From: Corallococcus soli | GTDB taxonomy: Bacteria; Myxococcota; Myxococcia; Myxococcales; Myxococcaceae | NCBI RefSeq assembly: GCF_014930455.1 | Contig: NZ_JAAIYO010000007.1 | Location: 310,001-374,000, forward strand | DNA length: 64,000 nucleotides | Reading direction: 5' to 3' | Part shown: in pieces, positions 1 to 64,000 of the stretch | Numbering within the stretch: position 1 is the first letter of the stretch | Layout: each line of letters begins with the position of its first letter | Position numbers and translations under genes: made by a program | Notes under the pieces: model-generated | The model's database searches: none | Seen by the model: only the letters and a program-made list of their open reading frames with translations | Told to the model about the DNA's origin: nothing

Positions 1-1
1 C

Positions 2-718
2 GGCGCGAAGCTGCTGGTGCGCGCGGACGGCAGCTTCCACGGCACCATCGGGGGCGGGCACCTGGAGCAGCTGGTCCTCCAGGACGCGCGCGGGTGCCTG
101 GAGCGGGGCGAGGCGCGCACGTTCCGCTATCCGCTGGGCGCGAAGCTGGGCCAGTGTTGTGGAGGGGTCGTGGACGTCTTCGTCGAGCCCGTCAACCACG
201 GGCCGCAGCTCTATCTCTTCGGCGCCGGCCACGTGGGCCAGGCCCTGTGCCGCATCCTCGAAGGCACCCCGTTCCGCGTCCACCTGGTGGACGAGCGCGC
301 CGAGTGGGTCCAGTCCCCCCAGGTGCCCGCGTCCGTCATCCGCCACGAGGAGCCCTGGGACGAGTTCGCCGCGCGCGCCACCTGGGATGCCCTGCGCACC
401 TATGTGGCGGTGATGACGCACCGCCACGACGTGGATCAGGACATCATCGCCTTCGCCATCCAGAAGCCCGCGCGCTACATCGGGCTCATTGGCAGTGACA
501 CGAAGTGGGCCCGCTTCCGGCAGCGGCTGGACGCGAAGGGCCTGCCCGCCCGGCAGGTGGGCCGCGTCCAGTGCCCCATGGGGCTGCCCACCGGGGGGAA
601 GTCGCCCCAGGAGGTGGCGGTCAGCATCGCGGCGGGGCTGCTCCAGCTCCACCACGGGCTGGCGCCGGAGGTGGGGGCTCAGCCATCGCCCGCGCCCCTG
701 CTATCCTCCGGGGAATGA
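2..718 (+). CDS. xdhC: XdhC-type molybdenum cofactor insertion factor (5' end outside window)
   Basis: The reading frame is open from the window edge, so the N-terminus is missing. The visible part has the XdhC/CoxI N-terminal pattern (GTIGGGHLE, then GQCCGGVVDVF) followed by the Rossmann-like C-terminal domain (LYLFGAGHVGQAL, YIGLIGSD). In this family the protein binds molybdopterin, promotes its sulfuration and inserts it into xanthine dehydrogenase. That role fits the next gene, whose ATG overlaps this stop in an ATGA tetranucleotide (715-718), a sign of translational coupling. The assignment is firm; only the start is unknown. Confidence 0.93.
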   Translation, partial: GAKLLVRADGSFHGTIGGGHLEQLVLQDARGCLERGEARTFRYPLGAKLGQCCGGVVDVFVEPVNHGPQLYLFGAGHVGQALCRILEGTPFRVHLVDERAEWVQSPQVPASVIRHEEPWDEFAARATWDALRTYVAVMTHRHDVDQDIIAFAIQKPARYIGLIGSDTKWARFRQRLDAKGLPARQVGRVQCPMGLPTGGKSPQEVAVSIAAGLLQLHHGLAPEVGAQPSPAPLLSSGE

Positions 719-3700
719 GCACCCCTTTCGAGTTCCGGCTCAATGGCCAGACCGTCCGGGTCGACAATGAGTCGCCCAACACCACGCTGCTGGACTTCCT
801 GCGCTCGCGCGGCCTGACGGGCACCAAGCAGGGCTGCGCCGAGGGAGACTGCGGCGCCTGCACCGTGGCGATGGTGGACCAGGACACCCGGGGCCAGAAG
901 AACCTGCGCGCCTTCAACAGCTGCATCGCGCTGGTGCCCATGGTGGCCGGCCGCGAGCTCGTCACCGTGGAGGGCGTGGGCCAGCGCGACGCGCCCCACC
1001 CCGTGCAGCAGGCCATGGTGAAGCACTACGGGTCGCAGTGCGGCTTCTGCACCCCGGGCTTCGTCGTCTCCATGGTGGAGGCGTACTGTCGCAAGGACGC
1101 GGGTTCGCCGGAGGCCGTGGCGGATCAGCTCTGCGGCAACCTCTGTCGCTGTACCGGCTACCGCCCCATCCGCGACGCGATGATGGACGCGCTCGCCGCC
1201 CGCGACGCGAAGGGCGCCGCGCCCACGCTGCCCGGCGTCTCGCTGGAAGGGCCGCCCGCCCCCACCCCGCCCCTGCGCTACGAGGCCCGGGACGGGCTGT
1301 TCCTGCGGCCCGGCGGCTTCGAGGACCTGCTCGCGCTGAGGGCCCTGCACCCGGAGGCGATGCTCGTGGCCGGCGCCACGGAGCTGGGCGTGGACATCAC
1401 CAAGAAGTCCCGCCGCTACCCCTTCCTCATCTCCACCGAGGGCGTGGCGTCGCTGCGCGCCATCCGCCGGGAAGCGGACGGCTGGTACGTGGGCGGCGCC
1501 GCGTCGCTGGTGGACGTGGAGGACGCGCTGGGCGCGGAGGTGCCGGAGGTGGCGAAGATGCTCAACGTCTTCGCCTCGCGGCAGATCCGCCACCGCGCCA
1601 CGCTGTCGGGCAACCTCGTCACGGCGTCGCCCATCGGCGACCTGGCGCCGGTGCTGCTCGCGCTGGACGCGAGGCTGGTGCTCGCCTCCGTGCGCGGGGA
1701 GCGGACGCTCGCGCTGTCGGAGTTCTTCCTCGCCTACCGCAAGACGGCGCTCCAGCCAGACGAGGTCGTCCGCTTCATCGTCATCCCGCATGCTCCCGCG
1801 AAGGACAGCGGCCTCCTGCGCCACTCGGACAGCTTCAAGGTGTCCAAGCGCCGCGAGCTGGACATCAGCATCGTCGCGGCGGGCTTCTGCATCGAAACGG
1901 ACGCGCTGGGCATCGTGCGCACCGCGAGGCTTGGTTACGGCGGCGTGGCGGCCACGCCCGTGCGCGCGCTCAAGACCGAGGCGCTGCTCGTGGGCCACCC
2001 GTGGAGCGCGGAGGTGGTGGCGCGCGTGCGCTCGACGCTGGCCGCGGAGTTCACCCCCATCAGCGACCTGCGCGGCAGCGCGGACTACCGGCGCGGGCTG
2101 GTGGTGTCGCTCTTCGAGAAGTTCGTCTCCGGCGAGCGCAGCCCCGTGCTGGATGAGCGGCCCCGCTTCCTCACCGGAGCGCCCTCCGCCACGGCGGACG
2201 CGGGCCGCGAGCTGCGGCACGAGAGCGCGCTGGGCCACGTGACGGGCGGCGCGCAGTACGTGGATGACCTGGCGCAGCGCCGGCCCATGCTGACGGTGTG
2301 GCCGGTGATGTCGCCCCACGCGCACGCGCGCATCCTCCGCCGCGACGCCAGCGCCGCGCTGAAGGTGCCCGGCGTGGTGCGGGTGCTGCTCGCGGAGGAC
2401 ATCCCGGGCATGAACGACACGGGGCCCATCCGCCACGACGAGCCGCTGCTCGCGAAGGACGACGTGCTCTTCCACGCGCAGCTGGTGGCGCTCGTCATCG
2501 GGGAGACGCCGGAGGCCTGCCGCGACGGGGCCCGCCAGGTGGTGGTGGACTACGAGCCCCTGCCCGCCGTGCTCACGCTGACCGAGGCCCGCGCGCAGGA
2601 CAGCTACCACACGGATCCGCACGTCATCCGCCGGGGCGACGTGGACAGCGCGCTCGCGTCCAGCCCCCACCGGCTGGGCGGTGAAATCGAGATGGGCGGC
2701 CAGGAGCACTTCTACCTGGAGACGCACGCCGCCTTCGCGGAGGCCGGCGAGGACGGCGACGTCACCGTGACGTCCTCCACCCAGCACCCGTCGGAGGTGC
2801 AGGCGGTCATCGCGCACGTGCTGCACGTGCCCCGGAGCCGCGTCGTGGTGAAGGCGCCCCGCATGGGCGGCGGCTTCGGCGGCAAGGAGACGCAGGGCAA
2901 CGCGCCCGCGGCGCTGGTGGCGCTGGCGGCGGTGCTCACGGGCCGGCCGGTGAAGTGGATGCTGGACCGGGACGTGGACATGGCCGTCACCGGCAAGCGC
3001 CACCCGTTCCACGCGGAGTGGGAGGTGGGCTTCGACGCCACGGGGCGGCTGCTCGCGCTGAGGGCGGACCTGGTGTCCAACGGCGGCTGGTCCCTGGACC
3101 TGTCCGAGTCCATCACCGACCGCGCCCTCTTCCACCTGGACAATGGCTACTACGTCCCGGCGGTGCGCTACTCCGGCCGGGTGGCGAAGACGCACCTGGT
3201 GTCCAACACCGCGTTCCGGGGCTTCGGCGGGCCGCAGGGCATGCTGGTGATGGAGGACATCCTGGGCCGCATCGCGCGCGTGCTGGGGCTGGCGCCGGAA
3301 GCCGTGCGGCAGCGCAACCTCTACGACGGCGTGGGAGAGACCAACACCACGCACTACGGTCAGGAGCTGGAGGACAACCGGCTGCCCCGGCTGTGGAACA
3401 ACCTGATGGAGTCCTCCGACTTCCAGCAGCGCCGCGCGCAGGTGGACGCCTTCAACGCGAAGAGCCCCCGCATCAAGCGCGGCCTGGCCATCACGCCGAT
3501 GAAGTTCGGCATCTCCTTCACCGCCACCTTCCTCAACCAGGCGGGCGCGCTGGTGCACGTGTACCGCGACGGCTCCGTGCTGCTGTCGCACGGCGGCACG
3601 GAGATGGGCCAGGGCCTGCACACCAAGATTCAAGGCGTGGCCATGCGCGAGCTGGGCCTGTCCGAGGACCGGGTGCGCGTGGCGCAGACGGCGACGGACA

Positions 3701-4548
3701 AGGTGCCCAACACGTCCGCGACGGCGGCCTCCAGCGGCTCGGACCTCAACGGCGCGGCGGTGCGCGAGGCGTGCATCACCCTGCGCGAGCGGCTGGCGCC
3801 GGTGGCCGCGAGGATGCTGGTGCAGCTGCACGGGCAGGCGGTGTCCCCGGACGCGCTGCTGTTCCGGGACGGGCGCATCGCGGCGGCGTCGCGGCCGGAG
3901 CTGGGCCTGCCCTTCGCGGACGTGGTGGAGGAGGCCTACCGCGAACGCGTGGGCATGTCCGTCACGGGCTACTACCGCACGCCGGGCATCGGCTACGACC
4001 GGGTGAAGGGCCGGGGAAAGCCCTTCCTCTACTTCGCCTACGGCGCGGCGGTGAGCGAGGTGGAGGTGGACGGCGACACGGGCATGAAGCGCGTGGTGCG
4101 CTCCGACCTGCTGGAGGACGTGGGCGACTCGCTCAACCCCGGCGTGGACCGGGGCCAGGTGGAGGGCGGCTTCGTGCAGGGCGTGGGCTGGCTCACCGGC
4201 GAGGAGCTGCGCTGGGATGGCAAGGGGCGGCTGCTCACGCACTCGGCCAGCACCTACGCGGTGCCCGCCTTCAGCGACGCGCCCATCGACCTGCGCGTGG
4301 CGTTCATGGAGCGGGCGGAGCAGCCGGGCGTCATCCACGGCAGCAAGGCCGTGGGCGAGCCGCCGCTGATGCTGGCCCTGTCCGTGCGGGAGGCGCTGCG
4401 CGACGCGGTGGCGGCGTTCGGTCAGCCGGGTGGCGACGTGGACCTGCCCTCGCCGGCCACGCACGAGGCGCTCTTCCTCTCCATCCAGAAGCGGCGCGCG
4501 CGGGCCTCCGACGTTCCGGTTCCGGACGAAGCGCGCGAGGTGGCGTAG
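715..4548 (+). CDS. xdh: Xanthine dehydrogenase, fused FeS/FAD/molybdopterin subunits
   Basis: A single 1,277-residue chain carries all cofactor domains that many bacteria split into XdhA and XdhB. Cys41, Cys46 and Cys49 form the plant-type 2Fe-2S site. Cys109, Cys112, Cys144 and Cys146 form the second cluster. An FAD domain follows at about residues 190-480, then the Moco domains. The Moco part reads very like mammalian XDH: GGGFGGKE with Glu725, FRGFGGPQ with Arg835, and the catalytic base Glu1215 in VGEPPLM; the first two match the substrate-positioning Glu802 and Arg880 of bovine XDH. It oxidises hypoxanthine and xanthine to urate in purine catabolism, probably in the cytoplasm. I chose ATG 715 because it overlaps the xdhC stop and begins a normal ferredoxin domain; the frame is open further upstream without family similarity. 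Confidence 0.95.
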   Translation: MSTPFEFRLNGQTVRVDNESPNTTLLDFLRSRGLTGTKQGCAEGDCGACTVAMVDQDTRGQKNLRAFNSCIALVPMVAGRELVTVEGVGQRDAPHPVQQAMVKHYGSQCGFCTPGFVVSMVEAYCRKDAGSPEAVADQLCGNLCRCTGYRPIRDAMMDALAARDAKGAAPTLPGVSLEGPPAPTPPLRYEARDGLFLRPGGFEDLLALRALHPEAMLVAGATELGVDITKKSRRYPFLISTEGVASLRAIRREADGWYVGGAASLVDVEDALGAEVPEVAKMLNVFASRQIRHRATLSGNLVTASPIGDLAPVLLALDARLVLASVRGERTLALSEFFLAYRKTALQPDEVVRFIVIPHAPAKDSGLLRHSDSFKVSKRRELDISIVAAGFCIETDALGIVRTARLGYGGVAATPVRALKTEALLVGHPWSAEVVARVRSTLAAEFTPISDLRGSADYRRGLVVSLFEKFVSGERSPVLDERPRFLTGAPSATADAGRELRHESALGHVTGGAQYVDDLAQRRPMLTVWPVMSPHAHARILRRDASAALKVPGVVRVLLAEDIPGMNDTGPIRHDEPLLAKDDVLFHAQLVALVIGETPEACRDGARQVVVDYEPLPAVLTLTEARAQDSYHTDPHVIRRGDVDSALASSPHRLGGEIEMGGQEHFYLETHAAFAEAGEDGDVTVTSSTQHPSEVQAVIAHVLHVPRSRVVVKAPRMGGGFGGKETQGNAPAALVALAAVLTGRPVKWMLDRDVDMAVTGKRHPFHAEWEVGFDATGRLLALRADLVSNGGWSLDLSESITDRALFHLDNGYYVPAVRYSGRVAKTHLVSNTAFRGFGGPQGMLVMEDILGRIARVLGLAPEAVRQRNLYDGVGETNTTHYGQELEDNRLPRLWNNLMESSDFQQRRAQVDAFNAKSPRIKRGLAITPMKFGISFTATFLNQAGALVHVYRDGSVLLSHGGTEMGQGLHTKIQGVAMRELGLSEDRVRVAQTATDKVPNTSATAASSGSDLNGAAVREACITLRERLAPVAARMLVQLHGQAVSPDALLFRDGRIAAASRPELGLPFADVVEEAYRERVGMSVTGYYRTPGIGYDRVKGRGKPFLYFAYGAAVSEVEVDGDTGMKRVVRSDLLEDVGDSLNPGVDRGQVEGGFVQGVGWLTGEELRWDGKGRLLTHSASTYAVPAFSDAPIDLRVAFMERAEQPGVIHGSKAVGEPPLMLALSVREALRDAVAAFGQPGGDVDLPSPATHEALFLSIQKRRARASDVPVPDEAREVA

Positions 4549-4632
4549 CCGGCGGTCGGGTGCGGCAACATGCCACGGCATGTCCCCGGGGCCGGTGCGT
4601 TAGAGGAGATGCCCCTTTCAAGGAAGCCTTCC

Positions 4633-5487
4633 ATGACCTCCGTGCTCCGCTCCCGCGTCCTCCTCCCGCTGGCCCTCCTGGGTGTCGTTGGCTGTGAGAA
4701 GGAGGAGCCCCCGCGGACGGTGGACATCCCCGTCGTCGCGCTCGTGGGCGCGGAGCCCTTCGCCTGCGGCAGCACCTACACGAACGTCGGGACGTCGAAG
4801 ACGACCTACGAGCCGATGGACTTCCGCGTCTACGTGCACGACGTGCGGCTGCTCACGACGGATGGGCAGGAGGTGCCCGTCACGCTGGAGGACAACGCCT
4901 GGCAGCACGACGGCGTGGCGCTGCTGGACTTCGCCAACAAGGACGGGCTGTGCACCCAGGGCACGGAGGGGATGAACATGGCCCTCAAGGGCACGGTGCC
5001 GCTGGGTGAGTACGCGGGCCTGCGCTTCCGGCTGGGCGTGCCGGAGACGCTGAACCACGGCGACGTGTCCACCGCGCCCGCACCGCTGAATGACACCGGC
5101 CTGTTCTGGAGCTGGCGCTTCGGCTACCTCTTCACGCGCATCGAAGGCCGCACCACGGGCCTGCCCAAGGGCCACGTCATGCACCTGGGCAGCACCGACT
5201 GCGCGCCGCCGCCCGAGGGTCAGACGACGGGCACCGCCGGTTGCACGAACAACAACCGTCCGGAGGTGAGGCTGGACACGTTCAACCTGGAGACGGGCAA
5301 GGTGGTGATGGACCTGGGCACGTTCTTCGCGGGCTCCAACCTGGACACGAACGCGACGGGCACCGCCGAGGGCTGCATGTCGTCGCAGGCGGACAGCGAC
5401 TGCGCGCCGCTCTTCGAACGCCTGGGTCTGGGCTTCGGAGCGCAGGCCGCGAACCCCGCCGCGCAGTCCTTCATCCGGGCCGAATAG
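4633..5487 (+). CDS. mbnP: MbnP-family copper-binding lipoprotein
   Basis: A 284-residue exported protein. It starts with a basic and hydrophobic signal ending in the lipobox LGVVGC, so it is probably a lipoprotein. The body has the MbnP landmarks: an early PFACG segment, YTNVG, MDFRVYVHDVRLL, an acidic WQHDGVALLDF stretch and the FWSWRFGYLF segment. MbnP proteins were named from methanobactin clusters, where a partner di-haem enzyme (MbnH) converts a tryptophan to kynurenine and makes a copper site; several Trp are available here. mbnH follows after 11 bp. No methanobactin precursor or mbnB/C is in the window, so a stand-alone periplasmic copper role is inferred. ATG 4633 was chosen because it directly starts the signal peptide. 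Confidence 0.85.
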   Translation: MTSVLRSRVLLPLALLGVVGCEKEEPPRTVDIPVVALVGAEPFACGSTYTNVGTSKTTYEPMDFRVYVHDVRLLTTDGQEVPVTLEDNAWQHDGVALLDFANKDGLCTQGTEGMNMALKGTVPLGEYAGLRFRLGVPETLNHGDVSTAPAPLNDTGLFWSWRFGYLFTRIEGRTTGLPKGHVMHLGSTDCAPPPEGQTTGTAGCTNNNRPEVRLDTFNLETGKVVMDLGTFFAGSNLDTNATGTAEGCMSSQADSDCAPLFERLGLGFGAQAANPAAQSFIRAE

Positions 5488-5498
5488 GAGCACCCGCC

Positions 5499-6647
5499 GT
5501 GGCACGACGACGATGGCAGGCGTGGAAGTCCCTGGCGACGGTGGCGCTGCTGGCCACCGGGTGCGCGGATCCGGAGCTTCCGCCGGACGGGCCCGCCCCG
5601 TACGACTGGAAGCTGCCACCGGGCTTTCCCACGCCGCGCGTGCCGCAGGACAACCCGATGTCGGAGGCGAAGGTCGAGCTGGGCCGGAGCCTCTTCTATG
5701 ACAAGCGCCTGTCGCTCAACGGCACGCAGTCCTGCGGTTCGTGCCACGAGCAGGCGAAGGCCTTCACCGACGGGCGCGTGCACTCCGTGGGCAGCACCGG
5801 CCAGACGCACCGCCGCAACGGGCAGGGGCTGGCCAACGTGGCGTACGCGACGAGCCTCACCTGGGCCAACCCGGCGCTCACCACGCTGGAGTCGCAGGTG
5901 CTGACGCCGCTGTTCGGCACGGAGCCGGTGGAGCTGGGGTTCGCGGATCAGCAGGACGTGTTGCTGGACAGGCTGCGCGCGGATGCGGCGCTGTCCGCGC
6001 GCTTCGCGGAGGCGTTTCCCGACGAGGCGACGCCGGTGTCCCTGGCCACGCTGACGCGCTCGCTGTCCGCGTTCCAGCGCGCGCTGATTTCCGGCACGGC
6101 GCCGTATGACCGCTACCTGTATGGGGGCGCGGTGGAGGCGCTGAGCCCCGCCGCCAAGCGGGGGATGGAGCTGTTCCTGTCCGAGCGGCTGGAGTGCGAC
6201 CACTGCCACTCCGGCTTCAACTTCCAGGACGCGACCGTGCACGACGCCACGCCGGAGCCCATCCTGCCGTACCACAACACAGGCCTCTACAACGAGGACG
6301 GCCAGGGCGCGTACCCGGCCACGGATCCAGGCCTCATCGAGCTGACGGGCCGACCCGAGGACATGGGGCGCTTCCGGGCGCCGTCCCTGCGCAACGTGGC
6401 CGTCACCGCGCCCTACATGCATGACGGCAGCCTGGAGACGCTCTCCGACGTGTTGGACCACTACGCGGCGGGCGGCCTGGCGCGGGCCTCGAATGGAGGG
6501 GCGGCCAGCCCGCTCCAGAGTCCGTTCGTGCGCGGCTTCACGCTGACGCCCGGGGAGAAGGCGGACGTCATCGCCTTCCTGGAGTCGCTGACGGACACGG
6601 AGTTCCTCAACGACCCGCGCTTCGCGGACCCCGCTGTCGTGCCGTGA
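5499..6647 (+). CDS. mbnH: MbnH-family di-haem c-type oxidase (cytochrome c peroxidase-like)
   Basis: A 382-residue exported di-haem protein. It has two CXXCH haem sites, CGSCH at residue 79 and CDHCH at residue 233, in the usual bacterial di-haem peroxidase layout. An N-terminal hydrophobic segment ends in LLATGC, a likely lipobox. MbnH enzymes use a bis-Fe(IV)-type intermediate to oxidise tryptophan of MbnP, and the gene sits right behind mbnP. The start is GTG 5499, preceded by a clean AGGAG (5486-5490) that overlaps the mbnP stop region; the frame is open upstream but inside mbnP. The last part of this gene, from about 6405 to 6548, is repeated in degenerate form at 15375-15518. Confidence 0.88.
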   Translation: MARRRWQAWKSLATVALLATGCADPELPPDGPAPYDWKLPPGFPTPRVPQDNPMSEAKVELGRSLFYDKRLSLNGTQSCGSCHEQAKAFTDGRVHSVGSTGQTHRRNGQGLANVAYATSLTWANPALTTLESQVLTPLFGTEPVELGFADQQDVLLDRLRADAALSARFAEAFPDEATPVSLATLTRSLSAFQRALISGTAPYDRYLYGGAVEALSPAAKRGMELFLSERLECDHCHSGFNFQDATVHDATPEPILPYHNTGLYNEDGQGAYPATDPGLIELTGRPEDMGRFRAPSLRNVAVTAPYMHDGSLETLSDVLDHYAAGGLARASNGGAASPLQSPFVRGFTLTPGEKADVIAFLESLTDTEFLNDPRFADPAVVP

Positions 6648-6672
6648 GGCGGGGAGCTGGGACTCCTCACGG
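6642..6672. terminator. Hairpin between convergent mbnH and DUF2381 gene
   Basis: A perfect 8-bp inverted repeat, CCGTGAGG (6642-6649) and CCTCACGG (6665-6672), separated by 15 nt. The arms contain the stop codons of both converging genes. There is no clear T tract, so a bidirectional terminator is likely but not proven. Confidence 0.5.
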
Positions 6673-7614
6673 GAAGGTGATGTTGCGCACCGTGACGGCC
6701 TGCGTTCCGCCCTCGGCCCACAGCTTCAGGGTGTAGGGGCCGCGCGTTGGAAGGGTCGGCAGTTCGAACTCCATGATGCCCATGGCGCTTTCCCTGGCCG
6801 CGATGGGCTCTTGCGGCCAGACGACCAGAGCCTGCACGGTGCCCCCCGCCCCATCCACCAGCGCCGCGCCCGTGAATCTCCAGGACACTTCCAGCTGGCT
6901 TTCGAGTTTGGCCTGAACCGCGACCCTCCTTGCGGAGCGAATGGTGATCACCCGCGTCACCCAGATGGCCGCTCGTTGCATGGGCTGCGGGTCGGCCACC
7001 GAGGCGAGGAAGACCACGCCCTCCTGCCCCATGACACCCGAGGCCAAAAGACCGGCCAGGCCGTCGGGCCGCGATTGCGCCGCACGCAGTCGCTCCACCT
7101 CCGCCTGGGAACGTCCGACCTCCGCGCGCAGTTGCCGGACTTCCTGCTGGTACGACTCCAGGGCGCGCGCGTGGCGGTACAGCTCCACCTGACGCTGTGC
7201 CAGAGCAGGATGGACCACCAGCATCAAGTCCACGCGCGAGGGAGCCGCACCATCCGTGAAGACAAGCGTCAGCTTCAGCCGGGCGCCCTCCTTCAAAGTG
7301 TCCAAGGGCAGCAGGGTGAGGGTGTCCGTACCTTCCACGACGCGGCGGAAATTTTCCCGGCCCGACAGTTCCCAGCGTGCCACGGGCGCATCGCACAACA
7401 GCAGGGTCGCCAGTCCCGGGCTGATGTGCAGTTCCTGCGAGGTCCCCACCTGATCAGCGGACAGTTCAATGCGACCCACGCGCTCCTCGACCAGAGGAAT
7501 GGACTCCTCGGCCTTCGCCACGGAGGCCATCGCCAAGGCCACCACCAGAATGGCTTTCAAGGACACGGGAGCGACTGCGTCGGAGCCACGTCGGGCAAGA
7601 GAGAAGCAGATCAC
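6667..7614 (-). CDS. DUF2381 family exported protein
   Basis: A 315-residue member of a myxobacteria-specific paralogous family (DUF2381, TIGR02268) of unknown function. A signal-peptide-like segment (LKAILVVALAMASVAKA) is followed by beta-rich sequence, a coiled-coil-like stretch with many Gln/Glu/Arg near the middle and the conserved C-terminus ending MEFELPTLPTRGPYTLKLW. Family members are commonly encoded beside Ser/Thr kinases, and the kinase here lies immediately upstream. GTG 7614 overlaps the kinase stop in a GTGA tetranucleotide, which favours it; GTG 7566, closer to the signal peptide, is an alternative. The C-terminal end has a degenerate second copy at 16358-16474. The family is clear; the function is not known. 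Confidence 0.85.
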   Translation of the reverse strand: MICFSLARRGSDAVAPVSLKAILVVALAMASVAKAEESIPLVEERVGRIELSADQVGTSQELHISPGLATLLLCDAPVARWELSGRENFRRVVEGTDTLTLLPLDTLKEGARLKLTLVFTDGAAPSRVDLMLVVHPALAQRQVELYRHARALESYQQEVRQLRAEVGRSQAEVERLRAAQSRPDGLAGLLASGVMGQEGVVFLASVADPQPMQRAAIWVTRVITIRSARRVAVQAKLESQLEVSWRFTGAALVDGAGGTVQALVVWPQEPIAARESAMGIMEFELPTLPTRGPYTLKLWAEGGTQAVTVRNITFP

Positions 7615-9434
7615 TCGAAATGGTCCACGGCTCGCAGGTAGACGGTGCTCTTGATGATCGCGGTCTCCTCCGTACTGCCGCTCAAGAGGGGCATGCCGCG
7701 ATTGACTCCCCACCCATCGAGAATCTCCAGGCAGACAGGGTAGCGCGCCCCCGTACTCGTGCGGACTTCGGTGAATCGCCCGTAGATGTATTCCCCCCGG
7801 AAGATGCGTCCGAACACCAAGGTTCCTCGCGGGAGTTCGCCCATGGCATCCACCATTCGGAGGCGGGGGGCTTGCCCTTCCCGGATCTCGAAGGGCCTCA
7901 GTCCCCCGTCGAAAACGAATGACCCATCAATCGTGAGGCCCGTGTGAATGCCCAGCTTCCGCATGGCCTCCATGGCCCCGGCAGGGCACTCCTCGGGAGG
8001 TGGCGAGGGGCGCACCTGGGGGCCGCTGGGGCAGGCCAGGGAGGAGCAGGTGGCAGCGGCGAGCAGGGCGCGGGACACCGCCTTCCGGGTTCGAAGTGGC
8101 TTGAGAGAAACGGGAGGGGTCAGCGTCACGGGTATTTCTTCTTTCCACGAATGCGCCACCTCGGAGGCGACGGCCACAGGGGGAACGGCCACCCACGGAG
8201 GTAGGACTGCGGCCCGGTCAGTTTCCGGTGGAGCCACGGCGGACGCTACTTCCGGGTCCCGCTCCGAAAGGGAAGCGAGTCGGCTTCCCTGAAAGCCACC
8301 CCACGTCACGACCAGCACCACCATCACCGACACGAGCAGCCCCCACCGCTGCCAGCCCCCTCCTGCTCCACGCACGAAACGAGGAGGCGCGGGAAGCGGC
8401 GCGGGCACAGGCCAGGGCATGGCCGGAGGCAGGGGGAACCGCCCCCGGCGAGGCGGCCCCGACTCCTCACCGTGTTCCATCCAGGCCTCGTCCGCCTCGA
8501 CGCCCTCCAGGGCCACGAGCGCCCGCGGCACCTCCGCCACGTCCGGGAACAGCGGCACGTCCCAGCCTCCATCCATCACCAGCGCGGCCAGGGCTTCGTC
8601 CAACGCCCGGGCCCCCTCCCCCCGCGCTTCAGGCGCCTTCGCGAGCAATCGCAGACACAGCAGGCTCAGCACCTCCGGGACGCGCGCGTTGCGCTCGTGC
8701 GGCGGCACCGGAAGCGCGTGGATGACGGCGTGGAGTTCCGTAGCTGTGTCCGGCGCCCCGAAGGGACGCCGGTCCGTGAGCATCCAGTAGAGCACCACGC
8801 CCAGCGCATAGAGGTCATCCGCGCGCGTGGCCTCATAGTGCGCGTCCTCGTCCCGCCCATGGTCCCGCCGGAAGGCCAGGGACTCCGGGCTGCGGTACTG
8901 CGGCGTGCCGGGCGGCAGGATGCCCTGGGTCAGCCGGGGCGCTCCCGCGTAATGGCCCACACCCACGTCCAGCAGCACCGCCTGCCCGGTCGCCTCGCGC
9001 ACCTGGATGTTGGACTCCTTGATGTCCCGGTGCAGCGCGAGCCCGTCATGCAGTGCCTCCAGCCCCCGCGCGAGGTCCCGCATCAGCGCCACCACGCGCC
9101 GGGCGCTGGGATTCTCCTCGCGCACCCACCGGTACAGCGTGCGGCCTTCGACCAACTCCATGGCCAGGTAGAACCACTTCGGCTGTCGCTCCGGATGCAG
9201 CCCGCAGTGGCGGAAGCCCACCACGTTCGGGTGGTCCAGGCGCATCAGGATGGCCACCTCCCGCTCCGCCCACCCGCCCATGCCTCCATGCGCCTGGAGC
9301 TTCAACGCGAAGGACTCGCCTCCACGCCGGGCCCGGTACACCGCGCCACTGGCCCCCTGGCCCAGCAGCATCTCCACGATGAACCCGCCGACGTCCGTGC
9401 CCGGCGATAGATTCGCGAAGTGCTGGCCGTTCAC
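7611..9434 (-). CDS. Membrane-anchored Ser/Thr protein kinase with DFG changed to DVG
   Basis: A 607-residue eukaryotic-type kinase. The glycine loop LGQGASGAVY spans residues 24-33, the ATP lysine is Lys45, the catalytic loop HRDIKESN has Asp137 and Asn142, and the metal-binding Asp156 is in DVG instead of DFG. A single membrane span lies late in the protein (GLLVSVMVVLVVTW), followed by a Pro-rich linker and an extracytoplasmic C-terminal region with paired Cys. It is translationally coupled to the DUF2381 gene, so the two probably work together. The start was placed at GTG 9434, just before the kinase fold, with AGAGGG upstream; the frame is open to 9602 but that part has no kinase similarity. 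Confidence 0.87.
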   Translation of the reverse strand: MNGQHFANLSPGTDVGGFIVEMLLGQGASGAVYRARRGGESFALKLQAHGGMGGWAEREVAILMRLDHPNVVGFRHCGLHPERQPKWFYLAMELVEGRTLYRWVREENPSARRVVALMRDLARGLEALHDGLALHRDIKESNIQVREATGQAVLLDVGVGHYAGAPRLTQGILPPGTPQYRSPESLAFRRDHGRDEDAHYEATRADDLYALGVVLYWMLTDRRPFGAPDTATELHAVIHALPVPPHERNARVPEVLSLLCLRLLAKAPEARGEGARALDEALAALVMDGGWDVPLFPDVAEVPRALVALEGVEADEAWMEHGEESGPPRRGRFPLPPAMPWPVPAPLPAPPRFVRGAGGGWQRWGLLVSVMVVLVVTWGGFQGSRLASLSERDPEVASAVAPPETDRAAVLPPWVAVPPVAVASEVAHSWKEEIPVTLTPPVSLKPLRTRKAVSRALLAAATCSSLACPSGPQVRPSPPPEECPAGAMEAMRKLGIHTGLTIDGSFVFDGGLRPFEIREGQAPRLRMVDAMGELPRGTLVFGRIFRGEYIYGRFTEVRTSTGARYPVCLEILDGWGVNRGMPLLSGSTEETAIIKSTVYLRAVDHFE

Positions 9435-9590
9435 GCGTCCGCCCTCTGCTCCTGGAAGCCCCCGTGTCACCCCGCCGGGGCATGGCGACACCTGGAGGAA
9501 TTGGAGTCTAATGCCGGTAAGACTTCTCAAGTCGAGTCCTGTTCCAGGACAGGCCCGGGAACTTTTTTCCGCTAGGCTCCGCACCCACGC

Positions 9591-9938
9591 ATGGATGAAC
9601 AATTGGGGAAGAAGGTGGGCAAGGCCGCGCGCGAAGCCCGCGCGAGGCTGGGCCTGACGCAGGCGGAGGTCGCCGCCACCGTGGGGATGAACGCCATGGT
9701 CTACAGCCGTGTGGAGCGCGGGAAGATGGTTCCCAGCGCGACGATGCTGTGCAAGCTGAGCATGGCCCTGCGGGTCACGACGGACGAACTGCTGGGACTG
9801 GCCCGGACGGACACGGAAGCCCGCCGCGAGGCCCAGAAGGAGCCCCCCACGCTGCGACGGCTGGTGACCCTCGCGCGCGAGCTGGAAGAAGAGAAGTTGG
9901 AAGCCCTCGTCGCCATGGCCCGCGCGCTGTCCCGCTGA
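9591..9938 (+). CDS. XRE-family helix-turn-helix regulator
   Basis: A 115-residue protein with a Cro/C1-type HTH at about residues 6-62 (LGLTQAEVAATVGMNAMVYS and RVERGKMVPSATML are typical). The C-terminus is a short helical, Glu/Leu-rich segment that may dimerise. It is divergent from the kinase gene; the kinase frame could overlap its start if the longer kinase start were used, which is one more reason to prefer GTG 9434 for the kinase. It may regulate the divergent kinase/DUF2381 operon, but no operator palindrome was recognised. It converges with the truncated kinase gene after 9 bp. Confidence 0.85.
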   Translation: MDEQLGKKVGKAAREARARLGLTQAEVAATVGMNAMVYSRVERGKMVPSATMLCKLSMALRVTTDELLGLARTDTEARREAQKEPPTLRRLVTLARELEEEKLEALVAMARALSR

Positions 9939-9947
9939 ACCCCCGTC

Positions 9948-10778
9948 CTATCCCCGGGGCCCACAGCCCGACGGATGCGACAGCGCAGGGGGCCCCACTC
10001 CCTGGGGAAACAGGTCCTCATCCTCCAGTTCCACCTGATCGCGGACGGCGCTGGTGTCGGAGATGAGGCGCGCCAGTTCCTCCGCCACCTCCTTGCGTCC
10101 ATACAGCCGGCCATCGTTGCGTTGCTGCTCCAGGGCCAGGGCGTCGCGCAGCGCATCGCGCAGCGCGCCCGCGGAGGCCTGCCGTGATTCAGGCTCGCGC
10201 CGCAGGGCCCGCTGGAGCGCGGCGCCGAATGCCTCGGGCAGCTCCGACACCGCGTGGGCCACGTCCTCGGGGGTATAGCGCCGCACCTCCGCCAGCATGC
10301 AGGTCAGCGGCAGGGACGGCTCCTCCTCCACCCGAACGCCATGGTCCGCGTCGGTCGCGCCGCCGTCCAGCGCCGCCTGGAAGAGGTGGCGACCGGTGGC
10401 CAGCTCCAGCAACGAAAGCCCCAGGGAGAAGAGGTCCGAGGCGGGCGTCAGCGGTTCCAGGGCCAGGTACTCCGGCGAGGCATAGGCCACGTCCCCCTTG
10501 CGCAGCAGGCCTTGCGTCTCCACGCGGCCCACCAGCTGCGAGTAGGCGGCACCGAAGTGCGTCAACTTCACCGTCCCGTCCCGCGCCACCCGCACGTTGC
10601 GCGGGCTGACATCCCGGTGCACCAGCCCCAGGGGACGCCCCGCGTCGTCGGTGAGCGAATGGGCATGGTCGAGCGCGTCCGCCAGCTCCGCCCCCACGAA
10701 CAAGGCGAAGGCCACGGACACGGGGCGTCCGCGAAGCGCCATCAGGCACAACACCAGGTCCAGTGAGGTGCTGCTCAC
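9948..10778 (-). CDS. Protein kinase remnant lacking the N-lobe
   Basis: A 276-residue open frame that begins in the middle of a protein kinase fold. The catalytic loop HRDVSPRN (Asp56, Asn61), the activation segment and APE-like ASPEYLAL, and the C-lobe motif SDLFSLGLSLLEL are present. The glycine loop and the ATP-binding lysine are absent, and the DFG Asp is replaced by His74 (THFG). About 100 residues of N-lobe would be expected upstream; none is found in any frame between 10779 and 10860. It is either a decaying gene or a pseudokinase-type fragment. The start codon would be GTG 10778, with no strong ribosome binding site. The final residues are low-complexity and unlike a normal kinase end. 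Confidence 0.6.
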   Translation of the reverse strand: MSSTSLDLVLCLMALRGRPVSVAFALFVGAELADALDHAHSLTDDAGRPLGLVHRDVSPRNVRVARDGTVKLTHFGAAYSQLVGRVETQGLLRKGDVAYASPEYLALEPLTPASDLFSLGLSLLELATGRHLFQAALDGGATDADHGVRVEEEPSLPLTCMLAEVRRYTPEDVAHAVSELPEAFGAALQRALRREPESRQASAGALRDALRDALALEQQRNDGRLYGRKEVAEELARLISDTSAVRDQVELEDEDLFPQGVGPPALSHPSGCGPRG

Positions 10779-10850
10779 CGTCTGAACCTACGGTCCACAC
10801 GAAGTGTGGGAGAGCCACAAAACCCGGGAAGGCTCAGTTCTAGTGGTGGG

Positions 10851-11348
10851 TCATGGCTTAGGCAACGGTGGGAGATAGGCGATGACATCTTCATGGAGTT
10901 CACTCAATCTCTTCCTCCGCTCCTCCCGCTCTGTTTCGGATAGCTCCGCAACACCGTATTTCTCAATGGCGTGCACCATATCGTAGTACGCCCCGAGCCT
11001 CCCTCCAAGACTCTGATCTAGGAGGCCTATGTCGCGTGCTCCGCTCTTGTTCATCTCTTCAACCGAGGAATTCAAGCGCTCAAGAAACCCGTCAATGGTA
11101 GCGGAGTTCTTCTCTGTCCGCCGCCCCTCGCTGAGCAGAGCGGAAATCAGCCATTGCTGCTCGCCTAGGAAACCTAGGAGCCGACAATATGCCTGCGCAC
11201 GGAGCTTCCCCAACTCAAGCACCATGGCTTGATTTCGGCGGTATCGTTCGATGGCTACAGCCAACAGATAGGCTATGCCCGAACCTGCGACAGCAAGCAG
11301 AAACTTGTCGACTACGATGAGGATGACCTTCTCCCAGAACGGATCCAC
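10851..11348 (-). CDS. Hypothetical protein with one N-terminal membrane span, low-GC gene
   Basis: A 165-residue protein of unknown function. The N-terminus is one hydrophobic span (VILIVVDKFLLAVAGSGIAY continues into a basic IERYRRN), and the rest is helical and charged, resembling small membrane-anchored coiled-coil proteins. Codon use differs sharply from the neighbours: many A/T-ending codons such as ata, att and tat, and a base composition near half GC by eye against about 70% around it. This suggests recent acquisition. It lies between a kinase remnant and a non-coding stretch, inside the accessory zone. I do not recognise a family. Confidence 0.65.
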   Translation of the reverse strand: MDPFWEKVILIVVDKFLLAVAGSGIAYLLAVAIERYRRNQAMVLELGKLRAQAYCRLLGFLGEQQWLISALLSEGRRTEKNSATIDGFLERLNSSVEEMNKSGARDIGLLDQSLGGRLGAYYDMVHAIEKYGVAELSETEREERRKRLSELHEDVIAYLPPLPKP

Positions 11349-11554
11349 GAGCCCCTCCTATACGGATGTTGAGAGAGGCCGCGCGTGCGCTGCCCCTCCG
11401 TTCACCACAGCAACTAGTTCAACCGAGATCTAGCCCAGCCACACAGGACCTTCGCGGGAAAGCTCCGGGGTTTTGGTGGAGATTTTCTCGGGGGCATATC
11501 GTGACGCTGGGAGCGCGCAGTTTCCCCCTGTGCCTCCCAGGTCCGCCCCTCATG
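11349..11554. other. Non-coding stretch of reduced GC
   Basis: No frame here has convincing codon usage or a start with a ribosome binding site. The sequence remains less GC-rich than the genome background, like the adjoining low-GC gene, and includes a short ATTTTCTCGG segment and a purine-rich run. It may be the upstream part of the structured RNA proposed next, or remnant DNA. Confidence 0.4.
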
Positions 11555-11680
11555 TCCAAGACCCCGACACGGGGTGGACTCTGAAGAGACGGCGGGGACT
11601 GCTCAGGAGGAAGAACAACCTGTTCCACTCCCTTCAGAGCAGAAAGAAATCAGGGTCCTCTGCGGGACCCTTTTCTTTTG
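11555..11680 (+). ncRNA. Candidate structured non-coding RNA with intrinsic terminator
   Basis: Four nested or successive inverted repeats occur in about 120 bases with no gene: ACCCCG-ACA-CGGGGT (11561-11575); a long-range pair CTCTGAAG (11579-11586) with CTTCAGAG (11632-11639); inside it GAACA-ACC-TGTTC (11613-11625); and finally a terminator stem followed by a T-rich tract (11653-11679). All read in the plus direction, where no protein-coding gene lies upstream (the nearest gene is on the minus strand). The arrangement is what a small RNA transcription unit would look like. No Rfam family is recognised and no promoter was identified, so this is a prediction. Confidence 0.4.
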
Positions 11681-12018
11681 GTACTTGGGTCTCCACGGCT
11701 TGACCTTGAGGCCAGTTGCACCTCCTCCCTGAGCCTTTGGCGCCGCGCGCGCGTGCCAGGGGTGTGCAACCTCTTGATGAAGACGGGGCCCGGAAGCCCG
11801 CGCGGTTCGTGGCGCTCGGCCGGCATCAGCACCTCGCCGTTGGGCCGGCGGTCCACGGTGCGCACGAAGTCGTAGCGGGTCTCCGCGATTTGGAAGAGGA
11901 AGTGCTTCCGTTCGGACGCGACATCGAGGCGATCCAGCAAGGGGGCCGTGTCATCCGGGTGGGGAGTGCCGCGAGGGTCGATGGTGGGCAGGAAGCCGTG
12001 CCTTTCGCTATAGACCTC
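11650..12018 (-). pseudogene. Gene fragment without a proper start, unknown family
   Basis: On the minus strand the frame is open from just after a stop at 12019-12021 and reads protein-like sequence (ERHGFLPTIDPRG, then KHFLFQIAETRYDFVRTVD, RPNGEVLMPAERHEPRGLP, VFIKRLH) with normal high-GC codon usage, but no ATG or GTG precedes the conserved-looking part; the only candidate is an internal TTG at 11940. The last 50 or so codons look random. I read this as the remaining 3' piece of a lost gene. I do not recognise the family. Confidence 0.4.
11652..11680 (+). terminator. Intrinsic terminator
   Basis: Stem GGGTCC (11653-11658) with GGACCC (11665-11670), six-base loop, closed below by an A-T pair and followed directly by TTTTCTTTT. 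This is the best rho-independent terminator in the window and it serves no visible coding gene on the plus strand. Confidence 0.7.
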
Positions 12019-12109
12019 TCAAGTCTACTCCGTGATGGACCTCAATAAAGGCCGACCGAAGCACTCGCGCCTTACCGCTCCCGCTTGAGGGTGGAAACCG
12101 CCGTGTCCT

Positions 12110-12313
12110 TCACTGGGAGGGCGGCTTCAGCTCCTCCGGCAGCCGGTCCCCCGGCGGGCGCTCCAACGTCCCGGGCCGCTCCACTCCGGAGGCAGGGATG
12201 CCCGCGTCAGTCTCGGAGGAGCCCGCGTCGGGGGTGGGCGGAGGCGAAACCGGGGGCTTGTCCGAACAGGCGGTGAGAACCCCGACAACCATCACGAAGA
12301 GCCAGTGGCGCAT
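12110..12313 (-). CDS. Small lipoprotein, hypothetical
   Basis: A 67-residue protein. A short signal peptide leads to the lipobox GVLTAC with Cys at residue 16, then a Pro/Asp/Ser-rich, low-complexity mature part. Such small lipoproteins are common in myxobacteria and have no assigned role. The next gene downstream in transcription order starts beyond the gene fragment, and the one upstream is the frameshifted DUF1775 gene, whose stop is 23 bp away; they could be cotranscribed. Confidence 0.65.
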   Translation of the reverse strand: MRHWLFVMVVGVLTACSDKPPVSPPPTPDAGSSETDAGIPASGVERPGTLERPPGDRLPEELKPPSQ

Positions 12314-12336
12314 GGTCGCTGTGTCCCGGGGCCGCG

Positions 12337-13052
12337 TTAGTACTTCACCCAGATGACCGTGCCCGGATGGATCTGCGTGAGCGGCTGCGTGCCCGGCTCC
12401 TTCTCGATGAGCGCCTGCGTGACGGGGTTGAAGCTGTAGGCCTGCGTGCCGGACCAGACGATGAGCGCGTCCTTGAACACGGTCAGGTCATGCACGTGCT
12501 CCTCCACCGTGTATTGGTTCCAACCCGGAAGCCGCGTGGGCAGCAGGAACAACGACGGGGCGGGTTGTCCGAGGCGGTCGTCCCCGCGTCCGGGTCGTGG
12601 TGGTGTCCGCCGCCGCTCGTGTCCGTCCACGCCACCGTCGTCTCCACGCCTGCGGGCGTACGGCACGTCTGCTCGGTAGGGAAGAACACCGTGGTGAAGG
12701 GCTTCGCGGGCAGCTTCGCGCGCAGGCCCAGGTGGAAGTAGTGCGTGTCCGCCGCCCTCACGTCACCATTCCGGGTCCACGTCACCGCCGTCACCCGACC
12801 CGTCCCATCCTTCTCCACCTCCGCCTTGCCGAACGTGGAGTCCACCGGGCGCACGCCCGTAACGCCCTCCGGAATCATCACCTTCACCCGGTAGGTGTCC
12901 GCGCCATCACACCCGTGGCTCACGGTGAAGTCGGCATCGAAGGAAACGCCCGCGTACGGAGGCGTGGGGCCCGCGACCGCCGCATGCGCGAAGGCAGCGG
13001 TGGAGAAGAGCGAACCCGCGACAGCACACAGTGGACCCAGGGGAAGCTTCAT
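12337..13052 (-). pseudogene. YcnI-like DUF1775 exported protein, frameshifted
   Basis: The first frame starts at ATG 13052 with a Sec signal (VAGSLFSTAAFAHA) followed by the DUF1775 domain (secreted copper-homeostasis protein family, YcnI). After the His-rich GGGHHHD segment the frame runs into sequence that makes no sense, while the normal C-terminus (SLFLLPTRLPGWNQYTVEEH, ending TQIHPGTVIWVKY) continues in another frame to the stop at 12337. The shift lies at about 12555-12570, in a C/G-rich run, and one missing base would restore a single protein of about 238 residues. This is either a real inactivating frameshift or a sequencing error. Copper-linked mbnP-mbnH is 6 kb away. Confidence 0.75.
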
Positions 13053-13146
13053 TGGGCGACTCCAGAAGGAAGGGAGCCTCCCGAATAGCAGCCCTCCCCC
13101 TTGCGCCCGGATGCGGTCGATTGTCGCAGCACTGGAGTCGGGGGGC

Positions 13147-13911
13147 TCAAGGCACGGAGCGTCCGCCGATCTCCGGGAAGCGCTCATAGGTCCTCAGAAG
13201 CGTGTCCAGGTGGGCGGCTTCGTCCAGGTCCATGGGCTCCTCCGTGAGCCGAACCACCCATCCACCTGTCGCGGTACGCCGCGAGCGCGCAAGCAGTTCC
13301 GCGTCACGTGCCGGGTCCGGAAAGCCAATGGCTCGTGCGGCAGCGTCCGACCAGTAGTTCAGCCACCCCAGGCACCGTGGAACCTCCGGCGCGGGGATGG
13401 CCTCTGGAAACTTGAGCGCGGGCAGCCCGCGTGGCGGCTTTCCAGGCCCATACGACTTCGGGCCTGTTTGGTCCGCGATGTCCTGCATCATGGCGGCTGG
13501 AGTCATGTGGCCCCACAGGGCCTGAACGCCTTCCGCGACCTGCACCAACATCTCCGCTGCTGCCGCGATGACGGCCGCGTCGAGCGGCAACTCCGCCTGG
13601 ACATCCAGCAGGGGCTGGCCGCCCGGAGACTGACCCGAGGGTGTAGTCAATCCGCCAATCGTGACCGGATATCGCTCATCACCATTGCAGACGAGCGGGA
13701 ACCTCCCGCGGGCCTCTGACTCAGCAAACCACGCATCACGCTGCGGCAACGCAATTGGCGTCCCTTGTCTGGAGATTTCCCATTCCATGCGCAGACCCGG
13801 GAGAGCCCTTTCCATTCCTTGGATGGCCGCGAGCATGCGGCCTTCGCTGCCCCTGAGCGCCGGGGCGTAGACGGTCAGGACGAGACGATTTGAAGCGGTC
13901 ATCGCCTGCAC
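13147..13911 (-). CDS. DUF5953 family protein, likely immunity-type partner
   Basis: A protein of about 254 residues, cytoplasmic by sequence (no signal or span), matching from memory the myxobacterial DUF5953 family: opening LVLTVYAPAL, GMERALPGLRMEWEIS, ALPQRDAWF, PLVCNGDERYPV, LGWLNYWS and the closing YERFPEIGGR. Its start overlaps the end of the SitA-like gene by 13 bp (ATG 13911; ATG 13902 is also possible), so the two form a two-gene operon. That order, exported lipoprotein first and small cytoplasmic protein second, resembles toxin-immunity pairs; the immunity role is an inference from context. Confidence 0.7.
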   Translation of the reverse strand: MQAMTASNRLVLTVYAPALRGSEGRMLAAIQGMERALPGLRMEWEISRQGTPIALPQRDAWFAESEARGRFPLVCNGDERYPVTIGGLTTPSGQSPGGQPLLDVQAELPLDAAVIAAAAEMLVQVAEGVQALWGHMTPAAMMQDIADQTGPKSYGPGKPPRGLPALKFPEAIPAPEVPRCLGWLNYWSDAAARAIGFPDPARDAELLARSRRTATGGWVVRLTEEPMDLDEAAHLDTLLRTYERFPEIGGRSVP

Positions 13912-14399
13912 CCCGTGACGACGACCTCAAGGGATGGATCTCGTTGCTTCAACGCGGCTTTGTGCGCCTCGCTGCTCACGCCGACGACAAATCCATATCC
14001 GCAGGCTCGCGCGATCTCGCGCTCTTCCTTGAGTTCTTCCACCTGATCCTCGACCACCTGGCTCCTGAGGAAAGCGCTGTACGTGTCAAACTGGTCGGTC
14101 TTGATCTCCCCAAGTCCCAAGGTCGCCGCACCCATGGAGGCGACCGTGCATCTTCCCGTCGGGTCGTGAAACCGGATCCGGTCATGGTCGAGAGCCCCGA
14201 AGCAACGTTCCACCACCACGGACCAGGGCTGGGCGGCCTCCTGGACGACGCACCGGCCCCCATCACGCCAGGGCAACTTCGACGCTCTCTGGAGGTTGGC
14301 GACCCTTGCATTCCAGGCCGCGCTCGCTCTTCGGTCCGGTGTCGACGTAGCGCAAGCCGAGAGGACGAGCAGGAGCATGAAACAGGTGCGGGGATGCAT
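13899..14399 (-). CDS. SitA-like/DUF6310 lipoprotein, apparently with internal deletion
   Basis: A 166-residue lipoprotein (lipobox LVLSAC, Cys at residue 16). The N-terminal part has the pattern RCVVQEAAQPW, VERCFGALDHDRI, RCTVASMGAATLG that I associate with SitA-type/DUF6310 myxobacterial polymorphic toxins delivered by outer-membrane exchange. The C-terminal part (EIKTDQFDTY, CGYGFVVGVSSEAHKAAL, LEVVV) resembles the toxin-side nuclease-like domain of the same proteins. In the full-length forms I recall, a hydrophobic segment and about 100 residues with further conserved His and Asn lie between them; here the two halves are joined directly. It may be a defective toxin, a cassette in change or a minimal form. 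It overlaps the DUF5953 gene. Confidence 0.55.
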   Translation of the reverse strand: MHPRTCFMLLLVLSACATSTPDRRASAAWNARVANLQRASKLPWRDGGRCVVQEAAQPWSVVVERCFGALDHDRIRFHDPTGRCTVASMGAATLGLGEIKTDQFDTYSAFLRSQVVEDQVEELKEEREIARACGYGFVVGVSSEAHKAALKQRDPSLEVVVTGCRR

Positions 14400-14462
14400 G
14401 GAGACGTCCCTCCAATCAAGCGTGCGCGGTGGATCAAGACGCGTCTGCCTTGCGGCGCCGCC

Positions 14463-15335
14463 TCACGGCAGCGCGATGCGTCCCGGTGTCTGGCCCATGC
14501 CCTGTTCGGTGTGACAGCTGTTGCAGTCCCCGTTGGTTTGCGGCGTGACCATCTCCCGGGAGCGGCCAGTCGGGCCCACCAGCCGGACGCGGTAGGGCAG
14601 CGGAAAGGGAGGCTGGAGCGAGCTCGACATGAAGTTGCCCGCTTCGTTGGGCACCAGCGTGAGCCGCACCTCCCCTTGCGCATCCAGGATCTCCACCTTC
14701 ACGTTGGACGACGAGCCCAGCCGGGGGTCGCACCCATCCGCCACGTGCAGCGACGGGAACACCGTGCCCATGAAGAAGTACGCATTGCTGGGCGACTGCT
14801 GCAGATGACAGCTCCGGCACGCGTAGCCAGGCGCCATCCTGGCCCCCGTGCCGCTCGCCTCGCTCCAGAAACTGTCGCTCGCGCACGTCGTCGGCGCGGG
14901 TCCCGCCGGGAGGCTGCCGCACGAGCCCGCGGGCATCCCCGCCTCCAGCCACTGCGTGAGCACCGCGCGCGCTTCGTCCGGAAGAGGCGGCTCCGACTTC
15001 GGAGGCATCGGCGCCGCCGCATTGCCCATCCGCTCCAGGCTGCGCTGCCCCACGCTCTGCTGGGCATGGACCGGGGAGGACCGCTGGAAGTCAGAGCGCG
15101 CGAGCAGCGCCAAGGGCGCGTTCCCCTTCAGCGGCGTGGTGTGACAAGACACGCAGTGCTCCGCCACCACGGCCTTCACGTCACACGGCAACTCGTCCGG
15201 TCCCGGGTCCACACCCGCGTCCACGACGCCCGCATCCGCGTTCCCTGGCCCTTCGGTCCCCGAACAGCCCCACGCCCCCACCAGCAGGGCCGCGAGCCAC
15301 CACCGCCCTATCCCACCACGTCGCAGTCCCGGCAT
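14463..15335 (-). CDS. Tri-haem cytochrome c-type lipoprotein, hypothetical
   Basis: A 290-residue exported protein. Signal peptide with lipobox GAWGC (Cys24), an Ala/Asp/Gly/Pro linker, then three CXXCH haem sites: CVSCH at residue 61, CRSCH near 173 and CNSCH near 274. The middle resembles planctomycete-type cytochrome c domains (MPPKSEPPLPDEARAVLTQW), and a beta-rich segment lies between the second and third haem. Such proteins are assumed to carry electrons at the outer membrane or periplasm. No oxidase or electron-transfer partner is adjacent. Start ATG 15335 puts the signal peptide directly at the N-terminus. Confidence 0.7.
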   Translation of the reverse strand: MPGLRRGGIGRWWLAALLVGAWGCSGTEGPGNADAGVVDAGVDPGPDELPCDVKAVVAEHCVSCHTTPLKGNAPLALLARSDFQRSSPVHAQQSVGQRSLERMGNAAAPMPPKSEPPLPDEARAVLTQWLEAGMPAGSCGSLPAGPAPTTCASDSFWSEASGTGARMAPGYACRSCHLQQSPSNAYFFMGTVFPSLHVADGCDPRLGSSSNVKVEILDAQGEVRLTLVPNEAGNFMSSSLQPPFPLPYRVRLVGPTGRSREMVTPQTNGDCNSCHTEQGMGQTPGRIALP

Positions 15336-15374
15336 GTTCCCGTCCTTCTCGCGGCTCGCCGCGACATGACAATC

Positions 15375-15518
15375 CCGTCACCGCACCCTACATGCGCGAC
15401 GCCAGCCTGGAGACGCTCTCCGACGTGTTGGACCACTCCGCGGCGGGCGGCCAGACGCGGGCCCCGAATGGAGGGCAGACCCGTCCGCTCCAGAGTCCGT
15501 TCGTGCGCGGCTTCACGC
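15375..15518 (+). pseudogene. Degenerate copy of the 3' part of mbnH
   Basis: About 144 bp match the intact mbnH near 6405-6548 at roughly 90% by hand count, in the same orientation. The translated frame keeps PYMRDASLETLSDVLDHSAA and SPFVRGFT. The similarity starts abruptly at CCGTCACCGC and ends just after the FVRGFT codons. No haem motif is included, so it is a non-functional fragment. Together with the DUF2381 fragment at 16358-16474 it repeats, in the same order and orientation, the junction of mbnH and DUF2381 seen at 6.4-6.8 kb. Confidence 0.85.
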
Positions 15519-15577
15519 AGTGGGGTGACAGGCCGCCGCGATGGCCTCCCGTGGCGACTCCTTGACGGCGCGTCCCG

Positions 15578-15952
15578 TCATGGCGCGTCGTCCATGTCGT
15601 CAAGCTGACCCTGCGCCGTCTCGCGGTAATAGGGGACGACCTCGACGGAGAGCACGTCGCGCATCTCCTGACGAGCCCCCTCCCAGTCGCCCGTGTCCTG
15701 AAGCCGGTGCATTCGGTAGAGGGCGTCAACGAGCCGGTTTGAGCCGTCCGTGATGCGACGGGCGCACTCGCGGAGGAGCTCAAGGGCTCCGTCATCGGAC
15801 TGGAGTGCGGCAGCGGCGCCGGGGATTGCGACCTCGTCGGCGGTGTGGAGAAGGAGCGCGCGCACATCGTCGGTGAGGACGAGGGGGGCGCCCTCGCGCA
15901 GCACGCGCAGCGACAAGCCGCGTATCGCGTCCCAGTTGGGTCTGGCGGTCAT
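15578..15952 (-). CDS. DUSAM domain protein (DUF2379)
   Basis: A 124-residue, all-helical cytoplasmic protein of the DUSAM family (TIGR02267/DUF2379), which is confined to myxobacteria. Recognised from WDAIRGLSLRVLREGAPL, LTDDVRALL, and the C-terminal MRDVLSVEVVPYYRETAQGQ that is near-invariant in the family. The function is unknown. Its ATG (15952) abuts the TAG of the upstream lipoprotein gene with no spacer, so the two are translationally coupled. It sits between the two duplicated gene fragments. Confidence 0.85.
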   Translation of the reverse strand: MTARPNWDAIRGLSLRVLREGAPLVLTDDVRALLLHTADEVAIPGAAAALQSDDGALELLRECARRITDGSNRLVDALYRMHRLQDTGDWEGARQEMRDVLSVEVVPYYRETAQGQLDDMDDAP

Positions 15953-16342
15953 CTAGCGCTTCCTCGTCTTCGGGCCGCACATGTCGAGGGGCCATTCGTG
16001 CTGCCCTTCGCAGCGGCGAAGGCAGTCGGTGCAGGGGCCAGTAAATCGACCGTCAGCGCACTCATGCCAGGTCCGGAGGCACCGGTTCTTCCACGCGGGC
16101 AGGCGCAGGTCGTCAACGTAATCCCCCACGTCGGAGCCGGCATGCCCGCCGGTGGCTCCGATGCCAGCGGTCATGATGATGGCGGCCTCGGAGGCGGTGA
16201 GTCCACACGCCTCGGGTAGACCCGGGTGGCGCTGGATGCAGTCCGTTTCGGTGTCCATCGCGATGGTGGCACACCCCAATCCGAGGGCCGCGAGGAAGGG
16301 GACAAGGTGGCGCCGTAAATGGGCGGCTGTCGGGTTTGCCAT
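15953..16342 (-). CDS. Cys-rich small lipoprotein, hypothetical
   Basis: A 129-residue protein with a short signal ending in the lipobox ALGLGC (Cys24). The mature part has a small Ala/Gly/Ile-rich hydrophobic segment (SEAAIIMTAGIGATGG) and then a Cys-rich C-terminus (NRCLRTW, CTDCLRRCEGQHEWP, DMCG) suited to disulfide bonding outside the cytoplasm. Its stop abuts the DUSAM start. I do not recognise a named family; similar small Cys-rich lipoproteins are common near DUSAM and SitA-like genes in myxobacteria as far as I recall. Confidence 0.6.
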   Translation of the reverse strand: MANPTAAHLRRHLVPFLAALGLGCATIAMDTETDCIQRHPGLPEACGLTASEAAIIMTAGIGATGGHAGSDVGDYVDDLRLPAWKNRCLRTWHECADGRFTGPCTDCLRRCEGQHEWPLDMCGPKTRKR

Positions 16343-16357
16343 GGTGCTTGAGCCTGA

Positions 16358-16474
16358 TTACAGGGAGGTGCCAGTGCGCACCGTGACGGACTGGGTTCCG
16401 CCTCCGGCCCACAGCTTCAGGGCGTAGGGACCGCGCATCGGAAGCGATGGTAGCTCGAACTCCATGACTTCCAT
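16358..16474 (-). pseudogene. C-terminal fragment of a DUF2381 gene
   Basis: Thirty-eight codons, MEFELPSLPMRGPYALKLW followed by a TVRTG-type end and a stop, correspond to the C-terminus of the intact DUF2381 gene at 6667-6790 (about 80% identical at DNA level by eye). Upstream of 16474 the similarity stops; no signal peptide or body of the protein is present. It is in the same orientation as the intact gene. Confidence 0.8.
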
Positions 16475-16794
16475 GACGTCATCCAAGGTCACGGACGGAG
16501 AGGGCGTCCTGGAGGCCCTGCTCCAGGACGCGGCGGCGCTGGCGCGCGCAGGGGACCGAGGCCACGAAGCCCCTTCTGCGGCAAAGAGCGCGGGCACGCC
16601 CCGAAGGAGTCCATTTCCAGCTGATAATTCCGGAATGGAGCCAGGAGCCCCCTGCGCGGGCGCCCCACCGGGCGGCTCCGCACGGCGACCCGTACCCGCC
16701 GCGTGTTCCCGTGGCACGATTCGATGTGTCACGTTTCGGCGGCTGACCTCCGCCAGCCACACGGTCTCCCCCGCCCATCCCAGGAGTCGAGTCC
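16475..16794. other. Upstream region of the biosynthetic operon
   Basis: This 320-bp stretch separates the accessory zone from the NRPS/PKS operon. I see no credible gene, no tRNA-like fold and no clear sigma-70 promoter. A good ribosome binding site AGGAG lies at 16782-16786, 8 bases before the NRPS ATG. The operon promoter should be in this interval. Confidence 0.5.
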
Positions 16795-19700
16795 ATGCGC
16801 AGCGGCGCGCCGTCCGGTGCTTCTCCCGCCCCCGACCCTTCGTTCTCCACGCTGGTGCACCTGCTGCGCGTCCGCGCCCGGGACCAGGCGGACCTCCGCG
16901 GCTTCACGTTCCTGCAGGACGGGGAGACGGACGAGGAGCACCTGACGTACGCGGCGCTGGACCGGAAGGCGCGGGCCATCGCGGCGGTGCTCCAGGCGCG
17001 CGGCGCCCAGGGTGAGCGCGCGCTGCTGCTGTATCCGCCCGGGCTGGACTACATCGCCGGGTTCTTCGGCTGTCTGTACGCGGGCGTCATCGCGGTGCCC
17101 ATCTACCCGCCGGACCCGCTGCGGCTGGCGCGCACGCTGCCGCGCCTGCTGTCCATCAGCCAGGACGCGCAGGCCACCCTCGTGCTCACCACCGACCTCA
17201 TCCACGGCATGGGGGGGCTGCTCTTCGAACAGGCGCCGGAGCTGCGCGAGCTGCACTGGCTGGCCACCGACACGCTGGACGCGGAGGTCGCCGAAGGCTG
17301 GCGGGACCCGGGCGTGACCGCCGACACGCGGGGGTTCCTCCAGTACACCTCCGGCTCCACGTCGTCGCCCAAGGGCGTCGTGCTCACGCACGGCAACCTG
17401 CTGCACAACTCGAAGCTCATCCATGCGTGCTTCGGGCACTCCCCCCAGAGCCAGGGCGTCATCTGGCTGCCGCCGTACCACGACATGGGCCTCATCGGCG
17501 GCATCCTCCAGCCGCTGTACGGGGGCTTCCCGGTGACGCTGTTCTCGCCGGTGGACTTCCTCAAGCGCCCCCTGCGCTGGCTGGAGGCCATCTCCCGCTT
17601 CAAGGCCACGACGAGCGGCGGGCCCAACTTCGCGTTCGACCTGTGCGTGCGCAAGTCCACGCCCGAGGAGCGCGCGAAGCTGGACCTGAGCCACTGGGAC
17701 CTCGCGTTCAATGGCGCGGAGCCCCTCATGCCGGACACGCTCCGGCGCTTCGCGGAGGCCTTCGGTCCCCAGGGGTTCCGCTCGGAGGCCATCTACCCGT
17801 GCTACGGCCTGGCCGAGGGCACGCTCATCGCCTCCGGCGGTGACAAGCGCCAGTTGCCCGTACAGCGCACCGTGGACGCGGACGCGCTGAAGGAGCACCG
17901 CGTGGTGGCCACCGGGCCCACGAACCCGGCCGCCCGGACGCTGGTGGGCGCCGGCCGGAACCTCACCGACCAGAGGCTGATCATCGCGCACCCGGAGACG
18001 GGCCGGCCGCTGGCGTCGGGACAGGTGGGGGAGATCCGCGTCGCCGGGCCCAGCATCGCCCAGGGCTACTGGGGCCGCCCGGAGCAGACGGACGTCACGT
18101 TCCATCAGCCGCTCACCGGCACCGACGACGCGACGCCCTTCCTGCGCACGGGCGACCTGGGCTTCCTGGACGACGGCGAGCTGTTCGTCACCGGGCGCCT
18201 GAAGGACCTGATCATCATCCGCGGGCGCAACCACTACCCGCAGGACATCGAGCGCACGGTGGAGTCCAGCCACCCCGCCATCCGTCCGGGCTGCACCGCG
18301 GCGTTCTCCATCGAGTTGGAGGACGAGGAGCGCCTCATCATCGTGACGGAGGTGGACCGCCGCGCGGTGGAGACGGCGGGCGTGGACCTGGAATCGCTGG
18401 CGCAGGGCATCCGTCAGGCCGTGGCTGCGGGGCACGACCTCCAGGCCCGGGGCGTCGTGCTGCTGGGGCCGGGCGCCATCCCCAAGACGTCCAGCGGGAA
18501 GATCCAGCGCTTCGCCGCCCGCGCGGAGTACGTCACGGACACGCTGGACGCGCTGCACGCGAGCGTCCTCGCCGCGCCCGCATCCGTGACGCCGGAGCTG
18601 ACGGGAGCCACGTCCGCCGCGCAAAGGGAGCCCGACGCCCGCCGGAGGAACCCGAGGTTCGCGGGCGAGCAGTCCCCCTCCACCCGCCGCGCGCAGGTCA
18701 CGGAGTTCCTCCGGGAGCAGGCGGCGCAGGTGCTGCGGCTGCCCACGGCGTTGGTGGACGTGGAGAAGCCGCTGCATGCCTATGGCGTGGACTCGCTGAT
18801 GGCGGTGGACTTCAAGAGCGCCGTGGACGCGGGGCTGGGCCTGGACCTGCCGCTGTCGGACGTGCTCCAGGGCGTGCCGCTCACCCAGCTGGCGGAGACC
18901 GTGTCGCGGCTGCTGTCGGCGCCCCGCCTGGAGCCGTCCGCGGGCCCGGTGACCGCGTATCCCAGCACGGAGGATGCGCCCCTGTCCGGCGGCCAGCAGG
19001 CGCTGTGGTTCATGCACCAGCTCGCGCCGGACAGCGCCGCCTACCATGTCCCCGTCGCGGTGCGCGTGCGCTCGGCGGTGGACGCGAAGGCCCTGCGGGC
19101 CGCCTTTGAAGCGCTGGTGTCGCGGCACCCCGCCCTGCGCACCACGTTCGTCATGGCGGCCACGGGCCCCGTGCAGCGCGTGCACGCGGGCATGCCTCCG
19201 GACTTCGCCGTCACCGACGCGACGGGCTGGAGCGACGCACAGGTCCTGGAGCACCTGTCCGCCGAGGCCCGCCGCCCGTTCGACCTGGAGCAGGGGCCGC
19301 TGCTCAGGGTGCGCCTCGTGTCGCGCGCGGCGGACGACCACGCGCTGCTCATCGCCATGCACCACGTCGTCACCGACTTCTGGTCCCTGGCCGTGATGGC
19401 GGAGGAGCTGGACGCCCTCTACCCGGCGCTGCGGCTGGGGCAGCAGCCCACGCTCGCGGTGCCCGCGCGCACCATCGCGGACCATGCGCGCTGGCAGGCG
19501 GAGCTGCTCGCCGGGCCTCGCGGACAGGCGCTGGAGAAGTACTGGCGCGAGCAGCTCTCCGGGGCGCTGCCGGTGCTGGACCTGGCCACGGACCGCCCGC
19601 GTCCCCCGGTGCAGACCTTCAACGGCCGCGTCCACACCACGCGCCTGGACGCGGGCATCACGGCCGCGGTGAAGTCGCTGGCGCGCGACCACGGCGCCAC

Positions 19701-22218
19701 GCCCGCCATGGTGCTCCAGACGGCCTTCCAGGCCCTGCTGCACCGCTACACCGGACAGCAGGACTTCACGCTGGGCGTGGTGAGCGCGGGCCGGGGGCGC
19801 GCGGAGCTGGCGGGCGTCACCGGCTACTTCGTCAACCCGCTGGTGGTGCGCACGCGGCCTTCCCCCTCCATGTCCTTCACGGACTACCTGGCCCAGACGC
19901 GCCAGACGATGCTGGGCGCGCTGGAGCACCAGGACTATCCGTTCAGCGCGCTGGTGGACCGGTTGCAGCCGGTGCGCGACCAGAGCCGCTCGCCGTTGTT
20001 CCAGGTGATGTTCGTCTACCAGCGCGCGGCCCGGCTGGATGAGCGCGGCCTCACGCCCTTCGCCCTGGACGTCCCGGGCGCGCGCGCCACCGTCGCGGGC
20101 CTGCCCATCGAATCGCTGGTGCTGTCGCACGGCGGCGCGCAGTTCGACCTCACGCTCACCCTGGGCGAGGTGGAGGGCGAGCTGGCCGCCTCCTTCGAAT
20201 ACAACACCGACCTCTTCGACGCCGGCACCATCGAGCGCATGGGCGGGCACCTGCGCACGCTGCTGGCCGGCATCGCCGCGCAGCCCCGCCGCGCCCTCTC
20301 CCGCCTGCCGCTGCTTTCCCCGGAGGAGCAGCACCAGCTGCTCGAAGGCTGTCGCGGCCCGCGCGTGCCCCTCACCGACGCGGACATGCTGCCCGCGCTG
20401 TTCGCGGCGCAGGTGGCGCGCACGCCGGACCACGTCGCGGTTTTCTTCCAGGACACCCGGCTCACCTACCGTGAGCTGGAGGAGCGCTCGGGCCAGCTCG
20501 CCGGGTGGCTGCGCGCGTTGGGGGTGAAACCGGGAGACGTCGTCGGCCTCTGCCTGGAGCGCTCCGTGGAGACGCTGGTGTCCGTGCTGGCCGTGATGGC
20601 CACGGGCGCGTGCTACGTCCCCATCGACCCCGCCTACCCCGCCGAGCGCGCGGCCTTCATCCTGTCCGACACGCGGGCCCCGGTGCTCCTCACCCAGTCC
20701 TGGCTCCAGCGCACGCTGCCCACCGGCGCCTCCGCGCGCATGCTGTGCGTGGACCTGCCGCTGGACGGCGCGCTGGCCCCGGAGCTTCCCGCGCCGGTGA
20801 GCGCGGACGACCTGGCGTGCCTCGTCTACACCTCCGGCTCCACCGGCCAGCCCAAGGGCGTGATGCTGGAGCACGGGGGCCTGGCGAACCTGGTGCGCTC
20901 GTTCGTGGAGTCGTACGCGCCGTCGGCGGAGGACCGGATGCTGCCGCTCACGTCGGTGGCGTCCGCCAGCTTCGTGGGTGAGATCCTCCCGCTGCTGTGC
21001 ACGGGCGGCGCGCTGGTGCTGCCCACCGAGGAGGAGATCCTCGACCAGGAGAAGCTCTTCCAGCTCATCACCCGCCACACCGTCACGCTGGTGAGCACCG
21101 TGCCCGCGGTCATCGCGGGGCTCAACGCGCGCCTGGAGGAGCTGCCGCCGCTGCGGCTGGTGCTCTCCGGCGGCGAGGCGCTGGTCGCCAGCGACGTGGA
21201 GAAGCTGCTCACCACGACGCCGGTGGTGAACGGCTACGGCCTGACGGAGACGACCGTCTGCACGACCTACCACCGCATGACGGTGGCGGACCTCCAGGGC
21301 CACGCGTGGGTGCCCATTGGCCGGCCCATCATCAACACGGACGTGTACGTGCTGGACGCGGAGCGCAACCTGCTGCCCGTGGGCGCGGCCGGCGAGCTGT
21401 ACGTGGGCGGTCGCGGCCTGGCGCGTGGCTACTGGCGGCGCCCGGAGCTGACCTCCGAACGCTTCGTCACCCACCCGTTCCAGCCGGGCGAGCGGCTCTA
21501 CCGCACGGGCGACCGCGCGCGCTGGCTGCCGGACGGAGTGCTGACGTTCCTGTCCCGCGCGGACGAGCAGGTGAAGCTGCGCGGCTTCCGCATTGAATTG
21601 GGCGAGGTGGAGGCCGCGCTGCGCCGCCACCCCGCCGTGCGCGACGCGTTCCTGATGGCGCGTGAAGATGCCCCGGGCGACAAGCGGCTGGTCGCATACC
21701 TGGTGCTGTCGGAGCCCGCGCCCACGCACACGGACCTGGGCACCTTCCTGGCCCAGGCGCTGCCGCCGTACATGCTGCCGTCCGCGTACGTGCCGCTGGC
21801 CGCGCTGCCCCTGTCCCCCCACGGCAAGGTGGATCCGAAGGCGCTGCCCGCGCCGGAAGGGGCCCGGCTTGAGTCCGCCGTGGCCTACGCTCCGCCCCAG
21901 AGCGCGGTGGAGCGCGGCGTGGCCGCCATCTGGCAGTCGGTGCTGAAGGTGGACCGCGTGGGTTTGCACGACAACTTCTTCGAGCTGGGCGGCAACTCGC
22001 TGCTCATCGCGCAGGCACACCGGCGGATGCGCGAGGAGCTGGGCGCGGACCTCTCGTTGGTGGACATGTTCAAGTTCACCACCGTGAGCGCGCTGGCCCA
22101 GCAGTTGGCGAACAAGGGCGAGGATGCTGGCGCGGCCTCCCAGAAGATCAAGGACGAGGCGGAGCGTCGCAGGGCCGCCCAGGTCCGGCGGCAGCAGACG
22201 CGCGGCCGTGGCAGGTAG
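16795..22218 (+). CDS. FAAL-ACP-C-A-PCP lipoinitiating NRPS
   Basis: A 1,807-residue assembly-line protein. Residues about 15-590 are a fatty acyl-AMP ligase: YTSGSTSSPKGVVLTHGNLL from residue 184, WLPPYHDMGLIGG, and GRNHYPQDIE. An ACP follows with its phosphopantetheine Ser667 (YGVDSL). A condensation domain begins near residue 729 and has HHVVTD at 856-861. An adenylation domain spans about 1190-1690 (YTSGSTGQPKG at 1345, GYGLTETT, HGKVDPKAL with the A10 Lys). A PCP ends the chain with Ser1735 (LGGNSL). It should activate a free fatty acid as AMP ester, load it on the ACP and condense it with one building block. By hand alignment to GrsA the A-domain pocket reads A1391, S1392, G1395, then S, V, S, G, V, C: the usual Asp for an alpha-amino group is missing. 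First gene of the operon, 36 bp before the PKS. Confidence 0.92.
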   Translation: MRSGAPSGASPAPDPSFSTLVHLLRVRARDQADLRGFTFLQDGETDEEHLTYAALDRKARAIAAVLQARGAQGERALLLYPPGLDYIAGFFGCLYAGVIAVPIYPPDPLRLARTLPRLLSISQDAQATLVLTTDLIHGMGGLLFEQAPELRELHWLATDTLDAEVAEGWRDPGVTADTRGFLQYTSGSTSSPKGVVLTHGNLLHNSKLIHACFGHSPQSQGVIWLPPYHDMGLIGGILQPLYGGFPVTLFSPVDFLKRPLRWLEAISRFKATTSGGPNFAFDLCVRKSTPEERAKLDLSHWDLAFNGAEPLMPDTLRRFAEAFGPQGFRSEAIYPCYGLAEGTLIASGGDKRQLPVQRTVDADALKEHRVVATGPTNPAARTLVGAGRNLTDQRLIIAHPETGRPLASGQVGEIRVAGPSIAQGYWGRPEQTDVTFHQPLTGTDDATPFLRTGDLGFLDDGELFVTGRLKDLIIIRGRNHYPQDIERTVESSHPAIRPGCTAAFSIELEDEERLIIVTEVDRRAVETAGVDLESLAQGIRQAVAAGHDLQARGVVLLGPGAIPKTSSGKIQRFAARAEYVTDTLDALHASVLAAPASVTPELTGATSAAQREPDARRRNPRFAGEQSPSTRRAQVTEFLREQAAQVLRLPTALVDVEKPLHAYGVDSLMAVDFKSAVDAGLGLDLPLSDVLQGVPLTQLAETVSRLLSAPRLEPSAGPVTAYPSTEDAPLSGGQQALWFMHQLAPDSAAYHVPVAVRVRSAVDAKALRAAFEALVSRHPALRTTFVMAATGPVQRVHAGMPPDFAVTDATGWSDAQVLEHLSAEARRPFDLEQGPLLRVRLVSRAADDHALLIAMHHVVTDFWSLAVMAEELDALYPALRLGQQPTLAVPARTIADHARWQAELLAGPRGQALEKYWREQLSGALPVLDLATDRPRPPVQTFNGRVHTTRLDAGITAAVKSLARDHGATPAMVLQTAFQALLHRYTGQQDFTLGVVSAGRGRAELAGVTGYFVNPLVVRTRPSPSMSFTDYLAQTRQTMLGALEHQDYPFSALVDRLQPVRDQSRSPLFQVMFVYQRAARLDERGLTPFALDVPGARATVAGLPIESLVLSHGGAQFDLTLTLGEVEGELAASFEYNTDLFDAGTIERMGGHLRTLLAGIAAQPRRALSRLPLLSPEEQHQLLEGCRGPRVPLTDADMLPALFAAQVARTPDHVAVFFQDTRLTYRELEERSGQLAGWLRALGVKPGDVVGLCLERSVETLVSVLAVMATGACYVPIDPAYPAERAAFILSDTRAPVLLTQSWLQRTLPTGASARMLCVDLPLDGALAPELPAPVSADDLACLVYTSGSTGQPKGVMLEHGGLANLVRSFVESYAPSAEDRMLPLTSVASASFVGEILPLLCTGGALVLPTEEEILDQEKLFQLITRHTVTLVSTVPAVIAGLNARLEELPPLRLVLSGGEALVASDVEKLLTTTPVVNGYGLTETTVCTTYHRMTVADLQGHAWVPIGRPIINTDVYVLDAERNLLPVGAAGELYVGGRGLARGYWRRPELTSERFVTHPFQPGERLYRTGDRARWLPDGVLTFLSRADEQVKLRGFRIELGEVEAALRRHPAVRDAFLMAREDAPGDKRLVAYLVLSEPAPTHTDLGTFLAQALPPYMLPSAYVPLAALPLSPHGKVDPKALPAPEGARLESAVAYAPPQSAVERGVAAIWQSVLKVDRVGLHDNFFELGGNSLLIAQAHRRMREELGADLSLVDMFKFTTVSALAQQLANKGEDAGAASQKIKDEAERRRAAQVRRQQTRGRGR

Positions 22219-22254
22219 CGCCCTCCCAGGACCCCGATTTTGAAGGACGGCTTC

Positions 22255-25200
22255 ATGAGCACTGACACCCCCACCGAAGTGGAAGGCATCGCGGTCATCG
22301 GCATGGGCGGACGCCTGCCCGGCGCGAAGACCCTCGCCGCGTTCTGGAAGAACCTCACGGGCGGCGTGGACAGCATCACCTTCTTCACCGACGAGGAGCT
22401 CATCGCGGAAGGGACGGACCCGGCCCTGGTGCGCGCCCCCCACTACGTGAAGGCGCGCGGCACGCTGGGCGACACGGACCAGTTCGACGCGGCCTTCTTC
22501 GGCATGAACCCGCGCGAGGCCGCGCTGATGGATCCCCAGCACCGCCTGTTCCTGGAGTGTGCGTGGGAGGCGATGGAGCACTCGGGCTACAGCCCGGAGC
22601 GGCAGCCCGGCCGCGTGGGCGTGTTCGGCGGCATGAGCATGAACACGTACCTGCTCTCCAACCTGTACTCGCACCTGGCGCACGTCGCGTCGGTGGAGAG
22701 CCTCCAGGCGTCCATCGGCAACGACAAGGACAGCCTGACGACGGAGGTCGCGTACCGGATGGACCTGACGGGCCCCGCCGTCACGGTGCAGTCCTCGTCC
22801 TCCACGTCGCTCACCTGCATCCACTACGCCTGCCAGAGCCTGCTGTCGTTCGAGTGCGACATGGCCCTGGCCGGAGGCGTGTCCATCCACTTCCCGGAGA
22901 AGGCGGGCTCCCTCTACCACGAGGGTGGCACCACGGCGCCGGACGGCCGCTGCCACACCTTCGACGCGGAGGCCCAGGGGTTTGTCGCCGGCCACGGCGC
23001 GGCGGTGGTGACGCTCAAGCGCCTGTCGGACGCGCTCAAGGACGGGGACACCGTCTACGCCGTCGTGCGCGGCTCGGCGGTGAACAACGACGGCTCGCGC
23101 AAGGTCAGCTACATGGCCCCCGCCGTCGCGGGGCAGGCGGAGGTCATCGCGCTGGCGCAGGCGGTGGCGAACGTGGAACCGGACACCCTGGGCTACGTGG
23201 AGGCCCACGGCACCGCGACGAAGGTGGGGGACCCCATCGAGGTGGCGGCGCTCACGCAGGCGTTCCGCCAGGGCACGGACAAAAAGAACTTCTGCGCGCT
23301 GGGGTCGGTGAAGAGCAACATCGGGCACCTGGACTCGGCGGCGGGCGCGGTGGGCTTCATCAAGGCGGTGCTGTCGCTGCACCACAAGAAGCTGGTCCCC
23401 AGCCTCCACTTCAAGACGCCCAACCCGGCGTGCGACTTCCCCAACAGCCCGTTCTACGTGAACACGGAGCTGCGCGACTTCCCGAAGGGCGCCACGCCGC
23501 GACGCGCGGGCGTCACGTCGCTGGGCATGGGCGGCACCAACGCGCACGTCATCCTGGAGGAAGCGCCGGAGCCGCCCGCCACCGACACGCCCCGGCGCCC
23601 CGCGCAGTTGGTGCTGCTGTCGGCGCGCACGGAGGCGTCGCTGGAGGTGGCCACGGACCGGCTGGCCGCGCACCTGCGCGAGCACCCGGGGACGGAGCTG
23701 GCGGACGTGGCGCACACGCTGCAACTGGGCCGCAAGCGCTTCGGCAAGCGGCGCGCGGTGGTGGCGCGCACCCTGGCGGAGCTGATCACTGCGCTGGAGG
23801 AGCGCACGCCGGGCCGCGTGTTCAGCGGCGCCGCGGAGAACGCCGGCCGTCCGGTGATGTTCATGTTCTCCGGGCAGGGCTCGCAGTACGTGGACATGGG
23901 AAGGGACCTGTATGAGCAGGAGCCCGCCTTCCGCGCCCAGGTGGACACCTGCGCGGAGAAGCTCAAGCCGCACCTGGGCCTGGACCTGCGCACCGTGCTG
24001 TACCCGCCCGAGGCGTCGCGCGAGCTGGCCTCGGAGCGCCTCAAGCAGACGGGCCTCGCGCAGCCGGCGCTGTTCGTCATCGAGTACGCGCTCGCGAAGC
24101 TGTGGGCGTCATGGGGCGTGACGCCGCACGCGATGGTGGGCCACAGCATCGGTGAGTTCGTGGCCGCGTGCCTCGCGGGCGTCTTCACCCTGGACGACGC
24201 GCTGGCGCTGGTCGCCGCGCGAGGCCGGCTCATGCAGTCGCTGCCCGCAGGCTCGATGCTCGCGGTGCCGCTGCTCGTGGCGCAAGTGACGCCGCTGCTG
24301 CCGGAGGGCCTGTCCGTGGCGGCGGTGAACAGCCCCACCACCTGCGTCGTCGCGGGCCCCACCGCGCAGGTGGACGCGTTCGAGCAGCAGCTCCAGTCAC
24401 AGGGCCTCCACGGCTCGCGGCTGCACACGTCGCACGCGTTCCACTCCGCGATGATGGACCCCATCCTGGACGCCTTCCGCGAGGCGGTGCGCAAGGTGGC
24501 GCGGCAGGCACCGAAGAAGCCCTACCTGTCCAACGTCACCGGCACCTGGGTGACCTCCGAAGAGGCCACGAGCCCCGAGTACTGGGTGAAGCACCTGCGC
24601 GGCGCGGTGCGCTTCGCGGACGGCGTGGCGGAGCTGCTGAAGGAGTCGGACGCCATCCTGCTGGAGGTCGGCCCCGGCAACACGCTGGCCACCCTGGCGC
24701 GGCAGCATCCGGACAAGGGCGCGCGGCACGCGATCCTCCACTCGCTGCGCCATCCGAAGGAGCAGCACGCGGACCTGGACACCGTGCTGGGCACGCTGGG
24801 CCGGCTGTGGCTGGAGGGCGTGGAGGCGGATTGGGATGCCTTCCGGGGCGAGGAGCGCCGCCGCCGCGTCGCGCTGCCCACGGCCCCCTTCGAGCGTCAG
24901 CGCCACTGGGTGGAGCCGCGCAAGGCGACCACCACCTCCGACGGCGAGCGCGCCGAGGCGGTGTCCGCGGATCAGAAGCAGCCCGTGGCCCGCTGGTTCT
25001 ACCTGCCGTCCTGGCAGCGCTCGCTGCCGCTTCCGAAGAGCGCGTGGAGCGAGAAGAAGTCCTCCTGGTGGCTGTTCCTCCCCGACGAGGCATCCGGTGC
25101 GACCGGCGAAAGCCTGGGTGCGCTGCTCGCGCGGAGACTGGAAGAGGCCGGACAGGACGTGCTGCGCATCACCCCGGGCTCCGTCACCGCGAAGCACGCC

Positions 25201-26916
25201 GAGCACCACTGGACGCTGGCGCTGGGCGGCGAGGGCGCGCTGCTGGAGACGCTCGCCGCGCCAGACCACGTCCTGCACCTGGGGACGCTGGGCGTGGGCG
25301 AGCCACGGGGCGAGGCGGACTTCGAGTCCGCGCTGGGCAAGGGATTCCTGGGGTTGATGGGGATCGCGCGGGCCCTGGGCCCTCAGCCCGGCGCGCGGCC
25401 GGTGTCTCTGGTCGCCGTCACGGACCGCATGCAGGCGCTGGGCGAGGAGGCGCCGAGCCCGGAGCTGGCCACGGTGCTGGGCCCGGTGCGCGTGATTCCG
25501 CAGGAGTACGGCCACCTGTCCGCCAAGGCCGTGGACCTGCGCCTGCCGACGCCGGGGAACTGGCAGGAGGCGGCGCTGGTGGAGGCCCTGCTGTCGGAGG
25601 CCGCCACGCCATCCCGGCAGGAGGACGTCATCGCCTACCGTGGCGGCGCGCGCTGGGTGCGGACATACGAGCCCCTCCCGGCGGATGCGCCTCGCGCCGC
25701 GCAGGTTCCGCTGCGTGACGGGGGCGTGTACCTGATCATCGGCGGCTTCGGCACCCTGGGCTTCATGCATGCGCGGTCGCTGGCGAAGCGGGTGAAGAAG
25801 GCGAAGCTGGTGCTCGCGGGCCGCACTGCCCTGCCGGAGCGCGCGCAGTGGGACGGGCACCTCGCGGCGAATCCCGAGGACGACGCCGTGGCCCGCCGCA
25901 TCCTCCAGGTGCTCTCCCTGGAGGCGCTGGGCGCGGAGGTCCTCACGGTCTGCCTGGACGCGGCCAACAAGGTCCAGGTGCAGACAGCGGTGGAGGCGGC
26001 CGTGTCGCGCTTCGGCGCGCTGCATGGCGTGGTGTTCGCGGCGGGTGACGTGGGCCCGGCCCTCTTCCGGGCCATCCCGGACACCCGGCCGGAGGACGTG
26101 CGCGACACCTTCCACGGCCGCGTGCGCGGGCTGTACGCGCTGGAGGAGGCGCTGCGCGGGCGTCCGCTGGACTTCTGCCTGCTGTCGTCGTCGCTGGCGG
26201 CGGTGCTCGGGGGCCTGGGGCTGGCGTCGTACGCGGCGGCCACGTCCTTCATGGACGCCTTCGCCACGAAGCAGTCCCAGATGACGCCGGTGCCGTGGAT
26301 GAGCGTGGGCTGGGACGCGTGGAAGTTCGAGTCCCGCGCCGGAGGCACGCAGAGCCCGTTCGGCGCGCTGGCCATCACCCTCTCCGAGGGCGAGGACGCG
26401 TTCGAGCGGCTCTTCCAGTTGGGCCCCGTGCCCCATGTCGCCGTGTCCACGAGCGACCTGCGCGCCCGTGCGAGCAAGTGGTCTCAGCCGGCGTCCCCGC
26501 GAGGGCCAGCGGCGAAGCAGGACGTGGGGGCCATTCCAGGCACCACGCCCCGGCCCACGCTCCAGAACGCGTACGTGCCGCCTCGCGACCCGCTGGAGGA
26601 GCGGCTGGCCCACCTTTGGGAGACGACGCTCGGCATCGCGCAGGTGGGCGTGCACGACAACTTCTTCGAGCTGGGAGGCAACTCGCTGGTGGGCGTGAAG
26701 CTGATCGCGCTCGTGCGTGAACAGTTCGGCGTCGCGCTGCCGGCCGTCACGCTCTACGAGGGCCCCACCGTGGGCGCGCTGGCGAAGCTGCTCCAGGCCG
26801 CCAGCGATACCGGGGATGCCGCCCCCGAAGACACCGAAGCGCTCAGCCGTGGTGAGCGCCGCCGCGCCCGCCGCGCGAACCGCCGGGGTGACGACACCCC
26901 CGACGAGGAGCCGTAG
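22255..26916 (+). CDS. Type I PKS module KS-AT-KR-ACP with Ser in the KS active site
   Basis: A 1,553-residue single module. The ketosynthase (residues 8-435) keeps both catalytic His (His318 in EAHGTAT, His358 in NIGHLDS) but has Ser182 where the nucleophilic Cys should be (QSSSSTSL instead of DTACSTSL). The acyltransferase has Ser631 (GHSIGE) and HAFHS at 727-731, the malonyl-CoA signature. The ketoreductase has GGFGTLG at 1163-1169, Ser1313 and Tyr1326, but Arg1289 and Thr1330 replace the usual Lys and Asn. The ACP Ser is 1477. There is no DH or ER. The start ATG 22255 has GAAGGA 7 bases upstream; a TTG at 22240 is also in frame. The C-terminus is a short Arg/Asp-rich tail that may dock to the next protein. 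The next PKS begins 26 bp downstream. Confidence 0.92.
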   Translation: MSTDTPTEVEGIAVIGMGGRLPGAKTLAAFWKNLTGGVDSITFFTDEELIAEGTDPALVRAPHYVKARGTLGDTDQFDAAFFGMNPREAALMDPQHRLFLECAWEAMEHSGYSPERQPGRVGVFGGMSMNTYLLSNLYSHLAHVASVESLQASIGNDKDSLTTEVAYRMDLTGPAVTVQSSSSTSLTCIHYACQSLLSFECDMALAGGVSIHFPEKAGSLYHEGGTTAPDGRCHTFDAEAQGFVAGHGAAVVTLKRLSDALKDGDTVYAVVRGSAVNNDGSRKVSYMAPAVAGQAEVIALAQAVANVEPDTLGYVEAHGTATKVGDPIEVAALTQAFRQGTDKKNFCALGSVKSNIGHLDSAAGAVGFIKAVLSLHHKKLVPSLHFKTPNPACDFPNSPFYVNTELRDFPKGATPRRAGVTSLGMGGTNAHVILEEAPEPPATDTPRRPAQLVLLSARTEASLEVATDRLAAHLREHPGTELADVAHTLQLGRKRFGKRRAVVARTLAELITALEERTPGRVFSGAAENAGRPVMFMFSGQGSQYVDMGRDLYEQEPAFRAQVDTCAEKLKPHLGLDLRTVLYPPEASRELASERLKQTGLAQPALFVIEYALAKLWASWGVTPHAMVGHSIGEFVAACLAGVFTLDDALALVAARGRLMQSLPAGSMLAVPLLVAQVTPLLPEGLSVAAVNSPTTCVVAGPTAQVDAFEQQLQSQGLHGSRLHTSHAFHSAMMDPILDAFREAVRKVARQAPKKPYLSNVTGTWVTSEEATSPEYWVKHLRGAVRFADGVAELLKESDAILLEVGPGNTLATLARQHPDKGARHAILHSLRHPKEQHADLDTVLGTLGRLWLEGVEADWDAFRGEERRRRVALPTAPFERQRHWVEPRKATTTSDGERAEAVSADQKQPVARWFYLPSWQRSLPLPKSAWSEKKSSWWLFLPDEASGATGESLGALLARRLEEAGQDVLRITPGSVTAKHAEHHWTLALGGEGALLETLAAPDHVLHLGTLGVGEPRGEADFESALGKGFLGLMGIARALGPQPGARPVSLVAVTDRMQALGEEAPSPELATVLGPVRVIPQEYGHLSAKAVDLRLPTPGNWQEAALVEALLSEAATPSRQEDVIAYRGGARWVRTYEPLPADAPRAAQVPLRDGGVYLIIGGFGTLGFMHARSLAKRVKKAKLVLAGRTALPERAQWDGHLAANPEDDAVARRILQVLSLEALGAEVLTVCLDAANKVQVQTAVEAAVSRFGALHGVVFAAGDVGPALFRAIPDTRPEDVRDTFHGRVRGLYALEEALRGRPLDFCLLSSSLAAVLGGLGLASYAAATSFMDAFATKQSQMTPVPWMSVGWDAWKFESRAGGTQSPFGALAITLSEGEDAFERLFQLGPVPHVAVSTSDLRARASKWSQPASPRGPAAKQDVGAIPGTTPRPTLQNAYVPPRDPLEERLAHLWETTLGIAQVGVHDNFFELGGNSLVGVKLIALVREQFGVALPAVTLYEGPTVGALAKLLQAASDTGDAAPEDTEALSRGERRRARRANRRGDDTPDEEP

Positions 26917-26942
26917 TCCCCTTTCGCTGACGAGCACGCCCC

Positions 26943-29900
26943 ATGTCCGCTGACCCGACCATCGACGCGCAGGCCATCGCCATCGTCGGCATGGCCGGAC
27001 GGTTCCCTGGCGCGCCCGACCTGGACACCTTCTGGAAGAACCTGCGCGAGGGCGTGGAGTCCATTCGCCCCGTGTCGGACGCGGAGCCTTCCCTGCGCAC
27101 GGACGCGCGCCACGTGAAGGTCAGCGCCGCATTGGAGGGCATGGAGCTGTTCGACGCGGGCTTCTTCGGCTTCACGCCCCGCGAGGCGGAGCTGATGGAT
27201 CCGCAGCACCGCGTCTTCCTGGAGTGCGCGTGGGAGGCGCTGGAGAAGGCGGGCCACACGCCGGAGGGCTTCGACGGCGCCATCGGCGTGTTCGCCGGCG
27301 CCTCCACCAACACGTACCTGGTGTTCAATCTGGTCCCCCACCTTGACCGGTTCGGCGGCATGGATCCGGTGCAGGTGGACGTGAGCAATGGCGGGGACTT
27401 CCTCGCCACGCGCGTGGCGTACAAGCTCAACCTGCGCGGGCCCAGCTACTCCATCACCAGCGCGTGCTCCACGTCGCTCGTGGCCACGCACGCCGCCTGC
27501 CAGAGCCTGCTTGATGAAGAGTGCGACATCGCGCTCGCGGGCGGCGTGTCGGTGAACGTGAAGCACCCGGAGGGCTACGCCTTCGTGCCCGGCGGCATCG
27601 TGTCCCCAGATGGCCACTGTCGCGCGTTCGACGCGAAGGCGGAGGGCACGGTGTTCGGCAGCGGCGTGGGCGTGGTCGTGCTCAAGCGGCTGGCGGACGC
27701 CATCGAGGACGGCGACCACATCCACGCCGTCATCAAGGGCTCGGCCGTCAACAATGACGGCGCGTTGAAGGTGGGCTTCACCGCCCCCAGCGTGGAGGGA
27801 CAGGCCTCCGTCATCCGCGAGGCCTTGGGCGCCGCGGGCGTGCCGCCGGAGAGCATCGGCTACCTGGAGGCGCACGGCACCGGCACGAAGATGGGGGACC
27901 CCATCGAGGTGCGCGCGCTCAACAAGGCATTCAAGTTCCGCTCCGCCTCGGCCAGGGCGAACCCGCCGAGGATTCCGGTGGGCTCGCTCAAGAGCAACAT
28001 CGGGCACCTGGCCAACGCGGCCGGCGTCTCCAGCCTCATCAAGGCCGTGCTGACGCTGGAGCACCGCCAGATTCCGCCCAGCCTCCACGTCACGGAGGTG
28101 AACCCGGAGATTCCGTTCGCGGGCGGCCCCTTCTTCGTCAACACGAAGCTCACGGACTGGCAGGCGAACCCCCAGCACCCGCGCCGCGCGGGCGTCAGCT
28201 CGTTCGGCGTGGGCGGCACCAACGCGCACGTCGTGCTGGAGGAGGCGCCCACCCTTCCCCCATCCGGTGCCTCGCGAGCCATGCAGGTGCTGGTGCTGTC
28301 CGCGAAGAGCGACGCGGCGCTGGACGCGGCGACGCGGAACCTCGCCGCCCACCTGAAGGCTCACCCCGCGCAGCCGCTGGCGGACGCGGCCTTCACGCTC
28401 CAGACGGGCCGGCAGGCGATGGGACGGCGCCGCGTGCTGGTGTGCCGCGGCCGGGACGACGCCCTGGCCGCGCTGGACGTGGAGGGCAGCCCACGCCTGT
28501 GGACGCAGGCGCCGGACGTGCAGGAGCGGCCGGTGGTGTTCCTGTTCCCGGGGCAGGGTTCCCAGTACGTGGGCATGGCGCGCGACCTGTACGCGTCCGA
28601 GCCCACGTTCAAGAAGCACCTGGATGCATGCGCGGAGAAGCTGACGCCGCACCTGGGCCTGGACCTGCGCACGGTGCTCTTCCCGGAGGCCGCGAAGGAG
28701 GAGGCCGCGGCCCAGGCGCTGTCCGGCACGGAGCTGACCCAGCCCGCGCTCTTCGTCGTCGAGTATGCGCTCGCGAAGCTGTGGATGGCCTGGGGCGTGA
28801 AGCCCTCCGCGATGCTGGGGCACAGCATCGGTGAGTTCGTGGCCGCGTGCCTCGCGGGCGTGTTCTCGCTGGACGACGCGCTAACGCTGGTCGCCGCGCG
28901 CGGCAAGCTGATGCAGGGGGTGCCCGCGGGCGCCATGCTGTCCGTGCGCGAGGAGGAGTCCGCGCTGATGCCGCTGCTGACGGGTGGGCTCTCCGTGGCG
29001 GCGGTGAACGCGCCGGGCTTCACCGTCGTCGCGGGCCCCACCGACGCGGTGGATGCGCTCCAGGCGAAGCTGGAGGCTCGGGGTGTGGAGGTGTCGCGCC
29101 TGCACACGTCACACGCGTTCCACTCCGCGATGATGGAGCCCGTCCTCGCGCCCTTCACCGAGCGCGTGCGGCAGGTGAAGCTCAACGCTCCCACCCTGCC
29201 CTTCCTGTCCAACGTGACGGGCACATGGATCGACGCCGCGCAGGCAACCGACCCTGGCTACTGGGCCACGCACCTGCGGCAGGCGGTGCGCTTCTCCGCG
29301 GGCTTGCAGGAGGTGTCTCGCAAGTGGCCGCAGGCGGCCTTCCTGGAGGTCGGCCCGGGTACGGTGCTGACGACGCTCGCGAAGCAGCATCCGGGCGTGG
29401 AAGGCCGTGTCCTGATCAGCTCCACGCGCCATCCACGCGAGCAGGCGTCGGACCTCCCGGTGCTGCTGGGCGCACTGGGCCGGCTGTGGCTGGGCGGCGT
29501 GTCGGTGGACTGGAAGGGCTTCGCCGCGCACGAGCAGCGCCGCCGCGTGCCGCTGCCCACCTACCCGTTCCAGCGCGAGCGCTACTGGATTGAGCCGAAG
29601 CCCCTCGGGACCCTCACCGCAGGAGCGCGCACGGACGCGCCCGCGTCGCTGGCGAAGCGCACGGACGTGGCGGACTGGTTCTACGCCCCGTCGTGGAAGC
29701 TCGCGCCCCTGCCTCGTGCGAAGGCGGGGGAAGAAGCAGGCGCGGGCTGGCTGGTGTTCGCGGACGACACCGGCGTGGCGGACGCGCTCGCGCCGAAGCT
29801 GGGCGGCACCGTCCTCCGGGTGAGCGCCGGTGCACGGTTCGAGCAACGGCCGGACGGCACGTACACGGTGGATCCGAGGCGCCGTGAGGACTACGGCTCG

Positions 29901-31976
29901 CTGCTGGAGTCACTGAAGCGGCAGGGCCGCTCGTTCGCGAACGTGGTGCACCTGTGGAGTTTGTCGTGCGAGCCCCTGGCACTGGGCGCAGCGCTGGACC
30001 TGGGCTTCCACAGCCAGCGCTTCCTGGCGCGCGCGCTGGGCGAGGTGGGCCTTCTGGAGCCCCTGACGTGGTCCGTGGTGACGAGCCGCGCGGCGCGCGT
30101 GGAACGGGCCGACATGCGATTGCCGGAGCAGGCATTGCTGGTGGGCCCGACGCGCGTGCTGCCCCAGGAATACCCGCACCTATCCTGCCGCTTCGTGGAC
30201 GTGGTTCCCGGGGATGCTGGCGCGGTGGCTGAGCGGCTGGCGGCGGAGCTGCGCGCGCGGTCGGGTGACGCGGTGGTGGCGCTCCGTGGCCGTCAGCGCT
30301 GGGTGCGGACCTACGAACCCGTGCGCCTGGAGGCTGGCGTCCCGGGGGGGCTTCGCGACGGCGACGTGTACCTCATCACCGACGGCCTCACCGGCATCGG
30401 CCATGCGCTCGCGTCCGAGCTGGCGACGGTGCACCACGCGAAGCTGGCGCTGGTGGAGACAGCGGACCTGCCCGGCCGGGACCAGTGGGCCGCGTGGGTG
30501 GAGCGGCACGGCGTGGCGGATGCCGTCACCCGTCGCATCCAGCGTGCGCAGGCTCTGGAGCGCACGGGCGTGGAGCTGCTGGTGCTGTCCGCGAACCTCA
30601 CCGACGTGGAGGCCATGCGCGGCGTGGTGGACACGACGATGGCGCGCTTCGGTCGCATCGACGGCGTCATCCACGCAGCGGGCGGCATGCAGGACGCCAC
30701 GCCGAGCACCCTCGCGGAGACCGGGCCGGCCGAGTGCGAAGGACACTTCCGCTCCCAGGTGCACGGCGTGCGGGTATTGCAGCAGGTGCTGCCCGTGGAA
30801 GGGCCCGCCTTCTGCCTCCTCGTCGCCTCACTGTCGTCGGTGCTGGGCGGCCTGGGCCAGGTGGCGCGAGCCTCCGCCAGCGCCTTCATGGATGCCTTCG
30901 CGAAAGGACACAGCGAGACATCCGCCTATCCTTGGCTCAGCGTGGACATGGACGCGTGGCAGCTCGCGGACGCGCCCACCGTGTCGGAGTCGAGCCCCGT
31001 GCTGTCGCGGTTCGCCATGCAGCCCGCGGAAGGCATTGAAGCGTTGCGTCGCGCGCTGTCGCAGGGTGAGGGAGGGCAGCTCGTCGTCTCCACCGGAGAT
31101 CTGGCCGCGCGCCTCCGCCAGGGGCTGAGCACCCCGAGCGTGAGCGCGTCCCCGAGCAACAAGGAGCCCGCGCATGGCAAGCACGCACGGCCCCCCCTCC
31201 TCACGCCCTACGTGGCGCCGGACACGGAGCTGGAGAAGACCGTCGCGGGCATCTGGGAGCAGGTCATGGGCATCCAGGGCATCGGCCTCCACGACAACTT
31301 CTTCGAGCTGGGCGGGCACTCGATGCTGGCCTCGCAGTTGCGCAACCACCTCCACACGGTGCTCCAGGTGGACCTGTCCCTGCGCGGCTTGTTCGAGACG
31401 CCCACCGTGGCCGGTGTCGCAAGAGGCGTGGAGCAGGAGCGCAGCACGCGCGCGGCCTCCACGGAGAAGCCCATCGCGGAGCGCCTGCGCACCGCCTTCC
31501 CCACCGAGCGCCCCGCCTTGATGGCGGACTACCTGCGCCACCACATCGCCGAGGCGCTGCGCATCCCCCCAGCGCGACTGCCCGCGAACGGAAGCCTCGC
31601 GGACCACGACCTGCACGCACTGGGCGCGAAGCTGGAACAAGCCCTGCGGCAGGACTTCAAGCTCCAGCTCTCCGCGCGCGAAGTGCAGGCGCACCCGTCC
31701 ATCCCGGAGCTGTCGCAGCACCTGCTGGTGGAGCTGGACCGGCTGACGGCTCCACAGCGCATCGTGGAGGGCCGGCCGCCGTTGGACTCCGCGAACGAGT
31801 CTTCCCGCCCACAGGACACCGCCACCGCGAAGAAGCAGGTGACCGCCGAGGAGGCGGAGAAGTTGCTGGAGAGCATGGAGCACCTGTCGGACGAACAGGT
31901 GGCGGAGCTGCTCGCGGTGCTGGAGGCCACGGACGCAGACACGGGGAGTAGCAGTAACGACGAGGAAGCCGCCTGA
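26943..31976 (+). CDS. Type I PKS module KS-AT-KR0-ACP plus degenerate ACP and docking helix
   Basis: A 1,677-residue module. The ketosynthase is intact (Cys175 in SACSTSL). The acyltransferase has Ser628 and HAFHS at 724-728, predicting malonyl-CoA. The ketoreductase is dead: the NADPH loop reads TDGLTGIG (1146-1153) instead of TGGxGxxG, and the catalytic Tyr is Arg1309. An ACP follows with Ser1460 (LGGHSM). Residues about 1525-1605 look like a second ACP, but DHDLHAL has Ala1559 in place of the phosphopantetheine Ser. The chain ends in a helical, acidic tail (EEAEKLLESMEHLSDEQVAE), a typical C-terminal docking element, although no further assembly-line gene follows in this window. No thioesterase or reductase domain is present. 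Last PKS of the operon, 60 bp before the transporter. Confidence 0.92.
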   Translation: MSADPTIDAQAIAIVGMAGRFPGAPDLDTFWKNLREGVESIRPVSDAEPSLRTDARHVKVSAALEGMELFDAGFFGFTPREAELMDPQHRVFLECAWEALEKAGHTPEGFDGAIGVFAGASTNTYLVFNLVPHLDRFGGMDPVQVDVSNGGDFLATRVAYKLNLRGPSYSITSACSTSLVATHAACQSLLDEECDIALAGGVSVNVKHPEGYAFVPGGIVSPDGHCRAFDAKAEGTVFGSGVGVVVLKRLADAIEDGDHIHAVIKGSAVNNDGALKVGFTAPSVEGQASVIREALGAAGVPPESIGYLEAHGTGTKMGDPIEVRALNKAFKFRSASARANPPRIPVGSLKSNIGHLANAAGVSSLIKAVLTLEHRQIPPSLHVTEVNPEIPFAGGPFFVNTKLTDWQANPQHPRRAGVSSFGVGGTNAHVVLEEAPTLPPSGASRAMQVLVLSAKSDAALDAATRNLAAHLKAHPAQPLADAAFTLQTGRQAMGRRRVLVCRGRDDALAALDVEGSPRLWTQAPDVQERPVVFLFPGQGSQYVGMARDLYASEPTFKKHLDACAEKLTPHLGLDLRTVLFPEAAKEEAAAQALSGTELTQPALFVVEYALAKLWMAWGVKPSAMLGHSIGEFVAACLAGVFSLDDALTLVAARGKLMQGVPAGAMLSVREEESALMPLLTGGLSVAAVNAPGFTVVAGPTDAVDALQAKLEARGVEVSRLHTSHAFHSAMMEPVLAPFTERVRQVKLNAPTLPFLSNVTGTWIDAAQATDPGYWATHLRQAVRFSAGLQEVSRKWPQAAFLEVGPGTVLTTLAKQHPGVEGRVLISSTRHPREQASDLPVLLGALGRLWLGGVSVDWKGFAAHEQRRRVPLPTYPFQRERYWIEPKPLGTLTAGARTDAPASLAKRTDVADWFYAPSWKLAPLPRAKAGEEAGAGWLVFADDTGVADALAPKLGGTVLRVSAGARFEQRPDGTYTVDPRRREDYGSLLESLKRQGRSFANVVHLWSLSCEPLALGAALDLGFHSQRFLARALGEVGLLEPLTWSVVTSRAARVERADMRLPEQALLVGPTRVLPQEYPHLSCRFVDVVPGDAGAVAERLAAELRARSGDAVVALRGRQRWVRTYEPVRLEAGVPGGLRDGDVYLITDGLTGIGHALASELATVHHAKLALVETADLPGRDQWAAWVERHGVADAVTRRIQRAQALERTGVELLVLSANLTDVEAMRGVVDTTMARFGRIDGVIHAAGGMQDATPSTLAETGPAECEGHFRSQVHGVRVLQQVLPVEGPAFCLLVASLSSVLGGLGQVARASASAFMDAFAKGHSETSAYPWLSVDMDAWQLADAPTVSESSPVLSRFAMQPAEGIEALRRALSQGEGGQLVVSTGDLAARLRQGLSTPSVSASPSNKEPAHGKHARPPLLTPYVAPDTELEKTVAGIWEQVMGIQGIGLHDNFFELGGHSMLASQLRNHLHTVLQVDLSLRGLFETPTVAGVARGVEQERSTRAASTEKPIAERLRTAFPTERPALMADYLRHHIAEALRIPPARLPANGSLADHDLHALGAKLEQALRQDFKLQLSAREVQAHPSIPELSQHLLVELDRLTAPQRIVEGRPPLDSANESSRPQDTATAKKQVTAEEAEKLLESMEHLSDEQVAELLAVLEATDADTGSSSNDEEAA

Positions 31977-32036
31977 CCCGGCTGTCGGCGCACCCCGCCG
32001 TAGTACCGTGCGCGGGTCCCTGAACACTCCTGCCCG

Positions 32037-33443
32037 ATGAGACGTGGAATGAGCCTGTCCCAACGCCTGAGCATCACGCAGCCCATGCGGGTCTTCTGGA
32101 TCACCTGGTTCGGTCAGCTCATCTCGCTCATCGGCTCCGGGCTCACCGCGTTCGGCGTGGGGGCCAAGGTGTTCATGGACACGCGGTCCACCACGCAGTA
32201 CGCGCTGCTGTCCTTCTTCGCGTTCGCCCCCATGGTGCTGCTGTCCCCGTTCGCGGGCGCGCTGGTGGACCGCTGGGACCGCCGCCGCGCGATGCTGCTG
32301 GCGGACCTGGGCAACGGCTTCAGCACCCTGATCATCTTCGGCATGGTGCTCGCCAGCAACCGGGGCATGTTCACGCTGGAGCCCTGGCACTTCTACCTGC
32401 CCGTGGCCCTGGGGGCGTGCTTCGGCGCCTTCCGCTGGCCGGCCTTCTTCGCCACGGTGACGATGCTCGTGCCCAAGCAGCACCTGGGCCGCGCCAACGC
32501 GATGGCGGAGGTGGCCAACGGCGCCAGTCAGATTTTGTCCCCCATCGTCGCGGGCGCGCTCATTGAAGCCGTGGGCCTCATCGGCGTGCTGACGGTGGAC
32601 GTCATCAGCTTCTCCTTCGCCGTCCTCACGCTGCTCATCGTCCGCTTCCCCCGTCCCACCGTGTCCGCGGAAGGGCAGCGCGGCAAGGGGTCGCTGCTGA
32701 AGGAGATGCTGCAGGGCTGGACCTTCATCCGCGCACGCCCGGGCCTGCTGGGCCTGCTGGGCTTCACCGCCATGGCCTCGCTGTGCGTGTCCCTGGTGAT
32801 GCTGCTCATCACCCCGCTGGTGCTGGGGTTCACGGACATCTCCACGCTGGGCATCATCGCGTCGGTGGCGGGCTCGGGCGCGCTGGTGGGCGCCATCACC
32901 ATGGGCGTGTGGGGCGGCCCGAAGAACGCGCTCGTCGGCGTGCTCGGCTTCAGCCTGCTGTCGGGCGTGGTGCTGTTCATGGCCGCGCCCGTGCCCAGCG
33001 TTCCGCTGGTGGCCACCGCCGCCGCGCTCTACCTGTTCACCATGCCGCCGGTGATGGCGGGCAGTCAGGCCTTCTGGCAGCGCAAGATTCCGGCGGACCT
33101 CCAGGGTCGCGCGTCCGCGGTGAAGCGCATGGTGATCCTGTGCACTCCGCCCATCGCGGCCCTGCTGGCCGGGCCGCTCGCGGACGGCCTCTTCGAGCCG
33201 GCCATGGCACCCGGTGGCGCGCTCGCCAGCACCATGGGGCGCCTGCTGGGCGTGGGCCCGGGGCGCGGCATCGCGGTCATCTTCATCGTCCTGGGGCTGC
33301 TGACCATCGCCAACGTCGTGGTGGCCTGGCTGAACCCGCGCGTGCGCTACCTGGACCGGGAGGTTCCGGACGCCCTTCCCGACCTGCCCGCCAGCCCGCC
33401 GCAGGACGTGGCCCCGGACGCGCCGACCGCACTCGCGAAATAA
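32037..33443 (+). CDS. MFS exporter, EntS/macrolide-efflux type
   Basis: A 468-residue major facilitator with about 12 hydrophobic spans. It has the cytoplasmic motif-A loop between spans 2 and 3 (GALVDRWDRRRAML) and the PADLQGRASA motif typical of the EntS/MFS_3 drug-efflux branch. Located 60 bp after the last PKS and on the same strand, it most likely exports the product of the FAAL-NRPS-PKS line or protects the producer. ATG 32037 is used; ATG 32049 is an equally sensible start four codons in. Confidence 0.88.
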   Translation: MRRGMSLSQRLSITQPMRVFWITWFGQLISLIGSGLTAFGVGAKVFMDTRSTTQYALLSFFAFAPMVLLSPFAGALVDRWDRRRAMLLADLGNGFSTLIIFGMVLASNRGMFTLEPWHFYLPVALGACFGAFRWPAFFATVTMLVPKQHLGRANAMAEVANGASQILSPIVAGALIEAVGLIGVLTVDVISFSFAVLTLLIVRFPRPTVSAEGQRGKGSLLKEMLQGWTFIRARPGLLGLLGFTAMASLCVSLVMLLITPLVLGFTDISTLGIIASVAGSGALVGAITMGVWGGPKNALVGVLGFSLLSGVVLFMAAPVPSVPLVATAAALYLFTMPPVMAGSQAFWQRKIPADLQGRASAVKRMVILCTPPIAALLAGPLADGLFEPAMAPGGALASTMGRLLGVGPGRGIAVIFIVLGLLTIANVVVAWLNPRVRYLDREVPDALPDLPASPPQDVAPDAPTALAK

Positions 33444-33445
33444 AA

Positions 33446-33504
33446 CAACCCGGACGAGAAGGCCGTCACTCCCCCCGGAGCGACGGGCCTCCTGGCCCGG
33501 GTTC
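33446..33504 (+). terminator. Possible operon terminator hairpin
   Basis: Just after the transporter stop, AACCCGG (33447-33453) can pair with CCGGGTT (33497-33503), and inside it GAAGGCCGTC pairs imperfectly with GACGGGCCTC. No T tract follows. It fits the end of the biosynthetic operon but strength is uncertain. Confidence 0.4.
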
Positions 33505-33739
33505 GTTGCTTCTGGCTCCAGCGGGAGCCGGCATTCGTGTTCGCGTCGAGTTCCCCCTCAGAAACTCAACGCTTCCCCCTTCTACATGCCGACCCCTGCT
33601 GTCTCCCCCCGTTTCCCGCGCGTCCCCTGGTGGGCTAAAGAAGTCCCCCGACTCCTTTGACTCACCGTGTCGCTCGAGCGGGCCCCCCTGCTTCCCGTGC
33701 TGCGATGAAGAGACAGTACCGGGACCCCTCTTCCCAGGC
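33505..33739. other. Intergenic region before the Crp-type gene
   Basis: Together with the sites below this makes a 416-bp gap without a convincing gene between the transporter and the regulator. The sequence is C-rich and has no coding signal. A frame on the plus strand stays open through it only as an out-of-register extension of the regulator. Confidence 0.4.
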
Positions 33740-33778
33740 TGTGAAGCGGCCCACAGCCTGAGTGTGAAGGCGTTCACA
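33740..33778 (+). promoter_or_regulatory. Two tandem CRP-like operator palindromes
   Basis: Site 1 at 33740-33755 reads TGTGA-AGCGGC-CCACA and lies in a longer perfect palindrome, CAGGCTGTG (33735-33743) with CACAGCCTG (33752-33760). Site 2 at 33763-33778 reads TGTGA-AGGCGT-TCACA, a perfect match to the classical CRP consensus TGTGA-N6-TCACA, flanked by G and C that also pair. Centres are 23 bp apart. They lie 82-120 bp before the ATG of a Crp-family gene, so autoregulation is likely. Confidence 0.7.
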
Positions 33779-33859
33779 CCCGCCGGACTTCTCCGCCCCG
33801 CCTGGATGGGAGCCTTCCCTACCTGCATCCAGGGAATCCGGGCACAATGGCGCCCCCCC

Positions 33860-34540
33860 ATGTCCTACGCGCAGCTGCTGGCCGAGATCCCGATGTTTGA
33901 AAGCCTCGGCCGGGAGGACCTGGAGACCATGTCGTCGCTCCTCCAGCCCCGCCGCTTCGCGCGGGGGGAGGTCATCTTCCATCGGGGGGACGTGGGGACC
34001 GCGCTGTTCATCATCCGGCGCGGACAGGTGGCCATCCGGCTCTCCTCCAGCGAGGGGCGGGAGATCACCCTGGCGCTGCTGGACCGGGGGGACGCCTTCG
34101 GAGAGCTGTCGCTGCTGGACGGCGAGTCGCGCTCCACCGACGCGATGGCGCGCGAGGAGGCCCATCTCCTGACGCTCCAGCGCGACGACTTCCGCCGCTA
34201 CCTGGAGACGCGCCCGCAGGTGAGCCTGGCGCTGCTGGCGAACATGAGCCGGCTGGTGCGGCGCACGACGCAGCTCGTGTACGACTCCGCCTTCCTGGAT
34301 GCGCGCTCGCGGCTGGTGCGGGTGCTGCTGGAGCTGGCGAAGACGCAGGGACGCCAGGGCCCGGAGGGGCTGGTCATCACCCCGAAGCTCACGCAGTCGG
34401 AGCTCGCCAACCTCTGCGGCGTCACGCGCGAGAGCGTCAACAAGTGGCTGCGCTACTACGTGCGCGAGGGGATGCTGTCCTTCGAGGGCGGGCAGATCGT
34501 CCTGCTCCAGCCGGAGCGGCTGGGCCAGGACGCGGAGTAG
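33860..34540 (+). CDS. Crp/Fnr-family transcription regulator
   Basis: A 226-residue regulator. Residues about 10-125 are a cyclic-nucleotide-binding jelly roll (RGEVIFHRGD, ALFIIRRGQVAIRL, GDAFGELSLLDGESRSTDAMA; the GELSLLDG...R phosphate-binding cassette is complete with GE and an Arg/Ser-Thr end). A dimer helix follows, then a winged HTH (LTQSELANLCGVTRESVNKWL). The recognition helix has Arg-Glu in the positions E. coli CRP uses to read TGTGA and Lys at the third contact. That fits the two CRP-like sites upstream. No N-terminal Cys set is present, so it is not an Fnr oxygen sensor. It converges with the cyclase operon, 3 bp between stops. ATG 33860 begins the domain directly. Confidence 0.9.
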   Translation: MSYAQLLAEIPMFESLGREDLETMSSLLQPRRFARGEVIFHRGDVGTALFIIRRGQVAIRLSSSEGREITLALLDRGDAFGELSLLDGESRSTDAMAREEAHLLTLQRDDFRRYLETRPQVSLALLANMSRLVRRTTQLVYDSAFLDARSRLVRVLLELAKTQGRQGPEGLVITPKLTQSELANLCGVTRESVNKWLRYYVREGMLSFEGGQIVLLQPERLGQDAE

Positions 34541-34543
34541 CCG

Positions 34544-36100
34544 TCACCCTCCCCCGGCCGGCTCCCACCGCACGCGGAAGAGGGACAGGGGCTCCTCGCG
34601 CCCCTTCACCGTCACGGGGGCCAGGGGCTCCAGCGCGAAGGCGTCCGCGTCCAGCAGGGCGCGCGTGGCGTCCGTGAGGAGCACCTCGTCCGGGCGCGCG
34701 ACGCCGCACACGCGGCTGGCGACGTTGGTGGCGTCCCCCACCGTGGCGTACTGGAGGTAGCGCTCCGAGCCGATGTTGCCCGCGGCCACCGGCCCCGAGT
34801 TGAGGCCGATGTGGACGTGGATCTCAGGCACGCCTTCGGCGCGCCAGCGCGCGTTGAGGTCCGCCAGCGCGCGCTGCATCTCCACCGCCGCGCGCACGGC
34901 CCGCTCCGCGTCGTCCGGCCGGGCGAAGGGGGCGCCCCACACCGCCATCAGCGCATCGCCGATGTACTTCTCCAGCGTGCCCTCGTGGCGGAAGACGATG
35001 TCCGCCATCACCGGGAAGTACGCGTTGAGCATGTCCACCACCTGCCGGGGCTGGAGGCGGGAGGACATGGCGGTGAAGCCGGTGATGTCGGAGAAGAGGA
35101 TGGTGACGTCCGCCTCGCGCACGTCCAGGGGAACGCCCCTCAGGGCCTTGAGCTGGCGCACGACGTCGGGCGGGAAGAAGCGCTGGTAGGCGTTTCGCAG
35201 CACCGCCTCCTCCTCCAGCCGCCGGGCCAGGTGCGCATGGTCCAGGGCGATGGCGGCCTGGTTGGCGAAGGCGGTGAGGAACTCCAGGTCCTCGTCGGTG
35301 AAGAGGCCGCCCTGCTTGAGGCTGTCCAGGTACAGCACGCCCAGCACGGTGTCGCGGGTGCGCAGGGGCACGCACAGCGAGGCGCGGATGGACTGGCGGA
35401 AGACGGAGTCGGAGGCCTGGAGGCGCGCGTCGTCGCGGGCGTCGGTGAAGAGCGCCGCCACGCCGCGCGAGTGCACGTAGTCCACGATGTGCTGGCTGTA
35501 GAAGCGCTCCGGCAGCGCCCCGCCCCGCACGCCCCGGGCCACGCGCGGCACCAGCTCCCCGGTGTCGCGGTCCACCAGCAGCACCGCCGCCCGGTCCACC
35601 GCCCATATCTGGAAGACGAGCTGGACGACGCGCTCCAGCAACCCGTCCACCGGGCCCGGCGACGCGAGGATCTGCCCCACCTTGAGCAGCACCTGGAGCT
35701 TGTCGCGGGTGCGGTCCGGGGAGCGCGTTTCGAGCAGCGACTCCATGCCGCCCCCGGAGAAGCGCGTCTCCAGGGGCTGGGTGCGCAGCGGCCCCCACCC
35801 GTCCGGCAGCGGCGTGTCCGGGGAGACGAGCCGGAACCACACCTCGCCGCAGCGGAAGGACTGGCCGTGGCCCAGTTCCTGGCGCGTCACGCGGTGCGGG
35901 CCCACGAAGCTGCCGTTCTTGCTCTCCAGGTCCACCAGCACCACGCGCGCGCCCCGCCGCTCCAGGCGCGCGTGGCGCCGCGACAGGCTGGGGTGCGGCA
36001 CGCGGATGCCGTTCTCTTCCGTGCGGCCGATGGTGGTGGTGCCCTCCGGCAGCATCACCACCCGTTCATCCACCTGTCCTGGGTTGAGGATGAGGCGCAT
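34544..36100 (-). CDS. FHA-GAF-class III nucleotidyl cyclase
   Basis: A 518-residue cytoplasmic sensor. Residues 1-90 are an FHA domain (TTIGRTEENGI, LSRRHARL, KNGSFV), which binds phosphothreonine. A GAF domain occupies about 140-300 (LCVPLRTRDTVLGVLYLDS). The C-terminal cyclase keeps both metal Asp (FSDITGFT and YIGDALMAVWG), the adenine-type Lys (LEKYIGD) and the NVASR transition-state pair. It is therefore predicted to be active and more likely an adenylyl than a guanylyl cyclase. It lies 10 bp behind the kinase-receiver-cyclase gene, so its FHA domain may read phosphorylation by that kinase. Start ATG 36100 opens the FHA fold directly; the frame is open upstream. Confidence 0.9.
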   Translation of the reverse strand: MRLILNPGQVDERVVMLPEGTTTIGRTEENGIRVPHPSLSRRHARLERRGARVVLVDLESKNGSFVGPHRVTRQELGHGQSFRCGEVWFRLVSPDTPLPDGWGPLRTQPLETRFSGGGMESLLETRSPDRTRDKLQVLLKVGQILASPGPVDGLLERVVQLVFQIWAVDRAAVLLVDRDTGELVPRVARGVRGGALPERFYSQHIVDYVHSRGVAALFTDARDDARLQASDSVFRQSIRASLCVPLRTRDTVLGVLYLDSLKQGGLFTDEDLEFLTAFANQAAIALDHAHLARRLEEEAVLRNAYQRFFPPDVVRQLKALRGVPLDVREADVTILFSDITGFTAMSSRLQPRQVVDMLNAYFPVMADIVFRHEGTLEKYIGDALMAVWGAPFARPDDAERAVRAAVEMQRALADLNARWRAEGVPEIHVHIGLNSGPVAAGNIGSERYLQYATVGDATNVASRVCGVARPDEVLLTDATRALLDADAFALEPLAPVTVKGREEPLSLFRVRWEPAGGG

Positions 36101-36110
36101 GCGCTGCCGC

Positions 36111-38144
<2,034 letters not shown>

Positions 38145-38291
38145 CGGCCCTGTGTCTCCGTTTCCGGGAGCGGCCACCACCGCCCTCGCGAAGCCGGGAA
38201 TGATGGCACACCTGGAGCGGGCCGGGCGGGACCATTGCGCCCGCACGCCCGTTCGCTCCACTGCGGGTACGGGGAGCAGGGATGCCCCGTG

Positions 38292-39158
38292 TCACGCGCG
38301 CGTCAACGACTCCACGAGTCGGGGCAGCACGTCGCCCGCCCGCGCCTCCACGCGCACATCCGCGAGGCTGTCGCCCCGGCTCTCCCCCAGGTTGAGGATG
38401 CCGATGGGCACGTGGCGTTCGGCCGCGCGGGTGACGAAGCGGAAGCCGGAGTAGACCGTGAGGGACGAGCCCACCACGAGCAGCGCGTCGCCTTCCTCCA
38501 GGAGCGCGAACGCGTCCTGCACCAGCGGCGCCGCGACGTTGTCCCCGAAGAACACCACGTCCGGCTTCAGCGTCCCACCGCACCGGGTGCACGCGGGGAC
38601 GCGGAAGTCCGCCACGGCCTCCGGCGGCAGCTCCGCGTCACCGTCCGGCCGCAGCTCCACGACGGTGTGCGCGAAGTCCGGGTTGAGGCCCAGCATCCGC
38701 GCCTGCACCGACGCGCGGGGCTCCTGCGCCTGGCAGGCCAGACAGCGCACCCGCGACAGCGCGCCGTGCAGTTCGAGCACGCGCTCGCTGCCCGCCGCGT
38801 GGTGCAGGCCGTCCACGTTCTGGGTGATGAGGCCCGGCGTCACGCCCGACCTCTCCAGCGCCGCCAGCGCGAAGTGGGCGTCGTTGGGACGGGCGGAGGT
38901 GAAGCGCGGCCAGCCCAGCAGGCTGCGCGCCCAGTAGCGCGCGCGCACCTCCGGGCGCTGGAGGAACTCCCGGTGCTGGATGGGGTTGCGCACCTTGTGG
39001 CGCGTCTCCGGGCCGCGATAGTCGGGGATGCCGGACTCGGTGCTGCAACCGGCCCCGGTGAGCACGACGACGCGGCGCCCGCGCAGGAGCGAGGCCAGGG
39101 CTTCCACGCCCGCTTCGGGCGGAAGGGCGGCGACCGGCGGAGCGTCGGAGAGCGTCAT
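38292..39158 (-). CDS. Sir2-family NAD-dependent protein deacylase
   Basis: A 288-residue sirtuin. The NAD motif is GAGCSTESGIPDYRG, then TQNVDGLH, the catalytic His in LELHGALS, and a structural zinc site from two Cys pairs (CLAC and CTRC). The GAGxSTESGIPDYR form and the long spacer between Cys pairs are of the SIRT4/class II type, so longer acyl groups may be substrates. The start ATG 39158 is inside a longer open frame with no similarity. It stands between two kinase operons and has no clear partner. Confidence 0.92.
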   Translation of the reverse strand: MTLSDAPPVAALPPEAGVEALASLLRGRRVVVLTGAGCSTESGIPDYRGPETRHKVRNPIQHREFLQRPEVRARYWARSLLGWPRFTSARPNDAHFALAALERSGVTPGLITQNVDGLHHAAGSERVLELHGALSRVRCLACQAQEPRASVQARMLGLNPDFAHTVVELRPDGDAELPPEAVADFRVPACTRCGGTLKPDVVFFGDNVAAPLVQDAFALLEEGDALLVVGSSLTVYSGFRFVTRAAERHVPIGILNLGESRGDSLADVRVEARAGDVLPRLVESLTRA

Positions 39159-39266
39159 GCGCCCCAGCCTATAACGCGGGCCCTCCACGCCCGCCCGTCG
39201 TCCCCTCCGCCGCCCGAACAGAGGGGTACGGCCCGGCAACGCCCCGAGGCCGCGTGCCCCGGCCTC

Positions 39267-42200
39267 TCAGCGGTCGACCACCTTCGCGGAGGGGTCCGCG
39301 TCCCTGGGCGTGGCCATGGCCGCCTTGAGGGTCCGCTGCGCGGAGGCTGGCAGCCGGGCAATCCACCGGTCCATCGCCTGGCGCAGCTCCGGGACGGAGG
39401 ACTCCTCGTCGGGTAGCGCGGCGGCCTCCTGGCGGGCCTCGGCCGCGAGCCGCAGGGCGCGGGGCGGGTCCTCCTTCGCCTCCCACAGCGCGCGGGCCAG
39501 CATGTACCGCGCGGCGGGGCGCTCGGCGGGCCGGGGCCGGGCGCGCTCCCACCCCGCGACGGCCTTCTCCAGCGGGACCAGCGCCTCCCGCGGACGGCCC
39601 AGCACCATGTAGGTGCGCCCTACGTCCACCAGCGCCCCCGTCCAGCCCCCGTTCACGTCATCCGGCAGCGACGTCTGGAGCGTGGCCGCGCGCAGGAAGT
39701 ACGGCAGCGCCGCCTCCGGCTGGTTGCGGTAGCTGAGCGTCTGGCCCATGCCCCGGAGCACCAGCGCTAGCGTGGGGTGGTCCGGGCCCAGGCTGCGCTC
39801 CACCTGCGTGAGCGCCGTGGAGAAGCGCTGCGTGGCCTCCTCCAGTCGGCCCATGTGCACCAGCAGCGTGCCGATGTTGTTGACGATGATGGCCACCGTG
39901 GAGCTGTCGCGGCCCTCGGCGCGCTCGGCGATGCGCAGCGCGCGTTCGTACAGGGGCAGCGCCTCTTCGCGACTGCCCTGGTACTGCAGCGCCAGCGCCA
40001 GGCTGTTGAGCGCGTCCGCCACCTGGGGGTGGTCCTGCCCCAGCGAGCGCTCCAGGAGCGCCAGCGCGCCCCGGGCCAGCCGCTCCGACTGCACGAAGTC
40101 ACCCTGCTGCCAGCGCGCGCTCGCCTGCTCCAGGCGGATGCGCGCCACGTCCGGATGTTCGGGCCCCAGCGCGCCGCGCACGGTGCCGATGGCGCGCTCG
40201 TACAGCGCCAGGGCCTCCTCCGCCCTTCCCTGCGAGCGGCGCACGGTGCCCAGCTCCACGCGCACGTCCGCGACCTCCAGCGCCTCCGGGCCGAAGCGCT
40301 TCTCCAGGAAGGACAGCGCGCGCGTGAGCTGCTCGTGGGCCTCCGGGTAGCGACCCTGACGCGACAACAGGCGGCCCAGGTTCGCCGCCAACGCGCCGCT
40401 CAGCTCTCCGCTGCCGCCCAGCCGCTCCACGGCCGCGCTCGCGCGCTCTCCGGCCTGCTGCCCCTGCACGTACCTGTCCAGCCGCTCCCCCGTCACGCGC
40501 ACGGCCAGGGTCCACGCCCGGGCGGCGGCTTCGTCGTTGCGGCCTGCCTCCGCGGCCCACGCGGCCTGGCGCACCGTCTGCTCCGCGCCCCGGTAGTCCC
40601 CGGCCCCGTCCTTCAGCTCCGCGAGCAACAGCAGCGCGTCCGCGGCGCCGGCCCAGTCCCCGGCGGCGCGCGCGGCCTGGGCCACCGGCTCCACCCTGGC
40701 CACGCCCTGCGAATAGCGTCCGGCGGCGCGCAGGGCCCTGGCGTCCACCAGCGCCTGGAGCAGCGCGACGGTGCGCTCGCGCGCGGCGGCGTCATCCGGG
40801 CTGGAGTGGCCCCGGGACGTCAGCGCCTCCACGTCCGAACAGCCCGCCAGCGGCGCCAGCCCCTCCACCGCCCGGGGCGCGCGCTCCACCAGGTCCGCGT
40901 CCGCCTGGGTGAACAACTGCGTGAGCGCGGCCACGTCCGCGAGCCGCGCGTCCAGGCAGCGCATGCGCAGCGCCATCACCGCCTCGCTCTGCTCGCCCCG
41001 CACGCGCGTGGCCTCACACGCCGCCGTGCGCGTCGTCACCCAGGCGGCGGTGTATGCGTCCAGCCCGCGCCGCACGTGGCGCAGGGCATCGTGCGCGAAG
41101 CGGCGCTCCGTGCCGATGAAGGCCACGTCCACCGCGTGCTGGCGCTCGGCGTCCCAGACCCCCTCCAGCGCGCGCGAGGCCCCCTCGCAGCCGGTGGCCT
41201 TGCGGCCGTGGAGCGCCCCCGTGACGGCCACCGCCGACAGCAGCAGCAGCGCCCCACCGCCCAGGCGCAGCCGCCGCGTCCGGCGCGCGGTGGGGTTGGA
41301 CTCCAGCTCCGCGATGAGGACCTCCATGGACGCGTGCCGGTCCTCGGGCCGCACCGACAGGCCCTTGAGCAGCACCCGGCGCAGCCACTGCGGCACGCCC
41401 GAATGCCGGGGCACGTTCTTCACCCGCCCCGCGTGCACCGCCTGGGACAGCTCCTCCACCGTGGAGCCCGCGAAGGGGCGCTCCCCATAGAGGCCCTCGT
41501 AGAGCGCGGCGCAGAAGCCGAACTGGTCGCTGAGCGCGTCGGTGCGCTCCTCCGGCGGGAACTGCTCCGGGGCCATGTACGCGGGCGTGCCGCCCTCCAT
41601 GGCGCGGGGCCGCGCGAAGCCTCCGGGCGTCACCGGCGGGGCCACCACGCCGGACATGATGCGCGACAGGCCGAAGTCGGTGACGCGCACGCGCTTGTCC
41701 TGGCCGACGAGGATGTTCTCCGGCTTCACGTCCCCGTGCACCACACCCACCGCGTGCGCCGCGGCGAGCCCCCGCCCCGCCGCGACGAAGATGTCCACCA
41801 CCTGGCGCCACGGGTGCGGGCCGTCCTGCTCCCACTTGCGCAGCGTGTGCGCGTCCACCAGCTCCATGGCCAGGAAGACCTGCCGGCCGAACGTCCCCAC
41901 GTCGAAGACGGAGACGACGTGCGGATGGGACACGCGGGCCATGGCCTGCGCCTCACGCAGCACCTGGTTGCGGCCGGCCTCCGCGCCCAGCCCCAGCGCC
42001 TCCACCTGCAACAGCTTGAGCGCGACGCGCCGGTCCAGCTCCGGATCATACGCCGCGTACACGACGCTCATCCCGCCCACGCCGAGCATCTCCAGGATGA
42101 GGTAGCGCCCCACCGCCGTGCCCCGCGCGAGCGGAGGCGTGGGCAGGCGCATGCGGGGCTTCCTCCCCCGCCAGGGCTCCACGGCCACCGTCGCCATCTG

Positions 42201-42392
42201 GCTGCCGAGCAAGTCCGCCTCCGGCGCTACCTCGGGCGAGACGGGAGGCTGCACCTTCAGCGCCTCGGACACCATGCGCCGGCAGGAGGGACAGGTGTCC
42301 AGGTGCTCATCCACGACGGAGGCCCGCGCGGGCGACAACGTCCCGAGCAGGAGGTCCATGAACGTGGGTTCGTCGAGGCAGGCGAGGGGCAT
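39267..42392 (-). CDS. Ser/Thr kinase with N-terminal zinc-finger-like motif and TPR tail
   Basis: About 1,041 residues. The N-terminus has DEHLDTCPSCR, an anti-sigma-type HxxxCxxC zinc motif. A kinase domain follows at about 90-365: LGVGGMSVVY, the ATP lysine in VALKLL, catalytic loop HGDVKPEN (HRD changed to HGD, common in this kinase branch) and DFG. One membrane span (GGALLLLSAVAVTGA) leads to a large outer or periplasmic region of many TPR units with SLGQDHP/SLGPDHP repeats, as in kinesin-light-chain-type TPRs. Such proteins are sensors or scaffolds; the ligand is unknown. ATG 42392 is used; GTG 42401 is three codons earlier. It is divergent from the TonB-like gene. Confidence 0.88.
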   Translation of the reverse strand: MPLACLDEPTFMDLLLGTLSPARASVVDEHLDTCPSCRRMVSEALKVQPPVSPEVAPEADLLGSQMATVAVEPWRGRKPRMRLPTPPLARGTAVGRYLILEMLGVGGMSVVYAAYDPELDRRVALKLLQVEALGLGAEAGRNQVLREAQAMARVSHPHVVSVFDVGTFGRQVFLAMELVDAHTLRKWEQDGPHPWRQVVDIFVAAGRGLAAAHAVGVVHGDVKPENILVGQDKRVRVTDFGLSRIMSGVVAPPVTPGGFARPRAMEGGTPAYMAPEQFPPEERTDALSDQFGFCAALYEGLYGERPFAGSTVEELSQAVHAGRVKNVPRHSGVPQWLRRVLLKGLSVRPEDRHASMEVLIAELESNPTARRTRRLRLGGGALLLLSAVAVTGALHGRKATGCEGASRALEGVWDAERQHAVDVAFIGTERRFAHDALRHVRRGLDAYTAAWVTTRTAACEATRVRGEQSEAVMALRMRCLDARLADVAALTQLFTQADADLVERAPRAVEGLAPLAGCSDVEALTSRGHSSPDDAAARERTVALLQALVDARALRAAGRYSQGVARVEPVAQAARAAGDWAGAADALLLLAELKDGAGDYRGAEQTVRQAAWAAEAGRNDEAAARAWTLAVRVTGERLDRYVQGQQAGERASAAVERLGGSGELSGALAANLGRLLSRQGRYPEAHEQLTRALSFLEKRFGPEALEVADVRVELGTVRRSQGRAEEALALYERAIGTVRGALGPEHPDVARIRLEQASARWQQGDFVQSERLARGALALLERSLGQDHPQVADALNSLALALQYQGSREEALPLYERALRIAERAEGRDSSTVAIIVNNIGTLLVHMGRLEEATQRFSTALTQVERSLGPDHPTLALVLRGMGQTLSYRNQPEAALPYFLRAATLQTSLPDDVNGGWTGALVDVGRTYMVLGRPREALVPLEKAVAGWERARPRPAERPAARYMLARALWEAKEDPPRALRLAAEARQEAAALPDEESSVPELRQAMDRWIARLPASAQRTLKAAMATPRDADPSAKVVDR

Positions 42393-42563
42393 GGAGGGCA
42401 CGGGGATGGAGGCAGCACACCAGGAGTCACGGCCCCCGTCGAGTCACCCCCAGGACTGTTTTCCCCGTTCAGGGGCTGCCTGCTCGGCGGGAGGGACGTC
42501 GGTTCGCGAACGCACACGCGCTCCCGGGTTGAGCCCCCCGGGCGTTTCTGGAAGCGTCCGGGC

Positions 42564-43877
42564 ATGCGGCGCCTTCGACGTCTCGGATGGGCCGGGCTCT
42601 TGTCCCTGGCACTGCACGTCGTCGTGCTGCTGCTGCTGTGGAAGGCGGGCCCCGCGCCAACGTCGCGGACCGCGCGGGCACGCGCGGAGGCCCTGGAGGT
42701 GGAGCTCTTCTTTCCGCCACCGCCGCCTGGCCCGCCGCCAGGGTCCCAGCCGCCCGCCCCTCCGCCGCCGCCCTCGGGACCGCGCCCCCGGCCTCCCGCT
42801 GCCTCGGCGAGCCGGGAACCTTTGCCCGCGCGGCCTCCGGAGCCCGCACCGCCTCCGCCGGTCGCGACGCGCGAGCCCCCCGCGTCTCTTGAGCCGCCTC
42901 CACGCACGCCCGAACCCGACGCCGTGGCGCGGGAGCCAGACCCCGGCTCGGATCGCCCAGGGCTGGACGAGCCCCGCGCTCCGGGCACCCTGCCCCCGAA
43001 CCTGCTGCCGCCTCCGGGTTCGAGCGGTGGGGTGATCATCACCACGCCGGAGAACTCACGGGGTGGAGGCCGCACGCTGCGGCCCGGCGATCCGAGCCTG
43101 TCGCCCCAGGCCCTCGCCGCCGAGGAACAGGCGCGGGTGTCGGAGCGGGTGCAGGGCTTCGTCGATGACCGCCGCGCGCGCGACCGCGTGGAGACCGGCC
43201 GCATCCACCCGTACTTCAGCAAGCTGCGCGCGAAGCTGGAGCGGCAGATGGACGAACCGCCGCTCTTCGACATGCCCAGCCTGCCCCGGCAGTTGCTGTA
43301 CTCCTGGGCCGACAAGGCCCGTCAGTTCGGCGCCACGGGCTCCCCCGGCGCCGTGCCCCCATCCCGTGCGGCCCCCAAGCCGGGCGAGCTGCTCGCGCAG
43401 CGCGCTCGGAACAACCCCGAGTTCGACCGCCTGCGCACCCTCTCCCAGGCCGGCGACGAGCTCCAGTCCTTCGCCCAGGGCGTCAGCACCCTGAAGCTGG
43501 TCGTCACGCTGGAGCTGCTCCAGGGCCCCGACGGCACGCTGCGCGAGGTGAAGCTCGTGAGCCGCAGCGGCAACCCCGCCTACGACGACTACGTGCTCCA
43601 GTCCGTGCCCGCCGCGCTCGCCAAGACGCCCCCGCCCCCCGACGACGCCATGGGCGTGCACCCGGACGGCATCCGCACCCTGTGGGCCGTGGAGGGCCGC
43701 GTCGTCTACGTGCGCAAGCTGCGCGACATGAAGGGCACGGACACCGCGTACCTCGCCGCCGCGGCCGCCGTGGGCGTGCTCGCCGGCGGGTTCGAGGAGA
43801 CCACCGGCGAGGTCTACGTCATCGACGTGCGCAACCCGCACTTCGAATGTCGCTCCCGCCTGCTGCGCGTCTATTGA
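42564..43877 (+). CDS. TonB-like membrane-anchored protein with Pro-rich linker
   Basis: A 437-residue protein. One N-terminal membrane anchor (LLSLALHVVVLLLLW) is followed by a long Pro/Arg/Glu-rich periplasmic linker of about 110 residues. A folded part begins near residue 185, and a TonB/TolA-type C-terminal domain ends it (LKLVVTLELLQGPDGTLREV, SRSGNPAYDDYVLQS). Such proteins couple inner-membrane force to outer-membrane receptors. No exbB or exbD gene is beside it. It lies divergent from the TPR kinase with a 171-bp gap holding both promoters. The frame extends far upstream through the antisense of the kinase gene; ATG 42564 is where the anchor starts. Confidence 0.75.
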   Translation: MRRLRRLGWAGLLSLALHVVVLLLLWKAGPAPTSRTARARAEALEVELFFPPPPPGPPPGSQPPAPPPPPSGPRPRPPAASASREPLPARPPEPAPPPPVATREPPASLEPPPRTPEPDAVAREPDPGSDRPGLDEPRAPGTLPPNLLPPPGSSGGVIITTPENSRGGGRTLRPGDPSLSPQALAAEEQARVSERVQGFVDDRRARDRVETGRIHPYFSKLRAKLERQMDEPPLFDMPSLPRQLLYSWADKARQFGATGSPGAVPPSRAAPKPGELLAQRARNNPEFDRLRTLSQAGDELQSFAQGVSTLKLVVTLELLQGPDGTLREVKLVSRSGNPAYDDYVLQSVPAALAKTPPPPDDAMGVHPDGIRTLWAVEGRVVYVRKLRDMKGTDTAYLAAAAAVGVLAGGFEETTGEVYVIDVRNPHFECRSRLLRVY

Positions 43878-43884
43878 GCCGGGC

Positions 43885-45390
43885 TCAGGGCGTGAACGCC
43901 TGGGGCCACCGCACCCCGCCGCCCAGGGGCAGCAGCGCCTCCGCCACGTCGAGCAGCGCCCCGTCCGCCCACCGCCGCCCCACGAGCTGCGCCCCCACCG
44001 GCAGGCCCGACGCCGTGCGCCCCAGGGGGATGACCACCACGGGGTTGCCCGTCGCGTTGAACAGGCTGGTGAAGCCGCCCAGCACCTCCAGGTAGCTGCC
44101 CGGGACGCCATCCACGTTCACGGGGGCCCCGAACGGAGTGTGCTCGATGGCGGCGGTCATCGACACGGGCACCATCCACGCGTCCCAGCCGGACAGGAAG
44201 CGCTCCAGCGTGACGATGTGCGCGTCGCGCCGGCTCAGCGTCTCCCCCATCCCCGTCAGGTCCAGGTGCGTGCCCTTCAGGATGGCCTTCGCCAGCAGGT
44301 CGTCCGGGAACGCGCGGAACGGGCTCCGGAAGCCCTCGCGCAGCTCCGGAGGCAGGGGCGCGCCCACGATTCCCCCCTCCAGCAGGCCCCACACCTCCAG
44401 CAGGTCCGCGAAGTCCTGCGACGCGGGCGCGGTCTGCTCCACGACGACCCCCTCCGCGCGGGCGGCGTCGGCGAAGCGCTGGAAGAGCTGTCGCGTCTCG
44501 CGGTCGGCGCGGAACGGCCCCAGCGTGTCCACCCACGCCAGCCGCAGCCCCTTCAACGCCCGGGGCAGCGCGGCCCCCAGCGGTGGGACGGGCGGCACCT
44601 CCGGGTTGCGCAGGTCCGCGCCTTCGATGAGGGACAGGATGAGCCGCAGGTCCGCCACCGAGCGCGCCAGCGGGCCCGAGCACGCCATGTGGCGCACGTG
44701 GCGAGGCCCGTCAGGCATGTCGGGGATGTGGCCCGCGTTGGAGACGCGCAGCTCCGTGGGCTTGATGCTGACGATGCCGCAGAAGTGCGCCGGCAGCCGG
44801 ACGGAGCCGCCGATGTCGCTGCCCACGTCGAACGGGGTGAGGCCCGCCGCGACCGCCGCCGACGCCCCACCGCTGGAGCCGCCCGGCGTGCGCGTCAGGT
44901 CGTGCGGGTTGTGGGCCCGCCCCAGCAGCGGCCCGTGCGTCTGGTAGTCCGCCGCGAACGGCGGCAGGTTCGTCTTGCCCAGGAGGATGGCGCCCGCGGC
45001 CTTGAGCCGGGCCACCACGGTGGCGTCCTCGGCGGGCACGTACTCCGCCAGCATCGGATGGCCGGACGTCGTGCGCACGTCCGCGGTGCTGAACGTGTCC
45101 TTCATCGTGAAGGGCACGCCGTGCAGCGGGCCCCACGACTCGCCCCGGGCGAGCGCCGCGTCCGCCTCCTTGGCGCGCTCCCGGGCCCGGGCCTCGTCCC
45201 ACGTCACCACGGCGTTGAGGGCGGGGTTGTGCTCGCGGGCCCGGGCCAGGAAGGCGTCCACCACCTCCACGGCGCTGACGCGGCGCTCGCGAAGGGCGGC
45301 GGCCAGCTCCGTCGTCGTGAGGGAAACAAGCCCTGGCGCTCCACCCGAAATCCCGGCCCCTTGCAGCGTGACGGAAGACTTCATGTGCAT
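43885..45390 (-). CDS. Amidase-signature family enzyme
   Basis: A 501-residue hydrolase with the whole amidase signature: Lys in FTMKDTF, the Gly/Ser-rich core GGSSGGASAAVAAG and the nucleophile region DIGGSVRLPAHFCG. It should cleave an amide or transfer ammonia; the substrate is not predictable and a GatA role is unlikely because gatB/gatC are absent. No signal peptide. It converges with the TonB-like gene 7 bp apart. ATG 45390 and ATG 45384 are both possible starts. Confidence 0.9.
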   Translation of the reverse strand: MHMKSSVTLQGAGISGGAPGLVSLTTTELAAALRERRVSAVEVVDAFLARAREHNPALNAVVTWDEARARERAKEADAALARGESWGPLHGVPFTMKDTFSTADVRTTSGHPMLAEYVPAEDATVVARLKAAGAILLGKTNLPPFAADYQTHGPLLGRAHNPHDLTRTPGGSSGGASAAVAAGLTPFDVGSDIGGSVRLPAHFCGIVSIKPTELRVSNAGHIPDMPDGPRHVRHMACSGPLARSVADLRLILSLIEGADLRNPEVPPVPPLGAALPRALKGLRLAWVDTLGPFRADRETRQLFQRFADAARAEGVVVEQTAPASQDFADLLEVWGLLEGGIVGAPLPPELREGFRSPFRAFPDDLLAKAILKGTHLDLTGMGETLSRRDAHIVTLERFLSGWDAWMVPVSMTAAIEHTPFGAPVNVDGVPGSYLEVLGGFTSLFNATGNPVVVIPLGRTASGLPVGAQLVGRRWADGALLDVAEALLPLGGGVRWPQAFTP

Positions 45391-45432
45391 ACCCTCCCCC
45401 AGGCAACCTCCCCCTTTCTAACAGCTCCCGGA

Positions 45433-46164
45433 CTACCTGGCAGGCAGGGCCGGGGTCACGACGTAGGCGGTCGCGCTCGGGGCCACCTTCACGCGCGGTG
45501 GACGCCGCTGCTCCTCGAAAAACCGGTAGCCGGGCTCCAGACCCCGCCAGAAGGCCCGCCGCGCATCCGTGGCGTCCACCGCCGCGTCCAGCGCCGCCAG
45601 CCCCGCCGCATCCAGCCTGCGGGGGAAGATGTGCACCGGCACGTCGCGCCCCATGCGGGCCCGGGCCTCGGACACCAGGACGTACAGCGCCTCGATGGGC
45701 CCGTCCTCCATCGCCAGGCAGCCGATGCTCACACAGTTGCCGTGGATGTAGATGTCGCCCCCCGGCTCCGCGGCGCCCAGCTTCCGGTCGAGCGCGTTCG
45801 GATAGCTCACGCGCATCGACAGGTGGTAGGCGCTCCACGGGTTGAAGAGGTCCACCGTGTAGAAGCCCTCCGGGACCTGCGAGTCGCCCATGGCGCGCTT
45901 GGGGCCCACGTCGCCGGACGCGGCGCAGATGGGATACGTGCGCACCTTCACCAGTGGCTTGCCCCGGGGGCCGGCCCAGACCTCCAGCTCGCGCTCCACC
46001 TTGAAGGCCCGCAGGTAGAGCTCCTCCGGCGGCCAGGACAGCCCCGCGTCCCGGAACGCCTGGACGAGGGCGGCCGTCTGGTGCTTCCGGGCCACGGCGA
46101 CGCGGTCCTTCGCGTGCGCGCACAGCGAGGCCAACAGGACACCCCACACCACCAGGACCTTCAT
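45433..46164 (-). CDS. L,D-transpeptidase (YkuD/ErfK type), exported
   Basis: A 243-residue protein with a Sec signal (VLVVWGVLLASLCAHA). The YkuD catalytic motif IYIHGNCVSIGCLAM holds the His and the nucleophilic Cys. It should make 3-3 cross-links in peptidoglycan or attach proteins to it, in the periplasm. The length and the motif fit the YafK-like branch of short L,D-transpeptidases. Stop is 42 bp after the amidase start on the same strand, so they may be cotranscribed. Confidence 0.9.
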   Translation of the reverse strand: MKVLVVWGVLLASLCAHAKDRVAVARKHQTAALVQAFRDAGLSWPPEELYLRAFKVERELEVWAGPRGKPLVKVRTYPICAASGDVGPKRAMGDSQVPEGFYTVDLFNPWSAYHLSMRVSYPNALDRKLGAAEPGGDIYIHGNCVSIGCLAMEDGPIEALYVLVSEARARMGRDVPVHIFPRRLDAAGLAALDAAVDATDARRAFWRGLEPGYRFFEEQRRPPRVKVAPSATAYVVTPALPAR

Positions 46165-46459
46165 GGACGAACCCCTCCTTCCCGAGGGCTCCTTGGACCC
46201 CGGCCGGCGTCAAGCCGGTCCATGGGCAGGGGCGGAAGGCGAACAGGCCACAGGGAGGGCCCCACCCCTGGCCCCCTGCCCCCCAAGCTGCTAGCAAGCG
46301 GTACGTGGGTTTCCTGGATGGCGTTCAGCGCGACGGCGATGGAAATCAGGGCCTGCCCGGTGTTCTCATCTCCAACGTGCATCATGGCGAGCAGGGGCCG
46401 CCGGTGTGCGCTACGACTGAAGCTCCCCGCCCCGTGCCGTTCCGGCCTTTTGCCTAAGA
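46165..46459. other. Intergenic region before the RIO-type kinase
   Basis: A 295-bp stretch between divergent genes with no supported gene. It should contain the promoters of both the L,D-transpeptidase and the kinase, but I cannot point to clear -35/-10 boxes. Confidence 0.4.
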
Positions 46460-48985
46460 ATGAATGACTCCCTCGAGACCCTCCTCGCCGACGGCATCAT
46501 TGACGCCGTCATCGGCCAGCTGAAGACGGGCAAGGAGGCAGAGGTGTGGCTTGTCCAGCACGCCGGCCAGGTGGTCGCCGCGAAGCTGTACAAGGAGCGC
46601 CACGAGCGCAACTTCCGCAACAACTCCGGCTACAAGGAAGGCCGCGAGGTGCGCAACTCGCGCACCCGCCGCGCCATGGAGAAGGGCAGCCGCTTCGGGC
46701 AGGCCGCCGCGGAAGAGGCGTGGAAGAACGCGGAGGCGGACTCGCTGTACAAGCTGCACGCCCAGGGCGTGCGGGTCCCCACTCCCGTGTTGTTCTACGA
46801 AGGCATCCTCCTGATGGAGCTGGTGCTGGACGAGCAGGGCCAGCCGGCGCCCCGCCTGGTGGAAGCCCCGCCCCTCACCCCCGAGGACGCCGAGGCCTGC
46901 TACCTGGACCTGCGTGGCCAGGTGATTCGCACCTTGTGCGCGGACCTCATCCACGGAGACCTGTCGCCCTACAACATCCTGATGAGCGGGATGGGGCCGA
47001 CGCTCATCGACTTTCCGCAGACGGTGGCGGCGGCGCGCAACAGCCAGGCGGAGTTCTACTTCCGCCGCGACCTGGACAACGTGCGGGAGTTCCTGACGGG
47101 CATCTCGCCCCGGCTGGCGAGCCGCGCGGGGGACACGGGCGAAATCTGGAACGCGTATGTGCGTCGCGACCTGACGCCGGAGTTCACGCCGTCGGGCACG
47201 TTCCGTGAGGCCCCGCGCCGCCAGGGCGCACAGGGCCGGCCGGGCCCCCGGATGGAGCGCTTCGGGCAGGAGGGGCGCGGCGACTTCCGCGCGGCCTCGG
47301 CGCCCGTGGCGGCCCCGGTCCTCGAGGAGGGCGTGAGCGCGGAGGAGGCGGAGCTGCGCGCGCTGGAGGCGCTGGTGTTGCGCCAGGGTGGCGGCGAGCG
47401 CGGTCGTCCGGTCGTCACGTCGAGCCCGCGCGATGGACGCCGTCGGGGTGGCTTCGGTGGCAAGCCGCCGCCGCGCACGGGCAGTGCGCCCCGGCCCGGG
47501 AACACCGGGCCGCAGCAGGGCGCCGCGGCGAAGCCCCAGCAGGGTGGTGGCAATGGCCGGCCCGGCGGGAACAACGGGCGGCCACAGCAGGCAGGCCCGC
47601 GAGGCGGAGCCCCCGTGGCTCAGGGCGCGAATGCAGCGCCGGCGGCATCGGGCGATGCGCGCATGAATGGTCGGCCGCCGCAGGGCGGAGGGCCGCGCAA
47701 TGGCAACCCGCGAGGCGGCCCGAACGAGCCGCGCCGCGATGGGCGACCTCCCCGGCAGCAGAACGGCGAGCCGCGCATGAACGGCGCACCGGCTCAGCCG
47801 CACGGCGATGCGCGCATGGGCGGTGCCCAGCAAAGCGGCGAGCCGCGCATGAATGGCCGGCCGCAGAACGGTGAGCCGCGCATGAATGGCCGGCAGCAGA
47901 ACGGCGAGCCGCGCTCGAACGGTGCCCAGCACGGCGACGCCCGGATGAATGGCCGACCGCAGCAGAATGGTGAAGCCCGAGCCAATGGGCGGCCGCAGCA
48001 GAACGGCGAGCCGCGCTCGAACGGTCGCCACCACCAGAGCGGCGAAGGTCACACCAACGGCTCGCAGCAGAACGGTGAGCCGCGCATGAACGGCCGCCAC
48101 CATCAGAGCGGCGAAGGCCACACGAACGGCTCGCAGCAGAACGGTGAGCCCCGCATGAATGGCCGCCACCCGCAGAACGGTGAGGCACGGACGAACGGCT
48201 CGCAGCAGAACGATGAGCCGCGCTCGAACGGTCGCCATCCACAGAGCGGTGAGGCGCGGACGAACGGCTCGCAGCAGAACGGTGAGCCTCGCTCGAACGG
48301 CCGCCATCCGCCGAGCGGTGAAGCACGGGCGAACGGCACCCAGCAGAACGGCGAGCCGCGTTCGAACGGTCGCCACCCGCAGAACGGTGAAGCACGGGCG
48401 AACGGCACCCAGCAGAACGGCGAGCCTCGCTCGAATGGCCGGCCGCAGCAGGGCGAGCCTCGTTCGAACGGCGGCCAGCAGAACGGCGAGCCGCGCTCGA
48501 ACGGCCGGCCCCCCCAGAATGCCGACTCCCGGGGTGAGGGACAGCCCTCGCAGAACGGCGAGCCGCGCATGAACGGCCGTCCCCCGCAGAACGGCGAGCC
48601 GCGCGCCAACGGGGGTCGTCCGCCCCGGGGTCAGCGTCCTCAGAACCCGGAGACCGGTGACGCGTCCTTCGCTCCGCCCCCAAGCGGCGGGAACGGCCGT
48701 GCCCAGAACCCGGACAACCGCCGGCAGCGCGCGCGCGATGGCGAAGCCCCCGCGATGAACCGGGAGCCCCGCCAGGAAGCCGCGCCGCGGCAGGACGAAC
48801 GCGCCCCGGAGGCAGGTCCCCGGGAAGGGCGTGGCAACGCGCCCCGGATGCCGCGTCAGGCCCAGGAGCGTGGCGCCGGACGTCCCGCGCGAGGCGCCTC
48901 TCCCCAGGTCAGCTACGTGGGCCGCTCACCCGCGTCCGCTTCGTCCAACCGGGGTCCCGAAACGGGCTCGTCGTCCTCGTCCTGA
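46460..48985 (+). CDS. RIO1-like Ser protein kinase with long repeat tail
   Basis: 841 residues. Residues 1-240 form a RIO-type kinase like the PA4780 family of bacteria: Lys42 in VVAAKLYK, catalytic loop HGDLSPYN with Asp167 and Asn172, and metal Asp184 in IDFPQ. The usual bacterial family length is about 280-300 residues. Here it is followed by roughly 600 residues of low-complexity sequence made of repeated NGEPR, NGRPQ and NGEAR units, rich in Asn, Gly, Gln, Pro and Arg. The kinase part is probably active. The tail is predicted to be disordered and positively charged, with a possible RNA-binding or condensate-forming role (inference). In-frame without interruption. Confidence 0.88.
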   Translation: MNDSLETLLADGIIDAVIGQLKTGKEAEVWLVQHAGQVVAAKLYKERHERNFRNNSGYKEGREVRNSRTRRAMEKGSRFGQAAAEEAWKNAEADSLYKLHAQGVRVPTPVLFYEGILLMELVLDEQGQPAPRLVEAPPLTPEDAEACYLDLRGQVIRTLCADLIHGDLSPYNILMSGMGPTLIDFPQTVAAARNSQAEFYFRRDLDNVREFLTGISPRLASRAGDTGEIWNAYVRRDLTPEFTPSGTFREAPRRQGAQGRPGPRMERFGQEGRGDFRAASAPVAAPVLEEGVSAEEAELRALEALVLRQGGGERGRPVVTSSPRDGRRRGGFGGKPPPRTGSAPRPGNTGPQQGAAAKPQQGGGNGRPGGNNGRPQQAGPRGGAPVAQGANAAPAASGDARMNGRPPQGGGPRNGNPRGGPNEPRRDGRPPRQQNGEPRMNGAPAQPHGDARMGGAQQSGEPRMNGRPQNGEPRMNGRQQNGEPRSNGAQHGDARMNGRPQQNGEARANGRPQQNGEPRSNGRHHQSGEGHTNGSQQNGEPRMNGRHHQSGEGHTNGSQQNGEPRMNGRHPQNGEARTNGSQQNDEPRSNGRHPQSGEARTNGSQQNGEPRSNGRHPPSGEARANGTQQNGEPRSNGRHPQNGEARANGTQQNGEPRSNGRPQQGEPRSNGGQQNGEPRSNGRPPQNADSRGEGQPSQNGEPRMNGRPPQNGEPRANGGRPPRGQRPQNPETGDASFAPPPSGGNGRAQNPDNRRQRARDGEAPAMNREPRQEAAPRQDERAPEAGPREGRGNAPRMPRQAQERGAGRPARGASPQVSYVGRSPASASSNRGPETGSSSSS
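47640..48640 (+). repeat. Degenerate tandem repeats inside the RIO-type kinase gene
   Basis: About 1 kb is built from degenerate copies of a unit that encodes QQNGEPRSNGRHPQ and SGEARTNGS-type peptides, with roughly 60-66 bp periods made of two half units. The DNA copies are similar enough (agcagaacggcgagccgcg recurs often) that slippage and recombination could change the tail length between strains. Open frames on the other strand are by-products of the repeat. Confidence 0.85.
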
Positions 48986-49031
48986 AGGTGACGGGCGGCG
49001 CGGGGCGCCCACTTCAGCGCCCCGCCCTCCC

Positions 49032-49919
49032 CTACTCCGTCCGAGCCACCGGCTCCCGCGCCAGCTCCTCGCGGAAGAAGCGGCTGCCCTTCGCGAGCGT
49101 CGCCATGTACGGCCGCACGTCCTCGCGGGCCTCCGCGCCCAGCGCCGCGAACGGCGTCACGTGCGCGTCCGGCACGTAGCGGAACGTCAGGTTGATGCGC
49201 CGCGTGCGGAAGTCCGGCAGCTCCGGCGGCATGACGTGCCCGGCGCGCGTGTCCACCCGCTGCACCCGGTGGAACGTCTGCTCCTTCCACTGCGCCCCTC
49301 CGAAGAGCTGCAGCGACCCGTCATCCAACCACTGCTCCAGCACCACCCCGTCGCGCTCGCCGGGCCGCGACGACGTGACGAACTGGATGAGGGCGCGCTC
49401 GCCCAGCGACAGCGACGCCACCGGGCCCGGCTCGAAGTCCTTGTGCTCACCCACGCGCGCCGTGTCCACCCAGCGCCCGTCCTCCAGCCGGCTGCCGTAG
49501 AAGTTCACCAGGCAGGTGTTGAGGTGCCAGCCCTGCGGCATGTCCGGGCCCCGGAACATCCGCCGCGCCAGCGCCTCCACCTTCACCACCTGCCGCTCCA
49601 GCACCGCCGGGAAGGGCTCCGCCTTCACGCAGCGGTCCTTCACCCCCTTGGGCGGGCGGTAGTAGTCCAGGCACGCGAACTGCCAGTTGCCCAGCCAGTA
49701 CACCGGCCGCAACAGCCGCCGCTGCGACTGCCCCTCCGGCGGCGGGAAGTGCTTCGAATAGCGCTCCTCCCACAGCGGGTGCAGCGTGCCCAGCCACCCG
49801 AGGATCTCCGCGCGGTCCGCCGCCGCCAGGAAGCTCGCGTTGTAGTGGTGGCCGGGGGTGCGCTGGGCCGCCTTGCGCGCCAGCGGCGAGCCCGGCCCCC
49901 TGCGGGGAGTGAAGGTCAT
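49032..49919 (-). CDS. AlkB-like 2-oxoglutarate/Fe(II) dioxygenase
   Basis: A 295-residue enzyme. NFYGSRLEDGRW, the iron ligands in GEHKDFE and the RRINLTFRYV segment that binds 2-oxoglutarate match the AlkB superfamily, with the third His of the facial triad in a following position (AGHVMPPEL). AlkB proteins remove methyl groups from nucleic acid bases or modify proteins. The N-terminus is basic with no signal. The gene lies 9 bp behind deoD on the same strand, so a nucleic-acid metabolism link is possible, though operon structure is assumed. Confidence 0.85.
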   Translation of the reverse strand: MTFTPRRGPGSPLARKAAQRTPGHHYNASFLAAADRAEILGWLGTLHPLWEERYSKHFPPPEGQSQRRLLRPVYWLGNWQFACLDYYRPPKGVKDRCVKAEPFPAVLERQVVKVEALARRMFRGPDMPQGWHLNTCLVNFYGSRLEDGRWVDTARVGEHKDFEPGPVASLSLGERALIQFVTSSRPGERDGVVLEQWLDDGSLQLFGGAQWKEQTFHRVQRVDTRAGHVMPPELPDFRTRRINLTFRYVPDAHVTPFAALGAEAREDVRPYMATLAKGSRFFREELAREPVARTE

Positions 49920-49928
49920 GCGCGTCCC

Positions 49929-50642
49929 TTATGCCTCGGAGACGGCGACGTCGAGCGCCAGCTCGATCATCTCGTCGAACGTCGTCTGCCGATCCTCGGG
50001 GGACAGGTGCTCGTTGGTGAGGATGTGGTCCGACACCGTGAGCAGGCCCAGCGCCCGCGCGCCGAACTGCGCCGCCACGCCGTACAGGCCGGCGATCTCC
50101 ATCTCCACCGCCAGGATGCCCATGCGCGCAAGCGTCGCGTTGAGCTCTTCCTGCGGGTGGTAGAACAGGTCCGACGTGAACACCGACCCCACGCGCACGG
50201 GCTTGTTGCGCTTCTCCGCCGCCTCCACCGCGCGCCGCGCCAGCGTGAAGTCCGCCACCGCCGGGAAGTCGTGGCCCATCGCCCGCATGCGGTTCACGTT
50301 GGAGTCGGTGCCCGCGGCCAGCGCCACGATGACGTCGCGCAGCTTCACGTCCGTGCGCAGCGCCCCGCAGCTGCCCACGCGGATGAGCACGCGCGCGCCA
50401 TACGTCCGCACCAGCTCCGTCGCGTAGATGGAGATGGAGGGCACGCCCATGCCGTGCCCCATCACCGACAGCCGCTTGCCCCGGAAGGTGCCGGTGAAGC
50501 CCAGCATGTTGCGCACCGACGTCACGGCGCGCGCCCCCTCCAGGAAGCGCTCGGAGATGTAGCGGGCGCGCAGCGGGTCTCCCGGCATGAGGACCACTTC
50601 GGCGAAGTCACCCGGGGAGGCGGAGATGTGCGGAGTTGCCAT
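49929..50642 (-). CDS. deoD: Purine nucleoside phosphorylase, DeoD type
   Basis: A 237-residue homohexameric-type phosphorylase. [11 protein letters not shown] binds phosphate, followed by [20 protein letters not shown], the nucleoside-binding [10 protein letters not shown] and the catalytic Asp in TVSDHI. It cleaves purine nucleosides to free base and ribose-1-phosphate in salvage. The length is normal for DeoD. Cytoplasmic. It follows the LysM/MepA-like gene by 15 bp on the same strand and precedes the AlkB-like gene by 9 bp. Confidence 0.95.
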
Positions 50643-50657
50643 GGAGCGTGAGGCCTT

Positions 50658-52082
50658 TCAGCGCGCGGTCGACAGACCGGACGGGGCGCCCGTCGGTCCC
50701 GCCACCGGAGTGGGGGGGGCCGGCGCGGCGGGAGTACAGGGGTTGGGCAGCTTGCCTGAAGCCTCGGGCGCCGTGTTCACCAAAGCGGGGGCCTGCGTCT
50801 GCGGGGGCAGCCGGCGCGGCGGAAGCTGCACGGGCGGTGGAATGGGGCAGTGCGTGCAGGGCCCCTTGAGCGGAATCACCAGCCGCCGGCCAAGGCTCAG
50901 GAACGTGTTGCGCATCCGGTTGGCCTTCTTGATGGCCACCACGCTGGAGTTGTGCCGCAGCGCGATGCCGCCCAGCGTGTCCCCGTTGCGCACCCGGTAC
51001 ATCATGAGGTTCTGGTCCGGCTGGAGCGCCAGCAGCGGCGCCACCCGGCGGCCCAGCTCCTGCGCGCGCGCGTTGAAGAAGCGGACGTGGAAGTGGTCGC
51101 GGTGCCGGCGCGCGTGCTTGATGACGGAGTTGAAGCCCGCGTTGAACAGCGAGTCGAGCCACGCCTTGTCCTCGCCAATGCTCAGCGCGTAGTCGTACAG
51201 GACCTTCTGGACGCGCTTGTCCACGAGGATCAACTGCACGTCGGTGTTCGTCACCAGCGAGCGCACCAGCGCCCAGTTCATGGCCACGTCGATGTAGCGC
51301 TCGCGCTCGCGCTCCCGCACCGGCTCCGCCGTCGGGTAGTAGAAGCCCAGGTCCACGTCCCGGCCGTTCTGGTGGCTCTTGTGCGGACGCATGTAGCCGC
51401 CGTCCTTGGTGGACAGCCGGTTGACGCGCAGCGGGGGCACGTTCGGGTATTGCTCACGCACCGCGCGGATGGCGGCCATCACGTAGTTGACGGTCTCCTC
51501 GGTGCCCCAGGCGCTCTCCGGCGACACCACCATCCAGTCCTTGTCGTCCGGGACGCGGTGGCTGTTGAGCTGCCGGCCGCTCTCCACGAAGCCAATGGAC
51601 ATGGAGCCCAGCGTGGTCGGGTCCTTCTTCCACGCCTCGGCCAGCGCCTCGTCGGACAGGTCTGCCGTGTACAGGGGCCCCGCGGGCGCGGCGGGCGCGA
51701 GCGGCGCCTGCAGCTCGCCCTCCTCGCTCACGCCTTCGTCCTCGGTGGCCACGGAAGCGTCGTCGTCCTCCTCCTCGGCCTCCGTCCCCACGGGGCACGG
51801 GTTGTCGCGCATCGCGGCGTCGGTGACGACGGCGGCGACCTCCGCCGGGGACGGCATCGCGGTGGGCGCGGCGGACACGCTCGCGGGCGCCACGACCTGG
51901 GTCCCCTCCTTCGCCGGGGCAGGGGCCGGAGCCTGTGCACCGGTAGGCGCGGGCGCCGGGGCCGAGGGGGCCTCGCCGGGTGGCGCGGCCTGCGTCGGAG
52001 CCGGGGCGGACGCCGGAACGGGGGTGACGACACGCGCGGCACAGCCGACGCAGCACAGGAGGATCAGGAGTGAGGAACGCAC
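50658..52082 (-). CDS. MepA-like murein endopeptidase lipoprotein with LysM domain
   Basis: A 474-residue exported protein. Signal SSLLILLCCVGC is followed by a Pro/Ala-rich linker and an acidic stretch (EAEEEDDDASVATEDEG). The catalytic part has the penicillin-insensitive murein endopeptidase signature HKSHQNGRDVDLG and, further on, HARRHRDHFHVRF, giving the metal ligands. A LysM-like peptidoglycan-binding domain (YRVRNGDTLGGIALRHNSS) follows, then a Pro-rich end with one Cys pair. It probably trims cross-links in the periplasm. GTG 52082 is chosen because the signal peptide starts there; ATG 52172 would put 30 odd residues ahead of it. Confidence 0.85.
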   Translation of the reverse strand: MRSSLLILLCCVGCAARVVTPVPASAPAPTQAAPPGEAPSAPAPAPTGAQAPAPAPAKEGTQVVAPASVSAAPTAMPSPAEVAAVVTDAAMRDNPCPVGTEAEEEDDDASVATEDEGVSEEGELQAPLAPAAPAGPLYTADLSDEALAEAWKKDPTTLGSMSIGFVESGRQLNSHRVPDDKDWMVVSPESAWGTEETVNYVMAAIRAVREQYPNVPPLRVNRLSTKDGGYMRPHKSHQNGRDVDLGFYYPTAEPVRERERERYIDVAMNWALVRSLVTNTDVQLILVDKRVQKVLYDYALSIGEDKAWLDSLFNAGFNSVIKHARRHRDHFHVRFFNARAQELGRRVAPLLALQPDQNLMMYRVRNGDTLGGIALRHNSSVVAIKKANRMRNTFLSLGRRLVIPLKGPCTHCPIPPPVQLPPRRLPPQTQAPALVNTAPEASGKLPNPCTPAAPAPPTPVAGPTGAPSGLSTAR

Positions 52083-52177
52083 CGGGCCGAAGGATGGCCC
52101 GAGAAAGCCCACTCCACAAAGCGCCGACCGCGATTTTGACTCTGCGTACGCACCCCTGCCTGCCTGCTCCAATCCCT

Positions 52178-52642
52178 TCAGCTAGGCGAAACGGGACTCT
52201 CCAGAAGCAGCGAAGCGCGCCGGGGCGTCAGCACGTCGAACGGCAGCCGCCGCCCACCGCCCATGGACAGCACCCGCTTGTCCTTGCTCACCAGCCACGC
52301 CGCCCCCACGCGCGCGGCCAGCACCAGGAACTTCTGATCATCCCGGTCCCGGCACGCGGGCAGCTCCACCACCGCGTCCCCTGCTTCCGAGCACCGGGTC
52401 AGCGCGCCGTACCGCTCGCGCACCGCCTGCTGCGCCTCCGCCGTCAGCGCGAACGAACGGTAGGCCAGCACCAGCTCCAGCTCCCGCAGCGTGTGCCGGT
52501 CCACCCACGCCGTCAGCGCCCCCGCGAGCAGCGCCTCCTTCAACGGTCGCGCGAACGCGTCGTCGTAGACGAACAGGTCCAGCACCACGTTGGTGTCCAG
52601 CACCACCGAACGAACATCAGGCCCAGCGGAAGGAGTGCTCAC
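52178..52642 (-). CDS. PIN-domain protein
   Basis: A 154-residue protein with the PIN ribonuclease pattern: VVLDTNVVLDLF gives the first catalytic Asp, the ELELVL segment the Glu, and RDRDDQKFLVLA the further Asp pair. The KDKRVLSM segment near the end is also typical (COG1569 type). PIN proteins of this length are often VapC-like toxins, but no small antitoxin gene lies upstream (52643-52804 shows none), so a stand-alone nuclease or toxin remnant are both possible. GTG 52642 starts the domain; a TTG at 52675 is in frame but unlikely. Confidence 0.75.
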   Translation of the reverse strand: MSTPSAGPDVRSVVLDTNVVLDLFVYDDAFARPLKEALLAGALTAWVDRHTLRELELVLAYRSFALTAEAQQAVRERYGALTRCSEAGDAVVELPACRDRDDQKFLVLAARVGAAWLVSKDKRVLSMGGGRRLPFDVLTPRRASLLLESPVSPS

Positions 52643-52774
52643 GGAAGCAGAACTTTCCGCCAGCAGCGCCGCCAATTCAACACGCTCGCCGAGCAGTCAA
52701 TCACAATACACGGCGCGTTCATGGCGAAAACCTGGAATAGAGGACAAAGATGTTTCCTGTTGTTCCCCCTCCCC

Positions 52775-52792
52775 CACCGGTTCCTGCCGGTG
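52775..52792 (+). promoter_or_regulatory. Hairpin over the ribosome binding site of the CAP-domain gene
   Basis: CACCGG (52775-52780), loop TTCCTG, CCGGTG (52787-52792): a perfect 6-bp stem whose 3' arm touches the GAAAGG ribosome binding site (52792-52797). It could lower translation, but may be chance in GC-rich DNA. Confidence 0.3.
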
Positions 52793-52804
52793 AAAGGTCT
52801 GTCC

Positions 52805-53419
52805 ATGAACGCCTCCCCCCGTTCGCTGTGTCTGACGTTGTTGAGCGCGGCCGCCCTGCTGGGTGGCTGCGGTGGTGAGCAGCTCCCCGAGCCCGTCGGC
52901 GAGGGCGTCGTCGTGCCGCCCGTCCAGTCAGAGGTCGCCAGCGAAGGGGTGACCGCGAGCGCCGCGTACTGCGATGACGTGACGACGTGGGACCCGGCGT
53001 GGGTGGCGCTGGAGAACGAAGTGCTGACGCTCATCAACCAGCGCCGCGCGGCGGGGGCCACCTGTGGCGGCGTGGCGAAGCCGGCGGTGGCGGCGCTCAC
53101 GCTCGACACGAAGCTGCGCTGTGCGTCGCGCAAGCACTCCAAGGACATGGGCACCAACAACTTCTTCAGCCACACGGGCACTGGCGGCACCACGCCGTGG
53201 CAGCGCATGGCCTCCGCCGGCTACACCTACCGCTCGGCCGCGGAGAACATCGCCGCGGGCTACGGCACCGCGGCGGCGGTGGTGAACGGCTGGATGACCA
53301 GCACGGGCCACTGCAACAACATCATGAATGGCGGGCTCAAGCAGGTGGGCATCGGCTACTTCAACGGGCCGTCCAGCACCTACCGCTCCTACTGGACGCA
53401 GGACTTCGGCACGCCGTAG
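52805..53419 (+). CDS. CAP/SCP-domain lipoprotein
   Basis: A 204-residue exported protein with lipobox ALLGGC. The mature part is a CAP (SCP/PR-1-like) domain: ENEVLTLINQRRAAG, LRCASRKHSKDM, FFSHTGTGGTTPWQRM, AENIAAGYG, STGHCNNIMNGGLKQVGIGY. The putative site His residues (KHSKD and STGHC) and the Glu of AENIA are present, and several Cys may form disulfides. CAP proteins are extracellular and in bacteria their substrate is unknown. A hairpin overlies its Shine-Dalgarno. Divergent from the PIN gene. Confidence 0.9.
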   Translation: MNASPRSLCLTLLSAAALLGGCGGEQLPEPVGEGVVVPPVQSEVASEGVTASAAYCDDVTTWDPAWVALENEVLTLINQRRAAGATCGGVAKPAVAALTLDTKLRCASRKHSKDMGTNNFFSHTGTGGTTPWQRMASAGYTYRSAAENIAAGYGTAAAVVNGWMTSTGHCNNIMNGGLKQVGIGYFNGPSSTYRSYWTQDFGTP

Positions 53420-53603
53420 TCGCCAGCACCGGGCCGCCGTCCCGCGTTCAGGGGCGGCGGCTCCTCATGGCGCCATCCAGCGTGGCGCTCGCGGGGTGCG
53501 GCAGCCACGCGGACACGAAGGCGTAGAAGGGCTGGAGGCCGGCCGCCGAAGGGCCGTCAGCCGTTCCTGAAACGTCCGGGCGGAAGGCTATGCTTCGCGG
53601 CCC

Positions 53604-54794
53604 ATGAACTCCCCGTTCGCATCCTCATTCCCCGCCCTGCGGTCCGGCTTCAGCTACCTGGACAACGCCGCCGGGGCGCAGGTGCCCTCGCACTGCATCG
53701 ACGCCATCAGCCAGTTCCTCACCACGGGGAGCTGCAACGTGGGCCAGCCCTACGCCGCGTCGAAGGTGGCCACCACGCTCAAGGCCCGCGCGCGAGCGGA
53801 GACGGCGGAGTTCCTCCACTGTCAGCCCGAGGAGGTCATGCTCGGCCCCAGCGCCACCGCGTTCACCTTCCTGGTGGGCCGGGCCCTGTCGCGTCTCTTC
53901 AAGCCGGGGGACGAGGTCGTCATCTCCGAGCTGGAGCACGAATCCAACGCGGCCCCATGGCGGGCCCTGGAGGCACAGGGCGTGAAGGTGAAGACCTGGC
54001 GCGCGCGCTGGCCTGAAGGCCGGCTGGAGGCGTCGGACCTGCGGGCGCTCGTCACCCCTCGCACGCGGCTGGTCGCGGTGACAGCGGCCGCCAACTCCGT
54101 GGGGGCAACGCCGGACGTGGCCGCCGCGGCGGAGGTGGCGCACGGCGTGGGCGCGTGGGTGTTCGTGGACGCGGTGCACTCCAGTCCGCACCACCTGCCG
54201 GACGTGAAGGCCTGGGGCGCGGACTTCGCGGTGTTCTCTCCCTACAAGGTCTTCGGTCCGCACCTGGGCTGTCTGTATGTGCGGCGGGAGCTGCTCGCGG
54301 GGCTGCCGGCGGACAAGCTGTGGTTCATCCCGGATGACAGTCCGCAGAAGTTTGAACCGGGCACCACCAACCATGAAGGGTGGGCCGGATGGCTGGGCTC
54401 CCTGCGCTACCTTCGCGAGGAGCTGGGCGGAGGACAGCCGGGGCGCGAAGGGCTGGTGCGTGCCTTCCAGCGCATCGAGGGGTTGGAGCGGCCGCTGCTG
54501 GAGACCACGCTGGAGCGCCTGTCCCGACATTCCTGCGTGACGCTCTACGGACCGAAGGAGCCCACGGGGCGCGTGGCCACCTTCTGCTTCAACGTGCCCG
54601 GCGTTTCTCCGCGCGCGGTGGCGGAGCACCTGGCCGCACAGGACGTGGGCGTGGCGGCGGGGCACTACTACGCCACGCTCGCGGCGGAGGCGCTGGGCCT
54701 CATGCCCGACGGCGCCGTGCGGGCCTCGCTGCTGCACTACAACACGCAGGCGGACGTGGACCGGCTACTGGCGGGATTGGATTCGCTGCCCTGA
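53604..54794 (+). CDS. Cysteine desulfurase-like class V aminotransferase
   Basis: A 396-residue PLP enzyme. The fold is that of class V: YLDNAAGAQVP, ELEHESNAAPW, the PLP-binding region FVDAVHSSPHH and the Schiff-base lysine in FSPYKVFGPHLG. It resembles the cysteine-desulfurase-like branch (TIGR01976), which lacks the mobile Cys loop of true IscS/SufS enzymes, so its real substrate is uncertain. No scaffold or suf/isc genes are near. The next gene overlaps the stop by one base, so they are coupled. Confidence 0.85.
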   Translation: MNSPFASSFPALRSGFSYLDNAAGAQVPSHCIDAISQFLTTGSCNVGQPYAASKVATTLKARARAETAEFLHCQPEEVMLGPSATAFTFLVGRALSRLFKPGDEVVISELEHESNAAPWRALEAQGVKVKTWRARWPEGRLEASDLRALVTPRTRLVAVTAAANSVGATPDVAAAAEVAHGVGAWVFVDAVHSSPHHLPDVKAWGADFAVFSPYKVFGPHLGCLYVRRELLAGLPADKLWFIPDDSPQKFEPGTTNHEGWAGWLGSLRYLREELGGGQPGREGLVRAFQRIEGLERPLLETTLERLSRHSCVTLYGPKEPTGRVATFCFNVPGVSPRAVAEHLAAQDVGVAAGHYYATLAAEALGLMPDGAVRASLLHYNTQADVDRLLAGLDSLP

Positions 54795-55264
54795 TGCCGA
54801 CGGCGCTCACCCATCGCGGCCTGTCGCTGCGCGTGGACTTCAATGAGGCGGGCGTCGTGCTGCGCCCCCTGTTCCTCCAACCCATCCCCATCGCGTGGGA
54901 GGAATTGGAGTTCATTGGCCTGACACCCGCCATGGAGCGGCACCCCGACGGCTGGCGCGAGAAGACCTACGCGGTCAGCCACCTGATGAAGGACTTCCGC
55001 TCCACCCTCGCCACGGCGGGCCACCTCTGGGTGGAGCTGGTCGTGCGGGACCGGCGTCCCCTCGTGCAACGGATTGAAGGGCGCTGGACCCGCGCGTGGC
55101 TCACGACCCGGCTGCACCCCATGTTGGATGCGTCGGATCAACGGAAGCCGGACCAGTCCCTGCTCGGGCTGGACCTCTACAGACACCGGCTGAACGCCCC
55201 CCTAGATGACCTGCTGGACCTGATGGCCCGGCGCTGCCGGTTCGACCTCGTCGTCCACGACTGA
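54794..55264 (+). CDS. Hypothetical protein coupled to the class V aminotransferase
   Basis: A 156-residue protein with no signal and no span. It has a beta-rich start (LSLRVDFNEAGVVLRPLFLQ), WEELEFIGLTP, and a helical, positively charged C-terminal half. I do not recognise a family; it may be a small accessory to the enzyme upstream because its ATG overlaps that stop by one base (TGATG). Converges with the VOC gene 14 bp away. Confidence 0.7.
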   Translation: MPTALTHRGLSLRVDFNEAGVVLRPLFLQPIPIAWEELEFIGLTPAMERHPDGWREKTYAVSHLMKDFRSTLATAGHLWVELVVRDRRPLVQRIEGRWTRAWLTTRLHPMLDASDQRKPDQSLLGLDLYRHRLNAPLDDLLDLMARRCRFDLVVHD

Positions 55265-55278
55265 CGCCAGCGAGCCAC

Positions 55279-55707
55279 CTACTTCGGCGTCGCCGTCTCC
55301 GCGTATTGCGCCTGATAGTCGGCCGACGGCGGGATGGGCTTGATGATGTCGATGAGCACGCCGTTCGGATCCGCAGTGATGAAGTGGCGCTGCCCGAAGT
55401 CCTCGTCGCGCAGCTCCAACAGGATGGGCAGGCCCGCCGCCTTCACCCGGGCGTATTCGGCATCCGGATCCTCCACCTCGAAGTTCAGGAGCACGCCCGC
55501 CACCTGCCGTCCCCGGGCCACCTCCGGCACCGTGGGGTGGCGCCCATCAAGGATGGCCAGGTTCACCCGCTCGTCCTCGGTCGACTGGAGGTGGACGTAC
55601 CAGTCCGCCTCGAAGAGCGCGCGGAAGCGGAAGTGGGAGACGTAGAAGGCGGCGGTCCTGGCGACCTCGTTCGTCATCAGCACCGGGTAGTAACTGGTCG
55701 TTTTCAT
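55279..55707 (-). CDS. VOC (glyoxalase/bleomycin-resistance) family protein
   Basis: A 142-residue VOC protein with one betaalphabetabetabeta pair visible ([60 protein letters not shown]). The last part carries the usual metal-side Glu/Asp positions. Likely an isomerase-like or drug-binding protein, of unknown substrate. The gene starts at ATG 55707 with GAGAGG upstream and is divergent from the TetR regulator; both share the palindromes at 55733-55774. Confidence 0.85.
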
Positions 55708-55732
55708 TGGGCTTTCCTCTCCACTCAAGAAA

Positions 55733-55774
55733 CATACAGGCTGTATGCATCACAATTAACATACAGACTGTATG
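55733..55774. promoter_or_regulatory. Two perfect TetR-type operators between VOC and tetR genes
   Basis: CATACAGGCTGTATG (55733-55747) and CATACAGACTGTATG (55760-55774) are perfect 7-1-7 palindromes with centres 27 bp apart. They fill the space between the divergent VOC and TetR-family genes. The second one ends one base before the TetR start codon. Binding by the TetR protein to both should repress both genes. Confidence 0.88.
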
Positions 55775-55775
55775 C

Positions 55776-56423
55776 ATGCAAGACGGTGGACGCCGCACCA
55801 ACAAGGAACGGTCGGAGACGACGCGCACGGCGCTGCTCGAAGCCGCGCGCAGGCTCTTCATCGAGCACTCGTACGCGGGGACGGGGACGCCCGAACTCGT
55901 CGCGGCAGCCGAGGTGACGAGGGGCGCGCTGTACCACCACTTCGCGGACAAGCAGGCGCTCTTCCGGGCCGTGGTCGAAGCGGAATCCCAGGCCGTCGCG
56001 GAGGAGATTGAACGCGCGGCGCCGGAGGACCTCCCGCCCATCGACGCGCTGGTCCAGGGCGGCGAGGCCTTCCTCGCGGCGATGGCGAGCCCCGGCCGCA
56101 CGCGCCTGCTCCTCATCGACGCACCGGCCGTGCTCGGGCGTCGGGAGCTGGACGCCATCGACGCGTTGCACGGAGGACGGACGCTGCGCGAGGGCGTGGC
56201 CGCCGCCATGCGCGTGAACGCCCTTCGCTCGCTGCCGCTCGACGCCACCGCCCAACTGCTGGGCGCGGCCTACGACCGGGCGGCGCTTGCCATTGAGGGG
56301 GGCGCGGATCCAGCGGAGTGGCGCGTCGTGCTCAAGGCCCTCCTCGACGGGCTCGCCACGCCACGCCACCGCCCGGACCGTCACCCGCGCGCCCGGCCCG
56401 GCGCCGCTGACGTGGAACCTTGA
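55776..56423 (+). CDS. TetR-family transcription repressor
   Basis: A 215-residue regulator. HTH at about residues 12-58 (TRTALLEAARRLFIEHSYAG, VTRGALYHHFADKQALF). The ligand domain is helical and unassigned. ATG 55776 sits one base after the operator and has no ribosome binding site, so the mRNA may be leaderless or start very close to the ATG. It controls the divergent VOC gene and itself by the paired palindromes. Confidence 0.9.
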   Translation: MQDGGRRTNKERSETTRTALLEAARRLFIEHSYAGTGTPELVAAAEVTRGALYHHFADKQALFRAVVEAESQAVAEEIERAAPEDLPPIDALVQGGEAFLAAMASPGRTRLLLIDAPAVLGRRELDAIDALHGGRTLREGVAAAMRVNALRSLPLDATAQLLGAAYDRAALAIEGGADPAEWRVVLKALLDGLATPRHRPDRHPRARPGAADVEP

Positions 56424-56427
56424 AGCC

Positions 56428-57312
56428 TCACGCCTCGATGGGCGGGGGTGGACGCTTCGCGGTCAGCGTCGCTCCCGCCGAAGCCACGCTCACCAGCGCC
56501 ACCGCCAGCCATTGCAGCGGCGTGAGCTGTTCGCGCAGGAACACCCAGCCCGCCACCGTGGCCACCCCAGGCTCCAGGCTCATCAGGATGCCGAAGGCGC
56601 GGCTGGACAACTGGCCCAGGGCCGCCATCTCCAGTGTGTATGGCAGCGCGCTGGACAGCAGCGCCACGCCCACGCTGGCCGCGAACAGGGCCGGGGTCAG
56701 CCGCTCCAGGTGGCCGCTCACCAGGGTGAAGGGCAGCACCGTCAGCGTCGCCACCACCATGCCCGCCGCCACCCCCTCCCCTTCCGGCACGAGCCTCGAC
56801 AGCCGGCCGCCCACCAGGATGTACACGGCCCAGCACGCGCCCGCCGTCAGCGCCAGCACCACACCCAGCGGATCCAACCCACCGGGCCGCGAGGTCCAGG
56901 GGGTGATGAGCACGATGCCCGTCGCGGCGAGGGCCACCCACAAGAAGTCCAGCGCCTTGCGCGACCCCACCACCGCGAGCGCGAACGGCCCCACGAACTC
57001 CAGCGTCACCGCGAGCCCCAGCGGGATGCGCGCGATGGACAGGTAATAGGTGAGGTTCATCACCCCCAGCGCCAGGCCGTACGGGATGATGGCCGCCCAC
57101 TGCGCCCGGCTGTAGCGCAGCAGGGGCGGCCGGAAGAAGGCCAGCAGCATCACCGACGCCAACATCAGCCGCAGCCCCGCCGCGCCCGCCGCGCCCACCG
57201 CCGGGAAGAGCCCCTTCGCGAGCGCCGCCCCACCCTGCACGCTCACCACGGCGATGAGGACCGCGGGAATCGGGGACAACAGCGGGGCACGGCGTCCGGC
57301 GGCTTCGGTCAT
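56428..57312 (-). CDS. EamA/DMT-family transporter (RhtA-like)
   Basis: A 294-residue membrane protein with ten predicted spans in two EamA repeats (LPYTLEMAALGQLSS and FGILMSLEPGVATVAGWVFL are typical of RhtA/threonine-homoserine exporters). It probably exports amino acids or related metabolites. Convergent with the TetR gene, 4 bp between stops. ATG 57312. Confidence 0.88.
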   Translation of the reverse strand: MTEAAGRRAPLLSPIPAVLIAVVSVQGGAALAKGLFPAVGAAGAAGLRLMLASVMLLAFFRPPLLRYSRAQWAAIIPYGLALGVMNLTYYLSIARIPLGLAVTLEFVGPFALAVVGSRKALDFLWVALAATGIVLITPWTSRPGGLDPLGVVLALTAGACWAVYILVGGRLSRLVPEGEGVAAGMVVATLTVLPFTLVSGHLERLTPALFAASVGVALLSSALPYTLEMAALGQLSSRAFGILMSLEPGVATVAGWVFLREQLTPLQWLAVALVSVASAGATLTAKRPPPPIEA

Positions 57313-57337
57313 GGCGCCGGACTCTAACCACCCCGCG

Positions 57338-58882
57338 TCAGGGATTCACAGGCTCGCGCCAGGGCCCGGCCTGGAGGAGCCTGCGGCGGGCCATGAAGCG
57401 GGAGAAGTTCCACTCGGGAACCGTGTCCCGCTGGGACAGCGTGTCCAGATGCTGGCTCAGCAGGAGCTCCGCCTCCGCCTGGGAGAGGACGCCGAGCGCC
57501 GGCATCAGCGCGGGCACCGCGTCCGCGGACAGCCGGGACAGCAGCTCCACGTCCAGCGACCCGGTGCGCGCGTGTCGCGCCAGGTTGTGCCGGGCGATGA
57601 AGTCCTCCGGGTTGAGGACGTTGAGCGCCACCACCGCGCCCAGCGCCGTGACGAGCGCGCCCACCGCGAAGCGCTCCGTCCGCCACCACAGCGTCACCGC
57701 GCGCCAGACAAGCGCCGCCCCCAGCCCGAACATGAAGACGTGCGTGTAGACGCGCAGCAGCGTGTAGCCGTAGGCGTCCTCGTAGAGCGACAGGCGCCGC
57801 ATCGCCGACGCGAGGATGACCAGCGTGAGCCCCACCATCAGCGACGTGCCCACGCGGAACACCGCCTGGCCCACGGGCGACTCGCGCCGCGTCCAGCGCG
57901 TCAGGGCCATCACCAGCGCCAGCGTCAGCAGGGACACGACCACCAGCTCGAAGAAGCCGTGCCGCGCGAACTCCGCGACGGTGTAGCCCCGTCCAATCGC
58001 CGTCGTCTCGCTGATGAACAGGTACGACACCTGGAAGGCCGCGAAGACGAAGAACAGCGCGTCCACGGCGAGGACGAGCGTCATCGCCTCGATGAGGCCC
58101 AGGCGCGGCGTGGCGGGCGCCGCCTCCTCCACGCCCCGCTCCGTCGCGTCGCGGCGGCGCAGCGCATGCCCCAGCACGCCGGCCGCCACGCACGCGCTGA
58201 ACACCGCGCCCACCCCCCACCGCACCAGCACGTCCAGCCCCAGGTCGAACGACAGCGCCCGGTCCATGGCCAGGGAGAAGACCCCGTCCGCCGTGAACAG
58301 CAGCATGCTGAACAGCAGCAGCACCGGCAGCGTCAGCAGCAGGCCGCGTCCCAGCGAGAGCAGGCGGGGCCCATGGCCCTGCAGGCCGCGCACGTCCAGG
58401 CTGTCCCGCGCCAGCGCCGGCGGATAGCGCAGGGACTGGAGCGCGGCGCCCAGCACGACGGCGGGATAGTCGGTGAGCCCCAGCCGCTCCACCCGGCCCC
58501 CCGCCCAGAAGTGCGCGAGCAACATCAGGAGCACCCCCGACGTCAGGACGTTGAGCGTCAGCAGCCACGCGCTGTCACGCACCGCCACGAAGCCCGCCAC
58601 GAGGCACAGGGGCGCCAGCAGCCACGCATTGGGCCGCGCGCGCTGCCAGCCCTCGCGCCCGCCCAGCCACGCGAGCGCGCCCAGCAGGGCCGCCACCAGC
58701 ACCGGGAAGCCCAGGCCCCAGCGCGCCCGGTCCAACAGGACCACCGCGAGCACCCCCAGCGACAGGGACGCGAGCAGCATGGGACGCGGGGCGCGCACCC
58801 AGGGCCGCCACGAGCGGGCCGGGCCCGGAGCGGCGACGGCCGCCGGAGGAGGAAGGGGTGACATGGGAAGGGACGGGGTCAT
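57338..58882 (-). CDS. DUF4153/DUF4173-type polytopic membrane protein
   Basis: A 514-residue protein with about 12 hydrophobic segments, with a Pro-rich N-terminal tail. It matches the DUF4153/DUF4173 type (long first half of spans, then SYLFISETTAIGRGYTVAEF and AYGYTLLRVYTHVFM; NPEDFIARHNLAR). The function is unknown. The start ATG 58882 precedes the tail; the open frame extends upstream. Confidence 0.78.
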   Translation of the reverse strand: MTPSLPMSPLPPPAAVAAPGPARSWRPWVRAPRPMLLASLSLGVLAVVLLDRARWGLGFPVLVAALLGALAWLGGREGWQRARPNAWLLAPLCLVAGFVAVRDSAWLLTLNVLTSGVLLMLLAHFWAGGRVERLGLTDYPAVVLGAALQSLRYPPALARDSLDVRGLQGHGPRLLSLGRGLLLTLPVLLLFSMLLFTADGVFSLAMDRALSFDLGLDVLVRWGVGAVFSACVAAGVLGHALRRRDATERGVEEAAPATPRLGLIEAMTLVLAVDALFFVFAAFQVSYLFISETTAIGRGYTVAEFARHGFFELVVVSLLTLALVMALTRWTRRESPVGQAVFRVGTSLMVGLTLVILASAMRRLSLYEDAYGYTLLRVYTHVFMFGLGAALVWRAVTLWWRTERFAVGALVTALGAVVALNVLNPEDFIARHNLARHARTGSLDVELLSRLSADAVPALMPALGVLSQAEAELLLSQHLDTLSQRDTVPEWNFSRFMARRRLLQAGPWREPVNP

Positions 58883-59158
58883 GGCGGTGGGGCCTCGGAG
58901 CGCGTGCGGCGGCTCGGAATGAAGACAGCATGCACACGCCCGGCGGCCCGGCTGGTGGGCTCGGGGACGAGCGGTCGGGGACGCACCGCGAGCGGCGCCA
59001 GTCCTCCCGTGGCCGGTCGGCGCGGAGCCCCTGAAGCCGTGCGTCCGCTGCGGCACGGACCGCCGGTCCCAGGGGGCGGGCCAGCCGCGCTGCGTTGGAC
59101 GATTCGGGCCCGGTCCCCCCGGTGGGGCGAGGAGCGGCGGTGATAGGTTGCCGCCCCG

Positions 59159-60187
59159 ATGTCACCCTCCCCGCGGCTCCCCTTCCGCCCCCGCTTCTTC
59201 CGGGGGGCGCTCCGCTCCAACCTCGCCCTGGGCGGTCTGCTCCTCGCATTGGCGGGGTGTGATGGCCGTCCCGCGCAGAACCTGCCGACGCCGGACGCGG
59301 GCCCCTGTGTCACCAGCGCCTGCCTGCCCGACAGCGGCACGGCGCCCCCGGAGGGCTCCGCGGGCCGCGTGCGCATCGCCGCGTACAACGTGCACCGCCT
59401 CTTCGACACCGAGTGCGCTTCGGGCGCGTGCGGCGGCTCCAACTACGAGGAGCTCCCCACGCAGGCGGAGTTCGAGCAGCAGTCGGAGCGCCTGGCCCGG
59501 GCCATCTCCGCGCTCAACGCGGACGTGGTGCTGCTGGAGGAGATTGAAACCCAGGCGGGCCTGACGGAGCTCCAGAAGCGCGCGCCGGGGTTCGGCTACG
59601 CGGAGCTGGGGGAGACCCACACCGCGGCCTCGGTGGACGTGGGGGTCCTCTCCAAGTACCCCATCACCGACGTGCGCCGTCACCGCGCCCGGTACATCTA
59701 CCGCCCGGATGGCTCCGCCACGCGCTTCTCGCGGGAGCTGCTCGAAGTGCACCTGGAAGTGAATGGCGCGCGGGCCATCGTCTTCGCCGCGCACTTCCGG
59801 TCCAAGGTGGACGACGATCCGGGCCGCCGCATCGCGGAGGCCACCGCGTCGCGGGAGATCGTCACGGACGCGGCGAAGGAGTTCCCCGACGCGCTGGTGG
59901 TGCTCGGCGGCGACCTCAACGACGTCCCCGGCTCCGAGGCCCTCGACGCGATGGAGAAGGACGGCGCCCTGCTGCGCGTCTCCAGCGACCGGCCCACCTC
60001 CGAGACCTGGACGTATGTCTATTCCAACCAGCGTCAGGCCATCGACCACCTGTACCTCGCGCCCGCGGGCGGCACCTATGTCCCGGGCTCCTTCCGCGTG
60101 GCGCGCGAGGGCAACGGCTACGGCGGCTCCGACCACGGCGCGGTCATGGCGGACTTCCACCTGGGACCCGCGCTGAACACTCCCTGA
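59159..60187 (+). CDS. Exported endonuclease/exonuclease/phosphatase-family lipoprotein
   Basis: A 342-residue protein. A signal with lipobox LALAGC (Cys34) leads to an EEP domain: RIAAYNVHRLFDT, VVLLEEIET (metal Glu), FAAHFRSK, VVLGGDLNDVPGS, and the end motif GGSDHGAVMADF with Asp-His. These are the DNase I/IMPase-type catalytic residues. It may act on extracellular DNA or phospho-substrates. Starts at ATG 59159. Confidence 0.88.
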   Translation: MSPSPRLPFRPRFFRGALRSNLALGGLLLALAGCDGRPAQNLPTPDAGPCVTSACLPDSGTAPPEGSAGRVRIAAYNVHRLFDTECASGACGGSNYEELPTQAEFEQQSERLARAISALNADVVLLEEIETQAGLTELQKRAPGFGYAELGETHTAASVDVGVLSKYPITDVRRHRARYIYRPDGSATRFSRELLEVHLEVNGARAIVFAAHFRSKVDDDPGRRIAEATASREIVTDAAKEFPDALVVLGGDLNDVPGSEALDAMEKDGALLRVSSDRPTSETWTYVYSNQRQAIDHLYLAPAGGTYVPGSFRVAREGNGYGGSDHGAVMADFHLGPALNTP

Positions 60188-60402
60188 CACAAGGGAAGTT
60201 GCGCCCCGCCGCGCACGCAGGGGACGCGGTGGACTGAACACTGTCGGCCCTGCCCCCTGCCCCCGGGGACCGCTTACCTGCACGCCAGCCCTCCCTAAAT
60301 TCCCTGTCATGAACTCCATGCCAGGGCACAGGTCGCAGCAACCGCGGCGCATCGGGGTCTGGTGTTCCCCGCCCAACCCGCTCCACCGCGAGGAGGCGCG
60401 CC

Positions 60403-61458
60403 ATGATTGAGGTGCGCACCTTCGAGGGCGACGCCGCGGAGGCGTCCTGGTTCATCAACCGCGTCTGGCAGTCCAGCTACGGGAAGTCCGCGCCGCTGCC
60501 CGTCTGGGATTCGCGCGTCATGGACTGGCGGCTCTTCCAGGACGGCCACGCCCCTCGCGACTACCTGCTGGCGGCGTACGACAAGGGGACGCTGGTGGGG
60601 ACGCTGTTCGCGGAGCCCGCCCGCATCCGCCTGGGCACCGAGGAGGTGGCCGGCACCCACGGGAGCCGGGCGACCGTCGCCTGCTCGCACCGGGGTGAGG
60701 GCATTGGCGGGAAGCTGGCGCGGGAGCTGTGGAACCGCCACCGCGAGCGCGGGGCCCGGGTGTCCCTGGGCTGCGTGACGACGGACGCGAAGCAGACCGG
60801 CTTCTGGAAGGGGGCCTGGAACAAGCACCGCGTCAACGGGCTGGGCTTCTGGGTGTATGTCTTTGACGCGCGCGCGCTGGCCCGGGGGGCGTTCACGGGC
60901 ACCCAGCGCAACGTGCTCACCTGCGCGCGGCCCTTCCTCCGGCATGGCTTCCGGGAGGCGGACACGCACGGCGTCCGGCCCTACCACCCCAACGACCTGC
61001 CACGCTGCATGACCCTGGTGCGGCGGATGCTGGAGCCGGTGAACCTGGGCTTCACCTACACGTCCGAACGCCTGGCGCATCAGCTCCAGTACCGCGACGT
61101 GCCGCGCACCTTCGTGCTGGAGCAGGAAGGCGAGGTGCGGGGCTTCGTGAACACCCACAGCCTGGAGCTGACGGGCCAGGGGACCCACACCGTCCTCTCG
61201 GAGGTCGTGGACCTGGTGGCCTTCGATGACTCGGTGTCCTCCCACGACCGGCAGCGGCTGCTCCAGTGCGCGATGCAGGACATGGAGCGCCGGGGCGTGG
61301 CCTGCGCCGGGATGCTGCGAAGCCCCAGCCTGCCGGCCAGCGGGATGCTGCGCGCCGGGTGGTGGCCCCTGCCCGGGGGCGCAAAGCAGACGTGCCTGCT
61401 GCCGGGCGCGAACCTGCACCTCCCCGCGACGCCGAACGTGTTCACGCACCTGTGCTGA
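60403..61458 (+). CDS. GNAT-family N-acetyltransferase
   Basis: A 351-residue protein. The N-terminal half has the GNAT fold with the acetyl-CoA loop HRGEGIGGKLARELW, followed by a second half that looks like another, degenerate GNAT domain (GFREADTHGVRPYHPNDLPR, VLEQEGEVRGFVNTH). The acceptor is unknown. The preceding 215 bp (60188-60402) contains no gene. Start ATG 60403 follows GAGGAGG. Confidence 0.8.
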   Translation: MIEVRTFEGDAAEASWFINRVWQSSYGKSAPLPVWDSRVMDWRLFQDGHAPRDYLLAAYDKGTLVGTLFAEPARIRLGTEEVAGTHGSRATVACSHRGEGIGGKLARELWNRHRERGARVSLGCVTTDAKQTGFWKGAWNKHRVNGLGFWVYVFDARALARGAFTGTQRNVLTCARPFLRHGFREADTHGVRPYHPNDLPRCMTLVRRMLEPVNLGFTYTSERLAHQLQYRDVPRTFVLEQEGEVRGFVNTHSLELTGQGTHTVLSEVVDLVAFDDSVSSHDRQRLLQCAMQDMERRGVACAGMLRSPSLPASGMLRAGWWPLPGGAKQTCLLPGANLHLPATPNVFTHLC

Positions 61459-61473
61459 AGCCGCTCGGGCCCG

Positions 61474-62583
61474 TCAGGCACGGGCCCGGTGCACGAGCCG
61501 CGCGCCCCAGCCGCACAGCGTCCGCGCGCCCAGCCCCGCGCAGACGCACAGCGCGGGCAGGACGAGCAGCAGGTACTGCGGCCACTTGGTGCTCCACACC
61601 AGCAGGAACGCGAGCCCCACGACCGCGCCCACCGCCCACACGGGCCGCTCGCGCCACGCCCGGGGCATGCCGACCCCCGCCAGCGGCAGCAGCGCGAACG
61701 CGTTGAAGGCCGTGAGGTAGAGCCCCTCCCGCGACCGCGCCAGCGAGGGGTCCACCAGGAACGCGAGCGGCTGGTACCAGGGCAGCGCGCTCGTCCGGAC
61801 GTGCTCGCCGTGCGAGTAGTCCCAGTGGAACGTGACGGACTCCCACAGCGACGCGAAGGGCGAGGACCACAGCGCGGGGTTCGCGAGGAAGAACACCGCC
61901 ACCGTGGGCGCGGCGAACGTGGCCCACACGCGCCAGCGGGTCCGCGCGCCCATCACCAGGAACGGCAGGAACGTGAGCCCGCCCACCAGCCCGTACGGGT
62001 ACTTCCCCGCCGCCGCGAAGCCGAGCAGCGCGCCGGACGCCGCGAGCCACCCGGACGCGAAGCCCCCGGCGCCCCGCCGCGCGCGCTCGAAGGCCAGCAG
62101 CGCGAGCGTCGCGAGCAGCCCGGGCACCGCTTCCAGGTACGCATGGGAGGTGTATTTCGCGTGGTACGGATCCCACGCCAGCAGGAGCGCGCCCAGGGGG
62201 TTCACGGTCGCGAGCAGGCCCACCTGGAGCACCCCGGCCACCGCGGACAGGCGCCGCGTCGCGCGGAACGCGGGCCGCGCGGCGTCCGGCAGGGGCTGGC
62301 CCATGGGCACGCTCGACCAGTCGGGTTCGGGGGCGCTCGTCGCCCGCACGGCCTGCGCGAAGAGCAGCTTCACCAGCGGCGGGTGTTCGAAGTTCTCGCG
62401 CAGCTCGCCCACGTCGCGCCAGCGCCCCTGGTCGAGCATCCCCGCGTAGGTGTAGGCGATGGGCAGGTAGGTCGCCTCGTCGTAGTCCTGCGACAGGAGC
62501 TCGACGGCCCGGGAGCGCTGCCAGGCGGCGACCAGGAGGGCGACCAACGCGAGGAGGAGGGCCAGCAGGCGCGTGCGGGACAC
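61474..62583 (-). CDS. Membrane glycosyltransferase, GT39/ArnT-like
   Basis: A 369-residue integral membrane protein with roughly 9-10 spans. The first extracytoplasmic loop has the acidic QDYDEATYLP and FEHPPLVKLL segments, as in lipid-phosphate-sugar-dependent mannosyltransferases of the GT39/GT83 group. It likely transfers a sugar from polyprenyl phosphate. The start is GTG 62583, right before the first span; the longer ATG 62658 adds a charged tail. Confidence 0.75.
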   Translation of the reverse strand: MSRTRLLALLLALVALLVAAWQRSRAVELLSQDYDEATYLPIAYTYAGMLDQGRWRDVGELRENFEHPPLVKLLFAQAVRATSAPEPDWSSVPMGQPLPDAARPAFRATRRLSAVAGVLQVGLLATVNPLGALLLAWDPYHAKYTSHAYLEAVPGLLATLALLAFERARRGAGGFASGWLAASGALLGFAAAGKYPYGLVGGLTFLPFLVMGARTRWRVWATFAAPTVAVFFLANPALWSSPFASLWESVTFHWDYSHGEHVRTSALPWYQPLAFLVDPSLARSREGLYLTAFNAFALLPLAGVGMPRAWRERPVWAVGAVVGLAFLLVWSTKWPQYLLLVLPALCVCAGLGARTLCGWGARLVHRARA

Positions 62584-62714
62584 GCTCGCACCGATATCAC
62601 GGCGTGCCCACCCCACCGGGGCGGAGCAGAGGGACCGCCCCGTCCGGACGTCGCCCACCGGGCGACCGGGTCGCGGCCCTGGTGACGCGCGGCCCGGCGC
62701 CCCAGCTTTGGAGC

Positions 62715-63248
62715 ATGAAGATCGCCTGCATCCTCACCGTCGCCGCCCTGCTCGCGGGCGGATCCGCCGTCGCGAAGACGGATGATGTCGTGGAACTCCA
62801 GACCCCCAGGACGACCGTGCGCGCGAGCGTCGATGCGCAGGGCCTCCAGGGACCCGAACTGCGCTTGCGGATGACGGACGACGCGCTGCGCGGACAGGCC
62901 TTCCAGCGCCCCGTGGACCTGAAGCTGTCGGAGCAGCGCATCCAGGGCACGGTGGGCAAGGCCCCGGTGGACCTCTCCGTGCGTGAACGTCCGGACGTGG
63001 TGGAGGTGTCCGGGAACTTCGCGGGCCAGCCCTCGTCGCTGACGCTCAGCCCGTCGGAGCTGACGGGCTCCGTGGGGCCGTGCGGCTACAACCTCATCAT
63101 CGAGCGCGACCGCAAGCACTACAGCGGCACGCGGGCCTGCGGCGATCAGCGCGAGGACGACGTGCACCTCGCCATCCCGGAGACGCTGGGCCAGGGCTCC
63201 GCGTCCGGGCGCATGGCCGCGCTCAGCCTGCTCCTGTCCCATCCGTGA
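62715..63248 (+). CDS. Exported hypothetical protein
   Basis: A 177-residue protein with a Sec signal (IACILTVAALLAGGSAVA). The mature part is beta-rich, repetitive (LRGQAF, LSEQRIQGTVGKAPV, GNFAGQPSSLTLSPSELTGSVG) and has a Cys pair near the end. No family recognised; it resembles repeat proteins of the outer envelope. Divergent from the glycosyltransferase, 131 bp between starts. Confidence 0.65.
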   Translation: MKIACILTVAALLAGGSAVAKTDDVVELQTPRTTVRASVDAQGLQGPELRLRMTDDALRGQAFQRPVDLKLSEQRIQGTVGKAPVDLSVRERPDVVEVSGNFAGQPSSLTLSPSELTGSVGPCGYNLIIERDRKHYSGTRACGDQREDDVHLAIPETLGQGSASGRMAALSLLLSHP

Positions 63249-63305
63249 GCCCGAGGGCCGGGGCACCCATGGTGCCGGACGTCCGGGTGTAGTGAACTGC
63301 GGGCC

Positions 63306-64000
63306 GTGCCCACCCTCCCCGCTGGCGGCGAACCCAGACGCACCGTCGGTCCCTTCCAGTTGCTGGCCCTGGGCGTCAACGGCATCGTGGGCGTCGGCAT
63401 CTTCTTCGCGCCCGCGGAGGTCGCGGCGCAGGCCCCCGGCATGGGCGCGGTGTGGGCCTTCGCGGTGACGGGCCTGGCGCTGGTGCCGGTGGCGCTCGCG
63501 TTCGCGGTGCTCGGCAGGAGGTTCGACGCGGACGGTGGGCCCGTCGTCTTCGCACGCGCGGCGTTCGGCGAGCGGGCGTCCTTCCTCGTCGGCTGGGTGG
63601 CCTACGTCAGCGCCTTCCTGAGCGCGTCCGCGGTGAACGCGGGGCTGGCGCGGGCGCTGGCGCCGTCGCTGGGGCTGGCGGGGCCGGTGGGCGAGCGCCT
63701 CCTGGCCTCCGCGCTGGTGACGGCGCTCGCGGCGCTGGTGGCCACCGGCATGCGCGTGTCCGCGAGGACGTGGACGGCGCTCACGGTGCTCAAGCTGGTG
63801 CCCCTGGTGGCGCTGCTGGGGGCCTTCTTCTTCCTGCCCTCCGCCGCGGAGCTGCCGGCGCCGCTGCCCGCCACGGGAGGATCGTGGCTGAAGGCGGGGC
63901 TCGCGGTGATGTTCGCCTTCCAGGGGTTCGAAATCGTGCCGGTCATCGCCGGGCAGGTGCGCTCGCCGGAGCGCACGGTGCCGCTGGCCACGGTGGGTTC
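63306..64000 (+). CDS. APC-family amino acid permease, 3' end outside window
   Basis: The frame starts at GTG 63306 and is still open at the window end (231 codons seen). It begins with the APC pattern GPFQLLALGVNGIVGVGIFF, a first span with the GIGxGIF-like unwound segment, then six or seven spans and FAFQGFEIVPVIAGQV, the span-6 segment of this superfamily with its substrate-binding break. It should be an amino acid or amine transporter; the substrate cannot be told. The family is clear. Confidence 0.85.
   Translation, partial: MPTLPAGGEPRRTVGPFQLLALGVNGIVGVGIFFAPAEVAAQAPGMGAVWAFAVTGLALVPVALAFAVLGRRFDADGGPVVFARAAFGERASFLVGWVAYVSAFLSASAVNAGLARALAPSLGLAGPVGERLLASALVTALAALVATGMRVSARTWTALTVLKLVPLVALLGAFFFLPSAAELPAPLPATGGSWLKAGLAVMFAFQGFEIVPVIAGQVRSPERTVPLATVG

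Follow-up and report, generated by a model that had tools for sequence, protein, structure and literature searches.

Ketosynthase (KS) domains that have lost the catalytic Cys can be mistaken for dead or loading domains, and the locus described here raises the question of what such a domain does when it stands behind an NRPS gene. It lies in a 64,000-nucleotide stretch of Corallococcus soli DNA, which we call the window. Here, gene 2 (P0001; 22255-26916, + strand, start ATG at 22255) encodes a PKS module of the order KS(Ser)-AT-KR-T. The KS (22285-23574, + strand), a ketoacyl-synt domain of type I, contains both catalytic His and the Lys. It reads QSSSSTSL, the translation of positions 22789-22812, and the TCC codon at 22798-22800 (+ strand) places Ser182, counted from the ATG, where the catalytic Cys would stand. 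An earlier note on this DNA had recognized the substitution and had the motif right, except that its interval, 22792-22812, starts one codon late. The note was also correct in describing a non-canonical KS in an odd position behind an NRPS gene, which has the order FAAL-ACP-C-A-T, and in stating that both catalytic His are retained; we found His318 and His358, together with Lys353. The Gln of the motif adds no further oddity, since VQTACSTSL occurs in many Cys-KS domains of related hybrid lines. The rest of the module comprises an AT (23857-24750, + strand) with the motifs GHSIGEF and HAFH, which we take to be of the malonyl type, a KR (25723-26325, + strand) in which the catalytic Lys and Asn are replaced by Arg and Thr while Ser and Tyr are intact, and a carrier with an intact GGNSL motif. 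None of the 25 NCBIfam models listed for gene 2 (the best 25 of 33) reached its own cut-off, and Rfam gave no match within 11000-36500 of the window.

The substitution is well conserved. A whole-protein search of 96 family genomes gave 27 orthologues, including that of the window, at 67-100% identity over the matched protein. In this set, in which one protein is truncated by a contig end (G080) and another is without a stretch of the KS (G026), Ser stands at the Cys position in all 27 orthologous KS domains, and none of the 27 has lost the His/Lys/His set or the AT motifs. Among 195 Myxococcota genomes, the same 27 separate at 75-100% identity over the KS; the next match lies at 61%, and the three that were read of the four next-ranked KS domains (L196, L197 and L198) all carry Cys. 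The gene 2 KS of G026 (C452; L024, L079) is about 50 residues shorter with an open frame, which may be a deletion or an assembly fault. Median dN/dS values were obtained for 12 domains from 12 of the 16 genomes of genus g1 (Corallococcus). The Ser-KS was the lowest at 0.100, followed by the Cys-KS domains of gene 3 (0.126, 11 genomes) and gene 5 (0.136, nine genomes), and the remaining nine domains lay at 0.20-0.32. Since all 27 orthologous KS domains carry the same Ser, a sequencing error is excluded, and a pseudogene is ruled out by this conservation together with the low dN/dS. The window lineage itself is somewhat less constrained (Ser-KS, 0.170; FAAL, 0.305 versus 0.204), which fits its shortened cluster.

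The three roles that the earlier note had put forward, a malonyl decarboxylase, a pass-through domain or a second starter, are poor fits, as discussed below. The closest solved relative, which the note had overlooked, is ClbI from colibactin biosynthesis. With the KS-AT region as the query, the best PDB chains were 8xjy and 8xju (859 bits), followed by the two-KS chain 7zma (714) and CurL (630). In the structural comparison, the titles of 8xju and 8xjy name colibactin ClbI, in the apo form and as a KS-AT crosslinked with ACP. With the KS alone, 7zma had the highest score (619, summed over its two KS domains) and 8xjy followed with 537. The window Ser-KS shares 53% identity with ClbI, whose Ser178 aligns with Ser182. 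Compared with the best single-KS Cys entry, ClbI led by 18 bits for the window domain (537 versus 518) and by 60 for the Ser-KS from Bacillota (538 versus 478); in a control with the Cys-KS of gene 5 from G018 it fell 63 bits below (438 versus 501). In the same KS-only search, the loading domains compared were KSQ structures, and these reached about 300-315 bits against the 537 of ClbI. At the 17 marker positions that distinguish 14 Ser-KS from 33 Cys-KS rows, ClbI agrees by eye with the Ser clade at nine (11, 140, 144, 150, 152, 182, 227, 243 and 425) and differs at eight. An AlphaFold model of the Ser-KS (mean pLDDT 76, residues 143-158 below 50) also placed ClbI first in a fold comparison (Z 53.6, rmsd 2.9, 407 residues aligned), but the next structures scored 53.0 and 52.7; this is effectively a tie, and therefore the fold is not decisive. 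In a quick tree of 52 KS rows built without the catalytic columns, the Ser-KS domains, all of them from non-colibactin lines, form one clade (14 rows, SH-aLRT 99), with a single change between Cys and Ser. The gene 2 KS is placed there among those of NRPS-PKS hybrids. The primary study of ClbH and ClbI is reportedly that of Zha et al. in 2017. In ClbI, Ser178 replaces the conserved Cys and the S178A mutation is described as abolishing activity; the enzyme is described as cyclizing the ClbH-bound SAM-acyl chain to 1-aminocyclopropane-carboxyl (ACC), with loss of methylthioadenosine (PMC10491745). We noticed no report of a ClbI-like KS in myxobacteria in the literature searched, which included few subscription papers.

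The likeness to the colibactin pathway extends to the neighbouring gene. Gene 1 (P0002; 16795-22218, + strand), a putative N-fatty-acyl-SAM synthetase, has the order FAAL-ACP-C-A-T, with Pfam matches to AMP-binding (two), Condensation and PP-binding (two). Its A domain (20401-21828, + strand; Pfam stretches at residues 1203-1547 and 1604-1678) carries SASFVGE (20962-20982, + strand) where the A4 motif is normally FDxxVWE; the region as a whole reads LTSVASASFVGEILP, and an FD motif stands there in the ordinary A domains compared. Alignment with FD-type domains, by BLAST as well as by MAFFT, puts Ala at the Asp235 position. In ClbH A2, Asp235 is likewise described as replaced by Ala (PMC5490422). 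A search with the A core gave the PDB chain 8xjz_C at the top, with 196 bits for its second A domain and 94 for its first, ahead of the best single-domain chain, 1amu (171 bits). This chain is a peptide synthetase of 1634 residues, which we infer to be ClbH because of its A1-C-A2-T layout and because the same entry contains the ClbI chain of 8xjy. Eight of the nine readable positions of the A-code, in GrsA numbering, are identical by eye between the gene 1 A domain and the second A domain of 8xjz_C. With the whole A domain as the query, a linear gramicidin synthase (summed bits over two A domains) ranked above 8xjz_C, and fold searches with a model of the domain returned ordinary A domains, 8xjz being absent among the 50 matches listed. 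The A core of gene 4 from G018, used as a control, preferred Ser-type domains of the teixobactin and fuscachelin lines (282-292 bits). These comparisons point to SAM as the probable substrate of the gene 1 A domain.

The Ser-KS and the SASFVGE A domain also occur together. An alignment scan for the Ser-KS across 84,980 species (one genome each), of which the best 80 matches were kept and which may miss a Ser-KS as distant as ClbI, yielded 78 loci, 16 with Ser and 62 with Cys. The Ser loci belong to 13 Myxococcota, two Chloroflexota and one Bacillota assembly. One Ser locus and ten Cys loci have no upstream A domain; one locus (L103) is cut off directly before the KS. Among these 78 best-scoring loci, SASFVGE lies upstream in 15 of the 15 Ser loci that have an upstream A domain and in none of the 49 Cys loci whose A match spans the motif; an upstream A domain is present in 52 Cys loci altogether, and in the remaining three (L127, L140 and L165) the match does not reach the motif. 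The motif appears 15 times among the 137 A-domain matches longer than 200 residues, each time in a Ser locus. Within Myxococcota, the gene 1 A core was found at 76-100% identity in 27 of 195 genomes, the same 27 that have the Ser-KS, and the remaining A cores among the matches listed did not exceed 48%. One Bacillota and one Chloroflexota assembly also carry the pair. The counts show a tightly conserved pair at the sequence level and not many independent events: neighbouring genes are inherited together and the Ser-KS is one clade, so the 15 of 15 are not 15 separate occurrences. As a separate observation, near-identical KS domains occur in bins labelled Actinomycetota and Calditrichota (L134 and L158; end branches 0.011 and 0.019), perhaps through a mis-binned contig or a recent transfer.

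Taken together, we consider it likely that the Ser-KS is a ClbI-type cyclopropanase within a PKS module, and that it forms with gene 1 a lipid-primed ACC-forming pair of the ClbH/ClbI type. This pair probably sits in a prodrug pathway activated by deacylation. The FAAL of gene 1 would load an activated fatty acid onto its own ACP, the A domain would activate SAM, and the C domain would couple them, so that the T domain carries N-fatty-acyl-SAM. This chain would next pass to the Ser-KS of gene 2, where Ser182, acting as a base or a nucleophile with His318 and His358, would promote ring closure with loss of methylthioadenosine, leaving an N-acyl-ACC thioester. The same KS would probably go on to condense the ACC chain with malonate on its own carrier. 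In the full clusters the line would continue, and a penicillin amidase could later cleave off the fatty acid in the manner of prodrug schemes. We infer SAM as the substrate, ring closure, elongation and deacylation from sequence.

Elongation in addition to ring closure is suggested by modules outside Myxococcota. Both Chloroflexota Ser-KS modules have the AT motifs and the Lys-Ser-Tyr-Asn set of the KR, and all four catalytic KR residues are also present in the module from Bacillota. A reductase makes sense if a β-keto thioester is formed in the same module, and we therefore favour a Ser-KS that both closes the ring and condenses. In the colibactin line, ClbC and ClbI have each been proposed to add one malonyl unit (PMC5490422). 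Two points count against elongation: the reduced condensing activity described for KSS domains (PMC12843615), and the dead AT of the Bacillota module. In the Myxococcota rows that were read, the catalytic Asn of the gene 2 KR is replaced by Thr or Met and its usual Lys is missing (the window has Arg there); in the Corallococcus type, the gene 3 KR has no Tyr. As the KRs of genes 2 and 3 thus look damaged, ketones may remain in the chain.

The same evidence bears on the strongest of the alternatives, which we nevertheless regard as improbable: that the domain is a plain elongating KS with Ser as an oxyester nucleophile, without ring chemistry, and that the A domain loads an unusual acid other than SAM. 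The retained AT and carrier motifs and His/Lys/His set, as well as the complete KRs in Chloroflexota and Bacillota, agree with this reading, and the priming KS DpsC offers a Ser nucleophile in a ketosynthase fold that is described as self-acylating and as transferring to ACP (PMC12664062). However, the pairing with a ClbH-A2-like A domain would then be a coincidence, and the closest solved Ser-KS is a cyclopropanase. DpsC itself was rejected as a model, since it is FabH-like with a Ser-His-Asp triad, whereas the gene 2 domain is of type I with His, Lys and His.

The order of the genes argues against a loading role. In each of the 27 clusters, the gene directly before that of the Ser-KS encodes FAAL-ACP-C-A-T. 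In full Corallococcus clusters the order is FAAL-ACP-C-A-T, KS(Ser)-AT-KR-T and KS-AT-KR-T-ST (genes 1-3), followed by C-A-T, KS-AT-KR-T, an MFS exporter and a penicillin amidase. A later PKS gene with a terminal sulfotransferase domain is found in 24 of the 27 clusters; that domain is absent from the window and from G030, and the contig of G080 stops in gene 2. Examples of such genes (L040:44-3943 and L051:1790-7831) are followed by C-A-T or NRPS genes with no thioesterase next to them, and in Corallococcus the KR before the sulfotransferase is the one without Tyr. Penicillin amidase (PF01804) occurs in 13 of the 27 fetched regions, namely 11 of 16 in genus g1 and both of genus g5. It is missing from the cluster of the window and from G030, three g1 stretches (G017, G019 and G021) stop before its position, and in the other nine fetched regions, some of which continue as NRPS and some of which end with the contig, it was not found. 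Two other penicillin amidases of the window genome share only 25-27% identity with the cluster type over partial length. The Chloroflexota locus L105 runs FAAL-ACP-C-A-T, KS(Ser)-AT-KR-T, penicillin amidase, C-T and A-T, and its amidase shares 48% identity with the one from G018. L104, from Bacillota, shares the first two genes, but the AT encoded in its Ser-KS gene is dead: the active-site Ser and a long segment are gone. With a dead cis-AT and complete KR residues, this gene (L104:9983-14440) may depend on a trans-acting AT.

The window carries a shortened version of the cluster. Gene 3 (P0003; 26943-31976, + strand) encodes a Cys-KS, an AT, a KR without Tyr, a T domain and a short tail, and lacks the sulfotransferase of its relatives. 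According to blastn against G023, there is a join at 31824-31827 at the site of the sulfotransferase domain, with the frame kept, and another at 31969-31988 at the site of genes 4 (C-A-T) and 5 (KS-AT-KR-T) of the relatives. The MFS exporter is retained (32037-33443, + strand; Pfam PF07690), at 79-87% identity to the cluster MFS of the other g1 genomes that possess one, and a third loss, that of the penicillin amidase, lies near 33407-33428 in comparison with G023. Genes 1-3 and the MFS gene remain open in this comparison. We considered whether the gene 3 tail derives from gene 5; instead, it is the gene's own tail after the in-frame loss of the sulfotransferase. In G030, which matches Corallococcus terminator (L091), gene 2 is fused to the tail of gene 3, and the Ser-KS is the sole ketosynthase found in the fetched 38 kb. 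An intact Ser-KS kept with no other KS argues against a mere acetyl loader.

Such a loader, a KSS that only decarboxylates malonyl to acetyl so that a second chain starts on gene 2 or gene 3, is in our judgement less probable still than plain elongation. There is precedent for it in polyene pathways: KSS-AT-ACP modules, with Cys replaced by Ser in a KS that has an AT and a carrier, are described for nystatin and amphotericin, and for natamycin a KS with the same substitution lies behind an inactive ligase domain (PMC12843615). However, those modules start the line and decarboxylate only, and here the lipid-priming NRPS gene precedes the KS in every cluster, and its FAAL, C and A motifs are present both in the window and in the loci of two further phyla. 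A loader at this point would leave gene 1 without an outlet. The placement of the KS among NRPS-PKS hybrid domains also speaks against it, as do the low scores of the KSQ structures. Pass-through, in which the chain would move to the carrier unextended, is very unlikely. The loss of Cys, the damaged appearance of the gene 2 and gene 3 KRs in Corallococcus and the dead AT of the Bacillota module would suit it; however, the AT motifs are conserved throughout the orthologues, and a pass-through domain need not keep the His/Lys/His set, yet this set is retained in all of them and the domain has the lowest dN/dS of those compared. Just as slight, in our estimate, is the chance that SAM is used but that the Ser-KS eliminates or forms another ring (for example, an azetidine or a vinylglycine unit). 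The limited identity to ClbI and the disagreement at nearly half of the marker positions leave room for this, but the substrate nitrogen should be acylated in a FAAL-primed line, and the sole studied relative makes ACC. Two known lines were discarded on layout: the coralinone-type pyrazinone line, described as A-T-C-A-T-KS-AT-ACP-TE (PMC10979478), does not match, and the corramycin cluster differs in its second module.

The resemblance to corramycin and vioprolide, both from myxobacteria, is confined to a FAAL start and a proposed late removal of the fatty acid; their lines are given as FAAL-ACP-C-HAD-T with glycerate, and the description consulted mentions no Ser-KS (PMC10099666). The cyclopropanase reading instead places the locus beside colibactin. 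As in ClbI and ClbH A2 of Escherichia coli, where ClbI has the order KS-AT-T, a KS with Ser at the aligned Cys position follows an NRPS A domain with Ala in place of Asp235, and ClbI and the putative ClbH chain give the best PDB matches, with the KS-AT region and the A core as queries. Several features are different. The SAM-type A domain sits here in a FAAL-ACP-C-A-T first module, whereas ClbH is a mid-line A1-C-A2-T protein; the Ser-KS module here bears a KR; and the hosts are Myxococcota, Chloroflexota and Bacillota rather than E. coli. The likely deacylase here is a penicillin amidase (PF01804) and not ClbP, which is a different type of peptidase. By sequence, the pair thus belongs with ClbH-A2/ClbI, but its context is new: FAAL-primed, KR-bearing, amidase-linked and spread over three phyla.

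A wider proposal is offered more tentatively. Across Myxococcota, Chloroflexota and Bacillota, one lineage may place SAM after a fatty acid and convert it to ACC with a ring-closing, elongating Ser-KS, so that an amidase releases a spiro-cyclopropane electrophile; this could be a second family of colibactin-like prodrugs outside the enterobacteria. With damaged KRs, the chain could be an N-acyl-ACC-diketide. Deacylation by the amidase would free the amine, which would close onto the ketone to give a spiro-cyclopropane electrophile like that of colibactin, and the strain of the window would retain the shortened core of such a pathway. In the literature consulted, a ketosynthase that turns carrier-bound SAM into a cyclopropane is described only for colibactin. 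If the assignment is correct, the domains described here would provide new enzymes with which to study the mechanism of ring formation by a Ser-KS and its possible role in elongation, which the KR-bearing versions suggest. A SASFVGE A domain beside a Ser-KS would then serve as a signature by which further pathways of this kind could be found. The family would also point towards natural products of soil bacteria that are new and may react with DNA.

Two further observations were made around the cluster. In the KS of gene 5 (L040:7187-11797 and orthologues), the Corallococcus rows read HAT for HGT after the first catalytic His, and the rows from Archangium and genus g5 retain HGT. Upstream in the window, positions 505-4548 encode a large molybdopterin-dependent dehydrogenase of the xanthine/aldehyde oxidase type, which is probably unrelated to the cluster.
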